From Planctomonas psychrotolerans (GTDB lineage: Bacteria > Actinomycetota > Actinomycetes > Actinomycetales > Microbacteriaceae): a stretch of DNA of 64,000 bases. The DNA is taken from the NCBI RefSeq assembly GCF_008642235.1, contig NZ_SJEV01000001.1, positions 1 through 64,000 on the forward strand, read 5' to 3'. Of the stretch, positions 1-64,000 are shown in pieces. The notes beneath the pieces were generated by a model, which had not been told where the DNA came from, did not search any database, and saw only the letters and a list, made by a program, of their open reading frames with translations. A program made the translations under genes and the position numbers. The first letter of the stretch is position 1. Each line of letters opens with the position of its first letter.

Positions 1-162
1 GGCACCACCGAGCCCACCACCTGGCAGGTCGAAACCACCGACAGCACCACCGGCCTCCAGACCGCCGGCCACACCGGAATCAGCTCCTACATCGGATCCG
101 GCATGACCAGCCTCCCCCTCACCGTCAGCTGGGACGACTTCACCGTCACCACCGTCCAGTAA
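1..162 (+). CDS. C-terminal end of a secreted LamG/lectin-like protein (5' partial)
   Basis: The reading frame is open from base 1 to a TAA stop at 160-162 and encodes 53 residues. The segment is rich in Thr and Ser and ends in a beta-strand-like stretch (VSWDDFTVTTVQ). This resembles the last strands of concanavalin A-like (LamG) domains at the ends of large secreted actinobacterial proteins. A strong hairpin terminator follows 18 bases later, which supports a real gene end. The start and the rest of the protein lie outside the window, so the function cannot be assigned. Confidence 0.6.
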   Translation, partial: GTTEPTTWQVETTDSTTGLQTAGHTGISSYIGSGMTSLPLTVSWDDFTVTTVQ

Positions 163-180
163 CGCTCAGCGACGAAACGC

Positions 181-217
181 GACAAGCGGGTCCCGGCATC
201 GCCGGGACCCGCTTGTC
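181..217 (+). terminator. Perfect 17-bp hairpin terminator
   Basis: A 17-bp perfect inverted repeat (181-197 pairs with 201-217) has a 3-base ATC loop. It starts 18 bases after the upstream stop codon. It also lies between converging genes, so it could serve the minus-strand hydrolase whose stop is at 257. There is only a short T-rich tail. Confidence 0.85.
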
Positions 218-256
218 CGTGTTTCGGTGCGCCCCATCGAGCGCGCGGGCGTCGTC

Positions 257-1480
257 TCAGGAGGTGAGACCGAGGGAGTGCAGCCATTCCGCGATGGCTC
301 CGTTCCAGCGGTCCCGGTCGTAGTTCCACAGTTTCGTGTGCCGCGCCGTCTCGAACGGCACGAACGTCACGAGGTCGGGGCGGGCCGCAGCGAGTTCGCG
401 CGAGCCACTCGACGGCACGAAGCCGTCATCGTCGCTGTGCAGCAGAAGGATCGGGACCCGGAGTTCCTGGGCACGCTCGAGCACGTTCAGCCGCGCGAAG
501 TCGACCGGTACCGAGAGTCCGGTGAGCAGCCGACTCCACCGGCTGCCCAGGATGCCGATCGCACCGCGCTTGACCGGCCGCGGGAGCCGGCGGGCGTCGC
601 CCTGATAGTTCAACGTGTCGACCCAGTCGACCACGGGAGAGTCCAGCGCGACGGCGCGGATCACTGATCCGTGCGTGGACCGGAGGGCCGCCTGCAGGGC
701 CACCGCACCGCCCATCGACCAGCCCATCAGCACGACGGACTTCGCGCCTCCCGCCACCGCGAAGTCGATCGCGGCGTCGATGTCGGCCCACTCGGTGTCG
801 CCGAGGGCGTACCGCCCGTCGCCGCTGGGCGGCGCCTCCTCGTCGTTCCGATAGGAGATGAGCAGCGATGTGAAGCCGGCCTCCCGGAACACCGGAACGC
901 CCCGAAGGGCCTCGGGTCGACGGGTGGCGCGACCGTGCACGTGGATCACCCACCGATCGGTCGACCGCTCGGCGGGGATGAGCCACGCCGGCGCGCGCCC
1001 CACGGGGGTGGCGACCGTCACATTGTCGTAGGGGAACCCGAGTTCCCGGGGTCCGAGGTAGAACCACCCGGCGAAGCGTCCGGTCCGGGCGCTCCGGATA
1101 TCGCCGAAGTCGGTGGCGATCAGCTCGCGCGTCACGGTCGTCTCGCTGCGCCCGGTGATCTCCCCCACGCGGGTGTGCCCGCCGCCCTGCGCGAACCAGA
1201 AGCTGTAATTGCCGGGCAGCAGCGCATCGGGATGCGGGCGGAGGGTGATCCGGTCGCCCGCGGTGTTCACACCGAGCACGCGGATGCTCTCATGCCGACG
1301 TCGCACCGGTGTGACGATGCCCCGGGCGAAAGCGGTGGCGACGCTACCGGCGGACAGGGCGAGGGCCAGTCCGAGACTCCCCACGAACAGTCCGGCGGGA
1401 AGGAGCGCGCCCGCCGACGCTGCGAGCGGCGAGCGCGATGTCCTCCGTCGCGACACCGGGCGACCGGTTCGTCGTGCCAC
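257..1480 (-). CDS. Membrane-anchored alpha/beta hydrolase
   Basis: A 407-residue protein with a basic N-terminus and one hydrophobic segment at about residues 25-51, followed by an alpha/beta-hydrolase domain from about residue 170. The nucleophile elbow is GWSMGG with Ser255. Asp351 or Asp352 in HSDDDG and His381 in ARHTKLW complete a plausible catalytic triad. The enzyme probably hydrolyses an ester or peptide outside the membrane; the substrate is unknown. The start is GTG at 1480, preceded by a good ribosome site (GAGGGAGG). It is transcribed divergently from the DUF3000 gene across about 157 bases. Confidence 0.85.
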   Translation of the reverse strand: MARRTGRPVSRRRTSRSPLAASAGALLPAGLFVGSLGLALALSAGSVATAFARGIVTPVRRRHESIRVLGVNTAGDRITLRPHPDALLPGNYSFWFAQGGGHTRVGEITGRSETTVTRELIATDFGDIRSARTGRFAGWFYLGPRELGFPYDNVTVATPVGRAPAWLIPAERSTDRWVIHVHGRATRRPEALRGVPVFREAGFTSLLISYRNDEEAPPSGDGRYALGDTEWADIDAAIDFAVAGGAKSVVLMGWSMGGAVALQAALRSTHGSVIRAVALDSPVVDWVDTLNYQGDARRLPRPVKRGAIGILGSRWSRLLTGLSVPVDFARLNVLERAQELRVPILLLHSDDDGFVPSSGSRELAAARPDLVTFVPFETARHTKLWNYDRDRWNGAIAEWLHSLGLTS

Positions 1481-1637
1481 GCGCCCTCCCTCTCCTGGAC
1501 TGTGCGATCCGGCCCGTGCCCGGACCGTCCGATGCGCCGAGACGACACCGGTCCCCGCTTCCGGAAGGCTCTTACACCGTTCCGGCCGAACGGCGAGCCT
1601 ACGCCCCCGAATTCCTCAAGAACTCTAGTCTCATCCT

Positions 1638-2234
1638 GTGCCTGAGTCCCGGGATGATACGCGGTTGCCGCCGGAGTTCGCCGCCGCGCTCGAGGCCCTG
1701 CGCCGGGCGGAGACCCGTCCGGAACTCGTGGTGCACGAGATCACCGCGCCGGGCAGTCTCGCGCCGAACGCGGTCGCACTGGCCGCTGACGTCTCGCCCG
1801 CGCGACACGGCAGCGATTCGGACCTCGGCACCGGACGGTTCATCCTCCTGCATGACGAGAGCGAGCCGGAGGCGTGGGGTGGCAGCTTCCGGGTCGTCTG
1901 CTTCGCGCAGGCCCCGCTCGAGACCGACATCGGCATCGACCCGTTCCTCGCCGAAGTCGCCTGGTCGTGGCTCGTCGACGGCCTGAACTCCCGCGGCGCC
2001 GAGTACACGGCCGCGTCCGGGACCGCGACGAAGATCCTCTCGACGGGCTTCGGCGAGCTCGCCAGCCAGGGCAGTGGGGCCAAGATAGAGCTACGGGCGT
2101 CCTGGACGCCGAGGAACTCCGATGTCACCGCGCATGTGGAAGGCTGGGGAGAATTACTGTGCATGCTGGCCGGGCTTCCGCCGGTCGGCGAGGGAGTGAG
2201 TTCGCTATCAGCCCGACGAGCCGCGCGTGACTGA
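1638..2234 (+). CDS. DUF3000 family protein
   Basis: A 198-residue soluble protein of the actinobacterial DUF3000 family, recognised from its overall sequence and from its usual place directly before an RNase D gene. No catalytic motif is visible and its role is unknown. It starts with GTG at 1638. A -10 box (TAGTCT, 1626-1631) lies exactly 6 bases before the start, so the mRNA is probably leaderless. Its last 8 bases overlap the RNase D start (2227), which implies translational coupling. Confidence 0.88.
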   Translation: MPESRDDTRLPPEFAAALEALRRAETRPELVVHEITAPGSLAPNAVALAADVSPARHGSDSDLGTGRFILLHDESEPEAWGGSFRVVCFAQAPLETDIGIDPFLAEVAWSWLVDGLNSRGAEYTAASGTATKILSTGFGELASQGSGAKIELRASWTPRNSDVTAHVEGWGELLCMLAGLPPVGEGVSSLSARRAARD

Positions 2235-3483
2235 GACGCGCCACGACCGGCCGGTCGCCCCGGCCGCCACGTCCACTCGCCCCGAGCACGACGCCGTTGT
2301 CGTGCTCGATACGCGAGCGGACTACCTCGAGGCGGTCACGCGCATCGCGAACGGGACCGGCCCCATCGCGATCGACGCCGAGCGCGCCTCCGGTTTCCGT
2401 TATTCCCAACGTGCCTACCTCATTCAGGTGTACCGCCGCGACGCGGGCACCTTCCTGTTCGACCCGCCCGCGATCGGGTCGTTCACCGAGCTCAACGACG
2501 CCATCGGCGCCGAGGAATGGGTGCTGCACGCCGCGAGTCAGGACCTCGCCTGCCTGCGCGAGGTCGGACTCGACCCGGCGGTGCTGTTCGACACCGAACT
2601 CGCCGCGCGGTTGCTCGGTCTCCCCCGCGCCGGGCTCGGCACGGTGGTGGAGGAGCTCCTCGGCATCCACCTGGCCAAGGAGCACTCGGCGGCGGACTGG
2701 TCCACGCGGCCGCTGCCCCAGTCGTGGCTCGTCTACGCGGCGCTCGACGTGGAGTTGCTCCCGGATCTCCGCGACGTGATGGTGCGCCGACTCGAGGAGT
2801 CGGGCAAGACCGAGATCGCGCAGCAGGAGTTCGACGCCACCCTCACTCGGGAGGCCAAGCTCGTGCGCGCCGACCCATGGCGCCGGCTGTCCGGCATCCA
2901 CTCCGTGCGCGGTGCCCGCAACCTCGCCGTCGCCCGCGAACTCTGGCTGGCCCGGGACGACTTCGCGCAGGAGGTCGACACGGCGCCGGGTCGCCTATTG
3001 CCCGACGCGTCGCTGCTGCACGTCGTGCGCGCGCTGCCCGCGTCGAAGCGCGATCTCGCCAACATGCGGGAGTTCACCGGGCGGGCGAGCCGCACGGAGA
3101 TCGATCGCTGGTGGAGTGCCGTGGAGCGAGGGCTGACCACCAGCGAGCTTCCGCAGTTCCGGGGCACCGGCGAGTCCATGCCCCCGCCGAAGGCGTGGGC
3201 GGACAAGAACCCGGAGGCCGACCGCAGACTGAAGCGCGCGCGCACGGCGCTTGCCACGGTGTCCGAGGAGATCGAGATCCCCCTGGAGAACCTGCTGACC
3301 CCCGACACACTCCGTCGGATCGCGTGGACCCCGCCCGACGACATCTCGGCGGACACCATCGGCGCAGCATTGGCCGAATGGTCGGCGCGACCGTGGCAAA
3401 TTGAGCGAACAGCACAGCTGATCGCCGATGCCTTTGTCGAAGCCCGCCAAGAACCCGTTCCGGCGCCGGAACCGGCGTCGTAG
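2227..3483 (+). CDS. Ribonuclease D-like 3'-5' exonuclease with HRDC domain
   Basis: A 418-residue protein with an N-terminal DEDDy exonuclease domain and a central HRDC helical domain at about residues 211-300. The catalytic residues are visible: Asp50 and Glu52 (IDAE), Asp106 (ASQDL), Tyr170 and Asp174 (YAALD). RNase D trims 3' ends of structured RNAs such as tRNA precursors; the specific substrate here is inferred only from the family. The GTG start overlaps the DUF3000 gene by 8 bases, so the two are co-transcribed. The C-terminal 100 residues form a helical tail typical of the actinobacterial form. Confidence 0.93.
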   Translation: MTETRHDRPVAPAATSTRPEHDAVVVLDTRADYLEAVTRIANGTGPIAIDAERASGFRYSQRAYLIQVYRRDAGTFLFDPPAIGSFTELNDAIGAEEWVLHAASQDLACLREVGLDPAVLFDTELAARLLGLPRAGLGTVVEELLGIHLAKEHSAADWSTRPLPQSWLVYAALDVELLPDLRDVMVRRLEESGKTEIAQQEFDATLTREAKLVRADPWRRLSGIHSVRGARNLAVARELWLARDDFAQEVDTAPGRLLPDASLLHVVRALPASKRDLANMREFTGRASRTEIDRWWSAVERGLTTSELPQFRGTGESMPPPKAWADKNPEADRRLKRARTALATVSEEIEIPLENLLTPDTLRRIAWTPPDDISADTIGAALAEWSARPWQIERTAQLIADAFVEARQEPVPAPEPAS

Positions 3484-3554
3484 GAACAGTCAAAGGATTC
3501 AGAACGCTCCGGGGCTCTCCCTAGGATCGGTGTCGACTTGACCGAGGAGGCACA

Positions 3555-4769
3555 GTGGCCGAAAGAGCTGAAGTCGTGTTCGTCGACGGGGTTCGCACCC
3601 CGTTCGGACGTGCCGGCGAAAAGGGAATGTACTGGCAGACCCGAGCGGACGACCTCGTCGTCAAGGCGATGATCGGACTGCTGGAACGCAACCCCTCCCT
3701 CCCGAAGGAGCGGGTCGACGAGGTCGCCATCGCGGCGACCACCCAGCAGGGCGACCAGGGCCTTACTCTCGGCCGAACCGCGGCCATGCTCGCGGGTCTC
3801 CCGCAGTCGGTGCCCGGCTTCGCCATCGACCGCATGTGCGCGGGGGCGATGACGAGCGTCACGGCGACCGCCGGGGGCATCGCTTTCGGTGCGTACGACG
3901 TCGCCATCGCGGGCGGTGTCGAGCACATGGGCCGGCACCCGATGGGCTTCGGCGCCGACCCGAACCCGAGGTTCCTCGCCGAACGGCTCGTCAGTGAGGA
4001 CGCGCTCAACATGGGCAAGACCGCGGAGCGCATCCACGACCGCTTCCCCGCCCTCACCCGGGAACGCGCGGACCGGTTCGCCATGCGCAGCCAGCAGAAG
4101 GTCGCCGCGGCATACGCGACGGGCAGGATCCAGCGGGACCTCATCCCCGTGGCCGTTCGGAGCGAGTCCGGCTGGGGCCTCGCCACCACCGACGAGGGAC
4201 CCCGCCCCGAGACCACCATGGAGGGACTCGCCGGCCTCCGCACCCCGTTCCGCCCGCACGGCCGGGTGACCGCCGGCAACTCGTCCGGCCTTAACGACGG
4301 CGCGACCGCCGCGCTTCTCGCCAGTGCCGACGCCGCCAAGGAGCTGGGGCTGCGCACGAAGATGACCCTGGTGAGCTTCGCCTTCGCCGGCGTCGAACCG
4401 GAGATCATGGGTATCGGCCCGGTGCCGTCGACCGAGAAGGCCCTGCGCAAGGCCGGGCTGTCGATCGACGACATCGGGCTCTTCGAACTGAACGAGGCGT
4501 TCGCCGTCCAGGTCCTGTCCCTCCTCGATCACTTCGGCATCGACGACGACGATCCCCGCGTCAACGAGTACGGCGGCGCGATCGCGTTCGGGCACCCCCT
4601 CGCCTCATCCGGTGTGCGACTGATGAACCAACTGGCGCGCCAGTTCGAGGAGCATCCCGAGGTGCGGTACGGCCTCACCGCCATGTGCATCGGCCTCGGT
4701 CAGGGCGGCAGCGTGATCTGGGAGAACCCGCACTTCGACGGCAAAAAGAGGAAGAGGAACGGACGATGA
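3555..4769 (+). CDS. fadA: Thiolase (acetyl-CoA C-acyltransferase), FadA-type
   Basis: A 404-residue thiolase that catalyses the last, thiolytic step of fatty-acid beta-oxidation. The acyl-accepting cysteine is Cys95 (RMCAGAM). His347 in the FGHPLA motif and Cys378 in the AMCIGLGQGG motif complete the active site; NEAFAVQ at 313-319 is also typical. The start is GTG at 3555, preceded by GAGGAGG at 3544-3550. A -10-like TAGGAT (3522-3527) lies upstream. Its stop overlaps the fadB start (ATGA), so thiolase and FadB form one coupled unit, as in the mycobacterial fadA-fadB pair. Confidence 0.95.
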   Translation: MAERAEVVFVDGVRTPFGRAGEKGMYWQTRADDLVVKAMIGLLERNPSLPKERVDEVAIAATTQQGDQGLTLGRTAAMLAGLPQSVPGFAIDRMCAGAMTSVTATAGGIAFGAYDVAIAGGVEHMGRHPMGFGADPNPRFLAERLVSEDALNMGKTAERIHDRFPALTRERADRFAMRSQQKVAAAYATGRIQRDLIPVAVRSESGWGLATTDEGPRPETTMEGLAGLRTPFRPHGRVTAGNSSGLNDGATAALLASADAAKELGLRTKMTLVSFAFAGVEPEIMGIGPVPSTEKALRKAGLSIDDIGLFELNEAFAVQVLSLLDHFGIDDDDPRVNEYGGAIAFGHPLASSGVRLMNQLARQFEEHPEVRYGLTAMCIGLGQGGSVIWENPHFDGKKRKRNGR

Positions 4770-6895
4770 CCGCCACGACCACCTTCGAGCAGCTCGTCGC
4801 CCTCGACCCGGACGAGGTCGTCACTCACTCCTTCGTACGGGACATCCCGCTGTCGGGCGGCCGAGTGCTCTCCCTGATCACCCTCGACAACGGTCGCGAT
4901 CACACCCGGCCGAACACCCTCGGCCCGGCGACCCTCCTGGAGCTCGGTTCGGTGCTCGATCGACTCGCCTCCCGCGCCGGCCGCGGCGAGATCGCGGGAG
5001 TCGCCATCACGGGTAAGCCGTTCATCCTCGCCGCCGGCGCGGACCTGAGCAAGGTCAGCGAGATCCCGAGTCGAGAGGTCGGCCGGCAGATGGCCATGCT
5101 CGGGCACCGCACCCTCGGCGCACTGGCGGAACTCGGAGTGCCGTCCTTCACCTTCATCAACGGGCTGGCCCTCGGGGGTGGCACGGAGATCGCCCTCAAC
5201 TCCACGTATCGCACGGTCGACAGCAGCATCCCGGCGCTCGGACTGCCCGAGGTGTTCCTCGGCATCATCCCCGGCTGGGGCGGATCCTGGCTCCTGCCGA
5301 ACCTCATCGGCATCGAGAACGCCCTCAAGGTGATCATCGAGAACCCGCTGAAGAACAACCGCACCCTGAAGGCGCCGGAGGTGCTCGAGCTGGGGATCGC
5401 CGACGCCATGTTCGGCCCGGCGAACTTCCTCGAGCACTCGATCGCCTGGGCCGACCGGGTGCTGAGCGGCGCCATCGAGGTGAAGCGACCGAATGCCCCG
5501 GGCAAGCTCGAACGGATCGCCAAATGGGACATCGCCGTGGGCATCGCCCGGCGCTCCCTCGAATCGAAGATCGGCACGGTCGCCCACGCCCCGTATCGGG
5601 CGCTCGACCTCATCAAGGCGGCGAAGAACACGACACGGGCCGAGGGGTTCGCGGCCGAGGACGAGGCCCTCGCCGACCTCATCTCGGGCGATCAGTTCCG
5701 GGCGTCCATCTACGCGTTCAACCTGGTGCAGAAGCGGGCGAAGCGCCCGGCGGGGGCACCCGACCGGGCGCTCGCCCAACCGATCACGAAGGTCGGCGTG
5801 ATCGGCGCCGGGCTCATGGCCAGCCAGTTCGCCCTGCTCTTCGCCCGGCGGTTGCAGGTGCCCGTGGTGATCACGGACCTCGATCAGGCCCGCGTCGACG
5901 CCGGTGTCGCCCGCATCCGCGGCGAGATCGACGCGCTGGCGACGAAGGGCCGGATCTCTCCGGACGAGTCGAACCGGCTCGCCGCCCTCGTCACCGGAAC
6001 CACCGACATGGCCGATTTCGCCGACGCGGACTGGGTGATCGAGGCGGTGTTCGAGGAGCTCGGGGTGAAGCAGGACGTGTTCGCCGAGGTCGAGCGCCAC
6101 GTGTCCGACACCGCTATCCTCGCCACCAACACGTCGTCGCTGTCGGTGGAGCGGATCGCCGAGAAGCTGGAGCATCCCGAACGCGTGGTGGGCTTCCACT
6201 TCTTCAACCCGGTGGCCGTGATGCCCCTGGTCGAGGTGGTGCGGGCACCCGCCACCACCGACGTGGCTCTCAGCACCGCGATGAGCGTGGCCGCGAAGCT
6301 GAAGAAGACCGCGGTGATCACCCGGGACACCCCCGGCTTCGTGGTCAATCGCATCCTCGCGAAGATCCTCGGCGAGACCATGCACGCGGTCGACACCGGA
6401 ACCCCGTTCGAGGTGGTCGACTCGGCGCTCGACGCATTCGGCATGCCGATGTCGCCCTTCGAACTGCTCGAACTGGTTGGACTCAAGGTCGGGGCGCACG
6501 TACTCGACACGCATTCCGCGGCCTTCCCCGACCGGTTCTTCGCGAGCGAGAACCTGCACGCGCTGGCGGACCTCGGGCACATCTACGAGCGGAACGCCAA
6601 GGGGGCGGTGAAGGGCTTCGACCCGGCCGCCCGCCGGATCGTGCAGGGCGGCACCAGCCCGATGACGGGTGAACAGCTTCGTCGTCGGGTCGAGCTGGGT
6701 CTCGCCGACGAAGTGCACCGGATGCTCGAGGACGACGTGGTGCACGCCGCCGAGGACATCGACCTCTGCCTCGTCCTCGGCGCCGGATATCCGTTCCAGA
6801 TGGGTGGGCTCACCCCCTACCTCGACCGCGTGGGGGCGAGCGAGCGAGCGTTCGGCGGCACCTTCCACACTCCGCCCATCCGCGGCGTGAGCTAG
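4766..6895 (+). CDS. fadB: Bifunctional enoyl-CoA hydratase / 3-hydroxyacyl-CoA dehydrogenase
   Basis: A 709-residue beta-oxidation multienzyme. Residues 1 to about 300 are a crotonase domain (INGLALGGGTEIAL and GIIPGWGGSW motifs) that hydrates enoyl-CoA. From about residue 342 comes the NAD-binding Rossmann fold (KVGVIGAGLMASQ), followed by catalytic His478 in GFHFFNP and the TPGFVVNRI motif, which oxidise 3-hydroxyacyl-CoA. The ATG at 4766 overlaps the thiolase stop, so it is preferred over longer upstream frames. The stop (TAG) shares the bases CTAG with the stop of the converging rhamnosidase gene. Confidence 0.95.
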   Translation: MTATTTFEQLVALDPDEVVTHSFVRDIPLSGGRVLSLITLDNGRDHTRPNTLGPATLLELGSVLDRLASRAGRGEIAGVAITGKPFILAAGADLSKVSEIPSREVGRQMAMLGHRTLGALAELGVPSFTFINGLALGGGTEIALNSTYRTVDSSIPALGLPEVFLGIIPGWGGSWLLPNLIGIENALKVIIENPLKNNRTLKAPEVLELGIADAMFGPANFLEHSIAWADRVLSGAIEVKRPNAPGKLERIAKWDIAVGIARRSLESKIGTVAHAPYRALDLIKAAKNTTRAEGFAAEDEALADLISGDQFRASIYAFNLVQKRAKRPAGAPDRALAQPITKVGVIGAGLMASQFALLFARRLQVPVVITDLDQARVDAGVARIRGEIDALATKGRISPDESNRLAALVTGTTDMADFADADWVIEAVFEELGVKQDVFAEVERHVSDTAILATNTSSLSVERIAEKLEHPERVVGFHFFNPVAVMPLVEVVRAPATTDVALSTAMSVAAKLKKTAVITRDTPGFVVNRILAKILGETMHAVDTGTPFEVVDSALDAFGMPMSPFELLELVGLKVGAHVLDTHSAAFPDRFFASENLHALADLGHIYERNAKGAVKGFDPAARRIVQGGTSPMTGEQLRRRVELGLADEVHRMLEDDVVHAAEDIDLCLVLGAGYPFQMGGLTPYLDRVGASERAFGGTFHTPPIRGVS

Positions 6896-9585
6896 CGCTG
6901 CGGGGGCGCCTGTATCGCCAGACCGAGGGCGCCCATGGCCGCCGGGGTGGGGTCGACCGGCGGCCACGGGATGTCTGAGGTCCAGCGGTACGTGGAACGC
7001 CCGGATTCCGCCTCGTGACGGGAGCCGTCCGGGAGCAGGACCTCGGCGGTCGCCCCGGGCGGCACGTCCGTCTCCAGCACGAACGCATTCCCGGTCCGAC
7101 GCCACGTCGACGATGCCGGCCCGTACGGCGTCCGGATGCGCGCCGTCGCCCACTCCAGGGTTCCCCCGGGTACGGGGGCGATGCGCAGGCGGCGATAACC
7201 GGGCGCCGCCGGGGCGAGACCGGCGACCGTGCGCTGCATCCAGTCGGAGACGGCGCCGAGCGCGTAGTGATTGAACGAGGTCATGGCGCCCGGGTTGATC
7301 GAGCCGTCGGGAAGCATCGAGTCCCAGCGCTCCCACACCGTCGTCGCGCCCATGGTCACGGGATAGAGGAATGACGGGCACTCGCGTTCCGCGAGCATCC
7401 GATGAGCGAGGCCGGCATGCCCGCCGAGGGTGAGGGCGTCGGCGATCACGGGGGTGCCCGCGAACCCGGTGCCGATCCGGTAGCGCTGCAGGTGGACGAG
7501 TTCGGCGAGCCGGTCGGCGCCCCGCTGGCGACTCCGCGCATCCGGGTACAGGTCGAATACGATCGCGAGCGCGTACGCGGTCTGGGAGTCGCTCGAGAGA
7601 CGCCCGGACGGCGCGCAGTACTCGTCCGCGAACGCCACGCGGACCCGTCGCGACAGCTCCTCGTAGTCCCGGGCGTCGTCGGTCCGCCCGAGGAGGTCGG
7701 CCGTGCGGGCGACCAGACGACTCGAGTGCGCGAACCACGCCGTCGCGACGAGCCCGCCGTCCGTTCGCCCCGCGGCGGCGTTGTCCGGCGGAGCCGAGGG
7801 ATCGAGCCAGTCACCCAGCTGGAACTCGGCGTCCCAGACGAGTCGGTCACCGACCCGGCGGCGCACGGCGTCGACCCACGCCGACATGCTCGGCCACGCC
7901 CGCTCCAGCACCGCGAGGTCGCCGTAGCGCTCGTAGAGCGCCCACGGCACGGCCACCGTGGCGTCGCCCCAGACCGCGTTGGCCATGCGGTCCGCGAGGA
8001 TGTTGGGCACCACCAGTGGGGGGATGCCGTCGGGATCGTCGAACTGCTCGGCCGCGAGGTCGGCGAGCCAGGAGATGAGCACGCCGGCGCAGTCGTAGAT
8101 GCCCGTCGCGGCGGGCGCGAACACCGTGAGGTCACCGGTCCACCCGAGCCGCTCATCGCGCTGGGGGCAGTCGGTGGGAACGTCGACGAAGTTCCCGCGC
8201 ATGCCCCAGACGACGTTCTCGAACAGCCGGGTGATCTCCGGATCCGAGCAGGTGAAGTCCCCGGTGCGTTCCATGTCGCTGTGCAGCACGACCCCCTCGA
8301 CCCGGTCTATCGTGATGTCGGGGGTCGACAGGGTCAGCTCCGCGTACCGGAAGCCGTGGAAGGTGAACTCGGGCTGCCAGACGGCACCGCCCCCGGCGAG
8401 GGTGAGCGAGTCGGTGGCTGCGGCGTCCCGAAGCGGGCGCACCCCGAGCTCGTCGCACTCGAGCACTTCGGCGTGCCGCAGGGTGACGGTGGCGCCCGAC
8501 GGGCCGGTCACCGCGACGCGCAGCACCCCGACGATGTTCTGGCCCAGGTCGACCCGCAGGCGGGTCGGAGTGCGCCACTCCTCGGCTGCCGGGTCGAGCA
8601 CCCGGGTCGGCAGGACGGGCGGTCCGTCCGCGGCGACGAGCACCGCGGGGTCGATCTCGCGCGGGTCGACGCCCGACCAGACGGAATCGTCGAAGCCGGG
8701 CCGCTCCGAGCCTGCGAGCACGAGGCGCTCGTCGCGATGCTCGCCGTCGTAGATCCCTGTCGACACGATCGCCGACCGGGCGCTGTGCCATGTACCGTCG
8801 GTGCCGATCACGACGGTGGACCCGTCCACGAGTTCCACCTCGAGCTGCGCGAGGAGCGTGGTCCGGTTCCCGTACACATTGCGGATGCCGCCCTCCCACC
8901 CCAGCCGGCCGCGGAACCACCCGTCCGCGAGGGTGGCCTGCACCGCGTTCGGCCCCTCCCGGACCAGCGCGGTGACGTCGTGGGTGCGCACCCGCAGCCG
9001 GTGCGCGTAGCTGGTCCAGCCGGGAGCGAATCGTTCCTCGCTGATCCTCGAGCCGTTGATCGTGAGCACGACCATCCCCTGCGCGGTCAGGTGCAGCCGA
9101 GCGGAACGCACGGGCGCGCCCAGGAGGAACTCGCGTCGCACCAGGGCCGCCGGCCCTCCGGAACCCGAGTCGGCGAGCGGTGCTATCGGAAGCGCGCTCC
9201 AGTCGGAGGCGTCGAGGAGGCCCGTCTCGACGGCCGCCGGGTCGCTCCACGGCGTCGGGTCGTTCGTCGAGGCGGGTGCGGAACGGGGTCCGCCCGCCCG
9301 TCCCCACACCCGCACTCGCACGTTCCGCCGCTCCCGGGACGCGAGCGGCGCGAAAGGCCAGGGAACGAGCACGCTGTCCGGTGACTCGATGCGACCGGTG
9401 GACTCGGCGGCACCGGTCACCGGATTCGTCGCGGAGAGCTCGTAGGCGACCGGAGCCCAGCCCGCGGCAGCACCGGTCACCCGCCAGGACACCCGCGGAC
9501 GGGCCTGGCCGATGCCGAGCGCGGCCCGGGAGTGCTCGAACCGGACGTCGACGACGCGCGCGCTCTCGTGCGCCCCCCGGGTCAC
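6892..9585 (-). CDS. GH78 alpha-L-rhamnosidase, last gene of the transporter operon
   Basis: An 897-residue glycoside hydrolase family 78 enzyme with N-terminal beta domains, an (alpha/alpha)6 catalytic domain and a C-terminal beta domain. The motif DCPQRDERLGWTGD starts at Asp472; Glu478 corresponds to the known GH78 general acid. Glu752 in TTVWERWD matches the catalytic-base region. There is no signal peptide, so it acts in the cytoplasm on imported rhamnosides. The start is a GTG that overlaps the stop of the upstream permease (GTGA), which gives the family's usual length; the much longer open frame upstream belongs to the permease region. Confidence 0.93.
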   Translation of the reverse strand: MTRGAHESARVVDVRFEHSRAALGIGQARPRVSWRVTGAAAGWAPVAYELSATNPVTGAAESTGRIESPDSVLVPWPFAPLASRERRNVRVRVWGRAGGPRSAPASTNDPTPWSDPAAVETGLLDASDWSALPIAPLADSGSGGPAALVRREFLLGAPVRSARLHLTAQGMVVLTINGSRISEERFAPGWTSYAHRLRVRTHDVTALVREGPNAVQATLADGWFRGRLGWEGGIRNVYGNRTTLLAQLEVELVDGSTVVIGTDGTWHSARSAIVSTGIYDGEHRDERLVLAGSERPGFDDSVWSGVDPREIDPAVLVAADGPPVLPTRVLDPAAEEWRTPTRLRVDLGQNIVGVLRVAVTGPSGATVTLRHAEVLECDELGVRPLRDAAATDSLTLAGGGAVWQPEFTFHGFRYAELTLSTPDITIDRVEGVVLHSDMERTGDFTCSDPEITRLFENVVWGMRGNFVDVPTDCPQRDERLGWTGDLTVFAPAATGIYDCAGVLISWLADLAAEQFDDPDGIPPLVVPNILADRMANAVWGDATVAVPWALYERYGDLAVLERAWPSMSAWVDAVRRRVGDRLVWDAEFQLGDWLDPSAPPDNAAAGRTDGGLVATAWFAHSSRLVARTADLLGRTDDARDYEELSRRVRVAFADEYCAPSGRLSSDSQTAYALAIVFDLYPDARSRQRGADRLAELVHLQRYRIGTGFAGTPVIADALTLGGHAGLAHRMLAERECPSFLYPVTMGATTVWERWDSMLPDGSINPGAMTSFNHYALGAVSDWMQRTVAGLAPAAPGYRRLRIAPVPGGTLEWATARIRTPYGPASSTWRRTGNAFVLETDVPPGATAEVLLPDGSRHEAESGRSTYRWTSDIPWPPVDPTPAAMGALGLAIQAPPQR

Positions 9586-10415
9586 CCCTTGACCGCTCCG
9601 CTCGTCATCCCGGCGACGATCTGCCGGTTGAAGAAGATGTACATCACGAGCGGCGGGATCGTGATCAGGAGGATGTCCATGAACAGGAGGTTCCACTGGC
9701 TCAGCGTCTGACTCTGGAAGTTGTACAGCGTGAGCTGCACGGTGGCGTTCTCGTCGCCGGGCAGGAAGTAGAGCGGACCGGTGAAGTCGTTGAACACCGC
9801 CACCGCCTGCACGACGATGACCGTGATCACGACGGGCTTCAGCAACGGCAGTACGACGCGGAAGAACAACCGGAGCGACCCAGCGCCGTCGATGATCGCC
9901 GCCTCGTCGAGCTCGCGGGGAATGGTGGACACGAAGGCCCGGAACAGCAGGATGCAGAACGACAGACCGAACGTCGCGTTGATCAGGATCATTCCGGGGA
10001 TCGTCTTGAACAGCTCGAGGCCCTGCAGCACCCAGATGGTGGGCACCACGGCCGGCGGCACGATCAGACCCGCCAGAACGAAGAAGTTGACCACGGGGTT
10101 CCACCTGGTCGTCTTGCGCTGGAGCACGTACCCGACCATCGCGGCGAACACGACCATGAGGGCGATGCTGCCGACGGTGAGGATGGTCGAGTTGACGAAC
10201 GCCCGGATCACGATGCCGTCGCGCACGCTCAGCACGGCGACGAGGTTGTCCCAGAACGCCCACTCCTGCGGCCAGCTGAAGGCCAGGGAGGACGACTCCG
10301 CGGCGGTCTTCGACGCCGTGAGGAAGATGAACGCGAACGGCACGAGGAAGACGACGATGGAGAGCAGGACCGCCACCGTGCCGACGACGGTGGCGCGCAC
10401 CCGGGTGGCTTTCAT
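9582..10415 (-). CDS. Carbohydrate ABC transporter permease, MalG type
   Basis: A 277-residue membrane protein with about six transmembrane segments. The EAA loop that contacts the ATPase is visible (ELDEAAIIDGAGSLRLFFRV). It is the second permease of a CUT1-type sugar importer. It overlaps the preceding permease by ATGA and the following rhamnosidase by GTGA, so the three genes are tightly coupled. No ATPase gene is present; such importers often share a general ATPase (MsiK/MsmK type) encoded elsewhere. Confidence 0.94.
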   Translation of the reverse strand: MKATRVRATVVGTVAVLLSIVVFLVPFAFIFLTASKTAAESSSLAFSWPQEWAFWDNLVAVLSVRDGIVIRAFVNSTILTVGSIALMVVFAAMVGYVLQRKTTRWNPVVNFFVLAGLIVPPAVVPTIWVLQGLELFKTIPGMILINATFGLSFCILLFRAFVSTIPRELDEAAIIDGAGSLRLFFRVVLPLLKPVVITVIVVQAVAVFNDFTGPLYFLPGDENATVQLTLYNFQSQTLSQWNLLFMDILLITIPPLVMYIFFNRQIVAGMTSGAVKG

Positions 10416-11353
10416 GCGTCGACCTGCTTCCGGTTGAGGAGGAAAGAGATCGGGATCATGATGGCGGTCACGACGAGGAACAGCACGACGTTGCCCGCGG
10501 TGGAGAGGCCGTAGAAGCCCGCCTGGTACTGCTTGTAGATCACCGACGCGATCACGTCACTGGTGAAGCCGGGCCCGCCCCGGGTCGTGGCCCAGATCAA
10601 TTCGAACGAGCGCAACCCGCCGATGAGCGACAGGATGACGACGGTGGCCGTCGCCGGGCGCACGAGGGGCAGCGTGATGCTGCGGAAGCTCTTCCAGGCG
10701 CTCGCCCCGTCCACCTTGGCGGCCTCGAAGTACTCGGTGGGGATGGCGACGATGCCCGCGATGTAGATGAGGCACGCGATCCCGACGCCCTTCCAGACGT
10801 CGATCAACGCCACCGAGAACAGCGCCCACTGGGGGTCGGTCAGCCAGCCGGGGCCGGTGATGCCGATCGCCGCGAGCGACTCGTTCACGAGGCCGCCGAA
10901 CGGGTCGAGGAGCACCTTGAAGGTGATGCCGATGCCGATGGTCGAGACCAGCACGGGGAAGAACACGACCGACCGCAGGTATCCCCGCGCGATGATCTGC
11001 GAGGTGAGCAGCAGCGCGAGCGCGAGGCCGAGGATCACCTTCAGAGCGCTCGTCATGAATCCGTAGGCGAACGTGTTCAGGAACCCCTGCAGAAGCTGCG
11101 CCTCGGAGAAGAACTGCACGAAGTTGGCGAAGCCGATGAACTCGATGTCGAACAGCGACCACCGGGTCAGGGAGAAGTAGAACGACGCGAACGTCGGCAC
11201 CGCGAAGAACACGATGTACAGGGCGGCGGCGGGAAGGTAGAACCAGGTGGGGTAGGCGCTGGCGATTCCGCCTTTGCCCCGCTTCTTCGGCGTGCGCGCC
11301 GGGTCACCGGTCACGGCGACCGGGGGCACCGCAGCGGTCGTGGTTGACGTCAT
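10412..11353 (-). CDS. Carbohydrate ABC transporter permease, MalF type
   Basis: A 313-residue permease with about six transmembrane helices and an EAA loop (PTEYFEAAKVDGASAWKSF), partner of the MalG-type permease. I chose the ATG at 11353 (MTSTTTAAV) because an AGAGGAG ribosome site precedes it and the frame upstream encodes a low-complexity Pro/Ser/Arg stretch. The protein then begins with a short basic tail (TPKKRGKGG) before the first helix. It follows the binding-protein gene after 167 bases that contain a strong hairpin. Confidence 0.94.
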   Translation of the reverse strand: MTSTTTAAVPPVAVTGDPARTPKKRGKGGIASAYPTWFYLPAAALYIVFFAVPTFASFYFSLTRWSLFDIEFIGFANFVQFFSEAQLLQGFLNTFAYGFMTSALKVILGLALALLLTSQIIARGYLRSVVFFPVLVSTIGIGITFKVLLDPFGGLVNESLAAIGITGPGWLTDPQWALFSVALIDVWKGVGIACLIYIAGIVAIPTEYFEAAKVDGASAWKSFRSITLPLVRPATATVVILSLIGGLRSFELIWATTRGGPGFTSDVIASVIYKQYQAGFYGLSTAGNVVLFLVVTAIMIPISFLLNRKQVDA

Positions 11354-11458
11354 CGTCACTCCTCTGGGCTCGGGGATGGAACGGCTCGGGATGGACAAGC
11401 TCGGGGATGATGGAACGGGTTCGGCACCCGGGAACCGGCATGCTCCGGCACCGGGACG

Positions 11459-11488
11459 GGGCCGGCGGTGGGTGGTCACCGCCGGCCC
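11459..11488 (-). terminator. Intra-operon hairpin between binding protein and permeases
   Basis: A perfect 12-bp stem (11459-11470 pairs with 11477-11488) with a 6-base loop lies just after the binding-protein stop codon and before the first permease. It has no run of T. A hairpin here probably stabilises the 3' end of the binding-protein mRNA or partly terminates transcription, which would give more binding protein than permease, a common arrangement in sugar ABC operons. Confidence 0.6.
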
Positions 11489-11520
11489 GGTGAGGATCCG
11501 ACCTCAGTCGGCGCCTCGGC

Positions 11521-12852
11521 TCACCAGCCTTCGAGCCCGAGCTGCTGCGCCTGCTTCTTCACGTCCTCGTCGTACAGAGCCGCACCCTCCTCGGCCGTGC
11601 TGATGCCGGAGCCGACCTGCACGGTGATGTTCTCGAGGTTGGGTCCCTTGATCGGCGAGAGGAACTCGAGCGCCGGAGCGGTCTTCTCCTCGTCGAAGTA
11701 GGTCTGCAGCTCGCCGATCAGGTCGGGCACGTCGTCCGGGACGCTGCACGCCGAGGTGACGTAGGGACCGGAGGGAACGAGCGTCTCGTTCTGCACCTCG
11801 CACCCGGCGGGCGAGGTCATGAAGGCGACGAACTCCTTGGCGGCCTCGAGCTTCTCGCCCTCGGTCGTCTGCGGGATGTAGACCGCGTTCGGCTGCCAGA
11901 TGGTGATGCTGGTGTTCGCCGCATCGTCGGCGGGGAGGGCGAAGACGCCCACGTCGTTGGCGTTGTCCGGGTAGTTCTGCTGGATGGTGGCGAGCGCGTT
12001 GGTGAGGATCGGGTAGTGGGCACCCTCTCCGGTAGCGATCATCCGGATACCGTCGTCGTACAGCGCCGACGCGTAGTCCTCGTTGAAGAACCCGGCGTCG
12101 AAGGCGTCCTGCTGGTGCTGGAATCCCGCGATGGCGGGCTCCTCGGCGTACTTGCGATTGCCCGCCGTGTACTCCACGGCCCAGTCGGGGTCGGCGGTGT
12201 TCACGTTGGCGTAGTCACCCAGCACGAACAGCTGGCTCGTCCAGGTGTCGCCGTAAGTCTGGATGATGGGGGCGGCCGTACCCGCGGCCGCGATGGCCTC
12301 GTTGTTGGCCATGAACTCGTCCCATGTGGTCGGGACCTCGAGCCCGAGCTCCTCGTAGATGGGCTTGTTGTAGATGACGGCACCGGCGAACGACGAACCG
12401 ATCGGGGCTCCGTAGATGCCCTCATCGGTACTCACGACGGTGACGAAGTCCTCCGTCAGGTCGTCGACCCAGGGCTGGTCGGAGAGGTCGACGAGCGTCG
12501 TGTTGGGGTTCAACGCCTGGAACAGCGATCCCGAGTTGTAGTGGAAGAGGTCCGACATCTCGCCGGTGGCGAGCTTCGTCTTCATGAGGTTGTCGCCCTC
12601 GGTTCCTCCGGGCTGCGTCTGCATCGTGACGGTGATGTCATCGTTCTCGGCCTCGAAGGCCGCGATCATGGCCTCGGCCATGGCGGGCGTCGATCCACCG
12701 TTCTGCACGAGCCATTCGATCTCGACGGCGCCGTCGGCGCCACCACCACCACCACCACTTCCTCCCCCGCTGGAACACGCGGTGAGGGTGACGATCATTG
12801 CTGTGCCGGCGATAGCGGTTGCTGTGCGCAGGGCTCGGGTGCGGAAAAGCAT
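11521..12852 (-). CDS. Extracellular sugar-binding lipoprotein of the rhamnoside ABC importer
   Basis: A 443-residue family 1 solute-binding protein. It has a lipoprotein signal peptide with lipobox LTAC, so Cys26 would be lipidated, followed by a glycine-rich linker (SSGGGSGGGGGG). It captures an oligosaccharide or rhamnosylated compound outside the cell and delivers it to the two downstream permeases; the exact ligand is inferred from the adjacent rhamnosidases. A strong ribosome site (AGGAGG, 12859-12864) precedes the ATG. A sigma-A-like promoter and a LacI-type operator lie directly upstream, so sugar-induced expression is likely. Confidence 0.95.
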   Translation of the reverse strand: MLFRTRALRTATAIAGTAMIVTLTACSSGGGSGGGGGGADGAVEIEWLVQNGGSTPAMAEAMIAAFEAENDDITVTMQTQPGGTEGDNLMKTKLATGEMSDLFHYNSGSLFQALNPNTTLVDLSDQPWVDDLTEDFVTVVSTDEGIYGAPIGSSFAGAVIYNKPIYEELGLEVPTTWDEFMANNEAIAAAGTAAPIIQTYGDTWTSQLFVLGDYANVNTADPDWAVEYTAGNRKYAEEPAIAGFQHQQDAFDAGFFNEDYASALYDDGIRMIATGEGAHYPILTNALATIQQNYPDNANDVGVFALPADDAANTSITIWQPNAVYIPQTTEGEKLEAAKEFVAFMTSPAGCEVQNETLVPSGPYVTSACSVPDDVPDLIGELQTYFDEEKTAPALEFLSPIKGPNLENITVQVGSGISTAEEGAALYDEDVKKQAQQLGLEGW

Positions 12853-12880
12853 TCTTTACCTCCTCGTAAAGGGCTCAATC

Positions 12881-12900
12881 GAATCGATTGGAACGATTCA
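12881..12900. promoter_or_regulatory. LacI-type operator of the binding-protein operon
   Basis: The sequence TGGAACGATTCA (12889-12900) is a near-palindrome with a central CG, typical of LacI-family operators. It matches the operator in front of the divergent rhamnosidase at 11 of 12 positions. A wider inverted repeat, GAATCG-N7-CGATTC, spans 12881-12899. It sits just downstream of the predicted minus-strand start point, fitting repression. Confidence 0.6.
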
Positions 12901-12911
12901 ACATCGCGGTT

Positions 12912-12941
12912 ATCGTATACGCCGGTTCGCTCGTGTGTCAA
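12912..12941 (-). promoter_or_regulatory. Promoter of the binding-protein/permease/rhamnosidase operon
   Basis: Read on the minus strand, a perfect -35 box TTGACA (12941-12936) is followed after 18 bases by TACGAT (12917-12912). Transcription would start near 12905, so the operator at 12889-12900 lies in the first transcribed bases. Confidence 0.6.
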
Positions 12942-13004
12942 TCGATCCGAGTCGCTCGGTTTTCATTCGTTATCGACACCGTTCCCGCGGAACCCGGACG
13001 TCGT

Positions 13005-13033
13005 TTGACACCGGCGGTGAATCGTTTCATGAT
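13005..13033 (+). promoter_or_regulatory. Promoter with LacI-type operator for the plus-strand rhamnosidases
   Basis: TTGACA (13005-13010), a 17-base spacer and CATGAT (13028-13033) form a good sigma-A-type promoter. The near-palindrome TGAATCGTTTCA at 13018-13029 overlaps the spacer and -10 box. On the other strand it reads TGAAACGATTCA, matching the site at 12889-12900 at 11 of 12 positions. One regulator probably controls both directions. Confidence 0.62.
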
Positions 13034-13074
13034 CGAACGGTGCGGCACCGACGCCGCCGGTGAGGAACAACGAC

Positions 13075-15723
13075 GTGACCCTTCTGCCCGCGGACGACAC
13101 CTTCGACACGCGACTCCGCCGAGTGCGCCTGTCCACCCAGTACGAATCCGGGATGCTCGGCGTGCCCGCCGACGGTGTTCGGCTCAGCTGGCGGGTCGAC
13201 GCGGACGCGGGTGCCGCGCCCTCGATCGGATACCAGCTCCGCGTCGACGACCGGGTGGAGGCGGCTGTGTCGTCCACCGACTCGATCGGGATTCCCGCGC
13301 CGGGCGCTCCCCTCGGCGCACGGCAGTCCCGCACCTACGCCGTGCGTGTCGCCACGGAGGCGGGCTGGTCGAACTGGAGCGACCCCGTGGTCGTGGAGGC
13401 GGGCCTCTCCCCGTCCGACTGGACGGCCGCCGTCGTCGGTATCGACACGCCCGCGGAGGGACCGGCGCAGCTGCTCCGTCACGAGTTCACGCTCGACGAC
13501 GCACCGGAGCGGGCCCGTGCCTACGCGACCTTCCTCGGCATCGGGGAGCTGTGGATCAATGGAACCCGCGTCGGGGATGAGCACCTCGCGCCAGGCTGGA
13601 CCTCGTACCAGGAGCGCGTGCTCGTCTCCACCTTCGATGTGACGGCTCTGCTCGTCGCCGGTGACAACGCCGTCGCCGCGGTCGTGGCGGACGGCTGGTA
13701 CCGCGGGCGGTTCGGTTTCAAGGGCCGCACCGGCATCTACGGCGATCGTCTCGGCGCCCTCGTGCAAGTGGAGGTCGACGGCGCTCCGGTGACGGTCACC
13801 GACGACGGGTGGCGCGGCGGGACCGGTGTCGTCCGGGCGGCGAGCATCTACGACGGCACCGCGGCCGACCTTCGCCTCCCCGACGCCGGCACGGTCAGCA
13901 CCGTCGGCTTCGACGACTCCGGCTGGTCCCCCGTCGGCACCATCGAGTTCGACCTCGGCCGGCTCGCCCCCCGGTTCGCGCCGCCCGTGCGGACCGTGGC
14001 GGAACTCCCGATGACCGAGACGGCTCGGCCGACCGCGACGCAGCTGGACGCGGGCCAGAACGTGTCGGGGTGGGTGCGTCTGACCGTGCGCGGCCGGGCC
14101 GGCGACACCGTCACGGTGCGTCACGCCGAGATCCTGGACGGCGCGGGCGACCTCTTCACCGCGGCACTGCGTACCGCGAAGGCCACCGACACGTACATCC
14201 TCGCCTCCGACGATGAGGTGACGCTCGAGCCGCGGTTCACCTTCCACGGCTTCCGCTACGCCGAGGTGACCGGCGCCGAGGTGGTGTCGGCGACGGCGGT
14301 GGCCATCAGCTCCGACACTCCCCCGAGGTCCACCTTCCGCAGTTCGCACGAGGCCCTCGACCGGTTCCACAGCAACGTGCAATGGTCCCAGCGCGACAAC
14401 TTCGTGTCGCTGCCCACCGACTGTCCGCAGCGCGACGAGCGGCTCGGCTGGACCGGTGACGCTCAGGCGTTCGCCGCGACGGCATCCACCCTCTTCGACT
14501 CCCACACGTTCTGGCGCTCCTGGCTGCTCGACCTCGAGATCGACCAGACCGACGAGGGCGGCGTCGCGTCGATCGTGCCCGACATCATCCGCTTCGAGGA
14601 CCTGACCATGGGCAGCCCGGACGCCGATCCCCTCGGCCGTGCCGGCTGGGCCGACGCGGCGACCATCGTCCCGTTCGCCGTGTACGAGTCCTACGGCAGC
14701 GACGAGGTGCTCGTGCAGCAGCTCCGCAGCATGCGGCGGTGGGTCGAGCACCTGCGCCGACGCGCGGGGAGCGATGTGGTGCTGCCGCACGAGCCGTTCC
14801 AGTACGGCGACTGGCTCGACCCCGATGCCCCCGGCGACCGGCCGTGGGAGGCGAAGGTCGATTCCGACTACGTGGCGAACGCGTTCTACGTGCACTCCAC
14901 CCGTCTGCTCGCCCGTGCCGAACGGCTGGTCGGCGACGCGGACGCCGCCGCCGAGTACGACGCGCTCGCCGACCGGGTCGCGGCCGCGACCTGGGAACGC
15001 TGGGGAACCGATGCCGTGACCACGCAGACCGGCGCCGCACTGGCCCTGCAGTTCGGCATCGCCCCGACCGACCGACGCGCAGCGATCGCCGACGGGCTGG
15101 CGGCCGACGTGCGCCGCGAGCGCGGCCGCATCGCCACCGGTTTCCTCGGCACCCCGCTCGTGCTCTTCGCCCTGTCGGAGTCCGGCCACCTCGCCGAGGC
15201 GTACCTGATGCTGCTGCGCCGGGAGGCGCCGAGTTGGCTCTACCAGGTGGACCGCGGGGCGACGACCGTGTGGGAACGCTGGGATGCGATCAAGACGGAC
15301 GGGTCGATCCACGGCGGCGAGATGGACACGGGCGGCGGGGGCGGGATGCTGTCGTTCAATCACTACGCCTACGGCGCCATGATCGACTGGGTCTACCGCA
15401 CCGTGGCGGGCCTCGCGCCCGATCCCGATGCACCCGGTTACCGCCGGGTCCTCGTCGCCCCGCGCCCGGCGGACTCGCTCACCGCCGCGGCGGCCACGAT
15501 CGACACCGCGCTCGGCACCCTGTCGATCGACTGGCGACTCGGGGACGACGGCGACTTCACCGCCGAGCTCGACGTGCCGTACGGCGCGACCGCGACCCTC
15601 GACCTGCCCGTGGGCGAGGATTCGGAGCTCAGCGTGAACGGAAGCGGCGGGGTGACCGAACTCGGCCACGGCCGGCACACGATCTCGATCGCCCGGCCTG
15701 CGGTCGTGTCGACCGCAGCCTGA
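13075..15723 (+). CDS. GH78 alpha-L-rhamnosidase (second copy)
   Basis: An 882-residue GH78 enzyme with the same domain order as the other two copies in the island and no signal peptide. The acid motif DCPQRDERLGWTGD begins at Asp449 with the general acid at Glu455; Glu734 lies in TTVWERWD. I chose GTG at 13075 because TGAGGA is spaced well before it; another in-frame GTG at 13060 would add five residues. Expression is probably driven by the operator-bearing promoter at 13005-13033. A Gly-rich insert (about residues 752-758) precedes the SFNHYA motif and is absent from the other copies. Confidence 0.93.
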   Translation: MTLLPADDTFDTRLRRVRLSTQYESGMLGVPADGVRLSWRVDADAGAAPSIGYQLRVDDRVEAAVSSTDSIGIPAPGAPLGARQSRTYAVRVATEAGWSNWSDPVVVEAGLSPSDWTAAVVGIDTPAEGPAQLLRHEFTLDDAPERARAYATFLGIGELWINGTRVGDEHLAPGWTSYQERVLVSTFDVTALLVAGDNAVAAVVADGWYRGRFGFKGRTGIYGDRLGALVQVEVDGAPVTVTDDGWRGGTGVVRAASIYDGTAADLRLPDAGTVSTVGFDDSGWSPVGTIEFDLGRLAPRFAPPVRTVAELPMTETARPTATQLDAGQNVSGWVRLTVRGRAGDTVTVRHAEILDGAGDLFTAALRTAKATDTYILASDDEVTLEPRFTFHGFRYAEVTGAEVVSATAVAISSDTPPRSTFRSSHEALDRFHSNVQWSQRDNFVSLPTDCPQRDERLGWTGDAQAFAATASTLFDSHTFWRSWLLDLEIDQTDEGGVASIVPDIIRFEDLTMGSPDADPLGRAGWADAATIVPFAVYESYGSDEVLVQQLRSMRRWVEHLRRRAGSDVVLPHEPFQYGDWLDPDAPGDRPWEAKVDSDYVANAFYVHSTRLLARAERLVGDADAAAEYDALADRVAAATWERWGTDAVTTQTGAALALQFGIAPTDRRAAIADGLAADVRRERGRIATGFLGTPLVLFALSESGHLAEAYLMLLRREAPSWLYQVDRGATTVWERWDAIKTDGSIHGGEMDTGGGGGMLSFNHYAYGAMIDWVYRTVAGLAPDPDAPGYRRVLVAPRPADSLTAAAATIDTALGTLSIDWRLGDDGDFTAELDVPYGATATLDLPVGEDSELSVNGSGGVTELGHGRHTISIARPAVVSTAA

Positions 15724-15775
15724 GTTCCTCGACGACCGTTCCGATCCGCATCGAAGAAAGCGAGCATCCGCCGAC

Positions 15776-18598
15776 ATGATCACGACCATTCTCACCGCCG
15801 AACGCCCGAGTGGGGACGACTTCGTCCCCACCGCCACGCCACCGCTCAGCTGGACGACCGAGACCGATACGCCGGACTGGCTGCAGGCCTCCGCGGAGGT
15901 GCAACGCGACGGCGGCGAACCGGTGACCCTCGACGGCGCCGAGTCGGTGCTGGTGGACTGGCCGTTCGCGCCGCTCGCCCCGCGCGAGCGCGCGAGCGTG
16001 CGGGTGCGCGTCACCGGAGCCGACGGGGGCGTCGGCGACTGGAGCGCTCCCCTCGAGGTGCGCGGTGGTTTCCTCCCCGCCGACGGCTGGCACGCGGCGC
16101 CGATCGGTCTCGCCTCGCCGGAGGTCTACGCGCAGCCGGCGCTGCTGCGGTCCGAGTTCACGATCGACGGCCCAGTGGCGAGCGCCACTCTGTACGCCAC
16201 CGCGCTCGGCTCGTACCAGGCTGCTCTCAACGGGTCCGACGTCGACGACCAGGTGCTGAAGCCGGGCTGGACCGTCTACCAGTACCGCACCGTGCACGAG
16301 ACGACCGACGTGACCGCGCTCCTGACCCAGGGCACCAACGCACTGGCGATCCGGCTCGCCGGGGCGTGGGCCACCGAGGTGTACGGCTTCCGCGGCCACC
16401 AGCGCACCTTCTACGCCGAACAGCCGACCGTGGCGGCGCAGCTGGTCATCGAGTACGCCGACGGGCGGGTGGCGGAGGTCGTCACCGGGGACGGGTGGCG
16501 CGCCGCCCCCGGACCGGTGACCGCCAGCGGCATCTACCAGGGCGAGCACTACGACGCCCGCCTCGAGCAGGCCGGGTTCGACCGCGCCGGGTTCGATGAC
16601 AGCGGGTGGGCCGCCGCGGCCGTAGCCGAGACGGCGGTCGTGCCCGAGCCGCGCCGCTCCCCCGCGGTGCGTCGCATCGAGGAGCTGGCGGTGCAGGAGG
16701 TGATCCGCACCCCCGCCGGGGCGACGGTGCTCGACTTCGGTCAGAACCTGGTGGGCTGGCTGCGCATCCGGGTGCGCGGCGAGGCAGGCAGCACCGTCAC
16801 GCTGAGGCACGCCGAGGTGCTGGAGCACGGGGAACTCGGCACGCGCCCGCTCCGCCGCGCCGCCGCGACCGACAGCTACACCCTCGCCGGTGCGGAAGGC
16901 GCCGGTGCGGAAGGCGCGGGTCCGGAGGTGTGGGAACCGGAATTCACGTTCCACGGCTTCCGCTACGCCGAGATCGACGGATGGCCCGGCGAGCTCGATC
17001 CCGCCGACATCACCGCGGTCGTGGTCCACAGCGACATGGAGCGGACGGGGTGGTTCGACAGTTCCCACGAACTGGTGAACCGCCTGCACGAGAACGTGGT
17101 CTGGGGATTGCGGGGCAACTTCCTCTCCCTGCCCACCGACTGCCCGCAGCGCGATGAACGTCTCGGCTGGACCGGTGACATCCAGGTGTTCGCGCCGACG
17201 TCGGCGTTCCTCTACGACACCCGCGGATTCCTCGCCTCGTGGCTGCGGGACCTGTGGCTCGATCAGAAGAACTCCGACGGTGTGGTGCCCTTCACCGTGC
17301 CGAACGTGCTCGGTCCGGCTCGTCCCGCGGCGGCCTGGGGCGACGCCGCCGCGGTCGTGCCATGGGTCCTGCACGAGCGCTTCGCCGATCGCGCGGTGCT
17401 GACCGAGCAGTTCGACAGCATGCGGGCGTGGGTCGACCTCCTGGTCCGGCTCGCCGGCGACAACTCGCTGTGGGAGGGCGACTTCCAGTTCGGCGACTGG
17501 CTCGACCCGACCGCGCCGCCCGAGCATCCCGCCGAAGCCGCGACGCATGCCGACATCGTCGCCACGGCGTACCTCTTCCGCTCGGCCGATCTCACCGCGC
17601 GCATTGCGGCCCTCCTCGGCCGCACGGAGGAGGAGACGACGTACCGCGACATCGCGGAGACGGTGCGCGCCGCTTTCCTGGCGGAGTACGTGACGCCGGC
17701 GGGCCGGATGATGTCCGACGCGCAGACCGGGTATGCGATGGCCATCATGTTCGACATCGCCCCGACGGAGCAGCACGAGGCACTCGGTCGGCGGCTCGCC
17801 GATCTGGTGCGCGAGCACGGCTACCGCATCCGCACCGGCTTCGTGGGCACGCCCATCATCCAGGACGCGCTCACGCGGACGGGTCACCTCGACACCGCCA
17901 CCCGTCTGCTGCTGCAGACGGAGAATCCGTCCTGGTTGTACCCGGTGACGATGGGCGCGACCACGGTGTGGGAGCGCTGGGACTCGATGCTGCCCGACGG
18001 CACCATCAACCCCGGCCAGATGACCTCCTTCAACCACTACGCCCTCGGTGCGATCGCGGACTGGTTGCACCGGGTCGTGGCGGGGCTCGCCCCGGCCGAA
18101 CCGGGGTACCGCGTGATCCGCATTGCGCCCACACCGATCGCCGGCTTCGACTCCGCCAGTGCGGAGCACCGGACCCCCTACGGCCCGGCTCGCGTGGCGT
18201 GGCGACGGGACGGATCCCGCATCGTCGTGTCGGCGACCGTACCGCCCAACTCGTCGGCGGAGGTGTCGCTGCCCGACGGAACGGAGCTCACCGTCGGCTC
18301 GGGCGAGCACGCCTTCACCGTCGATGCACCCCGTGCAGACGAGACGTACGCGCCCCTCGGGCTCGACTCCTCGCTCGCGCAGGTCATCGACGACCCCGCG
18401 GCCTACGCCATCGTGATCGAATCGCTGACCGAGGCCGCCCCGGCGATCGTGAAGGACGTGCGCGCGCACACCGTGTGGCTGCCGGGTCGTAGCGTCGGAG
18501 AGATGCTCGGCCGGCACGCCTCGGGGACCGCCCGCGATCTCATCGAGACCCGCTTCGAGCGGCTCAACGCGGAACGAGCGGCGGATGCGGCAGCATGA
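15776..18598 (+). CDS. GH78 alpha-L-rhamnosidase with C-terminal extension (third copy)
   Basis: A 940-residue GH78 enzyme. The acid motif starts at Asp455 (general acid Glu461), and Glu733 lies in TTVWERWD. It differs from its neighbours by a helical C-terminal extension of about 84 residues (from about 857) resembling the small helical tails on some other glycoside hydrolases. A short in-frame duplication encodes repeated AEGAG near residue 375. No signal peptide is present. It follows the second copy by 52 bases and overlaps the nucleotidyltransferase by 14 bases, so all three plus-strand genes are probably co-transcribed. Confidence 0.93.
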   Translation: MITTILTAERPSGDDFVPTATPPLSWTTETDTPDWLQASAEVQRDGGEPVTLDGAESVLVDWPFAPLAPRERASVRVRVTGADGGVGDWSAPLEVRGGFLPADGWHAAPIGLASPEVYAQPALLRSEFTIDGPVASATLYATALGSYQAALNGSDVDDQVLKPGWTVYQYRTVHETTDVTALLTQGTNALAIRLAGAWATEVYGFRGHQRTFYAEQPTVAAQLVIEYADGRVAEVVTGDGWRAAPGPVTASGIYQGEHYDARLEQAGFDRAGFDDSGWAAAAVAETAVVPEPRRSPAVRRIEELAVQEVIRTPAGATVLDFGQNLVGWLRIRVRGEAGSTVTLRHAEVLEHGELGTRPLRRAAATDSYTLAGAEGAGAEGAGPEVWEPEFTFHGFRYAEIDGWPGELDPADITAVVVHSDMERTGWFDSSHELVNRLHENVVWGLRGNFLSLPTDCPQRDERLGWTGDIQVFAPTSAFLYDTRGFLASWLRDLWLDQKNSDGVVPFTVPNVLGPARPAAAWGDAAAVVPWVLHERFADRAVLTEQFDSMRAWVDLLVRLAGDNSLWEGDFQFGDWLDPTAPPEHPAEAATHADIVATAYLFRSADLTARIAALLGRTEEETTYRDIAETVRAAFLAEYVTPAGRMMSDAQTGYAMAIMFDIAPTEQHEALGRRLADLVREHGYRIRTGFVGTPIIQDALTRTGHLDTATRLLLQTENPSWLYPVTMGATTVWERWDSMLPDGTINPGQMTSFNHYALGAIADWLHRVVAGLAPAEPGYRVIRIAPTPIAGFDSASAEHRTPYGPARVAWRRDGSRIVVSATVPPNSSAEVSLPDGTELTVGSGEHAFTVDAPRADETYAPLGLDSSLAQVIDDPAAYAIVIESLTEAAPAIVKDVRAHTVWLPGRSVGEMLGRHASGTARDLIETRFERLNAERAADAAA

Positions 18599-19370
18599 GG
18601 AGGCGATAGCCCGTTACGTCGAGCGCGTCGCCCGGGACCCCGACGTGCTCGCCGTGGTGATCACCGGCTCGGTGGCTCGCGGCACGGAGCGCGCCGACTC
18701 GGACGTCGACCTGTACCTCGTCGTCACCGAGGAGCGCTGGGACTCCGCGTTCGAGGCGCATCGACTTATGTACGTGGAGCGCGAGGGCGCCGGATACGAG
18801 CACGGCTACTTCGACATCAAGCTGGCGACGCTGTCCTATCTCGACGACGCCGCGGAGCGCGGCGACGACCCGGTGCGCGACAGCTTCGCCGCGTCGCGCA
18901 TCGCCTTCAGCAGGATCGACGACCTCGACGCCCGCCTGGCCCTGATTGCGAGCCTTCCCGACGAGATCTGGGACCGCCGAGCGGGCTCCTTCGTGGCGCA
19001 GGCCCGGCTGCACGGCGGGTACTTCCTGCGGCAGGGCATCGAGCGCGGTGACGTCCTCCTCACGGCGAACGCCGCCGTGCACCTCGTGCTCGCGGTCGGC
19101 CGCGCGCTCCTCGCCCACAACCGGGTGCTGTACCAGGGGCCGAAGTATCTGGACGCGGCCGTGTCCTCGCTCCCGGTGAAGCCGCCGGGAGTGGAGGCCG
19201 CCCTTCGGGACGTGGTGTCACGACCGACGATCGAGTCGGGCGCGGCCCTGCTCGATCTGCTGGAGGGCTTCCGCGACTGGCCGGTACCGGCCGAGAGCAC
19301 CCTGTCGAGATTCGTCCTCGACTCCGAGCTGGCGTGGCGCTATCGCACCCCGCCGCCGGAGTATTCCTGA
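18585..19370 (+). CDS. Nucleotidyltransferase-fold protein coupled to the rhamnosidase operon
   Basis: A 261-residue protein with the polymerase-beta-type nucleotidyltransferase signature GSVARG (28-33) followed by SDVDLYLV, giving the metal-binding pair Asp40 and Asp42. The rest is helical and resembles aminoglycoside-type or kanamycin-type nucleotidyltransferases only loosely. It could transfer a nucleotide to a sugar or small molecule, but no substrate can be named. Its ATG lies inside the end of the third GH78 gene, so translation is coupled, which suggests a role in the same pathway. Confidence 0.75.
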   Translation: MRQHEEAIARYVERVARDPDVLAVVITGSVARGTERADSDVDLYLVVTEERWDSAFEAHRLMYVEREGAGYEHGYFDIKLATLSYLDDAAERGDDPVRDSFAASRIAFSRIDDLDARLALIASLPDEIWDRRAGSFVAQARLHGGYFLRQGIERGDVLLTANAAVHLVLAVGRALLAHNRVLYQGPKYLDAAVSSLPVKPPGVEAALRDVVSRPTIESGAALLDLLEGFRDWPVPAESTLSRFVLDSELAWRYRTPPPEYS

Positions 19371-19479
19371 CCCGGACGCGTCCGACGGAGCCGACCCCCG
19401 GGTGTCCGGGCTCCCGGATCACGTGCCGCGAATCACGATCCGCTTGCCGTGGCATGGGGAGGCGGTCTACCGTGTCGCC

Positions 19480-20016
19480 ATGTCCACGCAGTACTACGTC
19501 GCCTCGACCGTCGACGGCTTCATCGCCGACAACGACGACGGCATCGACTGGTTGCTCGACTTCGGCTTCGACGAGTTCACCGCTCACTTCGACGCGTTCC
19601 TCGCCGGCGTCGGCGCGATCGTGATGGGCTCGGCCACCTACGAGTACATCCTCGGCGAGGGCCCCTCCTCCTGGTCGTACGGCTCCGTGCCGACCTGGGT
19701 GCTGACGACCCGCGACCTTCCCGGCATCGAGGGCGCCCGCATCGAGATCGGACCGCTGCCGGTGGCCGAGGCGCACGCGCGAGCCACGGCCGCCGCGGGC
19801 GATCGGAACGTGTGGGTGGTGGGCGGGGGCTCGGTCGCGGCGCAGTTCGCCGACGCCGGTCTGCTCGATGAGGTCCTGGTGACGGTCGTGCCCGTGTTCC
19901 TCGGTGAGGGGAAACGGCTGCTCCCGGTGACCTCCGGCCCGCGTCGGGCCCGCCTCGAGGGATCGACTCCGTTCCCCAGCGGGTGCATTGAGCTGCGGTA
20001 CGCCCTCGGGAGCTAG
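19480..20016 (+). CDS. Dihydrofolate reductase-like (RibD C-terminal domain) protein
   Basis: A 178-residue protein of the RibD C-terminal/dihydrofolate-reductase-like superfamily. It begins with the typical strand and motif YYVASTVDGFIAD, and has the NADPH-site glycine stretch WVVGGGSVAAQF. Members are poorly characterised NADPH-dependent reductases; the substrate is unknown. I chose ATG 19480 because a -10 box TACCGT (19468-19473) lies exactly 6 bases upstream, indicating a leaderless mRNA. Its TAG stop overlaps the stop of the converging dxs gene. Confidence 0.85.
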   Translation: MSTQYYVASTVDGFIADNDDGIDWLLDFGFDEFTAHFDAFLAGVGAIVMGSATYEYILGEGPSSWSYGSVPTWVLTTRDLPGIEGARIEIGPLPVAEAHARATAAAGDRNVWVVGGGSVAAQFADAGLLDEVLVTVVPVFLGEGKRLLPVTSGPRRARLEGSTPFPSGCIELRYALGS

Positions 20017-21968
20017 TCGCCCGCCCCGTCACCCGAGGCGCTCAGAACCCGCTCGTTCTCCGACGCGGCGCGAGGACGGGCGACGGGGATCTTGCTCCCC
20101 AGCACCTGCGCCACGACGTCGCGCGCGATGTGCTGGGGCGTCAACCGCACCTGCTCGAGGATGTCGTCGCGCGATCCCTGGTCGAGGAACTCGGCGGGCA
20201 GCCCCAGTTCGGTCACGGCGGTGTCCACGCCCGCGCGACGCAGGTCCTGACGGATGCGCGTGCCGATGCCGCCGACCCGGATGCCGTCCTCGATCGTGAC
20301 GACCAGACGGTGCTCGGCGGCCTCGCGGATGACGCTCTCGGGAACCGGGACGACCCAGCGCGGGTCGACGACCGTGGCACCGATGCCCTGGGCCGCGAGG
20401 GCCTCGGCCACCCGCAACCCGGTGGTCGCCATCGGGCCGACGGTCACGATCAGCACGTCGCGCCGATCCCCCTCGACGAGAACGTCGACCCCGTCGTCGT
20501 GACGGCGGACCGCCTCGATCTCGAGTCCCACGTTCCCCTTCGAGAACCGCACGACGGTGGGCGCGTCCTCCACCTGAACCGCCTCGCCCAGTTCCTCGCG
20601 GAGCCGCGTGGCGTCTCGCGGGGCGCTCAACCGGATGTTCGGCACGACCTGCAGGATGGCGAGGTCCCACATGCCGTGGTGGCTCGGACCGTCGGGTCCG
20701 GTGACACCTGCGCGGTCGAGCACGAACGTGACACCGGCGCGGTGCAGCGCGACGTCCATGAGCACCTGGTCGAACGCGCGGTTGATGAAGGTGGCGTACA
20801 CGGCGACGACGGGATGCATGCCGCCGAAGGCGAGTCCCGCGGCCGAGGTCACGGCGTGCTGCTCGGCGATGCCGACGTCGAGCACGCGGTCGGGATACTT
20901 GTCGGCGAACTTGTGCAGGCCGACCGGTCGGAGCATGGCCGCCGTGATGCCCATCAGCCTCGGGTTCTCGTCGGCGAGGGAGACGATCTCGTCGGCGAAC
21001 ACGCTCGTCCAGGACGGGGCGCTCGACGTGTCGACGGGCTCCCCGGTCTCCGGGTCGATCTGGCCCACCGCGTGGAACTGGTCGGCGACGTCCTGCCGCG
21101 CCGGTTCGTAGCCGTGGCCCTTCTGGGTGATCGCGTGCACGATCACCGGCGCGCCGTAGTTCTTCGCCTGACGAAGTGCCTCCTCCATCGCATGGAGGTC
21201 GTGGCCGTGCACGGGCCCGATGTACTTGATGTCGAGGTTCGAGTAGAGCGCCTCGTTGTTCGAGAACCGGCTGAGGAACCCGTGCATGCCCCCGCGGAGT
21301 CCGCGGTACACGGCCTGTCCCGGCTTGCCGAGGCGGTCGAACACGCGGCGGCTGCTGAGGTAGAGGTCGCGGTACGAGCGCCGGGTGCGCACGGTGTTGA
21401 GGAAGCGGGCCATGCCGCCGATGGTGGCGGCGTAGGAGCGTCCGTTGTCGTTCACGACGATGATCAGGCGCCGGCTGTTGTCGTCGGAGATGTTGTTGAG
21501 CGCCTCCCACGTCATGCCGCCCGTGAGCGCACCGTCACCGACGACGGCGATGACGTGCCTGTCGTCCTGGCCGGTCATCTGGAACGCGCGGGAGATGCCG
21601 TCGGCCCAGCTGAGCGAACTCGATGCATGGGAGCTCTCGACGATGTCGTGCTCCGACTCGGCGCGCTGCGGATACCCGGCGAGTCCACCGGTCTGGCGCA
21701 GGGTGGTGAAGTCCTGCCGCCCGGTCAGGAGCTTGTGCACGTACGACTGGTGTCCGGTGTCGAAGACGATGGCGTCCCGGGGCGAATCGAATACGCGGTG
21801 GATGGCGATGGTCGTCTCGACGACCCCGAGGTTCGGGCCGAGGTGGCCTCCCGTGCGGGACACCTGTGCGACGAGGAATGCGCGTACTTCGGCGGCGAGC
21901 TCGACCAGCTGGCTCCGCGAGAGCCGGTCGAGATCCCGGGGCCCGGAGATCGTTCCCAGTAGAGCCAT
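20013..21968 (-). CDS. dxs: 1-deoxy-D-xylulose-5-phosphate synthase
   Basis: A 651-residue thiamine-diphosphate enzyme that joins pyruvate and glyceraldehyde-3-phosphate, the first step of the MEP isoprenoid pathway. The thiamine-diphosphate signature GDGALTGGMTWEALNN and the conserved GHQSYVHKLLTGR are visible in the N-terminal half. The C-terminal part has the transketolase pyrimidine-binding and C-terminal domains (GIAEQHAVTSAAGLA). The length is normal. An AAAGG ribosome site precedes the ATG. It follows acnA on the same strand, separated by a hairpin, so it probably has its own promoter. Confidence 0.97.
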   Translation of the reverse strand: MALLGTISGPRDLDRLSRSQLVELAAEVRAFLVAQVSRTGGHLGPNLGVVETTIAIHRVFDSPRDAIVFDTGHQSYVHKLLTGRQDFTTLRQTGGLAGYPQRAESEHDIVESSHASSSLSWADGISRAFQMTGQDDRHVIAVVGDGALTGGMTWEALNNISDDNSRRLIIVVNDNGRSYAATIGGMARFLNTVRTRRSYRDLYLSSRRVFDRLGKPGQAVYRGLRGGMHGFLSRFSNNEALYSNLDIKYIGPVHGHDLHAMEEALRQAKNYGAPVIVHAITQKGHGYEPARQDVADQFHAVGQIDPETGEPVDTSSAPSWTSVFADEIVSLADENPRLMGITAAMLRPVGLHKFADKYPDRVLDVGIAEQHAVTSAAGLAFGGMHPVVAVYATFINRAFDQVLMDVALHRAGVTFVLDRAGVTGPDGPSHHGMWDLAILQVVPNIRLSAPRDATRLREELGEAVQVEDAPTVVRFSKGNVGLEIEAVRRHDDGVDVLVEGDRRDVLIVTVGPMATTGLRVAEALAAQGIGATVVDPRWVVPVPESVIREAAEHRLVVTIEDGIRVGGIGTRIRQDLRRAGVDTAVTELGLPAEFLDQGSRDDILEQVRLTPQHIARDVVAQVLGSKIPVARPRAASENERVLSASGDGAGD

Positions 21969-22038
21969 GCAGGTTGCCTTTCACGCACGAGCCCGCACCG
22001 GCCGGTACAGACTTCCCGAGTCTACGCACCGACTCTTG

Positions 22039-22083
22039 GAACTGCCGGAGGCCGGGACACGAGCCCCGGCCTCCGTGAGTTCC
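22039..22083 (-). terminator. Hairpin after acnA
   Basis: A 10-bp perfect stem (22047-22056 pairs with 22065-22074) is extended by an outer GAACT/AGTTC pairing after a short bulge. It lies 11 bases beyond the acnA stop on the minus strand. There is no T-run, so it may act as a terminator or as a 3'-end stabiliser. Confidence 0.55.
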
Positions 22084-22093
22084 TCCCGCAGCG

Positions 22094-24961
<2,868 letters not shown>

Positions 24962-25094
24962 GATGCCCTCTTCCTTCGTTGGATGCGGCGGGTGAGTTCG
25001 CCCGTCGATGGGAGATCGCCGGGAATGCACCCTCCAGCAAGGCTAACGCTTCGCCCGAGCGCGGCACCGTCCCATGTCGGCGTCGATCCCTAAG

Positions 25095-25112
25095 TATCTT
25101 GATATCGAGATA
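25095..25112. promoter_or_regulatory. 18-bp near-palindrome upstream of acnA
   Basis: The sequence TATCTTGATATCGAGATA is a palindrome with one mismatched pair. It is AT-rich in very GC-rich DNA. On the minus strand a -10-like TAGAAT (25118-25113) lies immediately upstream, so the palindrome would cover the first transcribed bases of the acnA mRNA. The spacing suits a MarR- or TetR-type repressor site, but no regulator gene is adjacent. Confidence 0.5.
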
Positions 25113-25121
25113 ATTCTAGCA

Positions 25122-25895
25122 TCAGCTCGCGTCGGCGGAATCCGTCCGGTCGGCCGGATACTTCGCGTACACCGCGCGAACGAACAGCCAGGAGAGCACG
25201 AGGAGCACCCCGTACATCGGCGTGCTCATCACCAGCCGGGTCACGCCGAGGGCCTCCACATTGTCGGCGAAGTACAGGGGCATCTGCACCGCGAGACGGA
25301 GCCCGAAGAACCCCGCCCAGATCAGGGTCAGCATCCGCATGGCGCGGAACTTGGGCCGGTGGCGCTTCCATGCCGTTCCCTCGCCCATCAGGAAACCGAC
25401 CGCGAGGCCGAGGAGCGGCCAGCCCACGAGAATCGAGAGGAGGAAGGCGGTGAGGTAGGCGCCGTTGGTCCAGAAACCCAGAACGAAGAAGTCCTTGCCC
25501 TCGCCGGTGCGGAGGGCGAGAAGCGCCGAGATCACGATGCCGATCAGCCCGGCGATCGCCGGGGTCGCCGGTGATCGCTGAACGAGCCGCAGCACCACGA
25601 AGACGACGCCGACGACGGCGGGCGCGATCACCGACGGGAGCAGGTCCCGGGTGAAGGTGAAGAGGAGAATGAAGACGAGTCCGGGCAGCACCGCCTCGAG
25701 GATGCCGCGCACGCCGCCCATGGCGCCGAGCACGTCCCGGGGAGAGATCCGGTCGCCCTCGGCCACGGTGCCGAATCCCGCACGGCGGGCGGCGTCGGCG
25801 AGCCCGTTCGCGAGCGCGTCCCTCGACGCGCGGTCCGGGTCTGCGGCGCCGCCCGCGTCGGGTTCGCGTCCTGTCGGCGGGGTGCTTCCCGACAC
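25122..25895 (-). CDS. DUF3159 membrane protein
   Basis: A 257-residue protein with a hydrophilic N-terminus of about 45 residues followed by six to seven membrane helices. The family DUF3159 is restricted to actinobacteria and commonly found near dut and DUF3710 genes. Its function is unknown; it could be a small transporter or a membrane stress protein, but nothing in the sequence decides this. It lies 6 bases downstream of the DUF3710 gene on the same strand, so the two are probably co-transcribed. Confidence 0.85.
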   Translation of the reverse strand: MSGSTPPTGREPDAGGAADPDRASRDALANGLADAARRAGFGTVAEGDRISPRDVLGAMGGVRGILEAVLPGLVFILLFTFTRDLLPSVIAPAVVGVVFVVLRLVQRSPATPAIAGLIGIVISALLALRTGEGKDFFVLGFWTNGAYLTAFLLSILVGWPLLGLAVGFLMGEGTAWKRHRPKFRAMRMLTLIWAGFFGLRLAVQMPLYFADNVEALGVTRLVMSTPMYGVLLVLSWLFVRAVYAKYPADRTDSADAS

Positions 25896-25901
25896 GGCGG
25901 G

Positions 25902-26660
25902 CTAGACGTTCGTGACCGGCGGCCGCGTGCTGCGGCCGGTCGGCGGGGTCTGACCGGGTGCGGCCTGGCCGGGCGGGGTCTGACCCGGGGCGGTCTGGCC
26001 GGCCGCGGCATTCTGCCCCAGCGTCGCGTTCTGCGGCATGCTGAGCGGAATGAGGTCACGGGGTGGCATCGGTGCTGTGCCGCGCACCACGACCACGCTG
26101 CGGAACAGGTCCTCGATGCGCTCCGCGGCCTCCTGCTGGGTCGCACCGGCGCCGGTGATGACGCCGCGGAGGAACCAGCGGGGACCGTCGACGCCGATGA
26201 ACCGGGCGATGCGGGTGGTGGGCGGCGCACCGGCGGTGACGACGGCGGGGATCTCGGCCAGCAGTTCCGGACCGAACGGTCCATCGGTGAGCGCGGTGGT
26301 ACCGCCCTGCTTCTGGATCTGCTCGATGATCTGCCCGCGGATCTCGTGCCAGAGACCGCTCGACCGCGGCGCGGCGAACGGCTGGACCTGCAGGCTGGAC
26401 CCGGCGTACTCGAGTCCGACGGCGACGACGCGCTGGGTCCCCTCCGCCACCTCGAGTCTGAGGTGCAGTCCCTCCCGCGGCAGGATGCGCACCCCGCCGA
26501 GGTCCACGTACGGGCGTACCGCGTTGGCCTCGGCGTCGTCGAACGGGCCGGACTCGGCGCGATCGGCCGGTGCGGACTTCGGTTGACGCGTGTCGGCGTT
26601 CTCGGCCTCCGCGGCCGGATCGCCGTTCGGCTGCGGTGTCTCGCTCTGCGGATCGGTCAT
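25902..26660 (-). CDS. DUF3710 family protein
   Basis: A 252-residue protein of the actinobacterial DUF3710 family. The central part (about 45-200) is a conserved globular domain. The first 45 residues are charged and low-complexity, and the C-terminal tail has GQTPPGQAAPGQT-type repeats rich in Pro, Gly and Gln, likely disordered. No enzymatic motif is visible. Its ATG overlaps the dut stop (ATGA), so dut, DUF3710 and DUF3159 form one operon. Confidence 0.88.
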   Translation of the reverse strand: MTDPQSETPQPNGDPAAEAENADTRQPKSAPADRAESGPFDDAEANAVRPYVDLGGVRILPREGLHLRLEVAEGTQRVVAVGLEYAGSSLQVQPFAAPRSSGLWHEIRGQIIEQIQKQGGTTALTDGPFGPELLAEIPAVVTAGAPPTTRIARFIGVDGPRWFLRGVITGAGATQQEAAERIEDLFRSVVVVRGTAPMPPRDLIPLSMPQNATLGQNAAAGQTAPGQTPPGQAAPGQTPPTGRSTRPPVTNV

Positions 26661-27115
26661 ACGGAATCTCCTGACGTGTGCGCGTTGTAGCCGGTGGATC
26701 CGAAGCCGGACTCCCCCCGCTGGCTCCCGGGCAGCTCGGTGACCTGCGTGAACTCGGCGCGGCTCACCGGCATCACGATGAGTTGCGCGATGCGGTCGCC
26801 GACGGCGATGCCGTACGGCTCGCGCGCGTCGGTGTTGAGCAGCGTCACCCGGATCTCGCCGCGGTATCCCGCGTCCACGGTGCCCGGGCTGTTCACGATG
26901 GTGATGCCGTGCTTGGCGGCGAGGCCGCTCCGCGGCACGACGAAGGCGACGTACCCGTTCGGCAGGGCGATGGATACGCCGGTGCCCACGGTGGCCCGTT
27001 CGCCGGGTGCGAGAGTGAGCGCCTCGGCCGATCGGAGGTCGGCTCCGGCGTCGCCCGGGTGCGCGTACCCGGGAACGAAATCGGCCCGAATCAGGACGTC
27101 TACGCTATCTGTCAC
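26657..27115 (-). CDS. dut: Deoxyuridine 5'-triphosphate nucleotidohydrolase (dUTPase)
   Basis: A 152-residue trimeric dUTPase that converts dUTP to dUMP, preventing uracil incorporation and supplying thymidylate synthesis. All five family motifs are present: GDAGADL, PRSGLAAKHG, GTVDAGYRGE with catalytic Asp81, GDRIAQLIV and the C-terminal RGESGFGSTGY arm. It starts with GTG at 27115; a -10 box TACCCT lies 6 bases upstream on the minus strand, so the message is probably leaderless. It is divergent from the DUF3093 gene. Confidence 0.96.
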   Translation of the reverse strand: MTDSVDVLIRADFVPGYAHPGDAGADLRSAEALTLAPGERATVGTGVSIALPNGYVAFVVPRSGLAAKHGITIVNSPGTVDAGYRGEIRVTLLNTDAREPYGIAVGDRIAQLIVMPVSRAEFTQVTELPGSQRGESGFGSTGYNAHTSGDSV

Positions 27116-27153
27116 GTGACGAGGGTAGTGCAGAACTCTGATCCAATAGGGAC

Positions 27154-27609
27154 ATGCCCCCTGGAACCAACGCCGTCTATCGCGAGAGGCTGTGGCCCGC
27201 CGCGTGGATGTATCTGGCCGTGGCCCTCGTCATTCCCGCGAGCCTCCTGGTCTTCCTGCCGATCTCGGTGCTCGCCGGCGTCGTGGTCGCTCTGGTGCTC
27301 TACGGCGGATCGATCGCGGCGCTCAGCCTGCTCGCGCCGGTGCTGTCGGTCGAGGACGGTGAGCTGCGCGCGGGACGGGCGCACGTCCCGCTGGCGCTGG
27401 TCGGGACGCCGCGGGCGTTCCGCGGGGCCGAGGCGACGCTGGAGCGCGGGCAACGGCTGGATGCCCGCGCCTGGTTGTGCATCCGGGGCTGGGTCGATCC
27501 CGTGGTCACGGTGCCCATCACCGATCCGGAGGATCCGGTCCCGTACTGGGTGCTCTCCACCCGCACCCCGGAACGACTCATCGCCGCGATCGAAGGATCA
27601 CGGCGATGA
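27154..27609 (+). CDS. DUF3093 membrane protein
   Basis: A 151-residue actinobacterial protein with two closely spaced membrane helices near the N-terminus (about 15-60) and a soluble C-terminal part. The family DUF3093 is usually found next to dut. Its function is unknown. The start codon follows CCAATAGGGAC closely, leaving no room for a ribosome site, so the mRNA may also be leaderless. It converges with the DUF4193 gene. Confidence 0.85.
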   Translation: MPPGTNAVYRERLWPAAWMYLAVALVIPASLLVFLPISVLAGVVVALVLYGGSIAALSLLAPVLSVEDGELRAGRAHVPLALVGTPRAFRGAEATLERGQRLDARAWLCIRGWVDPVVTVPITDPEDPVPYWVLSTRTPERLIAAIEGSRR

Positions 27610-27631
27610 GGAAGAAGGGAAGCGGTCGGGC

Positions 27632-27925
27632 CTAGGCGGCGCACTCCGCGCAGATCGGGCCGAGCTTCTCCTCGTGGTCGATCTGCGAGCGGTGCTTCAC
27701 GAGGAAGCAGCTCACGCAGGTGAACTCGTCGGCCTGGGGCGGGAGTACGACGGTCTCGAGGTCGAGGTCGGAGAGGTCGGCACCGGGGAGGTCGAAGCCA
27801 CCGGGGTTGTCGGCATCTTCCACGTCCACGACCCCGGACATGCGGTCCGGGACCCGCTCCTTCAGCGCCTCGATCGACTCGGAGTCGTCCTCGGTCTTGC
27901 GCGGAGCGTCGTAATCAGTTGCCAT
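27632..27925 (-). CDS. DUF4193 small zinc-binding protein
   Basis: A 97-residue acidic protein of the DUF4193 family. It has two C-x-x-C pairs (FTCVSC and ICAEC), which suggests a structural zinc site like that of RNA-polymerase-associated small proteins, though no role is established. I chose ATG 27925 (ATDYDAPRK after the start), matching the family; an ATG two codons upstream is also possible. A strong hairpin followed by TTTT lies just upstream. Confidence 0.87.
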   Translation of the reverse strand: MATDYDAPRKTEDDSESIEALKERVPDRMSGVVDVEDADNPGGFDLPGADLSDLDLETVVLPPQADEFTCVSCFLVKHRSQIDHEEKLGPICAECAA

Positions 27926-27945
27926 GCCCATCCAGTCTTAGAAAA

Positions 27946-27972
27946 TCGCCGCCGACGCGTCATCGGCGGCGA
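27946..27972 (-). promoter_or_regulatory. Terminator-like hairpin upstream of DUF4193
   Basis: A perfect 10-bp stem (27946-27955 pairs with 27963-27972) with a 7-base loop. On the minus strand it is followed directly by TTTT, like an intrinsic terminator. It sits between divergent genes, so it is either a 5' attenuator for DUF4193 or an insulator between the two promoters. Confidence 0.5.
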
Positions 27973-28128
27973 CAGTTTGCATCAGTTTGATGCGAATAGC
28001 AAACCGTCGGATTCGGTCTGCCTTCCGCCTGTTTTCTGCAACTTTCGGCACGCCTGAGGTATTCCCGGTAAATGCGCTCGGCGCATGTAATCCTTGGGGC
28101 AACCGAGAACCGCGAGAGGCCTTTCACC

Positions 28129-29202
28129 ATGCAGGATCTGAAAGTCATCGGAGTCGAGAACGGCGCACTGCTGGCCTCCTCCGAACAGGGCGGCCGCTAC
28201 CGCATTCCCATCGACGAGGTGCTGCAGTCGCGGCTCCGCCCGCACACCCCCGAGCAGCACAGCGGACGCAAGGTGCCGCCGCGCGAGATCCAGGCGCAGA
28301 TCCGCTCGGGCATGTCGGCCGCCGAGGTCGCCGCGGCCACCGGTCTGCCGATCGAGCACGTGCAGCGGTACGAGGGACCAGTGCTCGCGGAGCGCGAGCA
28401 CATCGTCACCTCCGCACTGTCGGTGACCGTGCACACCGCCATCGACGTCGACCCGCTGAGCCCCGGTACCCGCTTCGGCGACGTCATCTCGGAGCGCCTC
28501 GTGGCGCTCGGCGCCGAGGGCGAGCAGTGGACGAGCTGGAAGGACGAGGATCACTGGGTGGTGCGCCTCGAGTTCACCGCCGAGCAGATCGACCACGACG
28601 CGCGCTGGAGCTACGACCCCAAGAAGCGCGCACTCGCGCCCCAGAACAACGAGGCGATCACCCTCTCCCAGCAGGGCGAGATCAAGGGCGCCCTCATCCC
28701 GCGGCTCCGTGCCGTTCCGAGCGAGGGTCAGAGTGCGCCCGAGAGCCGGTTCGACAGTGGCGCCTTCCGCATCACGGATGTGGGTGCGCCCGAGGAAGCT
28801 CCGGAGTCCGACTCCGGGGCACGCGCCGACGGTCGCACCTCCGGGACGGTGTCGGGCATCGCCCGTGCGGCGGAGGCCAAGCCGCAGCTGAACCAGACGG
28901 CCGATCTCCTCGACGCGCTGCGCCGCCGTCGGGGCGAACGCGAGGCCGCCGCGTGGGGCGACGAGCGTCCGGCTCCGGCCGAGTCGGTTCCGAACGGCAA
29001 CGGGATCCGCGTGATCGACGTGCCGCTCGGCGACTTCGCCGAGGAATCCGCGGATGCCGGCGACCCGACGCCGTCGACGGCATCGCCGGTGCCATCCTTC
29101 GGCCGGTCCAGCGGGGCGAAGTCCGCCAAGCGCGGGCGCACCGCCATGCCGAGCTGGGACGAGATCGTCTTCGGCGCGCGGAGCGACGAAGACCCCGCCT
29201 AG
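28129..29202 (+). CDS. sepH: Septation protein SepH
   Basis: A 357-residue protein of the SepH (DUF3071) family. In Streptomyces SepH binds FtsZ and promotes ring assembly at division sites. The conserved N-terminal domain contains a helix-turn-helix-like segment at about residues 62-85 (SAAEVAAATGLPIEHVQRY). The C-terminal half is low-complexity and probably disordered. I chose ATG 28129 (QDLKVIGVE after the start) because it matches the family and has GAGAGG upstream; the longer frame begins in untranslated sequence. It is divergent from DUF4193. Confidence 0.92.
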   Translation: MQDLKVIGVENGALLASSEQGGRYRIPIDEVLQSRLRPHTPEQHSGRKVPPREIQAQIRSGMSAAEVAAATGLPIEHVQRYEGPVLAEREHIVTSALSVTVHTAIDVDPLSPGTRFGDVISERLVALGAEGEQWTSWKDEDHWVVRLEFTAEQIDHDARWSYDPKKRALAPQNNEAITLSQQGEIKGALIPRLRAVPSEGQSAPESRFDSGAFRITDVGAPEEAPESDSGARADGRTSGTVSGIARAAEAKPQLNQTADLLDALRRRRGEREAAAWGDERPAPAESVPNGNGIRVIDVPLGDFAEESADAGDPTPSTASPVPSFGRSSGAKSAKRGRTAMPSWDEIVFGARSDEDPA

Positions 29203-29249
29203 CCCGACTCAACCGACCGCTTCGAGCGGCCAGCACCGAGGGGTGATGG

Positions 29250-30386
29250 TCAGCGGGCGAACGCGCCGAGCCGGACGAGCGGCACCTGCAGTTCCTCCGG
29301 CGACAACGAGCCATGCTGACCGACCATCCGGCGCGGACCGGGATTGGTCTCGCGGGAGTCGTAGTACGCGATGCGCGCGCGCGCGGCGACGAACACGTCA
29401 CCCATCCGCGGACGCACCTCAGCGGCAACGTCGCCGAACCAGCCGGAGTCGATCGCCTCGTCGCGGGTGGCGATGAACGAGCGGCCGCCCTCGGCATCCC
29501 GCCACGCTCCGGCGAGGCGCTCCACGTCGCCGGGCGATGCACCGGGCTCAAGATGCAGCTGCAGGCAGCGCGGATCACCCGCCACGTGCCGCACCCCCGC
29601 CACCAGGTCCGGCTCGCTGTCGAACAGCACATGCGAGGTGGGCGGCACATCGAGCATGCCGTGGTCCGCAGTCACCAGCAGGCCCTGGCGTGCTCCCCGC
29701 GAGGCCGAGAACGCGGCGACGGCGGCGTCCAGCGCCTCGAGCGCGGCCAGCCAGCGGTCCGATTCCCATCCGGAGGCGTGCGCCGCCACATCCAGCTCCG
29801 GCACGTAGACGTACACGAGCGATCGCGGATCCCGGTCCAGCACGGCGCTCGCGACGGCGAAGCGGTCGCCGATGTCGCCCGCGGGAACGTACTCGCTGCC
29901 GCGCAGCACCGCCCGGGTGTAGCCCGTCGAGGCGTACCGGGTCGGGCCGACCGAGTACGCGCCGATCCCGTGCTCCCGCGCCCGCTCGAACTGGGTGCGG
30001 CTGCGCTGCCAGGTGTCCGGTTCGAGATGCTCGTCCCATCCGGAGAGCTGATTCACCACCCGGTCGTTCGCGGGGTCGAGCACCGTGTACCCCACCAGCC
30101 CGTGCTCCCCGGGCAGCACCCCGGTGGCGAACGAGGCGATGGCCGCGGCCGTGGTGCTCGGGAATCCGCTGACCAGCACGTCGGCCTTGACGAGGCCCCG
30201 GGTGAGGGTGCGCGCGTGGCCCGCCCGCGCGCGCAACGCGGCGTTGCCGAGGCCGTCGGCGAGAACCACGACCGCCGCATCGACGGGTCCCAACGCCAGC
30301 GGATTGGCCGCGCCGTCGAGGGCCGCGAGGCAACTCGGCAGAACGTCGGCAAGGCACGCCCGGTGCGATTGCCTGGCCGGTAGCAT
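29250..30386 (-). CDS. Alkaline-phosphatase-superfamily phosphodiesterase / nucleotide pyrophosphatase
   Basis: A 378-residue protein of the type I phosphodiesterase/nucleotide pyrophosphatase branch. Asp44 (LADGLGN) and the likely nucleophile Thr78 in GFPSTTAA fit the metal-binding site, as do the later VTADHGM and VYVPELD motifs. No signal peptide is visible, so it appears cytoplasmic. The substrate is unknown. I chose ATG 30386 because a -10 box TAGTAT lies 7 bases upstream (leaderless pattern). The gene is divergent from parC, a neighbourhood seen in other actinobacteria. Confidence 0.88.
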   Translation of the reverse strand: MLPARQSHRACLADVLPSCLAALDGAANPLALGPVDAAVVVLADGLGNAALRARAGHARTLTRGLVKADVLVSGFPSTTAAAIASFATGVLPGEHGLVGYTVLDPANDRVVNQLSGWDEHLEPDTWQRSRTQFERAREHGIGAYSVGPTRYASTGYTRAVLRGSEYVPAGDIGDRFAVASAVLDRDPRSLVYVYVPELDVAAHASGWESDRWLAALEALDAAVAAFSASRGARQGLLVTADHGMLDVPPTSHVLFDSEPDLVAGVRHVAGDPRCLQLHLEPGASPGDVERLAGAWRDAEGGRSFIATRDEAIDSGWFGDVAAEVRPRMGDVFVAARARIAYYDSRETNPGPRRMVGQHGSLSPEELQVPLVRLGAFAR

Positions 30387-30415
30387 GATCGAAATACTAC
30401 GTGCAGAGATCGAGA

Positions 30416-32893
30416 ATGACCCCACGCAACAGCCCACCGAAGTCTCCCGGATCCGCCGACCCCGCTACCCCCGAACGCATCGAAGACGTCGACGTCTCGA
30501 CCGAGATGCAGGGGTCCTTTCTCGAATACGCCTACTCGGTCATCTACTCCCGGGCCCTGCCCGACGCGCGCGACGGCCTGAAGCCCGTCCAGCGCCGCAT
30601 CCTCTACATGATGAGCGAGATGGGCCTCCGCCCGGAGCGCGGGCACGTGAAGTCCGCGCGGGTGACCGGCGAGGTGATGGGGAAGCTGCATCCCCACGGC
30701 GACGCCTCCATCTACGACGCGATGGTGCGGCTGACGCAGCCGTTCATGCTGCGGGTGCCGCTCATCGACGGTCACGGCAACTTCGGCTCCCTCGACGACG
30801 GACCCGCCGCGGCGCGCTACACGGAGGCTCGGCTGGCGCCGCCCGCCCTCGCCATGACCGCGGGGCTCGACGAGGACGTCGTGGACTTCCAGCCGAACTA
30901 CGACAACTCGCACATGCAGCCCGAGGTGCTCCCGTCGGCCTTCCCCAACCTGCTGGTCAACGGCGCGAGCGGCATCGCGGTCGGCATGGCGACGAACATG
31001 GTGCCGCACAACCTGATCGAGGTCATCGCCGGGGCGCAGCACCTCATCGCGCATCCCGACGCCACGCTCGACGAGATCATGGAGTACATCCCCGGACCCG
31101 ACCTGCCGTCGGGCGGCACGATCATGGGCCTCGCCGGCGTGCGCGACGCCTATGCCACCGGGCGTGGCGCGTTCAAGACGCGGGCGCGCGTGTCGATCGA
31201 GAGCATCACCGCGCGGAAGACCGGCATCGTGGTGACCGAACTGCCCTATCTGGTGGGTCCGGAGCGGGTGATCGAGAAGATCAAGGACGGCGTCACCGCG
31301 AAGAAGCTCAGCGGCATCGCCGACGTGACCGACCTCACCGACCGGGCGAAGGGCCTGCGCCTCGTCATCGGCATCAAGACCGGGTTCAGCGCCGAGGCCG
31401 TGCTCGAGCAGCTCTACCGCTACACCCCCCTCGAGGACTCGTTCAACATCAACAACGTGGCACTGGTCGACGGCGGCCCCCGCACGCTCGGGCTGCTCGA
31501 TCTCCTGCGCGTCTACATCGACCACCGGATCTCCGTGGTCACCCGCCGCACGCGATTCCGCCTGGCCCGGAGGCGCGAGCGCCTGCACCTCGTCGACGGG
31601 CTCCTCATCGCCATCCTCGACATCGACGAGGTCATCCAGGTGATCCGCACGAGCGACGACGCGGGCGAGGCCCGCGGGCGCCTCATGACGGTCTTCGAGC
31701 TGACCGAGACGCAGGCCGAGTACATCCTCGAGCTGCGCCTCCGCCGACTGACGAAGTTCTCGCGCGTGGAGCTCGAGGCGGAGCAGGACCAGTTGCGCCG
31801 GGAGATCGAGCAGCTCGAGGAGCTGCTGGCGAACGAGGCGAACCTCCGCCGCCTGGTCAGCGATGAGCTCGGGGAGGTGGCCGAGCAGTTCGGCACTCCC
31901 CGTCGCACCCTGCTCACCGAGGCGGCGCCCAGCATCGCCACGGCCGGCTCGAAGCGGGCGCCGGTGTCGCTCGAGGTCGCCGACATCCCGACGCGGGTGT
32001 ATCTCAGCACGACGGGCCGCATCATCCGTGTGGACGCCCCGGCCGTCACCGACCCGGAGGCCACCCCGCGCGCCGCGCGCCGCAGCAAGCACGACTCTTT
32101 GCTCTCCAGCGTCGCCACCACCAGCCGCTCCGATATCGGCGTCGTCACGTCCCGCGGCCGACTGCTGCGGATGTCACCGGTCGACCTCCCGGTGGTCCCG
32201 GCGAGCTCGGTGCAGCTCGGTGCCGGCGTGCGCATCCGGGACTACCTGGCACTTCCGGACCGTTCGGAGCGGGCGCTCGCCCTGGTCGACCTGTCCTCCC
32301 CCTTCCCCATCGCCCTCGGCACGGCGCTAGGCGTAGTGAAGCGCGTCGCCGCGACCGAACTGGCGAACAAGCCCGACGTCGAGATTCTGCCGCTGAAGCC
32401 GGGCGACACCGTGGTGGGGGCGACCCAGGGTCCCGACACTGACGACCTCGTGTTCGTGGCGAGTGACGCGCAGCTGCTCCGCTTCGCCGCCGCGGCGGTG
32501 CGCCCGCAGGGTCGGGGCGCCGGCGGCATGGCGGGGATGACTCTCGCGTCGGGCAGTCGCGCGCTGATGTTCGGCGCGGTTCCTCCCGATGCTCACGCCG
32601 TGGTGGTCACCGTCGCGAAGAACAGCGCCACGCTCGACGGCACGGATGCGAGCACCGCCAAGGTGAGCGACTGGTCCGAGTTCCCGCGGAAGGGCAGGGC
32701 CACCGCGGGAGTGCGCGCGCACCGGTTCGTCCGCGGTGAGGACAGCCTCGCCCTGGCATGGGCCGGCCCCGCGCCCGCTCTGGCGAGCGGAGCGGACGGT
32801 GCGGTGCGCGAGCTGCCGGAGCCGGGGGCGAAGCGCGACGCGTCGGGCACGCCGCTCGCCGCCGAGGTGGCGTTCGTCGGCTTCTCCCGCTAG
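30416..32893 (+). CDS. parC: DNA topoisomerase IV / gyrase subunit A
   Basis: An 825-residue DNA-cleaving subunit of a type II topoisomerase. Tyr135 in AARYTEARL is the DNA-linking residue. The quinolone region reads [12 protein letters not shown], with Ala at the position of E. coli GyrA Ser83, as in mycobacterial GyrA. The C-terminal half has GyrA beta-pinwheel repeats. The partner ParE-like subunit converges from the other side. I chose ATG 30416; an in-frame GTG at 30401 would add five residues. It is named ParC because it lies away from dnaA and next to sigA and dut, but the sequence alone does not prove this. Confidence 0.93.
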
Positions 32894-32944
32894 ACCGCTC
32901 CGACCGCCCCGATCCACTCGAGCCCGCTCGGCACGGGGACGGCG

Positions 32945-35026
32945 TCAGACGTCGATGCGCTCGCGCGACAGATCCGACGATCCCTGGATGATGAACTCCT
33001 TGCGGGGAGCGACGTCGTTGCCCATGAGCAGCTCGAACATCGTCTCCGCGGCGTAGGCATCGGCGACGTTCACCCGGCGGAGGCTGCGGTTCCGCCGGTC
33101 CATCGTGGTGTTGGCCAACTGGTCGGCGTCCATCTCGCCGAGCCCCTTGTACCGCTGGATCGGATCCTGATAGCGCTTGTTGCTGCGCCGGAGGCTCGCG
33201 AGCAACGCGGTCAACTCCGTCTCCGAGTAGGTGTAGATGGTCTCGTTCGGCTTCGAGCCGGGGTGCATCACGACCACGCGGTGCAGCGGCGGCACGGCGG
33301 CGAAGACGCGACCGTCCTCGATCATCGGGCGCATGTAGCGGAAGAACAGCGTGAGCAGGAGGGTACGGATGTGCGCGCCGTCGACGTCGGCGTCGCTCAT
33401 CACGATGACCTTGCCGTAGCGGGCCGCCGACAGGTCGAACGACCGACCGGAGCCGGCTCCGATCACCTGGATGATCGATGCGCACTCTGCGTTCGACAGC
33501 ATGTCCGAGATGGTGGCCTTCTGCACGTTGAGGATCTTGCCGCGGAGCGGCAGCAGCGCCTGGTACTCGCTGTCGCGCGCGAGCTTCGCGGTGCCGAGCG
33601 CCGAGTCGCCCTCCACGAGGAACAACTCGCTATTCGCCACGTCGTTCGAGCGGCAGTCCACGAGCTTCGCGGGCAGCGTCGAGCTCTCCAGCGCGTTCTT
33701 GCGACGCTGCGTCTCCTTGTGCGCCCGGGCGGAGATCCGCGACTTCATCTCGGCGACGATCTTGTCGAGCACCAGCGCCGACTGCGTCTTGTCGTCGCGC
33801 TTGGGCGACGAGAAGCGTTCCGCGAGCTGCTTCGTGACCACGCTGGAGACGATGTTGCGCACCGCCGGCGTGCCGAGGATCTCCTTGGTCTGCCCCTCGA
33901 ACTGCGGTTCGGGAAGACGGACGGTGAGCACCGCCGTGAGACCCGCGAGGATGTCGTCCTTCTCCAGTTTGTCGTTGCCGACCTTGAGGCGGCGGGCGTT
34001 CAGTTCGAGCTGCTGACGGAGGAAGCGGAGCAGTCCCGCCTCGAAGCCCGCCTGGTGCGTGCCGCCCTTCGGGGTGGCGATGATGTTGACGAAGCTCTTG
34101 AACTCGGTCTCGTAGCCGATCCCCCAGCGGAGTGCGATGTCCACCTCGCACTCGCGGGTGAGCTCGGTGGGCACCATCGCCCCGCCCGGCGACAGCACGG
34201 GAACCGTCTCGGTGAAGCTTCCGCTGCCCTGCAGCCGCCAGGTCTCCGTGATCGGCGCGTCGGCCGCGAGGTGATCCACGAACTCGGCGATGCCGCCGTC
34301 GTAGCGGAACGACTCGACCCGGTGCTCGTCCCCCCGCTCGTCCTGGATCTCGATGTGCAGCCCGGGGATGAGGAATGCCGTCTGGCGCGCGCGATCCACG
34401 AGCTCGTCGGTCTGGAACTCGGCTCCGCGGGTGAAGATCTGGCGGTCGGCCCAGTACCGCACGCGAGTGCCCGTGACGCCCTTCGCCACCTTGCCCACCA
34501 CACGCAACTCGCTGCCCGACACGAACGGGGTGAACGGCGCGTCCGGCGTCGGGTCCCCGGCGTCGGCGAACGTTCCGGGCTCGCCGCGGTGGAACGACAT
34601 CGCCCACGTCTTGCCGTTGCGGTCGACCTCCACGTCGAGTCGCTCCGAGAGGGCGTTGACCACGCTCGCGCCGACCCCGTGCAGACCACCGGACGCGGCG
34701 TAGGAGCCGCTGCCGAACTTGCCACCGGCGTGCAGCTTGGTGAAGACGACCTCCACGCCGCTCAGTCCCGTCTTCGGCTCCACGTCGACCGGGATGCCGC
34801 GGGCGCGGTCGCGCACCTCCACACTGCCGTCCGCGTGCAGCAGCACCCGGATCTCGGCGCCATGCCCCCCGAGGGCCTCGTCGACGGAGTTGTCGATGAT
34901 CTCCCACAGGCAGTGCATGAGCCCCCGCGAGTCGGTGGAACCGACGTACATGCCGGGGCGCTTGCGCACCGCCTCGAGACCCTCGAGCACGGAGAGGTGA
35001 CGGGCCAGATAGTCGGAACCTGCCAC
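32945..35026 (-). CDS. parE: DNA topoisomerase IV / gyrase subunit B
   Basis: A 693-residue ATPase subunit of a type II topoisomerase. The GHKL ATPase part is at the N-terminus (EIIDNSVDEALGG, GLHGVGASVVNALS). The Toprim domain carries EGDSALGTAK and DADVDGAHIRTL, and ends with the short YKGLGEMDADQL tail. I chose GTG 35026 because GGAGGG (35034-35039) precedes it and the family starts there; the longer frame runs into the neighbouring promoter. It faces parC tail to tail, separated by about 50 bases. Confidence 0.95.
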   Translation of the reverse strand: MAGSDYLARHLSVLEGLEAVRKRPGMYVGSTDSRGLMHCLWEIIDNSVDEALGGHGAEIRVLLHADGSVEVRDRARGIPVDVEPKTGLSGVEVVFTKLHAGGKFGSGSYAASGGLHGVGASVVNALSERLDVEVDRNGKTWAMSFHRGEPGTFADAGDPTPDAPFTPFVSGSELRVVGKVAKGVTGTRVRYWADRQIFTRGAEFQTDELVDRARQTAFLIPGLHIEIQDERGDEHRVESFRYDGGIAEFVDHLAADAPITETWRLQGSGSFTETVPVLSPGGAMVPTELTRECEVDIALRWGIGYETEFKSFVNIIATPKGGTHQAGFEAGLLRFLRQQLELNARRLKVGNDKLEKDDILAGLTAVLTVRLPEPQFEGQTKEILGTPAVRNIVSSVVTKQLAERFSSPKRDDKTQSALVLDKIVAEMKSRISARAHKETQRRKNALESSTLPAKLVDCRSNDVANSELFLVEGDSALGTAKLARDSEYQALLPLRGKILNVQKATISDMLSNAECASIIQVIGAGSGRSFDLSAARYGKVIVMSDADVDGAHIRTLLLTLFFRYMRPMIEDGRVFAAVPPLHRVVVMHPGSKPNETIYTYSETELTALLASLRRSNKRYQDPIQRYKGLGEMDADQLANTTMDRRNRSLRRVNVADAYAAETMFELLMGNDVAPRKEFIIQGSSDLSRERIDV

Positions 35027-35240
35027 GTGACTTCCCTCCGTACGATGCTTCGCTCCCGCTTCGTTTCGGGAGCCCGGACCAGCGTAATCGTCGCCTCCGG
35101 GCTTCCCGCGCAGGACACCCCCGCCCGCGAATGCACTACGCGCAAAGCGAAATGCGCCCCCGCGGTGTCGTCGCGCGCGCGCAAGCATGCTTGTATGGAT
35201 CATCCGAGTCGTACGAACCCGAACCGGAGGGGAGCATTCC

Positions 35241-35474
35241 ATGCCACAGACAGCCACCGAGGCCACCACCGTCGACGAGATGCACTCGCACCAGCTGACG
35301 GCGGCCGACCGCTGCGACAGCTGCGGTGCCCAGGCGTACATCCGCGTTGTGGTGTCGAGCGGCGAGCTCCTCTTCTGCGCCCACCACGGCAAGAAGCACC
35401 AGGAGAAGCTCTCGTCGATCGCCACCAGCTGGCACGACGAGTCCGCCCGACTCTTCGACGAGCAGCGCGCGTAA
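35241..35474 (+). CDS. Small DUF7455-type zinc-binding protein
   Basis: A 77-residue protein containing RCDSCGAQAYIRV and FCAHHGKKH, giving a C-x-x-C plus C-x-H-H set that could bind one zinc. It belongs to a small actinobacterial family of unknown function often encoded next to the ParE-like gene. I chose ATG 35241 because the ribosome site GGAGGGGAG lies just upstream. It ends in a textbook terminator. It is divergent from parE, so the region 35027-35240 holds both promoters. Confidence 0.88.
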   Translation: MPQTATEATTVDEMHSHQLTAADRCDSCGAQAYIRVVVSSGELLFCAHHGKKHQEKLSSIATSWHDESARLFDEQRA

Positions 35475-35488
35475 CTCGTCGCGAACGG

Positions 35489-35521
35489 AAAAGGCGCATC
35501 CCTTCTGGGATGCGCCTTTTT
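35489..35521 (+). terminator. Intrinsic terminator after the DUF7455 gene
   Basis: A perfect 14-bp stem (35489-35502 pairs with 35507-35520) with a TTCT loop, starting with AAAA and ending with TTTTT. It is bidirectional and would also stop transcription from the converging gatD side. Confidence 0.93.
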
Positions 35522-35525
35522 GCGT

Positions 35526-35549
35526 GGTCCCTGAGCCTGTCGAAGGGCG
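35526..35549 (+). repeat. Single REP-like repeat unit
   Basis: One copy of the repeat GGTCCCTGAGCCTGTCGAAG followed by GGCG, the same unit found in groups at 51117-51332 and 52893-53258. It sits directly after a terminator and before the gatD stop, a typical position for REP elements. Confidence 0.8.
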
Positions 35550-35563
35550 ATCGGGCCGGAACG

Positions 35564-36277
35564 TCAGGCGTCGATGGTGGCGCGGGCGCGGCTCGCCCAC
35601 TCGTCGAGCTGGGTGAGGCTCTGCTCGTCCGCCAGCGTCGCAGTGCCGGTGCGGGCGATCGCCGCCGCCAGCAGTTCGTCGGCGAGCGACGGATTCAGCG
35701 CGAGCACGGGACCGTTCAGGTGGGTGCCGACGAGCGAGCCGATGCGCACGCCCTCTCCGCCACCCGCTCCGGTGTTGCCGAAACCGCGGCGCACGCGGCC
35801 GAGCACGGCATCGTCGGTCACCTCGAGAGTCGATCCGTGATTCTCGAAGCCGACGAGCACCCCGGTCGGGGTGTCGACGACGATGTCCCCGACGGAGCGC
35901 TGGGCGACGAGCCTCGTGCGGACGGGGAGCACCCCTGCGCCGTCGAGCACCGATCCGTCGAGCAGCGTAATCCGCTCGCCGAGCAGCTGCATGCCGCCGG
36001 CGACCGCGAGGAACGGCGCCCCACTTTCGGCGAGTTCTCGGAGGCGCCCGGCGTGCGCGAGCAGGTCGGCGTGCACGGCTCGCTGCGCCGACAGCGGACC
36101 CGAACCGACGAAGACGAGGTCGGCGTCCGGCAGCGGACCCTGTGCCACGTCGTGCTGGAGCACAGTCACCGCGATCCCCCGGCGCTCGGCGCGCTGGCGG
36201 AGGACGAGCACGTTGCCGCGGTCCCCGTTGATGCCGAGTTCCCGCGGATACAGGTGCAGGATGCGGAGCTCGGTCAC
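35564..36277 (-). CDS. gatD: GatD-like amidotransferase lacking its catalytic Cys and His
   Basis: A 237-residue class I glutamine-amidotransferase-fold protein of the CobB/CobQ-like GatD family. GatD normally frees ammonia from glutamine for MurT to amidate the D-Glu of lipid II. Here the nucleophile elbow reads AVAGGMQLLG, with Ala93 in place of the catalytic Cys. The later motif reads GTHLNGPVL, with Asn188 where the family has the catalytic His. Both sit one residue before Cys94 and His189 of S. aureus GatD, so the alignment is consistent. It cannot hydrolyse glutamine by the usual mechanism. The GTG start overlaps the murT stop, so the two proteins are made together. Confidence 0.9.
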   Translation of the reverse strand: MTELRILHLYPRELGINGDRGNVLVLRQRAERRGIAVTVLQHDVAQGPLPDADLVFVGSGPLSAQRAVHADLLAHAGRLRELAESGAPFLAVAGGMQLLGERITLLDGSVLDGAGVLPVRTRLVAQRSVGDIVVDTPTGVLVGFENHGSTLEVTDDAVLGRVRRGFGNTGAGGGEGVRIGSLVGTHLNGPVLALNPSLADELLAAAIARTGTATLADEQSLTQLDEWASRARATIDA

Positions 36278-37551
36278 GACTGTCCGCCCTCGAGGTCGGT
36301 GTAGCCGAGCATGCGACGGATCAGCATCATCTGCTCGTAGTTCACGATCATGGTCTTGCGTCCCGCCGTGGGGCGCGGGAGCGCGAGGAACCGCTTGACG
36401 GCCGTGCGGAGGTCGGGTTCGACCTCTCCGACGCGGATCCCCTCGTAGCCGAGGCGCACGGCCAGCTGGTAGCCCTTGCTGCCGGAGAGCACGTCGGCGT
36501 GGTCCAACTTCGACAGGTCGATGTCGTACAACCACGACGGGTCGGGCGTGCCGTCGTCCACCGCGAGGAAGACCTGCTCGGGAACGGCATCGAGGGAGTC
36601 GAGGTTCATCTGCAGGCTCGCGGGGTTCTTCATCATGATGATCTCGATCTCCTCGCCAGCGGAGACCAGGGTCTCGCCGCGCCCGTAGACCGTGCCGAGC
36701 TCGTCGAGGGCCCGCACCGCGGCATCGGCCGAGAACCGATCGCCCAGCGCAGCCCGCGAGGCGGCGATCGCCCCGGCGGCATCCACCGCGTAGTGAACGC
36801 CGCGGGCGGGCAGCCGGATGCGTGTGGGCACGCCGGCGATGTCGAGGGTGGCGTCCCGTCCCTGGAGTGCGGTGGCGACGACGTCGGCCGAGGCCGGGGC
36901 GACTGTGGCGGCGCCGCCGAACCGAGGCGCCGACAGCATGCCCTGCGAGACGCTGCCGAGCAGTTCGGGCACCGTGCCGAAGTAGGACACCCGGGCGGAC
37001 GACCCCGCGGGCAGCTCATCGGCGAGTCCGACGAGGTGTTCGTCGTCGCGGTTGAGCACGAGCTCCGACGTGGCGGTGGCGGCGATCTTCGCGAGCATGC
37101 CGGCCACGCGGTCGGGCTCGAAGAACCGGTTGAGCTGGTCGATCTGCACGTTCAGCAGGAGCACGACGGTGGGCGTCAACAGACGCGTCAGCTCGACGCC
37201 GTAGGCCTCGTCGACCTCGAGCACCGCGATGTCGGCCTTCAGTCGACCCGCGGCGTCGGCGTCGGCGAGCACGGCCGACGCGATCCCCTGCGGCAGGTTA
37301 CCCCCGGAGGGGTTCGTGAAGACCCGGAGGTCGTGCGCACGCAGGATGGCCGCGACCATGTGGGTGGTCGTGGACTTGCCGTTCGACCCCGAGACGGCGA
37401 TGACACCGAGGGGCAGGTCGGCGATAGTGCGCTCGAGGAACCTCGGAGCGATCCGCAGGGCGACGTAGCCCGGGATGGCCGAGCCGCCGCCGCGCCGTCG
37501 CGCGACAGCTCTCACCAGTCGTCCGGCGGCGACCGCCAGGCGAAGACGCAC
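36274..37551 (-). CDS. murT: MurT-like Mur ligase without the zinc ribbon
   Basis: A 425-residue Mur-ligase-fold protein with the ATP-binding loop GSNGKST (55-61), a central ligase domain and a C-terminal DUF1727 domain (DDGTPDPSWLYDIDL). MurT normally uses ATP and GatD-derived ammonia to amidate D-Glu of lipid II. Characterised MurT proteins carry a Cys4 zinc ribbon in the central domain; this protein contains no cysteine at all. The start is GTG 37551, two bases after the sigA stop, so sigA, murT and gatD form one run. The acceptor of this variant may differ. Confidence 0.9.
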   Translation of the reverse strand: MRLRLAVAAGRLVRAVARRRGGGSAIPGYVALRIAPRFLERTIADLPLGVIAVSGSNGKSTTTHMVAAILRAHDLRVFTNPSGGNLPQGIASAVLADADAAGRLKADIAVLEVDEAYGVELTRLLTPTVVLLLNVQIDQLNRFFEPDRVAGMLAKIAATATSELVLNRDDEHLVGLADELPAGSSARVSYFGTVPELLGSVSQGMLSAPRFGGAATVAPASADVVATALQGRDATLDIAGVPTRIRLPARGVHYAVDAAGAIAASRAALGDRFSADAAVRALDELGTVYGRGETLVSAGEEIEIIMMKNPASLQMNLDSLDAVPEQVFLAVDDGTPDPSWLYDIDLSKLDHADVLSGSKGYQLAVRLGYEGIRVGEVEPDLRTAVKRFLALPRPTAGRKTMIVNYEQMMLIRRMLGYTDLEGGQS

Positions 37552-37553
37552 GG

Positions 37554-38918
<1,365 letters not shown>

Positions 38919-39289
38919 TCGTATACCTTTCGAACCTTGTGCCGGGCTGGTGGAAATCGCGCGGGGAAGCGCGTCTGGCATCGGGTCGAGGTTGAATTTG
39001 GACATTACTAAGACCCATGTCAAGTTCGGTGCGTGTTCACTCCGGAGGAGATGAACCGTGCACGAGCAAGAACGGGTCTCTGGCGTCAATTATTGCACGG
39101 AAAGCCGTTCACCCGAGCCAGTCACCCCTTGCGTCCGGCGCGCGCTTCGGCTAATGCAACCCGGAGTCGCCCCATCCGTATTCCCTCATCGTCGGGATGA
39201 CGCCGCCGGGTCGGCGTGCGGCTGCGCACACGCAGCACGGGGTGCCCGCCCGGCTCGGGAGCACCGGCGGCGGCGGTTAGGCTCGAAGA
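38919..39289. other. Intergenic region with the divergent sigA and SDR promoters
   Basis: This 371-base stretch has no convincing gene. On the minus strand it contains a perfect -35-like TTGACA (39023-39018) upstream of sigA, but I cannot place a good -10 box. On the plus strand a -10 box TAGGCT (39278-39283) lies 6 bases before the SDR start. A small hairpin (GCTGCG-CACA-CGCAGC, 39221-39236) precedes that promoter. Confidence 0.5.
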
Positions 39290-40156
39290 GTGAGTCGAGA
39301 AGCGGAGAGCCGCCCCCAGCGCATCCTCCTCACGGGCTCGAACTCGGGCCTCGGATTCCATGCCGCGCGACGACTCGCGGGTGCGGGCCATGAGGTGATC
39401 CTCGCGGTGAGGAACCTGGAACGGGGCGTGAGCGCCCGGCGCCGGATCCTCGACGAGGTGCCCGACGCGTCGGTGCACGTGTCGGCCCTCGATCTCGCCT
39501 CTCTGACGTCGGTTCGGGAGTTCGCCGCGCGCACCGCCGAGACGTTCGGCACATGGGACGTGCTGGTGAACAACGCCGCGGTCAAGGTGGAACCCGGCCG
39601 CACCCTCACGGCGGACGGCTTCGAGCAGTACTTCGGCGTGAACCACCTCGGCCATTTCGCCCTGACCGGGCTGCTGCTGCCGTTCGCCGCGCCCGCCGCC
39701 CGCGTGGTGACGGTGACGTCGCTCGCGTACCGGCTGGGCCGCATCCGCTTCCACGACCTGCGCTGGGATCACGGGCATACGCCGACGAAGGCGTACGCGG
39801 CGAGCAAGCTCGCGAACCTGCTGTTCGCCCGGGAGTTGCAGCGGAAGGCGGTGCGCGAGGGCCGGGACCTCACGTCGGTGGCGGTGCACCCGGGCCTGTC
39901 GGCGAGCGAGACGAACGCGCGGTACCTCCGCCGGGTGGAGTGGATCTTCGCCTCGCCCGCGGAGGAGGGTGCCGCCGTTCTGGTGCACGCCGCGACGGAT
40001 GCGTCGGTCCTCGGCGGCGCGTTCGTCGGGCCGGCGGGGCCGTTCCAGATCGCCGGCGAACCCGAGGTGCTCCGCGATCCGCGGATCCGCAACGAGGAGG
40101 CGGTGGCGCACCGGCTCTGGCGCATCTCCGGGCAGCTGACGCGCGTCAGCTGGTGA
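39290..40156 (+). CDS. Short-chain dehydrogenase/reductase
   Basis: A 288-residue SDR-family oxidoreductase. The NAD(P)-binding motif TGSNSGLG is at 15-22, NNAA at 94-97, and the catalytic Ser144, Tyr169 and Lys173 (Y-x-x-x-K) are intact. An Arg at 41 after the second strand favours NADPH. It resembles the retinol-dehydrogenase/WW-oxidoreductase branch; the real substrate is unknown. The start is GTG 39290, placed 6 bases after TAGGCT, so the message is probably leaderless. It converges with the PAC2 gene. Confidence 0.9.
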   Translation: MSREAESRPQRILLTGSNSGLGFHAARRLAGAGHEVILAVRNLERGVSARRRILDEVPDASVHVSALDLASLTSVREFAARTAETFGTWDVLVNNAAVKVEPGRTLTADGFEQYFGVNHLGHFALTGLLLPFAAPAARVVTVTSLAYRLGRIRFHDLRWDHGHTPTKAYAASKLANLLFARELQRKAVREGRDLTSVAVHPGLSASETNARYLRRVEWIFASPAEEGAAVLVHAATDASVLGGAFVGPAGPFQIAGEPEVLRDPRIRNEEAVAHRLWRISGQLTRVSW

Positions 40157-40194
40157 AGCGGATCAGCCGATAGGCGGATCGTCGGTGCGGCGGA

Positions 40195-41121
40195 TCAGGC
40201 GCGAGGCTGCTCGTCGTCGCCACCCCGACGGTGGGCGAGGAACTTCTCGAGCTCGGCGGCGATCTCGTCCGCGCTCGGCAGCAGCCCGTCCTCGTCGGTC
40301 AACGGCGACTTGAGGGGCGAGTCCTCCATGTAGCTGTCGTGACGCTCCTCCAGGGTGGCGACGAGGCGTGCGAGTTCGGTGTTCGCACCGACCTGCTCGT
40401 CGATCTTCGCGACGAAGTCGCGCCCCTCCTCCCGCAGCCGGTCGGTCGGGAAGATGAGGCCGGTCGCCGAGCTGATGCTCTCGAGGGAGGCCACGGCGGC
40501 GGACGGGTACTCGGTGTCGGCGAGGTAGTGCGGGATGAGCAGCACGAAGCCGGCGACCGGATGCTCCAGCCGGTGGAGTCGGTACTCCACGAGGTGCAGG
40601 GCGTTGGAGGGCACCTGGGTGTGCGGCTTCCACACCGACAGCGAATCGATGAGCTCGCTGCGGTTGCCGCTCACCGTGACGCTGATGGGACGGGTGTGCG
40701 GCACGGGCATCGGAATGGCATGCACCCACGTCGTGGTGGACACCGAGAAGCGCTCGATCAGGCCGAGCACCGCGGCGGTGAACCGCTCCCACTGGAAGTC
40801 GGGCTCGAAGCCGGCGAGGAGCAGGAACTGCTGCCCCAGTTCGTCCCGGGCGAGATAGAGGTTCAGCGCGGGCGGCCGGTAGTCGGTGAGATGGTCCTGA
40901 TCGAAGTAGATCGTGGGCCTGCGGGCGCGGTAGTCGAGCAGCACGTCGGCGTCGAACGACGCGATGATGCGGGACTCGAGCGCCCCGAGGAGGTACTCCG
41001 TGAACTGCGTCACGGCCGATCCGGCGTCGGCGAACCCGGTGAGACCGGCCACGAGGTGAAGCCCCTTCGGCACGTCGTACGCGGAAGGATCGATCTCGTA
41101 CAGCTCGGCGGGATCTCCCAT
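40195..41121 (-). CDS. PAC2 family protein (proteasome-assembly-chaperone-like)
   Basis: A 308-residue protein of the PAC2 family (GLTGFADAGSAVTQFTEYLL near the N-terminus, the family's signature region). Eukaryotic and archaeal relatives are proteasome assembly chaperones; the actinobacterial members are uncharacterised and there is no proteasome gene in this window. A charged, variable C-terminal tail follows the domain. A -10 box TAGAGT lies 6 bases before the ATG (41133-41128 on the minus strand), again a leaderless pattern. It is divergent from pepA. Confidence 0.9.
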   Translation of the reverse strand: MGDPAELYEIDPSAYDVPKGLHLVAGLTGFADAGSAVTQFTEYLLGALESRIIASFDADVLLDYRARRPTIYFDQDHLTDYRPPALNLYLARDELGQQFLLLAGFEPDFQWERFTAAVLGLIERFSVSTTTWVHAIPMPVPHTRPISVTVSGNRSELIDSLSVWKPHTQVPSNALHLVEYRLHRLEHPVAGFVLLIPHYLADTEYPSAAVASLESISSATGLIFPTDRLREEGRDFVAKIDEQVGANTELARLVATLEERHDSYMEDSPLKSPLTDEDGLLPSADEIAAELEKFLAHRRGGDDEQPRA

Positions 41122-41244
41122 GCCTTCACTCTAACGGCCCTTCTCCGGTGTCTCCTCCGTGCCGGGCCTCCACCGCGAAGCCGTCAGCGAACACGCCAAC
41201 CGGCCGCTCCGCCGACGCGGAAAACGCGAGGCTAGGGTCGAATC

Positions 41245-42735
41245 ATGACGATTCCGAATCTGCTCGTGTCCGCCGCCTCTCCTTCGGAGGCTCCCGCGGA
41301 GGTGCTCGTGATCGGCGTGATCCCCGAGGGCGACGGCGCACGGATTCTCGCCCCCGACGGCTTCGATGCGCTCAACGACAATGTCGGTCCCCTCCGCATC
41401 TCCGGCGGCCCGGACGAACTCACGCGCGTGGTGCTGCCCGGATCCACGACGCCGATCGCGCTGATCGGACTCGGCCCGGCCCCGATCACGCCGGACTCGC
41501 TGCGCTACGCCGCCGGCTCCGCAGTGCGGCAGCTCGTCGGTGTCGCCTCCGTGGCACTGGCCCTTCCTCTCGACAGCGACGACGACCTCTCGGCGGTACT
41601 CGAGGGAGCCGTGATCGGCGGGTACTCCTTCACCGCCTTCCGAGGGTCCGGTTCCCCGTCCACCAAGACCCCGGCAGCGGAGGTCGTCGTTCTGACCGAC
41701 CGTTCGCCCGACGACGGCGTCCTCGATCGAGCCACGTCGCTCGGTACCGCCATGGCCGCCGTGCGCGACCTCGAGAACACACCGCCCGGGAACCTCTCCC
41801 CCGCCGACCTCGCCGACGCGGCGATCGCCCACGCCGAGGGCCTCCCCGTCGAGGTGACCGTCTGGGACGAGACGATGCTGGCGGAGGAGGGCTTCGGCGG
41901 CATCCTGGGCGTCGGATCCGGATCGACACGCCCGCCGCGACTGGTGAAGGTCGCCTACTCCCCCGAGGACGCGGGCGCGCACCTCGCCCTCGTCGGCAAG
42001 GGCATCACGTTCGACTCCGGCGGACTCTCGCTGAAGCCGGCCATCCCGATGATCGGCATGAAGTTCGACATGACCGGAGCGGCGACCGTGCTGGAGGTGG
42101 TCCTCGCGGCCGCCCGGCTGGCCCTGCCCATCCGACTCACCGCATGGCTCTGCATCGCGGAGAACATGCCGTCGGGTTCGGCGATGAGGGTGGATGACGT
42201 GCTTCGCATCCGTGGTGGGAAGACCGTCGAGGTGCTGAACACCGACGCCGAGGGGCGGCTGGTGATGGCCGACGGTCTCGTCGCGGCGAGCGAGGAGCGC
42301 CCGGACTACCTCATCGACGTGGCCACGCTCACCGGGGCGCAGGTGGTAGCGCTCGGCAACCGGACCGTCGGCGCCATGGGCGACGACGCATTCGTGTCCC
42401 GCGTCGTGGCAGCTGCCACCGGCGCAGGCGAGTCGATCTGGGCCATGCCACTGCCGGGCGAGCTCCGCCCGCTGCTGAACTCCGACGTGGCCGACCTCGC
42501 CAACGCGAAGCCCGGACAGACCGCTGCCGGGATGCTGCTCGCCGGCGTGTTCCTGCGCGAGTTCGTCGGGACCGTCGACGACTCCGCGGACGCGTCGCCC
42601 ATCCCGTGGGCGCACCTCGACATCGCCGGCCCGTCGAACAACCAGGGGTCGCCCTACGGCTTCACCGGCAAGGGAGCCACGGGCGTCACCGTCCGCACGC
42701 TTCTCGCTCTGGCCGAGGAGATTTCACGTGCGTAG
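41245..42735 (+). CDS. pepA: Leucyl aminopeptidase (M17)
   Basis: A 496-residue cytosolic M17 metallo-aminopeptidase that releases N-terminal residues from peptides. The dinuclear metal site is intact: Lys252 and Asp257 (GKGITFDSGG), and Asp334 and Glu336 in the signature NTDAEGRL with catalytic Arg338. The N-terminal domain (about 1-160) is the variable regulatory part. The -10 box TAGGGT (41233-41238) ends 6 bases before the ATG, so the mRNA is probably leaderless. lpdA follows, but from its own promoter just after the pepA stop. Confidence 0.95.
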   Translation: MTIPNLLVSAASPSEAPAEVLVIGVIPEGDGARILAPDGFDALNDNVGPLRISGGPDELTRVVLPGSTTPIALIGLGPAPITPDSLRYAAGSAVRQLVGVASVALALPLDSDDDLSAVLEGAVIGGYSFTAFRGSGSPSTKTPAAEVVVLTDRSPDDGVLDRATSLGTAMAAVRDLENTPPGNLSPADLADAAIAHAEGLPVEVTVWDETMLAEEGFGGILGVGSGSTRPPRLVKVAYSPEDAGAHLALVGKGITFDSGGLSLKPAIPMIGMKFDMTGAATVLEVVLAAARLALPIRLTAWLCIAENMPSGSAMRVDDVLRIRGGKTVEVLNTDAEGRLVMADGLVAASEERPDYLIDVATLTGAQVVALGNRTVGAMGDDAFVSRVVAAATGAGESIWAMPLPGELRPLLNSDVADLANAKPGQTAAGMLLAGVFLREFVGTVDDSADASPIPWAHLDIAGPSNNQGSPYGFTGKGATGVTVRTLLALAEEISRA

Positions 42736-42765
42736 TAGGCTCGATACGGCCGAATCAGCTCGGCC
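42736..42765 (+). promoter_or_regulatory. lpdA -10 box and leader hairpin
   Basis: TAGGCT (42736-42741) directly follows the pepA stop and is a likely -10 box for lpdA. The resulting leader of about 80 bases starts with a perfect 6-bp hairpin, GGCCGA-ATCAGC-TCGGCC (42748-42765). Confidence 0.45.
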
Positions 42766-42830
42766 GGAACCGCTCGTGGATTCGGGTGGAACACACATGC
42801 GTATCGCTATGCGGACAAGGGAGTAACCGG

Positions 42831-44204
42831 GTGTCGGAACAGAATTTTGACCTCGTGGTTCTCGGCGGGGGAAGCGGTGGCTATGCAGCGGCACTCCGCG
42901 CGAGCCAGCTGGGCCTCACGGTCGGACTGATCGAGAAGAACAAGCTGGGTGGAACCTGCCTGCACTGGGGGTGCATCCCCACCAAGGCGCTCCTGCACGC
43001 GGCCGAGGTCGCCGACGGCGCCCGCGACTCCTCGAAGTTCGGCGTCTCCGCCACGTTCGACGGCATCGACATGCCTGCCCTGACCTCCTATCGCGAGGGC
43101 ATCATCGCGAGCAAGTTCAAGGGCCTCGTCGGCCTCATCAAGGCTCGCGGTATCACCGTCATCGAGGGCGAGGGACGCCTCGTCGCCCCGAACACCGTGC
43201 AGGTCGGGAACGACACCGTAGTGGGCAAGAACGTTGTGCTGGCGACCGGCTCGTTCTCCCGCACCCTTCCGGGCCTGGAGCTCGGTGGCCGCGTCATCAC
43301 CTCCGAGCAGGCGCTCGAGCTCGACCACGTGCCGTCCAAGGTCGTGGTTCTCGGTGGCGGCGTCATCGGCGTCGAGTTCGCCAGCGTCTGGAAGTCGTTC
43401 GGCGTGGACGTCACGATCGTCGAGGCTCTCCCCCACCTCGTCCCGAACGAGGAGGAGGGCATCAGCAAGGCCCTCGAGCGAGCGTTCCGCAAGCGCGGCA
43501 TCAACTTCACGCTCGGCACCCGCTTCTCCGGCGTGACGCAGAACGACGACGGCGTCGTGATCACGCTCGAAGACGGCAAGACCTTCGAGGCCGACCTCCT
43601 CCTCGTGGCCGTGGGTCGCGGTCCGGCGACCGCGAACCTCGGGTTCGAAGAGGTGGGCGTGAAGATGGATCGCGGCTTCGTGCTCACCAACGAGCGCCTC
43701 GCCACCAGCGTTCCCGGCGTCTTCGCCATCGGCGACATCGTTCCCGGCCTGCAGCTCGCGCACCGCGGATTCCAGCAGGGCATCTTCGTGGCCGAGGAGA
43801 TCGCCGGTCAGAAGCCGCAGATCGTCGAAGACGTGAACATCCCCAAGGTCACCTACTGCGACCCCGAGGTCGCCTCCGTCGGCTACACCGAGGCGAAGGC
43901 CGCCGAGAAGTTCGGCGCCGACAAGGTGTCGAGCTACGAGTACAACCTCGGCGGCAACGGTCGGAGCTCGATCATCGGCACCGGCGGGTTCGTGAAGGTC
44001 GTGCGCGTCAATGACGGTCCGGTCGTCGGCATTCACATGATCGGTGGTCGCATGGGCGAGCAGATCGGTGAGGCGCAGCTGATCGTGAACTGGGAGGCGT
44101 ACCCCGAAGACGTCGCCGCACTCGTGCACGCGCACCCCACGCAGAATGAGGCGCTCGGCGAGGCCCACCTGGCACTCGCCGGTCACCCTCTGCACGCCCT
44201 CTGA
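42831..44204 (+). CDS. lpdA: Dihydrolipoyl dehydrogenase (E3)
   Basis: A 457-residue flavoprotein disulfide reductase that reoxidises the lipoyl groups of 2-oxo-acid dehydrogenase complexes with NAD+. The FAD motif GGGSGGYAAA, redox-active Cys43 and Cys48 (GGTCLHWGC), the NAD-binding GGGVIGVEFASVW and the C-terminal HAHPTQNEA dimer motif are all present. I chose GTG 42831 because AAGGGAG (42817-42823) precedes it and the family begins with the FAD fold. It probably acts with the E2 gene sucB directly downstream. Confidence 0.96.
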   Translation: MSEQNFDLVVLGGGSGGYAAALRASQLGLTVGLIEKNKLGGTCLHWGCIPTKALLHAAEVADGARDSSKFGVSATFDGIDMPALTSYREGIIASKFKGLVGLIKARGITVIEGEGRLVAPNTVQVGNDTVVGKNVVLATGSFSRTLPGLELGGRVITSEQALELDHVPSKVVVLGGGVIGVEFASVWKSFGVDVTIVEALPHLVPNEEEGISKALERAFRKRGINFTLGTRFSGVTQNDDGVVITLEDGKTFEADLLLVAVGRGPATANLGFEEVGVKMDRGFVLTNERLATSVPGVFAIGDIVPGLQLAHRGFQQGIFVAEEIAGQKPQIVEDVNIPKVTYCDPEVASVGYTEAKAAEKFGADKVSSYEYNLGGNGRSSIIGTGGFVKVVRVNDGPVVGIHMIGGRMGEQIGEAQLIVNWEAYPEDVAALVHAHPTQNEALGEAHLALAGHPLHAL

Positions 44205-44212
44205 TCAATCCC

Positions 44213-44260
44213 TAGTCTCGACAAGAGAAGACAAACAACCGGAACCGGACAAGCGGTTCC
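44213..44260 (+). promoter_or_regulatory. sucB promoter box and leader hairpin
   Basis: TAGTCT (44213-44218), a likely -10 box, lies 9 bases after the lpdA stop. In the leader a perfect 7-bp hairpin, GGAACCG-GACAAG-CGGTTCC (44241-44260), ends directly before the ribosome site AGAGGAG (44261-44267). The hairpin could influence sucB translation. Confidence 0.45.
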
Positions 44261-44275
44261 AGAGGAGACAAGCTG

Positions 44276-45727
44276 ATGAGCGAATCCGTCAACCTTCCCG
44301 CACTCGGCGAGAGTGTCACCGAGGGCACGGTGACCCGCTGGCTCAAGAACGTGGGCGACAGCGTAGAGGTGGACGAGCCGCTGCTCGAGGTGTCGACCGA
44401 CAAGGTCGACACCGAGATCCCCTCGCCGGTCGCCGGTGTGATCGAGGAGATCCTCGTGCAGGAGGACGAGACGGTGGAGGTTGGTACCGCACTCGTCCGC
44501 ATCGGCGACGGATCCGGAGGCGGTGACGCCGCACCGGCCGACGAAGCGCCCGCCGAAGAGGCGCCCGCTGAGGAGGCACAGGCCGAAGAAGCGCCCGCCG
44601 ACAGCGAGGAGGACCTCGGAGCCGAGGTTCCCTCGACCGACGCCCCCTCCGAGGAGGACGCACCCGAGCCGGCGAAGCCCGAGCCTGCGCCCGCCGAGGA
44701 GAAGCCGGCCGAGCAGCCCAAGGCTGAAGCGCCCAAGGCTGAAGCGCCGAAGGCCGAGCAGCCCAAGGCCGAGCAGCCGAAGACGGAAGCACCGAAGACG
44801 GACCAGCCCGCCTCCGGTACGAACGCCGGATACGTGACGCCCCTCGTGCGCAAACTCGCCAACGAGAAGGGTGTCGACCTCTCTTCCCTCACCGGGACCG
44901 GTGTGGGGGGCCGCATCCGCAAGGAGGACGTGCTCGCCGCGGCCGAGGCGAGCGCCGGAGCGGGAGAGAGCGCCAGCGCCCCCGCCGCTCCCGCCGCTGT
45001 CGAGGTGTCGCCGCTGCGCGGCACCACGGTCAAGATGTCCCGCCTCCGCAAGGTCATCGCCGAGCGCGCAGTGCAGTCCATGCAGACGTCCGCGCAGCTC
45101 ACCTCCGTGGTCGAGGTGGACGTGACCAAGGTGGCCGCGTTCCGCGACAAGGTGAAGGCCGAGTTCGCCGAGAAGGCCGGGGCGAAGCTGTCGTTCCTGC
45201 CGTTCTTCGCCCTCGCCGCCACGGAAGCGCTGAAGTCCTACCCGATCATCAACGCGACGATCGACGGCGACACGATCGTCTACCCCGACCACGAGAACAT
45301 CAGTGTCGCGGTCGACACCGAACGCGGTCTCCTCACCCCCGTGGTGAAAAACGCGGGCGACAAGACGCTCGCCCAGTTCGCCACGGAGATCGCGGACCTC
45401 GCCGCCCGCACGCGCGACAACAAGCTGACGCCCGACGAGCTGGCCGGTGGCACGTTCACCCTCACCAACACGGGCTCGCGCGGTGCGCTGTTCGACACTC
45501 CGATCGTGTTCCTCCCGCAGGTCGCGATCCTCGGCACCGGCATCGTCGCGAAGAAGGCCGTCGTGGTGAACCACGACGGTGCCGACGCGATCGCCATCCG
45601 CTCGACGGTGTACCTCGCGCTCTCCTACGACCACCGCATCGTGGATGGGGCCGACGCCGCCCGATTCCTGGTGCAGGTCAAGAACCGCCTCGAGGGCGGG
45701 GACTTCGCGGGCAACCTCGGCATCTAG
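44276..45727 (+). CDS. sucB: Dihydrolipoamide acyltransferase (E2), probably of 2-oxoglutarate dehydrogenase
   Basis: A 483-residue E2 component. One lipoyl domain is at 1-75 with lipoylated Lys43 ([10 protein letters not shown]). A long Ala/Glu/Pro/Lys linker with repeated EEAPAEEA and [10 protein letters not shown] units (about 83-180) follows, then the subunit-binding domain ([20 protein letters not shown]) and the catalytic domain with His453 in SYDHRIVDG. It moves acyl groups between E1 and CoA in the TCA cycle. Only one lipoyl domain is present. Branched-chain E2 is an alternative. Confidence 0.92.
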
Positions 45728-45737
45728 TCGACCCCGT

Positions 45738-47327
45738 CTAGTCCGCGAGCACGCTCCGGATGCGCCACCCGGCCTCGCCCCTCTGCAGGAGGAGCGAGGC
45801 CGGTGTCGTTCCGGCTGCATCCCCCGGTGAAGCACCGGGCGATGGCCTCAGGTCGAGCAGAGCGGAATCCCCGAGCCGCTCGATGAGCACCGGCGTGCTC
45901 GCCTCGAACGAGGGAACGGTGACCTCCCGCCCCTCCTGAAGGCCGCGCACGGCCGTGCGGTCCACCTCGAGGGCGACGGACCCTACGGCCGCCACTCGGT
46001 CGAGACAGAGCACGGACAGGGTGCGGAAGCACTCCTCCCGCGCCGCGAGCAGTGCCACGGCCGCCGCCACCGGGTCATCCCCCGCGATCGCCGCCGGGTC
46101 GACCGGTGGGTTCGCCGCCGTGTCCGGCACACTGCCCTGCGCACTGGCTGCGTCCGGCGGCCCCGTGGATCCCGGGGATCCCGGGAGTGCAGTGGACTCC
46201 GGAAGCGCAGTAGCCTCCGGAAGCGCAGTAGCCTCCGGGAGCGCAGCCGATTCCCGCGGCGCAGGGAAGGACGGCAGCAGCAGAACGCCGAGAAGAGCCG
46301 CGGTCGGGAGCGCCGCGCCGACCCAGACCCGGGCTCGCACGGCGCGGAGCGCACTCCGACACCGCCGGAGAAGGGAGGGCCGCCGGAGCGCCGGAATCTG
46401 CCGAGGCGGATCCGGCGGGGCGGCGTCCGACGCGTCCGGTGCGGCTGCGTCCGGTGCGGGCACCACCGGTGCGGGCGCCACCGGTGCGGGGTCGACGGAT
46501 GCGACGTCGCCCGCTCCCGAGGACGGGGAGTCCGCCAATCGAATCGGCAGCGGATCGGCGAACTCGTACAGCAGGTCGGCGATGTCGTTCGTCGCCGCCG
46601 ACCCGCCGACCCGTCGCAGGCGACCGAACCGGGTACGGAGGGCGGCGACCTCGTCCGTCGAGCCCGACGCGGTAACGCCGTCGAGCACGCTGGAGGCGAG
46701 CTGGAGGAATCCGCTGAGATCCGCGTCGACGGCTCGCGCGTTCGCCGCGCGTTGGTCGTCTCCCTTCGGTCCGGCCCGGGCGGTGCGGAGGCGAGCGCCG
46801 TGGCCCCACCCCGTGATGACGGGCGCGCCCGTCGCGTCGAAGCAGATGGACGACCCGCGCAGAGCGCCGTGGCACCAACCGGCCGCGTGCACGGCACCGA
46901 GCGCCTCGATCACCGGCGCGAGCACGGTCACCGCCTCCCCCGCATCGATGCTCCAGCGGCGGACGAGGAGCTCGGAGAGGGTACCGGAGGTGCAGGGCGA
47001 CAGCACGAGGAACGGCGTGCCACGGCCGGTCTCCCCGACATCGAGCAGGCGGACCAGATGCGGCGAGTCCACGGCGTTCACCGCATCGAGTGCGGAGATC
47101 TCCGCGTCGATGTCCGCGGGGGCGCAGGTCGACGAGAAGACCTTGAGCGCTGCGTCGGCCGGTCCGGGCTCCACTCCCCGCCCGAGATAGACGACGGCGC
47201 GGGAGCCCGTCCCGAGGGTGCGGAGGATGCGGTAGCCGGGAGGAGCGACCGACTCGTCATCCTCATCGTCGTCACCCGACCCGAACCACGGCGGGGGCGG
47301 GGGCGCGACGACGGGTCGCGTCGCCAC
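45738..47327 (-). CDS. Membrane-bound serine/threonine pseudokinase
   Basis: A 529-residue protein with an N-terminal protein-kinase-like domain, one membrane helix at about 335-356 and an outside C-terminal domain. The kinase fold keeps a Gly-rich loop (GTGSRAVVY) and the ATP Lys62, but the catalytic HRD is HGA (153-155) and the DFG region reads TGW. Both key aspartates are missing, so it is probably a pseudokinase. After the helix comes a repeated ATALPE linker. I chose GTG 47327 with GAAGGAGG upstream. It may sense or scaffold rather than phosphorylate. Confidence 0.85.
   Translation of the reverse strand: MATRPVVAPPPPPWFGSGDDDEDDESVAPPGYRILRTLGTGSRAVVYLGRGVEPGPADAALKVFSSTCAPADIDAEISALDAVNAVDSPHLVRLLDVGETGRGTPFLVLSPCTSGTLSELLVRRWSIDAGEAVTVLAPVIEALGAVHAAGWCHGALRGSSICFDATGAPVITGWGHGARLRTARAGPKGDDQRAANARAVDADLSGFLQLASSVLDGVTASGSTDEVAALRTRFGRLRRVGGSAATNDIADLLYEFADPLPIRLADSPSSGAGDVASVDPAPVAPAPVVPAPDAAAPDASDAAPPDPPRQIPALRRPSLLRRCRSALRAVRARVWVGAALPTAALLGVLLLPSFPAPRESAALPEATALPEATALPESTALPGSPGSTGPPDAASAQGSVPDTAANPPVDPAAIAGDDPVAAAVALLAAREECFRTLSVLCLDRVAAVGSVALEVDRTAVRGLQEGREVTVPSFEASTPVLIERLGDSALLDLRPSPGASPGDAAGTTPASLLLQRGEAGWRIRSVLAD
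46183..46254 (-). repeat. Four 18-bp tandem repeats inside the pseudokinase gene
   Basis: Four adjacent 18-bp units (46183, 46201, 46219, 46237); the middle two are identical. They encode six-residue units around ATALPE in the extracytoplasmic linker. Length variation among strains is likely. Confidence 0.85.
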
Positions 47328-47545
47328 GCCGCCTCCTTCGGATGTCCCGCGCACCGCCCGCCGGGGGCCCGGCCACCCTCTTGCCCGTCGCATGCCCCCA
47401 TCGTTTCCGAGGATCCGACCACGGGGGGCGGCGAATCCCGCACCGGTGGAGTGCGGATCACCACCTTCGCTGGGGAGGACCGAGCGCTCGCCGGTGTGCC
47501 ATCGGCGGTGCGGAAGCGGTGATGGCGACAGGTATCCTTGGACTC

Positions 47546-48268
47546 ATGGCACGCTCCCCAGCCTCTCCCGCCCAGCCCGCCAAACCCGCGAAAGAGCCGG
47601 GCCGCATGAAGCAAATGTGGCAGGTCTTCAAGATGACCCGGCGGTACGACAAGAGTTCCGTCTGGTGGATGGCTCTCGGGTTCTTCGGCCCGATCCTGAT
47701 CGCCGTCGCACTGTCGATCTGGGTGGCCGGCGGCAACGTGCTGAACATCATCCTGTACATCATCTCCGGCGTCCTCGCGGGGATGCTGCTGTTCCTCATC
47801 ATCCTGGGGCGCAAGGCCGAGAAGGCCGCGTATTCGCAGCTCAAGGGTCAGCCGGGCGCCGTGGGCGTGGTGCTGCGGAGCTCGCTCAAGCGCGGCTGGC
47901 GCGGAAGCGAGATGCCGGTGGCCGTCAACGCCAAAACGCAGGACGCGGTGTACCGGGCTGTGGGGCGCGGTGGCATCGTGCTGATCAGCGAGGGACCGAA
48001 GAGCCGCACCACCCGCATGCTCGAGGACGAACGCCGCAAGGTGCAGCGCGTCCTGCCGAACGTGCCGATCGGTTTCGTGTCGGTCGGACCCGACCAGGAC
48101 TCCGTGGCCCTGCACAAGCTGGCGGGCTCCCTCAAGCGCTTCAAGAAGACGCTCACCAAGGCCGAGGTCATCGCCGTGAGCAACCGACTGGCCAGTCTCG
48201 GTCAGTCCTCGATGCCGATCCCGAAGGGCGTCGACCCCTTCAAGGTTCGCGCCCAGCGACCCCGCTGA
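47546..48268 (+). CDS. DUF4191 membrane protein
   Basis: A 240-residue protein of the DUF4191 family with a basic N-terminus, two membrane helices at about 45-95 (WWMALGFFGPILIAVAL then IILYIISGVLAGMLLFLI) and a basic cytosolic domain. The role is unknown. I chose ATG 47546 because TATCCT (47533-47538) lies 7 bases upstream, indicating a leaderless mRNA, and because the family starts with a Pro/Ala/Lys-rich tail. The gene is divergent from the pseudokinase gene. Confidence 0.87.
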   Translation: MARSPASPAQPAKPAKEPGRMKQMWQVFKMTRRYDKSSVWWMALGFFGPILIAVALSIWVAGGNVLNIILYIISGVLAGMLLFLIILGRKAEKAAYSQLKGQPGAVGVVLRSSLKRGWRGSEMPVAVNAKTQDAVYRAVGRGGIVLISEGPKSRTTRMLEDERRKVQRVLPNVPIGFVSVGPDQDSVALHKLAGSLKRFKKTLTKAEVIAVSNRLASLGQSSMPIPKGVDPFKVRAQRPR

Positions 48269-48293
48269 CGCGGGTTCCGGCGGCGAGTGAAGG

Positions 48294-49016
48294 ATGAATC
48301 CCGACGAGGCCGCCGGTGTGCTCGGGCTTGCGGGCGCGTACACCCGCGCCGACATCCTGCACGCCTACTCGCGGTCGGCCCGCCTGACCCACCCGGACCT
48401 GCTGCCGGACCCGACGCCCGACGCCGTGCGCTCGGCGAATGAGCGTTTCATCCGGCTGACGCTCGCCCGCGACATCCTTCTCCGGAGTCCGCTCCCGAAT
48501 CCGTCAGCGTCTGGCGCGCCTGGGTCGAACGGGTTCAGGTCGAACGGATTCGGGCCTCACGGGTCTGAGCAGTTCGACAACCCGCCGCAGCGGTCGGACG
48601 ACGTCGGTTGGCATACGGCAGGGCGCCGCGGCAAAAGCCGGGGAATGGGCGGGTCAATCGCCTCCGTGATCGCACTGGCCGTCGTGCTGGTCGTCATCGT
48701 CACCCTGCAGGACGGCTGGCGGGCCGCGCAATTCGGCGTGGTGGGTCGCGACCTCACCGCGAATGCCACCGTAGTCTCCGAACTCTCGGACGGCACGGAC
48801 GCCGACCTGGGCTGCCCGGCAGCGGGGTCCTGCGTGCTGGTCGAACTCACCTCGGATGAGGACTGCGCCGATGCGATCGCCCGCTTCGAGGTGACGTCCG
48901 ACACCGATGAATCCACCGCGACCCGTGAACTCATCGACCTGAGGGCGGACCGCCCTGTGGAGGTCGCGTTCGCCGGAACCTCGGCCCGGCTCATCTACCT
49001 CGGCTGCGACGAGTAA
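48294..49016 (+). CDS. J-domain-like membrane protein
   Basis: A 240-residue protein. The first 65 residues resemble a J domain: helix, then LTHPDLLPDP with the HPD triad that in DnaJ stimulates DnaK, then a helix. A Ser/Gly/Asn-rich linker, one membrane helix at about 122-140 and an outside domain with three cysteines follow. Function unknown; it might recruit DnaK to the membrane if the HPD is functional. It follows DUF4191 by 25 bases and is probably co-transcribed with it. Confidence 0.7.
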   Translation: MNPDEAAGVLGLAGAYTRADILHAYSRSARLTHPDLLPDPTPDAVRSANERFIRLTLARDILLRSPLPNPSASGAPGSNGFRSNGFGPHGSEQFDNPPQRSDDVGWHTAGRRGKSRGMGGSIASVIALAVVLVVIVTLQDGWRAAQFGVVGRDLTANATVVSELSDGTDADLGCPAAGSCVLVELTSDEDCADAIARFEVTSDTDESTATRELIDLRADRPVEVAFAGTSARLIYLGCDE

Positions 49017-49043
49017 GCGCGAAGCGCCCGCCCGAGGAGGCCG

Positions 49044-49472
49044 TCAGCGACGCACGAGCACGGTGCCGGAGAACACGTCGTGCAGACCGCGCTGATCGGC
49101 GTTCCAGACCAGCGCCGGGAGGAGCAGACACAGCAGCGCGGTGCGGAGGATGGGGCGCCAGAGGCCGCAGTGCTCACCGGTGATCGTGATCAGGCGCAAC
49201 CCGAGCGTCAGGTGTCCGATGCTCGCTCCGAGGGTGGCGAGGAAGACCACCTGCTCGATCGCGAAGATGCCGAGCGAGGCGAAATCCGCACCGAAGAAGA
49301 AGGCGTAGGTGATCAGCGCGCACAGCGCGAAGTCGATCGAGATCGCCGCGATTCGCCGGCCCGGCCGAGCGATCGATCCGGGCCCCTCCCGAGGCAGACC
49401 CAGGCGATGCCCCGGCCAGAGATTGGCGGCAGGGTCGCCGTGCGGCGGGGGAGACGGGGAAGCGTTCGGCAC
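49044..49472 (-). CDS. RDD family membrane protein
   Basis: A 142-residue protein with the RDD-family signature ([18 protein letters not shown]: conserved Arg and Asp near the first helix) and three to four membrane helices. Function unknown; some relatives take part in ion transport. I chose GTG 49472 because TAGACT (49485-49480 on the minus strand) lies 7 bases upstream, a leaderless pattern. It is divergent from glnA; their shared region holds the GlnR-type box. Confidence 0.85.
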
Positions 49473-49501
49473 TCGGCCAAGTCTAATTCGGCGCGCCGTT
49501 C

Positions 49502-49555
49502 GTAACATCGCCGAAACATGGGGGAAAGAACCGGGTAATGGCCGTTCGCTAGGCT
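49502..49555 (+). promoter_or_regulatory. GlnR-type box and -10 box of glnA
   Basis: GTAAC-N6-GAAAC-N6-GAAAG-N6-GTAAT (49502-49539) has four 5-base elements at exact 11-base steps, like the Streptomyces GlnR box. TAGGCT (49550-49555) is a likely -10 box. The box is centred about 40 bases before the expected start point, the right place for an activator such as GlnR. Confidence 0.7.
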
Positions 49556-49614
49556 CGATGCCGGTTGTATTCTTCAGCCGCCCGAGATCACGACCCCCTT
49601 TTGGAGTTCGCCAC

Positions 49615-51039
49615 ATGTTCAGTGATTCGTCTGAAGTGCTCACCTATATCAAGGAGAACGACGTCAAGTTCCTTGATATCCGGTTCACCGACCTCCCCGG
49701 TGTGCAGCAGCACTTCAACATCCCCGCCTCGACGGTGGACGAGGAGTTCTTCTCCGTCGGCCAGCTGTTCGACGGGTCGTCCATTCGGGGCTTCGCCTCC
49801 ATCCACGAATCCGACATGCAGTTGATTCCCGACGTCACGACGGCGTACCTCGACCCGTTCCGGGCCGAGAAGACGCTGATCATGGTGTTCGACATCTACA
49901 ACCCCCGCAACGGCGAGATCTACGCCCGCGACCCGCGCCAGGTGGCGAAGAAGGCCGAGAAGTACCTCGCGTCCACCGGCATCGCCGACACCGCGTTCTT
50001 CGCCCCCGAGGCCGAGTTCTACATCTTCGACGACGTGCGCTACGAGATCAACCAGCACACGAGCTACTACTCGGTCGACTCCGAGGAAGGCGCCTGGAAC
50101 TCCGGACGCGACGAGGGCGGCCACAACCTCGGCAACAAGACTCCGTACAAGGGCGGCTACTTCCCGGTCAGCCCCGTGGACAAGCAGGCCGACCTCCGCG
50201 ACGACATCAGCCTCAAGCTGATCGACGCCGGCCTCATCCTCGAGCGCGCGCACCACGAGGTGGGCACCGGCGGACAGGCCGAGATCAACTACCGCTTCGA
50301 CACCATGGTGCACGCGGCCGACGACATCCTGAAGTTCAAGTACATCGTCAAGAACACCGCGGAGACGTGGAACAAGACGGCGACCTTCATGCCGAAGCCG
50401 CTTTTCGGCGACAACGGGTCCGGTATGCATACCCACCAGTCGCTCTGGAACGACGGCAAGCCGCTGTTCTACGACGAGGCCGGCTACGGTGGCCTGTCCG
50501 ACCTGGCCCGTTGGTACATCGGTGGTCTGCTGAAGCACGCTCCCGCCGTGCTGGCGTTCACCAACCCGACGGTCAACTCGTACCACCGCCTCGTGCCCGG
50601 TTTCGAGGCTCCCGTCAACCTCGTCTACTCGGCGGGTAACCGGTCGGCGTCGATCCGCATCCCGATCACCGGCACCAACCCGAAGGCGAAGCGCATCGAG
50701 TTCCGCGCACCCGACGCGTCCAGCAACCCGTACCTCGCGTTCGCCGCTCAGCTGATGGCCGGACTCGACGGAATCAAGAACCGCATCGAGCCGCACGAGC
50801 CGGTGGACAAGGACCTCTACGAGCTGCCGCCCGAGGAAGCGAAGAACATCCCGCAGGTTCCGGCCTCGCTCGACGCGGCGCTGACCGCTCTCGAGGAGGA
50901 CCACGAGTTCCTCATGGCGGGCAACGTGTTCACGAAGGACCTGATCGAGACCTGGATCGAGTACAAGCGCGAGAAGGAGATCAAGCCCCTCGCGCAGCGT
51001 CCGCACCCGTTCGAGTTCGAGCTCTACTACGGCGTCTAG
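49615..51039 (+). CDS. glnA: Glutamine synthetase, type I
   Basis: A 474-residue glutamine synthetase that makes glutamine from glutamate, ammonia and ATP. Family motifs: [17 protein letters not shown] near the N-terminus, [14 protein letters not shown], and [10 protein letters not shown]. Tyr402 in [10 protein letters not shown] is the adenylylation site, so GlnE, encoded downstream, can control it. I chose ATG 49615 with GGAG upstream. Expression is probably under GlnR through the box at 49502-49539. A strong hairpin terminator follows. Confidence 0.97.
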
Positions 51040-51051
51040 TCGCACCTCTGC

Positions 51052-51093
51052 CACGACGAAGGCCCTCGGGACATCCCGGGGGCCTTCGTCGTG
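51052..51093 (+). terminator. Hairpin terminator after glnA
   Basis: A 19-bp stem with one G-T pair (51052-51070 pairs with 51075-51093) and an ACAT loop lies 13 bases after the glnA stop. It lacks a long T-run but is strongly paired. Confidence 0.85.
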
Positions 51094-51116
51094 CGCGGTG
51101 CTGTCGTAGGTCCCTT

Positions 51117-51332
51117 GTCCCTGAGCCTGTCGAAGGGACGCACCCCACGGTCCCTGAGCCTGTCGAAGGGACGCTCGCCGCACTGGATCCCGTCGCTTCG
51201 ACAGGCTCAGCGACCGTAGCTATCGCGCCACCTGCTGCGGATCCCGACGGGAACGCGACCTCGTACGGTCCCTGAGCTTGTCGAAGGGGCGTAAGCCGCT
51301 TTGGTCCTGTCGCTTCGACTGGCTCAGCGACC
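51117..51332. repeat. Cluster of five REP-like units in both orientations
   Basis: Five copies of a 24-base unit around GGTCCCTGAGCCTGTCGAAG occur at 51117-51139 (+), 51149-51173 (+), 51192-51215 (-), 51267-51291 (+) and 51309-51332 (-). The second/third and fourth/fifth copies form facing pairs 17-18 bases apart, as in bacterial BIME elements. The last copy overlaps the stop codon of the DUF222-HNH gene. Confidence 0.9.
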
Positions 51333-52778
51333 GTGATTTGGGGTGTGGAGTCGGTCGAGGAGTCGGGTGCGGGACTTGGTCGCGGGTCGCCACGTGCCGA
51401 AGTACTCGATCCACGGCGGCGGTTTCACCTCGGGGACCCCGTGTCGCATCCGGATCTGCCACTCGGAACTGTCGATGGTGCGGTGATGGAACCAGCACAA
51501 CAGCACACCATTGTCCGGATGCGTGGGCCCGCCGTCCCGGTCAGGGACCACATGGTGGATCTCGCACCAGCCTGCGGGGATGGTGCAGCCGGGAATGATG
51601 CACCCGCCGTCTCGGAGGGAGATCGCGCGTCGTTGTTGAGGGGTGAAGCACCGCTCCGGTGAACCGAGTTGCACGATCCGTCCCTCACCGGTGAGGACGA
51701 CTTTTTGGATGCCGCCGGTGCATACCATTTGCCGCACGGTGCGCATCGAGATCGGCGCGTCGACGCGGTCGGACCAGCCGGCACCTCGGTTCGCTTCGAG
51801 GTCCTCTGCCCGGACCGACACGAGCACGGTGGGCGCGGCACCACCGATGGTGGGTGCCTGGCCGCTTCGCGCCATGGCGTCGATGATCGCGACGAAGATG
51901 TCATGCCGCTGCTGAGCCGGCGTCCGAGAATCCTTCCCGCCTTCCGCTTCCGCGGCCGCGCGCTCCTCCGCAGTCATGAATGCGGGTGCGGTGGTCGGGG
52001 TCAGGTACGCGTCGAACAGAGTCTTCACCCGACCTCCGGCTTCCGCCATGAGCCGGAACGAGCCATGCAGCAGCCCGTTGCGTTCCGGACCGAACCGGAA
52101 CCCCCGGACCGCCATCGCCCGGTCTTCCGCCGGATCGAGACCGTCGGGGTCGATCTTCGCCTGCCACACGCCCACCATGACCCGCAACGAGTCCGCCGAC
52201 ACCGGCACCGTGCTGTCAGGACCGGTGCCGGTGGCAGCGGCGACCAACTCGACTTCCGCTCTCTTCAGGTCGTCGAGCGATCCGTGGGCGAGGAGCGGTG
52301 TGAGGCCCTTCGTGATGACCGTGGCGGCGTCGATGCCGAGGGTGCCGTCTTCCAGCGCACCCGCGACGAGGTCGAACCGGGCGTGTGTGCGGTCGCCACC
52401 CGGGAACGGGTCACGACGCACATCACCGGCCAGGATGACCCGCCGGCGAGCTGTCGTGCCGGACACCTGCGTCAGCCGCTCGATCAGGTCTGCCGGAGTC
52501 CGACAACCGCGGGACACAGCCAGCCCGCGCGCACCGCGATTGGGCCGGGACCGGTCCGCAACCTCACCAGCCAGGACGACGCGCAGAGCGTCGACGCGAC
52601 GGCCGAGACGCTCGACCTCGGCCACCAGCGCGAGCGTGTCCTCGTCAGTCAGGTGCGGGATGGTGGCGTACGGGAGCGCATCAGCGCACTCAGTCGCAAG
52701 TGCCCGGATGTGAGCGACCGGATTGCTGGCGCCCTGGGGTTTCTGCTGGGCTGTGGCTTCGCCGACCGAGGCTTTCAT
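51324..52778 (-). CDS. DUF222-HNH endonuclease-like protein (13E12 family)
   Basis: A 484-residue protein with an N-terminal DUF222 domain (about 40-330) and a C-terminal HNH nuclease domain. HNH residues: His408-His409 (CEIHHVVP), Asn423 and His431-His432 (CWFHH), with Cys393, Cys398, Cys405 and Cys428 likely to bind zinc. The family is multi-copy in many actinobacteria (13E12 repeat family of mycobacteria) and its role is unresolved. REP-like repeats flank it on both sides, and its stop codon lies inside one unit. The interval glnA-glnE is where it is inserted. Confidence 0.92.
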   Translation of the reverse strand: MKASVGEATAQQKPQGASNPVAHIRALATECADALPYATIPHLTDEDTLALVAEVERLGRRVDALRVVLAGEVADRSRPNRGARGLAVSRGCRTPADLIERLTQVSGTTARRRVILAGDVRRDPFPGGDRTHARFDLVAGALEDGTLGIDAATVITKGLTPLLAHGSLDDLKRAEVELVAAATGTGPDSTVPVSADSLRVMVGVWQAKIDPDGLDPAEDRAMAVRGFRFGPERNGLLHGSFRLMAEAGGRVKTLFDAYLTPTTAPAFMTAEERAAAEAEGGKDSRTPAQQRHDIFVAIIDAMARSGQAPTIGGAAPTVLVSVRAEDLEANRGAGWSDRVDAPISMRTVRQMVCTGGIQKVVLTGEGRIVQLGSPERCFTPQQRRAISLRDGGCIIPGCTIPAGWCEIHHVVPDRDGGPTHPDNGVLLCWFHHRTIDSSEWQIRMRHGVPEVKPPPWIEYFGTWRPATKSRTRLLDRLHTPNHGR

Positions 52779-52892
52779 ACAGGTACTATCGCAGGTACCT
52801 ACGACATTCCTGATGGCTTTTAGGCCCGGTCAGCGGCCATTTCTTGGCGGAGGCTGTGGAGGAGTAGAGGGCCGGTCGACCGCGTCTCACGA

Positions 52893-53258
52893 CCCTTCGA
52901 CAAGCTCAGGGACCATGTGGGGCACGTCCCTTCGACGAGCTTAGGGACCGTGTGGGTACGTCCCCTCGACAGAATTAGGGACCGTGTGGGTACGTCCCTT
53001 CGACAGAATTAGGGACCGTGTGGGTACGTCCCTTCGACAGAATTAGGGACCGTGTGGGGTGCGTCCCCTCGACAGACTCAGGGACCGTGTGGGAGCGTCC
53101 CTTCGACAGGCTCAGGGACCGTGTGGGAGCGTCCCCTCCGACAGACTCAGGGACCGTGAGGTCGCGTCCCCTCGACAGGCTCAGGGACCGTGTGGGAGCA
53201 TCCCTCCGACAGGCTCAGAGACCGTGTGGGAACGTCCCTTCGACGGGCTCAGGGACCG
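52893..53258 (+). repeat. Eleven-unit 34-bp tandem array of REP-like repeats
   Basis: About eleven head-to-tail units of 34-36 bases begin near 52893, 52927, 52961, 52995, 53030, 53065, 53099, 53133, 53167, 53202 and 53235. Each has the core TCCCTTCGACAGGCTCAGGG followed by ACCGTGTGGGAGCG. Three units carry AGAATTA instead of AGGCTCA. GTCCC and GGGAC in each unit can pair. The array fills the 5' flank of the DUF222-HNH gene (52779-53271); nothing else is seen there. Confidence 0.95.
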
Positions 53259-53271
53259 GAGGAGGGAGGGC

Positions 53272-56200
53272 TCAGATCGGGGTCGGGGCCGGCTGAGTGT
53301 CGACACCGTAGAAGCCGCGCTCGAAGACGGCACGGGCGCGACGCGTGACGCCGAGGTAGTCCTCCTCCAGCCGCGTGGCGGAGTGCGGCGGATACTCGAG
53401 GAGTCGTGCGACGCCCTCCAGCTGCAGCCGGTCGGTGGGCAGCACGTCGGCGGTGCGGCTCGTCCACAGCGTCATCGCCGAGCGCGCCCGCGACGCGAAG
53501 ATCCAGGCGTCCCGCAGCCGCTCGGCATCCGTCCGCGGAACCAGCCCGGCATCCGCGGCCGCGGCGAGCGCCTCGAGCGTGGACGGCGTGCGGAGCCCGG
53601 GCACCCGGTGAGCCTCCCGCAGCTGGAGAAGTTGCACGTACCACTCCACATCGCTGAGCGACCCGCGTCCGAGCTTCAGGTGCCGCGCCGGATCCGCGCC
53701 CTGCGGCAGTCGCTCGTTCTCCACCCGCGCCTTGATGCGCTTGATCTCCCGCACGTCCGCGTCGCCGATCGCCTCAGGGTAGCGGAACCGGTCGGCCAGC
53801 TCGGAGAAGTCCTGCAGCAGCCCTAGGTCACCGACCACGCCGCGTGCTCGCAGCAGAGCCTGCGCCTCCCAGGTGAGCGACCAGCGCTCGTAGTACGACC
53901 GGTACGACGTGAGCGACCGCACCGCGGGGCCGTTCTTGCCCTCGGGTCGGAGACCGATGTCGAGGTCGAGCGGCAGTCGCGCATCCTCGCTCAACCGGTT
54001 GAGTTCGGAGACCACGAACTGCGCACGCCGGTGCGCGAGGTCGCCGTCCATGCCGGCGATCGGCCGGAACACGTACATGACATCGGCGTCCGACCCGAAG
54101 CCCAGCTCGCCGCCGCCGTACCGCCCCATGGCGATGATCGCGAACTCCGGCCACGGCCCGGTCCCCTGCCGGATGCCGTGCACGAGGCCACGGAGCAGCG
54201 CGGTCGTGATGTCCGACAGTCCCCTGCCCAGCTGCTCCACCGAGATGAGACCGACGATGGCGCCGATCGCGAGGCGCAGCACCTCCCGCCGTCGCGCGGT
54301 ACGCAGCGCCACCGCCGCGCCCTCGAGCGTCGCGTGCCGGTTGACGGTGGCGACCGCCTCATCGTTCAGCGCCTTCCAGGTGCGGGGCCGGAGCTCGTCG
54401 TCGTCGTCGAACCAGGCGGCGGCCTCGGGGATGCGCTCCAGCAGATCGCCGACGAAACGCGAACCGGAGAGCACGGTCATGAGGCGCTGCGCGGCACCGG
54501 AGGAGTCCCGCAGCATGCGCAGGAACCAGCTGCTCTCGCCGAGCGCCTCGCTCAACCGGCGGAACTCGAGCAGCCCGTAGTCGGGGTCGGTACCCGCGGA
54601 CAACCACTGCAGCATGACGGGGAGCAGGTTCCGCTGGATGGTGGCGCGCCGGGACACGCCCTGCGTGAGCGCACCGATGTGCGCGAGCGCCCCCTTGGCG
54701 TTGGTGAAGCCGATTGCCGCGAGCCGGGCCGTCGCCTGCTCGCTCGTGAGCAGAAAATCCTCCTCGGGCAGCGCCGCGACCGCGGTGAGGAGCGGGCGGT
54801 AGAAGAGCCGCTCGTGCAGCGTGCGCACCGCCGCCTTCGTCGCGTTCCACCGCTCGGTGAGGGCTGCGGCGCTGCCGACAAGCCCGGTCGATCGGGCGAG
54901 GATCCGCAGGTCGTCCTCCGCGCGCGGCATGAGGTGGGTGCGGCGGAGCTGCTGCAGTTGCAGTCGGTGCTCCAAGAGCCGCAGGAACCGGTACTCCTCC
55001 GCGAACTCCGCGGACTCGCGACGCCCGATGTAGCCGCGGGAGGCGAGCGCATGCAGCGCGCGGAGCGTCCCACCCTGCCGCACCGCATCGTCGTTCTGGC
55101 CGTGCACCAGTTGCAGCAGCTGCACCGTGAACTCGATGTCACGGAGTCCCCCGGGCCCGAGCTTCAACTGGTGGTCGACGTCGGCCCTCGGGATGTTCTC
55201 CGCGACGCGCTGGCGCATCCGCTGCACCGACTCCACGAAGTTCTCCCGGCCGGCGCTGATCCACACCTTGGGAGCGACGCCCTCCACATACCGGGCGCCG
55301 AGCTCCGGATCGCCTGCGAGCGGGCGGGCCTTCAGCAGCGCCTGGAACTCCCAACCCTTCGCCCACCGGTCGTAATAGGCGAGGTGCGAGTCGAGCGTGC
55401 GCACGAGCACGCCCGCCTTGCCCTCGGGCCGGAGATTGGCGTCCACCTCCCAGAGCGCCGGCTCGATCGCCGACTCGTCGATGCCCCGCATGGTGAGCAC
55501 CGCCAACCGGGACGCCACGTCGATCGCGCGCGAGGTCGTCAGCTCCGTGTCGTCCGCCTCCCCCACGAAGATCACGTCCACGTCGCTCACGTAGTTCAAC
55601 TCGCGCGCCCCGGCCTTGCCCATTCCGATGATGGCGAGCCGCGTGTCGGCGATCTCCTCGGCGCCGAAGCGCCCGGGGCCGCCCCCGGTGACGAGTTGCG
55701 CCCGCGCCACCGCGAGCGACGCGTCGAGCGCGGCTCCGGCCAGATCGGCGAGGTACGCGGTCACCTCGGCGATGGCTCCGAGCGGGCTCGGATGCGTGAG
55801 GTCGTACGCCGCGATGCGAGCGAGGTGCCGGCGGTAACGCACGCGCAGCGCCATTCTGCCCTCGTCGCCGACCAGTCGCGCGAAACCGCCCGGATCCCCG
55901 TCGGGCACTCCCACGGCGTCGAGCAGGTCCGCACGGAGCTCCGCAGCCTCGGGCAGTCGCGACAGCGGGAACACGAGCGCCTCGAGCTCGTCGGGGTTGC
56001 GCAGGAAGAACTCCGCGAGCCCGGATGACGCGCACAGCACGCGGACGAGACGGTCCGCGGCCGGGTCGTCGGCGAGCAGTCGACGGACCGGCTCCGGATG
56101 ACGGTCGAGCAGCGCGATCAGCGAGCGCAGGCCGCCGTCGGCATCCGCTCCGGCGGAGAACAGGCGGAGGAGACGGGCCGGATCCTCACCGGACAGAACC

Positions 56201-56289
56201 GCCGCCTCGTCGAGTGCCGGGCGGGTGGCGCTCAGCTCAGCGAACCCCGCCTTGGCGAGTTCGCTGAGACTGAGGGCGTCACGCCGCAT
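53272..56289 (-). CDS. glnE: Bifunctional glutamine synthetase adenylyltransferase / deadenylase
   Basis: A 1005-residue enzyme that adds AMP to, and removes it from, glutamine synthetase according to nitrogen status. Two nucleotidyltransferase domains are visible: the first with GKAGARELNYVSDVDVIFV (224-242) and the second with GRYGGGELGFGSDADVMYVF near residue 720, each with the D-x-D metal pair. Its target Tyr402 is present in GlnA. It starts 12 bases after the glnA2 stop, so glnA2 and glnE are probably one operon. Confidence 0.96.
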   Translation of the reverse strand: MRRDALSLSELAKAGFAELSATRPALDEAAVLSGEDPARLLRLFSAGADADGGLRSLIALLDRHPEPVRRLLADDPAADRLVRVLCASSGLAEFFLRNPDELEALVFPLSRLPEAAELRADLLDAVGVPDGDPGGFARLVGDEGRMALRVRYRRHLARIAAYDLTHPSPLGAIAEVTAYLADLAGAALDASLAVARAQLVTGGGPGRFGAEEIADTRLAIIGMGKAGARELNYVSDVDVIFVGEADDTELTTSRAIDVASRLAVLTMRGIDESAIEPALWEVDANLRPEGKAGVLVRTLDSHLAYYDRWAKGWEFQALLKARPLAGDPELGARYVEGVAPKVWISAGRENFVESVQRMRQRVAENIPRADVDHQLKLGPGGLRDIEFTVQLLQLVHGQNDDAVRQGGTLRALHALASRGYIGRRESAEFAEEYRFLRLLEHRLQLQQLRRTHLMPRAEDDLRILARSTGLVGSAAALTERWNATKAAVRTLHERLFYRPLLTAVAALPEEDFLLTSEQATARLAAIGFTNAKGALAHIGALTQGVSRRATIQRNLLPVMLQWLSAGTDPDYGLLEFRRLSEALGESSWFLRMLRDSSGAAQRLMTVLSGSRFVGDLLERIPEAAAWFDDDDELRPRTWKALNDEAVATVNRHATLEGAAVALRTARRREVLRLAIGAIVGLISVEQLGRGLSDITTALLRGLVHGIRQGTGPWPEFAIIAMGRYGGGELGFGSDADVMYVFRPIAGMDGDLAHRRAQFVVSELNRLSEDARLPLDLDIGLRPEGKNGPAVRSLTSYRSYYERWSLTWEAQALLRARGVVGDLGLLQDFSELADRFRYPEAIGDADVREIKRIKARVENERLPQGADPARHLKLGRGSLSDVEWYVQLLQLREAHRVPGLRTPSTLEALAAAADAGLVPRTDAERLRDAWIFASRARSAMTLWTSRTADVLPTDRLQLEGVARLLEYPPHSATRLEEDYLGVTRRARAVFERGFYGVDTQPAPTPI

Positions 56290-56301
56290 CGCGGACGGGC
56301 G

Positions 56302-57639
56302 CTAGAGCAGCTCGAGGTTGGACCGCAACTCGTACGGCGTCACCTGAGCCCGGTACTCGCGCCACTCCTGGCGCTTGTTGAGGAGCACGTAGTTGAAGAC
56401 CTGCTCGCCGAGGGTCTCGGCCACGAGCTCCGACCCCTCCATGATCTGCAGGGCGTGATCGAGGCTCGCCGGCAGCGACCGGTAGCCGAGGGCGCGGCGC
56501 TCCGAGTCGCTCAGCATCCAGACGTTGTCCTCGGCCTCGGTGGGGAGCTCGTAGCCCTCCTCGATGCCCTTGAGCCCGGCGGCGAGCATGAGCGAGAACG
56601 ACAGGTACGGGTTCGCGGCCGAGTCGATGGCGCGGTACTCGACGCGGGAGCTCTGGCCCTTGCGCGGCTTGTACAGCGGCACGCGCACCAGCGCGGAGCG
56701 GTTGTTGTGCCCCCAGGTGACGAAGCTCGGTGCCTCTCCCCCGCCCCAGAGGCGCTTGTAGGAGTTCACGAACTGGTTGGTCACCGCGGTGATCTCCGGT
56801 GCGTGGTGCAGCAGGCCGGCGATGAACTGGCGTCCCATCTTGGAGAGCTGGTACTGCGCGCCCTCCTCGTAGAACGCGTTGGTGTCGCCCTCGAACAGCG
56901 ACATGTGCGTGTGCATGCCGCTTCCGGGCTGGGTGGAGAGCGGCTTCGGCATGAACGTCGCGTAGACGCCCTGCTCGATCGCCACCTCCTTCACCACCGT
57001 GCGGAAAGTCATGATGTTGTCGGCCGTGGTGAGCGCATCCGCGTAGCGCAGGTCGATCTCGTTCTGTCCGGGACCGGCCTCGTGGTGGCTGAACTCCACC
57101 GAGATGCCGAGGTCCTCGAGCATCCGCACGGAGCGTCGGCGGAAGTCGTGCGCGGTGCCGCCGGGCACGTTGTCGAAGTATCCGGCCGAGTCGACCGGCT
57201 CCGGTCCGTTCGGACCGTAGTGCGACGACTTCAGCAGGTAGAACTCGATCTCGGGATGCGTGTAGAAGGTGAAGCCGCGGTCGGCGGCCTTCGCGAGCGT
57301 GCGCTTCAGCACGTTGCGCGGATCTGCGACGGCCGGCTGCCCGTCGGGCGTCGTGATGTCGCAGAACATGCGGGCCGTCGGGTCGATCTCGCCCCGCCAC
57401 GGCAGGATCTGGAAGGTCGTCGGATCGGGCTGCGCGAGCATGTCCGACTCGAACGAGCGGGTGAGGCCTTCGATGGCGGAACCGTCGAATCCGAGTCCCT
57501 CGCCGAACGCTCCCTCGACCTCCGCCGGGGCGATCGCCACCGATTTGAGCGTCCCGGTCACATCGGTGAACCAGAGGCGGATGAACTTGATCCCGCGCTC
57601 CTCGATCGTGCGAAGAACGAAGTCCCGCTGCTTGTCCAT
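56302..57639 (-). CDS. glnA2: Second glutamine synthetase (GlnA2 type)
   Basis: A 445-residue type I glutamine synthetase. Family motifs FDGSAIEGLTRSFESDM and PGSGMHTHMSLF are present. The adenylylation region reads NVWMLSDSERRALGY, lacking the tyrosine of the DLYELP motif, so it should escape GlnE control. Mycobacterial GlnA2 is similar and not essential. I chose ATG 57639 (DKQRDFVLR after the start) with GGAAGGG (57645-57651) upstream; the longer frame covers promoter sequence. glnE follows. Confidence 0.94.
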   Translation of the reverse strand: MDKQRDFVLRTIEERGIKFIRLWFTDVTGTLKSVAIAPAEVEGAFGEGLGFDGSAIEGLTRSFESDMLAQPDPTTFQILPWRGEIDPTARMFCDITTPDGQPAVADPRNVLKRTLAKAADRGFTFYTHPEIEFYLLKSSHYGPNGPEPVDSAGYFDNVPGGTAHDFRRRSVRMLEDLGISVEFSHHEAGPGQNEIDLRYADALTTADNIMTFRTVVKEVAIEQGVYATFMPKPLSTQPGSGMHTHMSLFEGDTNAFYEEGAQYQLSKMGRQFIAGLLHHAPEITAVTNQFVNSYKRLWGGGEAPSFVTWGHNNRSALVRVPLYKPRKGQSSRVEYRAIDSAANPYLSFSLMLAAGLKGIEEGYELPTEAEDNVWMLSDSERRALGYRSLPASLDHALQIMEGSELVAETLGEQVFNYVLLNKRQEWREYRAQVTPYELRSNLELL

Positions 57640-57739
57640 TCCAACCCTTCCTGTCCCCTCCCACAGGCTAGTGGCTCCCCCGCTTCTTCGCCGAAGCTGA
57701 CACCGGCCGGAACGGGATGCCCGGCAATAGACTGGTGCG

Positions 57740-58558
57740 ATGCCAGAACAGCCGGTCGTCAAGCGGGTGCGCACCCGCCACTTCCAGAACGCGAAAGACA
57801 CCGGCGTGAAGATCACCGGGCTCACGAGCTACGACATGCTCACGGCCGACATCTTCGACGCGGCGGGCATCGACTTCCTCCTCGTCGGCGACTCCGCCGC
57901 CAACAACGTGCTCGGGTACGACACCACCCTTCCCGTGTCCACCGACGAGTTGCTTCCGCTGACCCGCGCCGTCGCGGCATCCGTGCGCCGGGCGTTCGTG
58001 GTGGCGGACATGCCGTTCGGGTCGTACGAGTCCGGCCCGGAGGCGGCCCTGCACACCGCCTTCCGCTTCATGAAGGAGGCGGAGGCGCACGCGGTGAAGC
58101 TCGAGGGCGGGGTGCGCAGCGCCGAGCAGATCCGTCGCATCGTCGACGCCGGGATCCCGGTCATGGGACACATCGGCTTCACCCCGCAGAGCGAGCACGG
58201 CCTCGGGGGCCACCTCATCCAGGGCAGGGGCGACGCTGCGGAGCGCCTGCTCGCCGACGCCCACGCCGTGGAGGATGCGGGCGCGTTCGCGGTGGTGCTG
58301 GAGATGGTGCCGAGCGCCGTCGCGAAGCGCGTCACCGAGGAGTTGCGCATCCCGACCATCGGTGTGGGCGCCGGCCCGCACGTCGACGGGCAGCTGCTCG
58401 TGTGGACCGACTTCGCCGGCTTCACCGGCGGGCGGGTCCCGAAGTTCGTGCGACAGTACGCCAATCTTCGCGAAACGCTCACGACCGCGGTGACCGAGTA
58501 CCGCGCCGACGTCGCATCCGGGAGCTATCCGAGCGCCGACGAGTCTTACGACGCGTAG
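57740..58558 (+). CDS. panB: 3-methyl-2-oxobutanoate hydroxymethyltransferase
   Basis: A 272-residue ketopantoate hydroxymethyltransferase, first step of pantothenate and CoA synthesis, using methylene-tetrahydrofolate. Conserved features: ITGLTSYDMLTADIFD, metal-binding Asp51 in LLVGDS, VKLEGG and LEMVPS with the catalytic Glu. The -10 box TAGACT (57728-57733) ends 6 bases before the ATG, so the mRNA is probably leaderless. It is divergent from glnA2. Confidence 0.96.
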   Translation: MPEQPVVKRVRTRHFQNAKDTGVKITGLTSYDMLTADIFDAAGIDFLLVGDSAANNVLGYDTTLPVSTDELLPLTRAVAASVRRAFVVADMPFGSYESGPEAALHTAFRFMKEAEAHAVKLEGGVRSAEQIRRIVDAGIPVMGHIGFTPQSEHGLGGHLIQGRGDAAERLLADAHAVEDAGAFAVVLEMVPSAVAKRVTEELRIPTIGVGAGPHVDGQLLVWTDFAGFTGGRVPKFVRQYANLRETLTTAVTEYRADVASGSYPSADESYDA

Positions 58559-58619
58559 CGAACGACGCCTAGCGAACGCGACGCACCGCGCGAATGCGAC
58601 GCACCCCCAGCGGGTCGGG

Positions 58620-58808
58620 TCAGCGGTTCTCGGCGGCGTCCTCCGCCGCCCAGCGCGCCGAATTCTCGCGCACCCTGTCCCAGGCATGCTCAGCCTCGCG
58701 ACGCGTCTCGAACGGGCCGATCCGATCGGGAGCCGGGGATATCGCCCCCTGCTCCACCTCACCGGTGCGGGAGTTGAACCAGAACTGGGTGTCCGCCTCG
58801 TGTGCCAT
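58620..58808 (-). CDS. Small SPOR-like protein
   Basis: A 62-residue protein. It reads WFNSRTGEVEQG then GPFETRREAEHAWDRVREN, the pattern of small actinobacterial proteins annotated as SPOR-domain-like. No membrane segment. Function unknown. The -10 box TACGCT (58820-58815 on the minus strand) lies 6 bases before the ATG, a leaderless pattern, which supports the start. Confidence 0.8.
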   Translation of the reverse strand: MAHEADTQFWFNSRTGEVEQGAISPAPDRIGPFETRREAEHAWDRVRENSARWAAEDAAENR

Positions 58809-58952
58809 GACCCCAGCGTATGCCCCTGATGCCACGCACCGGCAGACCCTCGCACGGGAAGACCAGGTGCACCGATGGACTCCGTGCACCGGTGCGCACC
58901 GGTGTATACGACGGAGCCGGGGAGAGCACGGCGACGAAGTAGGGTGTGAGGC

Positions 58953-59765
58953 ATGGCAGAGGACGCATCGACAGCAATCGGCATCGACATCGGCGGCACC
59001 GGAATCAAGGGCGCGATCGTCGACATCGACACCGGTGAGCTGCTGAGCGGCCGGGTCAAGAAGCCGACGCCCGAGGGCGGCGAGCCGCAGGCCATCGTGG
59101 ACACGGTGAAGCAGATCGTCGAGGAACTGGGCGACGTGCCCGCCGGGACCCCCATCGGCGTGTGCTTCCCCGCCGCCATCGTGCACGGCACGACGATGTC
59201 CGCGGCCAACGTGTCGTCGAGGTGGATCGGCCTCGCCGCCGAGGAACTGTTCGAGAAGAACCTGGGCGTCGACATCACCTTCGTGAACGACGCGGACGCG
59301 GCGGGTGTCGCCGAGGCCCACTTCGGTGCGGCCCGCGGCGTGAAGGGCCTCGTCATCATGACCACCCTCGGTACGGGCATCGGCTCCGCGCTGATCTACA
59401 ACGGCGTGCTCATCCCGAATGCGGAACTCGGTCACCTCGACATCGGTGGACGGCGGGACTTCGAGAAGCGGGCCTCGTTCGCCGCGAAGGAACGCGGTCG
59501 ACTCACCTGGAACCGGTGGGCGGCTCGCCTGCAGACGTACTACTCGCAGCTCGAGAAGCTGCTCTGGCCCGACCTGTTCATCGTCGGCGGCGGGGTGTCC
59601 AAGCAGCACAAGCAGTTCCTGCCGCTGCTCAGCCTGCGCACCCCGATCGTGCCCGCCGTACTGCGCAACAACGCCGGAATACTCGGCGCCGCCGCGCTGG
59701 CCGCGGACGCCGCGGCACGGCGACGCATTCCCGAGGGCAAGGACCTGATCGAGAAGACCGGCTAG
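58953..59765 (+). CDS. ppgK: Polyphosphate glucokinase
   Basis: A 270-residue ROK-family kinase that phosphorylates glucose with polyphosphate or ATP. The phosphate-binding loop GIDIGGTGIKGA lies near residue 10, and DADAAGVAEAHFG and TLGTGIGSAL follow. It lacks the zinc motif of other ROK kinases, as expected for PpgK, which is characteristic of actinobacteria. A -10 box TAGGGT (58940-58945) lies 7 bases before the ATG. Confidence 0.95.
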   Translation: MAEDASTAIGIDIGGTGIKGAIVDIDTGELLSGRVKKPTPEGGEPQAIVDTVKQIVEELGDVPAGTPIGVCFPAAIVHGTTMSAANVSSRWIGLAAEELFEKNLGVDITFVNDADAAGVAEAHFGAARGVKGLVIMTTLGTGIGSALIYNGVLIPNAELGHLDIGGRRDFEKRASFAAKERGRLTWNRWAARLQTYYSQLEKLLWPDLFIVGGGVSKQHKQFLPLLSLRTPIVPAVLRNNAGILGAAALAADAAARRRIPEGKDLIEKTG

Positions 59766-59821
59766 CTAACGGGCCGCGCGAGCCGACGGTCACCGAGGTC
59801 GCTGCAGGCGGCCGGGGCGAA

Positions 59822-60213
59822 TGGGCCGACTGCTACGCCGGGTTCTGTCCCGGCGCCGAAGCGCCATGGACGGCCATCTATCTACGAGTTGCGTTGCCGC
59901 AACCCTCTAGCGGTCTACCCGAAGACCGAGGCGAGCAGCCCCATGCGTCTTCTGTTCGACCTTGCTCCGGGCGAGGTTTACCGAGCCGACCGGGTCGCCC
60001 CGGTCGCTGGTGGTCTCTTACACCACCGTTTCACCCTTACCGGCACAAGGCCGGCGGTCTGTTTTCTGTGGCACTGTCTCGCGGGTTGCCCCGGGTGGGT
60101 GTTACCCACCGCCCTGCTCTGCGGAGCCCGGACGTTCCTCGGCATTCCCCGACTCCTCGCGGATCCGGGAAACGACGCGACCGTCTTGTCGACCCATTCG
60201 CGGGAGCAGTCTA
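59822..60213 (-). ncRNA. rnpB: RNase P RNA (type A)
   Basis: On the minus strand the conserved block GAGGAACGTCCGGGCTCC lies near the 5' end and GACAGAACCCGGCGTA near the 3' end. Further typical pieces are GGTAAGGGTGAAACGGTG and ACAGAAGACGCATGGGG. The terminal helix P1 is visible: 60205-60211 pairs with 59828-59834. It is the catalytic RNA that removes tRNA 5' leaders. The ends are set by P1 and could shift by a few bases. The promoter lies upstream of 60213, next to the 56-bp repeats. Confidence 0.95.
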
Positions 60214-60258
60214 TCGCGCAGCGCGCTGCTACCTCGTGCACGCTCAGGCACTCGATCC

Positions 60259-60454
60259 CTCGGTGCGGATGAGGATGGCGCTGCTGCCTTGATGCGCCGT
60301 CAGATACCGGATTCCTCGGTGCGGATGAGGATGGCGCTGCTGCCTCGATGCACCGTCAGATGCCGGATTCCTCGGTGCGGATGAGGATGGCGCTGCTGCC
60401 TCGATGCACCGTCAGATGCCGGATTCCTCGGTGCGGATGAGGATGGCGCTGCTG
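60259..60454 (-). repeat. 56-bp tandem repeats duplicating the end of the zinc-ribbon-family gene
   Basis: The 28-base core starting CTCGGTGCGGATGAGGATGG begins at 60259, 60315, 60371 and 60427, an exact 56-base period. The copy at 60427 is the real 3' end of the gene at 60412. The others lie between that gene and rnpB. Each copy would encode the same last residues (SSAILIRTEESGI and a stop). The rest of 60214-60411 shows nothing else. Confidence 0.93.
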
Positions 60455-61146
60455 TCCGGGCAGATGACCACGTCGTCGGGTGCCGCACGGCGCACGATGT
60501 CGAGATCGGATCCGGTGAGCCGCACGTTGCTGCCGAGCGATACGCCGCCTCGGAGCAGTGCCGCACCGATGCCGTAGCGAGCCCGTTGACGCTCGTACAG
60601 GTCGATCAGCTCGTCCGGGAACATCGGCAGGAGCGCCGCGCGATCGTCGGCGACCCGGTTCCGCTCGGCGCGGAGGTCGTTCACCGCCGCGTCGCGTGCC
60701 GCCTCGGCGGCCGACACCGCATCCTGCACGCGATCGCGCTCGCCGACGATCTCGGCGAGCGCGCCCTCCAGTTCCTCGAGTCGCTCCATCACGGTGAGCT
60801 GGATCTCTTCCAGGTCGTTCCGTCGCCTCTGCAACGAGGCGAGCTCGTGTTCGAGTCCCTGGGCATCCTTCACGGAGGTTGTGGCGGCCAGGCGCTGCTG
60901 ATCGCGCTGAATGCGGGCTTCCACCACGGCGACGTCCGACTCGGTGCGGGTGAGTTCGGTGCGCGCATCCTCCACGGCACCGGACCGCACCGCCAGCTCG
61001 CGGCGGATTCCGCTCATGGTTCCCTGGAGGTCGCGAATGGTGGCGTGCTCCGGGAGGGAGCGCTGGGCGTGGTCGAGTTGCTGCAAGCGGTTGTCGACGC
61101 TCTGCAGGGTCAGCAGCTGCTTCTGAACTTCGGGACTGGCTTTCAT
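60412..61146 (-). CDS. Zinc-ribbon-family coiled-coil protein with lost cysteines
   Basis: A 244-residue protein of the C4-type zinc-ribbon family. Residues 1-170 are a long coiled coil. The C-terminal domain normally has two C-x-x-C pairs, but here the first pair is GGVSLGSN and the second reads VICPDSSA, so three of four cysteines are missing and no zinc site remains. The RTEESGI end is conserved. Function unknown. It follows the Nif3-like gene on the same strand and precedes rnpB, an order known in actinobacteria. Confidence 0.85.
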   Translation of the reverse strand: MKASPEVQKQLLTLQSVDNRLQQLDHAQRSLPEHATIRDLQGTMSGIRRELAVRSGAVEDARTELTRTESDVAVVEARIQRDQQRLAATTSVKDAQGLEHELASLQRRRNDLEEIQLTVMERLEELEGALAEIVGERDRVQDAVSAAEAARDAAVNDLRAERNRVADDRAALLPMFPDELIDLYERQRARYGIGAALLRGGVSLGSNVRLTGSDLDIVRRAAPDDVVICPDSSAILIRTEESGI

Positions 61147-61174
61147 GGTCTCCTGACCGTTTCGATGCGGTGCG

Positions 61175-61993
61175 TCACTGAGTGACGACGAAATCCCACG
61201 GGTCGGTGCGCAACTCGCTCACCGTCACACTGAGCTGCGGCAGCGCCGTGCGCAACGCCTCGGCGGCGGTGTCGAGCCACAACCACTCGCTCGCCCAGTG
61301 GGAGACGTCGATGAGGTAGGGCGTGCCGCCCGCATGGGTGGCGGATTCGCGGGCTTCCGATGCGGGATGATGCCGCAGGTCCGAGGTGATGTAGACATCG
61401 GCGCTCACGACCTCGGGCGAACCGAGGAGAGAATCGCCCGCTCCGCCGCAGAGGGCCACCGTCGAGACGGCGGCGTCGTAGGGCCCGGAGACGCGGATGC
61501 CCGTGGCCGTGGCGGGCAGCACCTCGGCGAGCATGCCTGCCAGTCGACCGAGCGTCACTGCAGCGGGAAGGGTGCCGATGCGGCCGATGCCGCCGCTCTC
61601 GCCCTGGTTCTCCAGAGGGCGGGTGTCCCGGAGACCCAGTCGGGCCGCGAGCACCCCCGAGGTGCCGTCGTCGACGACGTCGGCGTTGGTGTGGGCGGCG
61701 ACGAGTCCGCATCCCGCGCGGATGAGCCGGGCGAGCAGGGCGCCCTTGACGCGATCCTCGGCCACCGACGTCACCCCGCGGAGCAGCAGAGGATGATGGA
61801 CGAGAAGAAGGTCGGCCCGAAGGTCGATGGCCTCGTCGACGGTTGCGGCGACAGCGTCCACCGCGAGGTGCACCCGTTCGACCGTCGCCGAGGGATCCCC
61901 CGACACGAGGCCGGGCGCATCCCATTCCGACGCACCGGACAGGGGCCACAGCGACTCGATCGCGGTGTTCACCTGAACCAGGGAGTACGGCAT
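61175..61993 (-). CDS. Nif3-like dinuclear metal protein
   Basis: A 272-residue protein of the Nif3/YbgI family, which forms hexamers with a two-metal centre. Metal-ligand motifs are LVHHPLL (His66, His67), AHTNAD (His101, Asp105) and the C-terminal DVSHWASE. The biochemical role is not firmly known; GTP cyclohydrolase-related activity has been proposed for relatives. A -10 box TAGGCT (62005-62000 on the minus strand) lies 6 bases before the ATG, a leaderless pattern. Confidence 0.92.
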   Translation of the reverse strand: MPYSLVQVNTAIESLWPLSGASEWDAPGLVSGDPSATVERVHLAVDAVAATVDEAIDLRADLLLVHHPLLLRGVTSVAEDRVKGALLARLIRAGCGLVAAHTNADVVDDGTSGVLAARLGLRDTRPLENQGESGGIGRIGTLPAAVTLGRLAGMLAEVLPATATGIRVSGPYDAAVSTVALCGGAGDSLLGSPEVVSADVYITSDLRHHPASEARESATHAGGTPYLIDVSHWASEWLWLDTAAEALRTALPQLSVTVSELRTDPWDFVVTQ

Positions 61994-62106
61994 CGCACCA
62001 GCCTACTTCCCGGGTCGCGTCGGAACGGCCGACAGCCGGTGGTCGCTGGACCGGACTCGCTTAACCCGGACTCGCGAAGAGCCGTGACGGGCGCGGACCG
62101 CGAGGG

Positions 62107-62355
62107 TCAGGCCGGAACGAGGGTGCGATCCGACGCGTGGGCGCTCATCCGGCTCCAGATGTACTCCCACGTCTCGTAGGGCAGGCGTACAACGGGCCCG
62201 CGCGCGGACCACTCCGTCTGCACTCGGGGCCGAGGACGTGTCGGGCGCGACAGATCGACGAGGATCTCGGGAGACAGGGGCTCGCCCCGGTGCTCCCACA
62301 GGTGCTGCTGCAGCGGCGCCGCCAGCGAGTCGAACCAGGCCTGGTCGGTGTTCAT
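62107..62355 (-). CDS. Small hypothetical protein with a structured leader
   Basis: An 82-residue protein I do not recognise. It has Trp- and Arg-containing segments (AWFDSLAAPLQQHLWEH, RLPYETWEYIWSRM), no signal peptide and no membrane helix. The ATG at 62355 follows AAGGAG by about 10 bases, which supports translation. The upstream 180 bases form several strong hairpins. It is probably a real small gene, but nothing points to a function. Confidence 0.6.
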   Translation of the reverse strand: MNTDQAWFDSLAAPLQQHLWEHRGEPLSPEILVDLSRPTRPRPRVQTEWSARGPVVRLPYETWEYIWSRMSAHASDRTLVPA

Positions 62356-62389
62356 CAATGCTCTACTCCTTCTCTCAGGGTGCGGCAGC

Positions 62390-62547
62390 CCGGAGCGGTG
62401 TCGGGGGTTCGACCGCGATGCGGTCGAGCACACCGCTCCGGACGTGCTGTGCGGGTTGGCAACCTGACGGGGGAAGGGGCTGCCCGAGCGGATCGGGTAT
62501 CCGCGGAATCGCACCGGATCGGGGGAATCGGTGCGAGATCGACGATA
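62390..62547 (-). ncRNA. Structured RNA leader or small RNA with C-rich loops
   Basis: On the minus strand a -10-like TATCGT (62547-62542) is followed by four hairpins. They are 62509-62536 (8-bp stem, CCCCC loop), 62488-62504 (6-bp stem), 62458-62484 (7-bp stem with one G-T pair, CCCCC in the loop) and 62390-62441 (outer 12-bp stem and inner 8-bp stem, CCCCC in the internal loop). The rest of 62356-62657 holds only the ribosome site of the small gene and the phosphotransferase promoter. The C-rich loops recall the actinobacterial 6C RNA, but the runs are five C. Confidence 0.45.
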
Positions 62548-62657
62548 GCGGACCGGAGGACAGACAGATCGGTTTGTCCGCATAATGGCGGACCCCCAGT
62601 ACAGGGGCGGTCCTTCCGGCGACGCGACTCAGGAAGGACGCGTTCTAGAGTCGAGGG

Positions 62658-63581
62658 GTGCGCGAACGTAACGCCGAGCTGGCGCGGGCCATAGCCCATC
62701 GGCACGGGATTCCGCCGATCGACGTCGTCGCGCTGCCCGGAGGCTTCGTCAATCACTCCTTCGCGATCGGGCCGCCGGACGCACGCGTCGTCCTGCGCTT
62801 CGCCGTCGATCCCCACCGCCGGGATGACTTCGACATCGAGGCGTGGTGCCTCGGTGCCGCGGCATCGGCCGGCATCGCGTCTCCGCGGCTGCTCGTCCGC
62901 GGCGAGGAGGACGATGTGCCGTACCTCGTCCAGGAGTTCGTCGACGGTCGGCACCCCGTCCAGGACTCCGCGAAGGACACGGACGACACCTGGCATCGCC
63001 TCGGCGCTCTCGCCGCGCGGGTGAGCGACGTGGCTCTCACCGCGGATGCGCCGGTCGCCCTGTTCTCCCGGTTCGGCCGCGACCTGCCGCGGGCGTGGGC
63101 GTCCCACGTCGACTACAACCTCGCGGAACTGTCCCCCACCGATCCGCTGATCGACTGGGGCGTTTACCCTGCCGCCGCCGCACCGATCCTGCGGCAGGAG
63201 CTCGGGCGCCTGCGCGACGCGCCGTTCACTTTCGGGCTTCGCCACGGCGACCTCGCCCCCCGCAACGTGATCCTGCGAGACGGCGAGCCGGTCCTGCTCG
63301 ACTGGGGAGCGGCGTCCGCGGGTCCGGCACCCCTCGGCGATGTGCTCTCCGTGTTCCGCTGGCACGTCACCGAGGGAAGCCCTGACCTCGACTCAGTTCG
63401 AATCTTCGCCGAGCAGTGCGGCCTCGACTGGACGCGCACCCTCCCCGACCTCGAGGCGATGCTCGCGCTCGAAGCCCTCGATCTCGTGCGCTGGTCGATG
63501 GCGTGGCGCCCCGACCTCCTCGACGACTATCGCGTCTCGGCCGCGACCGTGCTGTCGAGGTTCCTGCCGCCGATCCTCTGA
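62658..63581 (+). CDS. Phosphotransferase of the aminoglycoside-kinase family
   Basis: A 307-residue protein of the APH/choline-kinase-like family. The catalytic loop is RHGDLAPRN (Asp198, Asn203) and the metal Asp215 is in LLDWGAA. The N-lobe [10 protein letters not shown] loop and VVLRF Arg are in place. The substrate may be a small amino-alcohol or sugar; the family name does not imply resistance. The start is GTG 62658, 6 bases after the -10 box TAGAGT (62646-62651), so the message is probably leaderless. Confidence 0.85.
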
Positions 63582-63679
63582 CGACCGGACGATCCCGGGC
63601 GGGCTGGACACCGCCGCACTGGAGTGCCATTGTGAACACCGTACACTTCACCGTTTCTCGGATACCGGGAGGGGAACTC

Positions 63680-64000
63680 ATGTTCACAACGGCTCGGGCG
63701 TTCAGCGGATTCTCCGTCGATGACATCGATACGGCGCGTTCCTTCTACGAGGGGACGCTCGGCATCCGCGTCACGGAGAACTCGATGGGCTTCCTAGACC
63801 TGCACCTCGACAGCGGCGCCACCGTGCTCGTCTACGGCAAGGACGGGCACACGCCCGCGTCGTTCACGATCCTGAACTTCCCGGTGGACGACATCGACGC
63901 GGCAGTCGACGACCTCAACGCGAGGGGCGTGTCGACGACCATCTACGGCGATGATCCGGACCTGCCCACCGACGCCAAAGGCATCATGCGGGGCAACGGG
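63680..64000 (+). CDS. VOC (glyoxalase) family protein, 3' partial
   Basis: The frame is open from ATG 63680 to the window end (107 residues). It has the beta-alpha-beta pattern of VOC proteins: [36 protein letters not shown], then [17 protein letters not shown]. The metal and substrate are unknown. The ribosome site GGGAGGGGAA is just upstream. The end lies beyond the window. Confidence 0.88.

Follow-up and report, generated by a model that had tools for sequence, protein, structure and literature searches.

The window, the whole stretch of 64,000 nucleotides of Planctomonas psychrotolerans DNA analyzed here, carries a murT/gatD pair directly behind sigA (rpoD; 37554..39089, minus strand), with 2 nt between the end of sigA and murT. 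This species belongs to the Microbacteriaceae, a large bacterial family found in soils and on plants. On the minus strand, murT (36274..37551) encodes a Mur-ligase-fold synthetase of 425 aa with no cysteine, no zinc ribbon, and an intact P-loop and catalytic acids, and gatD (35564..36277), which overlaps murT by 4 bp (GTGA), encodes a class I glutaminase-fold protein of 237 aa with neither the Cys nucleophile nor the catalytic His. The constant left border of the locus is sigA, and the usual right border is parE (topoisomerase IV B; minus strand, 32945..35425, the bounds of an open reading frame inside which the true start lies); in the window, the gap between gatD and parE leaves no room for a racemase gene. 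A MurT_C search of the genome found no second MurT_C protein; a second complete pair was one of the counterexamples named in the preliminary description of this DNA. The six Mur-ligase-domain proteins of the genome comprise four encoded together at 98–107 kb, a presumably FolC-like one, and MurT itself. The genome also encodes a likely diaminobutyrate transaminase (7e-144).

MurT scores 35.6 bits against MurT_C (DUF1727), for a Pfam cut-off of 25, and carries the P-loop GSNGKST (residues 55–60, GSNGKS, at 37372..37389, minus strand); the ATP loop and DUF1727 domain are thus intact, as first described. MurT_C, the Mur ligase middle domain, and GATase_3 all exceed their Pfam cut-offs and the genes are adjacent; we assign the pair to the MurT/GatD fold family, by homology and not by function. 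The NCBIfam equivalog cut-offs are missed by far, with 134.9 versus 450 and 100.7 versus 400 for GatD, and 94.4 and 86.2 versus 800 for MurT. AlphaFold models have pLDDT values of 90.7 (MurT) and 95.4 (GatD), and the closest PDB match to the MurT model is S. pyogenes MurT (9sqj, VIA-align; Z 29.6), with MurC tied (Z 29.5). The peptide ligases MurC to MurF share this fold (MurF, Z 27.5; MurE, Z 25.9), and their reaction, carboxyl activation followed by attack of an amino acid, is the one proposed below for MurT. Unlike them, MurT lacks the UDP-binding N-terminal domain, is paired with GatD, and presumably acts on a lipid-linked substrate.

Alignment with S. aureus GatD (6gs2_A; phmmer, 1.7e-36) places Ala93 (codon 35999..36001, minus strand) at the position of Cys94 and Asn188 (35714..35716, minus strand) at that of His189, which confirms the substitutions and the one-residue offset noted earlier. 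Neither protein contains a cysteine anywhere along its length, so the GatD Cys has not shifted nearby. A His lies two residues before Asn188 (GTHLNGP); it was rejected as a displaced His189, because it takes the Tyr position of the ordinary GTYLHGP motif and stands beside a retained His189 in many relatives.

Residues were counted on 129 distinct pairs, 91 of which, 19 of them from named organisms, form the window's Microbacteriaceae clade, without the GatD Cys, and are hereafter called star pairs (star MurT and star GatD). The tree has 134 rows (96 in the star clade), five species being present twice; counts are given without these duplicates. We read 90 distinct family loci, made up of the best 30 matches and 60 loci hand-picked for genera and second copies. 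One locus (L001) repeats the window; L007 was left out of the tree, being identical in the stretch compared, as was Naasia L164, which has a star MurT and no GatD match over threshold. The GatD catalytic Cys is present in 0/91 star pairs versus 31/31 ordinary actinobacterial pairs, and His189 is kept in 59 of the 91, replaced in 31, and falls in a gap in one. The nearest known system, the lipid II isoglutaminyl synthase MurT/GatD (S. aureus 6gs2/6h5e, S. pneumoniae 6fqb, S. pyogenes 9sq9), differs accordingly: Cys94 is gone clade-wide among the pairs read and His189 is gone in the window.

Cys loss alone is no proof of an amino acid donor. According to the S. aureus studies, GatD C94G and C94S lose glutamine-dependent activity, yet ammonia-dependent amidation by MurT with GatD-C94G persists at pH 8.5, and MurT requires GatD even for this activity. 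The star pair could in the same way still amidate D-Glu with free ammonia, star GatD being a non-catalytic activator of star MurT. We regard this as unlikely, since an amidated alpha-carboxyl could not bear a group B bridge and the CofE-like proteins that replace the pair elsewhere (see below) are from an amino-acid ligase family. Four genomes (G050, G060, G113, and G149) also hold an ordinary Cys/His pair beside the star pair, which means that a separate enzyme can take care of amidation. Finally, the Arg for which a gating role in the ammonia channel has been proposed (R133 in S. aureus and R135 in S. pneumoniae, matched here by alignment) is present in 31/31 ordinary pairs and 0/91 star pairs; Ile137 (37141..37143, minus strand) takes its place in the window.

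The window MurT retains, besides the P-loop, the E-x-D-E motif, N, DQ, R, and Asp337 (DPSW; 36541..36543, minus strand). K59, E112, D114, E115, N134, D138, and R142 (P-loop Lys, Mg-binding Glu, and carboxylate site) are conserved in 91/91 star pairs. Asp337, too, is invariant (91/91) despite the absence of the glutaminase Cys; its S. aureus equivalent, Asp349, is the third triad residue. The adenine-binding Asn pair is replaced in the window by Tyr254 and Asp257 (36781..36792, minus strand), and Tyr..Asp is found in most of the clade, with D257 in 89/91. N267Y in S. aureus MurT abolishes enzyme activity, and star MurT, with its altered adenine site, may bind its nucleotide in another way or be impaired. 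Near the C-terminus, the position of Glu406 (36334..36336, minus strand) is E/D in 89/91 star pairs versus Thr in 31/31 ordinary pairs; hhalign profile alignment against the lysine-binding Glu of MurE gave no usable C-domain alignment. Loss of the putative gate Arg and the adenine-site Asn and gain of this conserved acidic residue set star MurT apart from MurT of the isoglutaminyl synthase. The missing Cys4 ribbon had been noted as well. Its absence stands, but it is not distinctive: 27/31 ordinary Cys/His-intact actinobacterial pairs also lack the two CxxC motifs, so the ribbon does not define the family and its loss was rejected as a mark of changed function. Published work already describes the ribbon as restricted to some of the species.

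Both star genes are under purifying selection and are kept rather than decaying, as dN/dS in five groups of close relatives is low (0.06–0.20 for murT and 0.11–0.31 for gatD). It is therefore very improbable that the change of the wall to group B left the star pair behind as a pseudo-amidotransferase, dead or regulatory, even though the lost Cys, the replacements of His189, and the altered adenine site would suit such a relic. The invariant MurT catalytic residues and the retention of the pair in a genome of 0.93 Mb (G013) speak against it, as does the finding that the 28 genomes described next, which are without the pair, carry another ligase instead of an empty slot.

A strong CofE-like match was found in 28/199 family genomes, and GatD was undetected in all 28. 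The pair and CofE never occur together in the 47 named family loci, and the CofE-like gene mostly occupies the same slot behind sigA. This protein belongs to the CofE / F420-0:gamma-glutamyl ligase family (PF01996), an amino-acid ligase family unrelated to MurT; it is not F420 CofE itself, as it scores 34.9 against an equivalog cut-off of 180.65. GatD is undetected in 40 family genomes, 12 of which are without CofE too; among these, a MurT match is present in G005, G011, and G035, and none was found in G017, G047, and G057. The slot state is independent of genus: Microcella putealis has a star MurT and M. alkaliphila has CofE, and the Microbacterium-like group g78 contains both states. Alanine-racemase-family genes lie behind sigA in 10/26 star MurT loci (they are absent from the slot in the other 16, all named loci) and in 12/17 CofE loci, and an ATP-grasp gene in 15/17 CofE loci. 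A diaminobutyrate transaminase gene is found behind sigA twice, in a star MurT locus (L190) and in G018. None of these three types (racemase-family, ATP-grasp, diaminobutyrate transaminase) was detected in 32 control loci (family queries, E 1e-15). The sigA–parE gap looks like a peptidoglycan-bridge island.

Taken together, the loss of the Cys across the clade beside an intact MurT site, the CofE replacement, the racemase-family and diaminobutyrate-synthesis neighbors, and the loss of the putative gate Arg make it probable that the star pair joins a (di)amino acid to the alpha-carboxyl of D-Glu, star GatD serving as a scaffold; in many genera this amino acid is probably D-diaminobutyrate. This retains the core of the preliminary description, which proposed such a ligase and scaffold; its ribbon argument fell, and its link to group B holds only in part. 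In the scheme that we infer, an ordinary MurT/GatD amidotransferase acting on lipid II would have become an amino-acid ligase, the amino group of the amino acid replacing ammonia as the nucleophile, and star GatD, no longer able to hydrolyse glutamine, would stay as a structural partner. The residue so attached would open the interpeptide bridge of group B; the most likely candidate is D-2,4-diaminobutyrate in the window species and its DAB-type relatives and D-Orn in Curtobacterium-type relatives. The corresponding step in Microbacterium and certain other lineages would fall to a CofE-like ligase, with glycine as the presumed amino acid, and an ATP-grasp ligase would act next. Glycine is carried on D-Glu in Micrococcus luteus. 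Schleifer and Kandler are said to have described glycine in the Microbacterium bridge in 1972, and our paper searches found nothing on this point.

The star pair thus probably performs the missing first step of the unusual wall cross-link of this family. Going further, we lean slightly towards the whole sigA–parE interval being the missing group B cross-bridge locus. In it, the star pair would be a D-Glu-alpha-carboxyl:D-diamino-acid ligase on a lipid-linked substrate, possibly with an altered nucleotide preference, the CofE-like glycine ligase plus ATP-grasp its non-homologous replacement, and the racemase-family pairs and DAB transaminase the source of the D-diamino acid. The open papers searched named no gene joining the bridge to the D-Glu alpha-carboxyl in group B. 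In support of the proposal, S. aureus MurT is reported, as data not shown, to be able to substitute for MurE in vitro and add L-Lys. If true, our proposal would offer a clear example of how the loss of its glutaminase can make an amino-acid ligase out of a synthetase that used ammonia. The two mutually exclusive ligase types, the racemase-family genes, and the DAB transaminase make the bridge question directly testable with paired species. It should also be noted that family genes likely named isoglutaminyl synthase (51 genus labels among the genomes read) are probably non-amidating.

The same synteny and ligase replacement would also fit a star pair that adds an amino acid to another precursor carboxyl (e.g., that of the diamino acid at position 3 or of the bridge) or adds a second bridge residue. 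Wall diamino acids differ within the Microbacteriaceae, and the docking of lipid II to MurT is uncertain. MurT relatives act at the D-Glu alpha-carboxyl, and the B2gamma wall of Subtercola vilae contains Gly at 1.0 per stem, a value consistent with glycine confined to position 1 and with a bridge of a single residue, which needs no second addition. We therefore find this alternative rather improbable and retain ligation to the D-Glu alpha-carboxyl.

The link of the D-Glu ligase to group B is partial. The rule that Cys loss equals group B was rejected, being contradicted by Leucobacter and by two Brevibacterium-like genomes, which we take to have group A peptidoglycan. The latter independently lost the GatD Cys and His, which touches on a counterexample named in the preliminary description, although the active site of their MurT is also different. 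Leucobacter has a reported cross-link of type B with DAB, and its sigA slot held no ligase gene in 3/3 named loci; another solution must exist there. In a Leucobacter-like genome (G012), an ordinary Cys/His pair lies elsewhere. With the CofE-type genomes also lacking the pair, not every group B species has it.

A MurE paralogue was considered as a third slot ligase (L153 and G138) and rejected. G138 has six Mur-domain proteins, and those encoded on its mur-cluster contig match MurF, MurD, and MurC by score pattern. No extra Mur ligase was found in slot-less genomes: six Mur-domain proteins were counted in G012, G021, G043, and further genomes with an ordinary pair, and five in each of G017, G045, G047, and G057. 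Because the mur-cluster contig of G138 carries only MurF, D, and C, its slot gene is most likely its sole MurE, relocated.

In the window, gatD (35564-36277, minus strand) and murT (36274-37551, minus strand) overlap by GTGA and lie 2 nt behind sigA, with parE downstream. GatD matched S. aureus GatD at 1.7e-36, and the alignment confirmed the preliminary description in placing Ala and Asn at the positions of the catalytic Cys94 and His189; no cysteine was found anywhere in either whole protein. MurT, whose ATP loop had been described as intact, indeed retains the P-loop, along with the acidic residues and the equivalent of Asp349, the third triad residue of S. aureus MurT. Both proteins are predicted to fold confidently (pLDDT 90.7 for MurT and 95.4 for GatD), and the best PDB match of the MurT model was S. 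pyogenes MurT (Z 29.6, rmsd 4.2, 353 aligned), tied with MurC (Z 29.5). A second MurT/GatD pair had been named as a finding that would speak against a new role; the genome encodes a single MurT_C protein. Its six Mur-ligase-domain proteins are MurT, four at 98-107 kb with the position and spacing expected for MurC-F, and one at 2.80 Mb that we infer to be FolC-like.

The family sample contained 199 genomes of f1, identified as Microbacteriaceae by five contigs identical to named records of that family. Profile searches found GatD in 159 and MurT_C in 141 of them. We read 90 distinct loci from this family (30 best matches and 60 picked for genus coverage) and another 20 from the order's remaining families, together with the named loci from a SigA search. 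In a tree of 129 distinct pairs, the window fell inside one clade of 91 pairs on a long stem (support 0.888), hereafter MurT*/GatD*. At the Cys94 position these 91 carry Gly (61), Ala (20), Ser (6), Asn (2) or Thr (2), never Cys; His189 is retained in 59. Ordinary pairs outside the clade keep both residues in 31/31 cases (13 from Microbacteriaceae, 18 from eight other families), and genomes G050 and G113 (g51), G060 (g61), and G149 (g29) hold an ordinary pair alongside a MurT*/GatD* pair. The genome G013 (L037; 0.93 Mb, contig 927,303 bp) has a pair lacking the Cys that branches close to the clade's base.

By the tree, two further lineages appear to have lost the GatD Cys independently. Class III (n = 5; L044, L075, L089, L090, L172) is a third type from a few genera, also located in the interval behind sigA, in which position 94 is His or Gln, position 189 is Ile or Leu, and MurT mostly has Cys4. 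The second lineage comprises two Brevibacterium-like genomes of family f7 (G493 and G502; L110 and L111) with Arg and Gln in place of the GatD Cys and His, and a MurT with Cys4 motifs but with E-x-D-E reading E-T-R-E. The name given to f7 rests on the 84-87% nucleotide identity of its five genomes to Brevibacterium sigA, a narrow margin over the 80-83% of 13 other-family genomes. The three other f7 genomes gave only weak matches with the MurT profile.

Among family genomes, sigA lay within the fetched flank in 68 of 72 MurT*/GatD* loci and just beyond it in G067 and G062; the remaining two loci (L077, L084) are each a second copy, the genome in question also holding a sigA-linked pair. None of the 13 ordinary family pairs is linked to sigA. 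In another genome (G138, L153), MurE appears to have been relocated from the mur cluster to a position behind sigA.

The missing MurT zinc ribbon, put forward earlier as a distinctive trait, is a red herring. At least two CxxC motifs were found in 0/91 MurT* proteins and in only 4/31 Cys/His-intact pairs, and passages in both structure papers assign the ribbon or cysteine tetrad to only part of bacteria. Other MurT positions separate the 91 from the 31. The Arg described as gate-closing in pneumococcal MurT (R135, S. aureus R133 in our alignment) is Arg in 31/31 ordinary proteins, whereas all 91 MurT* have V, I, T or L there. Near the C-terminus, Thr (31/31) becomes Glu or Asp (89/91), and at another position Arg (31/31) becomes Lys (85/91). 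The adenine-site Asn..Asn is mostly Tyr..Asp in MurT* (81/91 and 89/91). Judging by spacing, S. aureus N267 would correspond to Tyr254 of the window's MurT*, and N267Y has been reported to kill S. aureus MurT; Tyr..Asp may thus be a warning sign of altered nucleotide binding, and GTP as the nucleotide is only a guess. In five close groups, dN/dS was 0.06-0.20 for murT* and 0.11-0.31 for gatD*.

A bridge can be bonded to the D-Glu alpha-carboxyl only by an ATP- or GTP-using carboxylate ligase; the targets of aminoacyl-tRNA Fem enzymes are amines. The carboxyl activated by MurT is the same D-Glu alpha-carboxyl to which the group B bridge is bonded, and MurT*/GatD* probably joins a (di)amino acid to it. 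S. aureus MurT was reported to replace MurE in vitro, adding L-Lys ('data not shown'), and GatD C94G or C94S to abolish glutamine use. MurT was also described as dependent on GatD even when free ammonia is supplied, a requirement that would account for the retention of GatD*. Less probably, the pair amidates with free ammonia, which is compatible with its sequence. As for the amino acid ligase role, no title or abstract among the matches listed in open-licence PubMed Central literature described it for MurT/GatD in Microbacteriaceae or group B peptidoglycan.

In genomes lacking the pair, the gene after sigA often encodes a PF01996 member (F420-0:gamma-glutamyl ligase family; 3.1e-13). This CofE-like protein shares its family with F420 CofE, yet scores far below the equivalog cut-off (34.9 bits against 180.65). 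It occurs in 31/199 family genomes, and none of the 28 with strong matches has a GatD match; the probability of all 28 falling by chance within the 40 GatD-negative genomes is 5e-25, uncorrected for phylogeny. The exceptions are weak matches, adjoining a MurT in G049 and G112 and on a different contig in G134. The gene lies at most 1.5 kb behind sigA in 11 of the 12 CofE genomes with sigA located, the two being on separate contigs in G040. Nine genus labels (g7, g9, g54, g55, g68, g70, g73, g77, g78) include both states, the state other than CofE being class III in g55, and therefore the swap of ligases seems to have happened repeatedly. CofE is absent from 12 of the 40 GatD-negative genomes; some of these have MurT (G005, G011, G035), and profile searches found neither in G017, G047, and G057. 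In Microcella alkaliphila (L184:9918-11508), the CofE-like gene is immediately followed by one for a MurJ-like lipid II flippase, as in G077 (L149).

A contig search with 52 SigA residues gave 80 named loci, 48 of which (L162-L209; SigA identity at least 90%) formed the family set; L187, L189, and L190 carry other labels, and L210, labelled Aeromicrobium (SigA 94%), was kept among the controls. One of the 48 (L172) is class III. MurT* was found in 26 of the remaining 47, 25 of them with GatD (Naasia L164 has no GatD match above threshold): Rathayibacter, Leifsonia, Cryobacterium, Herbiconiux, Agreia, Curtobacterium, Okibacterium, Amnibacterium, Pseudoclavibacter, Microcella putealis, Naasia, Gulosibacter, and an Agromyces MAG are included. 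CofE was found in 17, namely the 12/12 named Microbacterium loci, Salinibacterium, Pseudolysinimonas, Microcella alkaliphila, a family MAG, and L189, labelled Stenotrophomonas maltophilia, whose sigA-CofE-parE locus is typical of Microbacteriaceae, so that the record is probably contaminated. Four loci (three Leucobacter and one MAG) have neither ligase, and none of the 47 has both. Microbacterium is not uniform, as the Microbacterium-like g78 also has MurT* genomes (G096).

The wall type is [L-Dab] D-Glu-D-Dab in Clavibacter, Rathayibacter, Leifsonia, Herbiconiux, and Agromyces, D-Glu-D-Orn in Curtobacterium, and D-Glu-Gly-(L-Lys or D-Orn) in Microbacterium. If these types are right, MurT* accompanies walls whose D-Glu directly bears a diamino acid, and CofE, together with a second ligase, walls whose D-Glu bears Gly. 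Published descriptions give B2gamma for Subtercola and Agreia (S. vilae having a Gly ratio of 1.0), B2beta for Rhodoluna, with D-Ala-D-Dab as a peptide, B2gamma with DAB for Cryobacterium, type B with Lys or Orn for Salinibacterium, L-Lys, D-Orn or DAB for Microbacterium, and type B with DAB for Leucobacter. The expectation that Cys loss tracks group B held only in part: no pair of the clade keeps the Cys, but Leucobacter is reported as type B and its three named loci lack both ligases. Leucobacter and the genomes carrying neither ligase show that MurT*/GatD* is not a prerequisite for group B. The window's genome encodes a likely diaminobutyrate transaminase (7e-144), with matches also in G031 and the Leucobacter-like G012; at a cut-off of 1e-60, 6/18 genomes matched, and the Leifsonia-like G051 and Rathayibacter-like G041 did not.

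Neighboring genes were counted behind sigA and, where parE was on the stretch, before parE. Alanine-racemase-family genes, nearly always one longer and one shorter, occur in 10/26 MurT* and 12/17 CofE loci, and an ATP-grasp protein (PF14397) in 15/17 CofE and 0/26 MurT* loci. Diaminobutyrate transaminase adjoins GatD* in L190 and lies between sigA and CofE in G018 (NCBIfam EctB 4e-181). At E 1e-15, none of the three was found in 32 other loci using family proteins as queries, which distant versions could escape. In many CofE loci, the racemase-family genes stand beside the ligase as long and short (half-length) partners; such pairs adjoin the ligase at L171:11184-12968 (minus strand) and L163:11217-13283 (plus strand). 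In L171, the PLP-lysine motif is in the long partner and the GYADG tyrosine motif in the short one; taking both motifs to have their presumed roles, this split suggests a heterodimeric racemase for a diamino acid.
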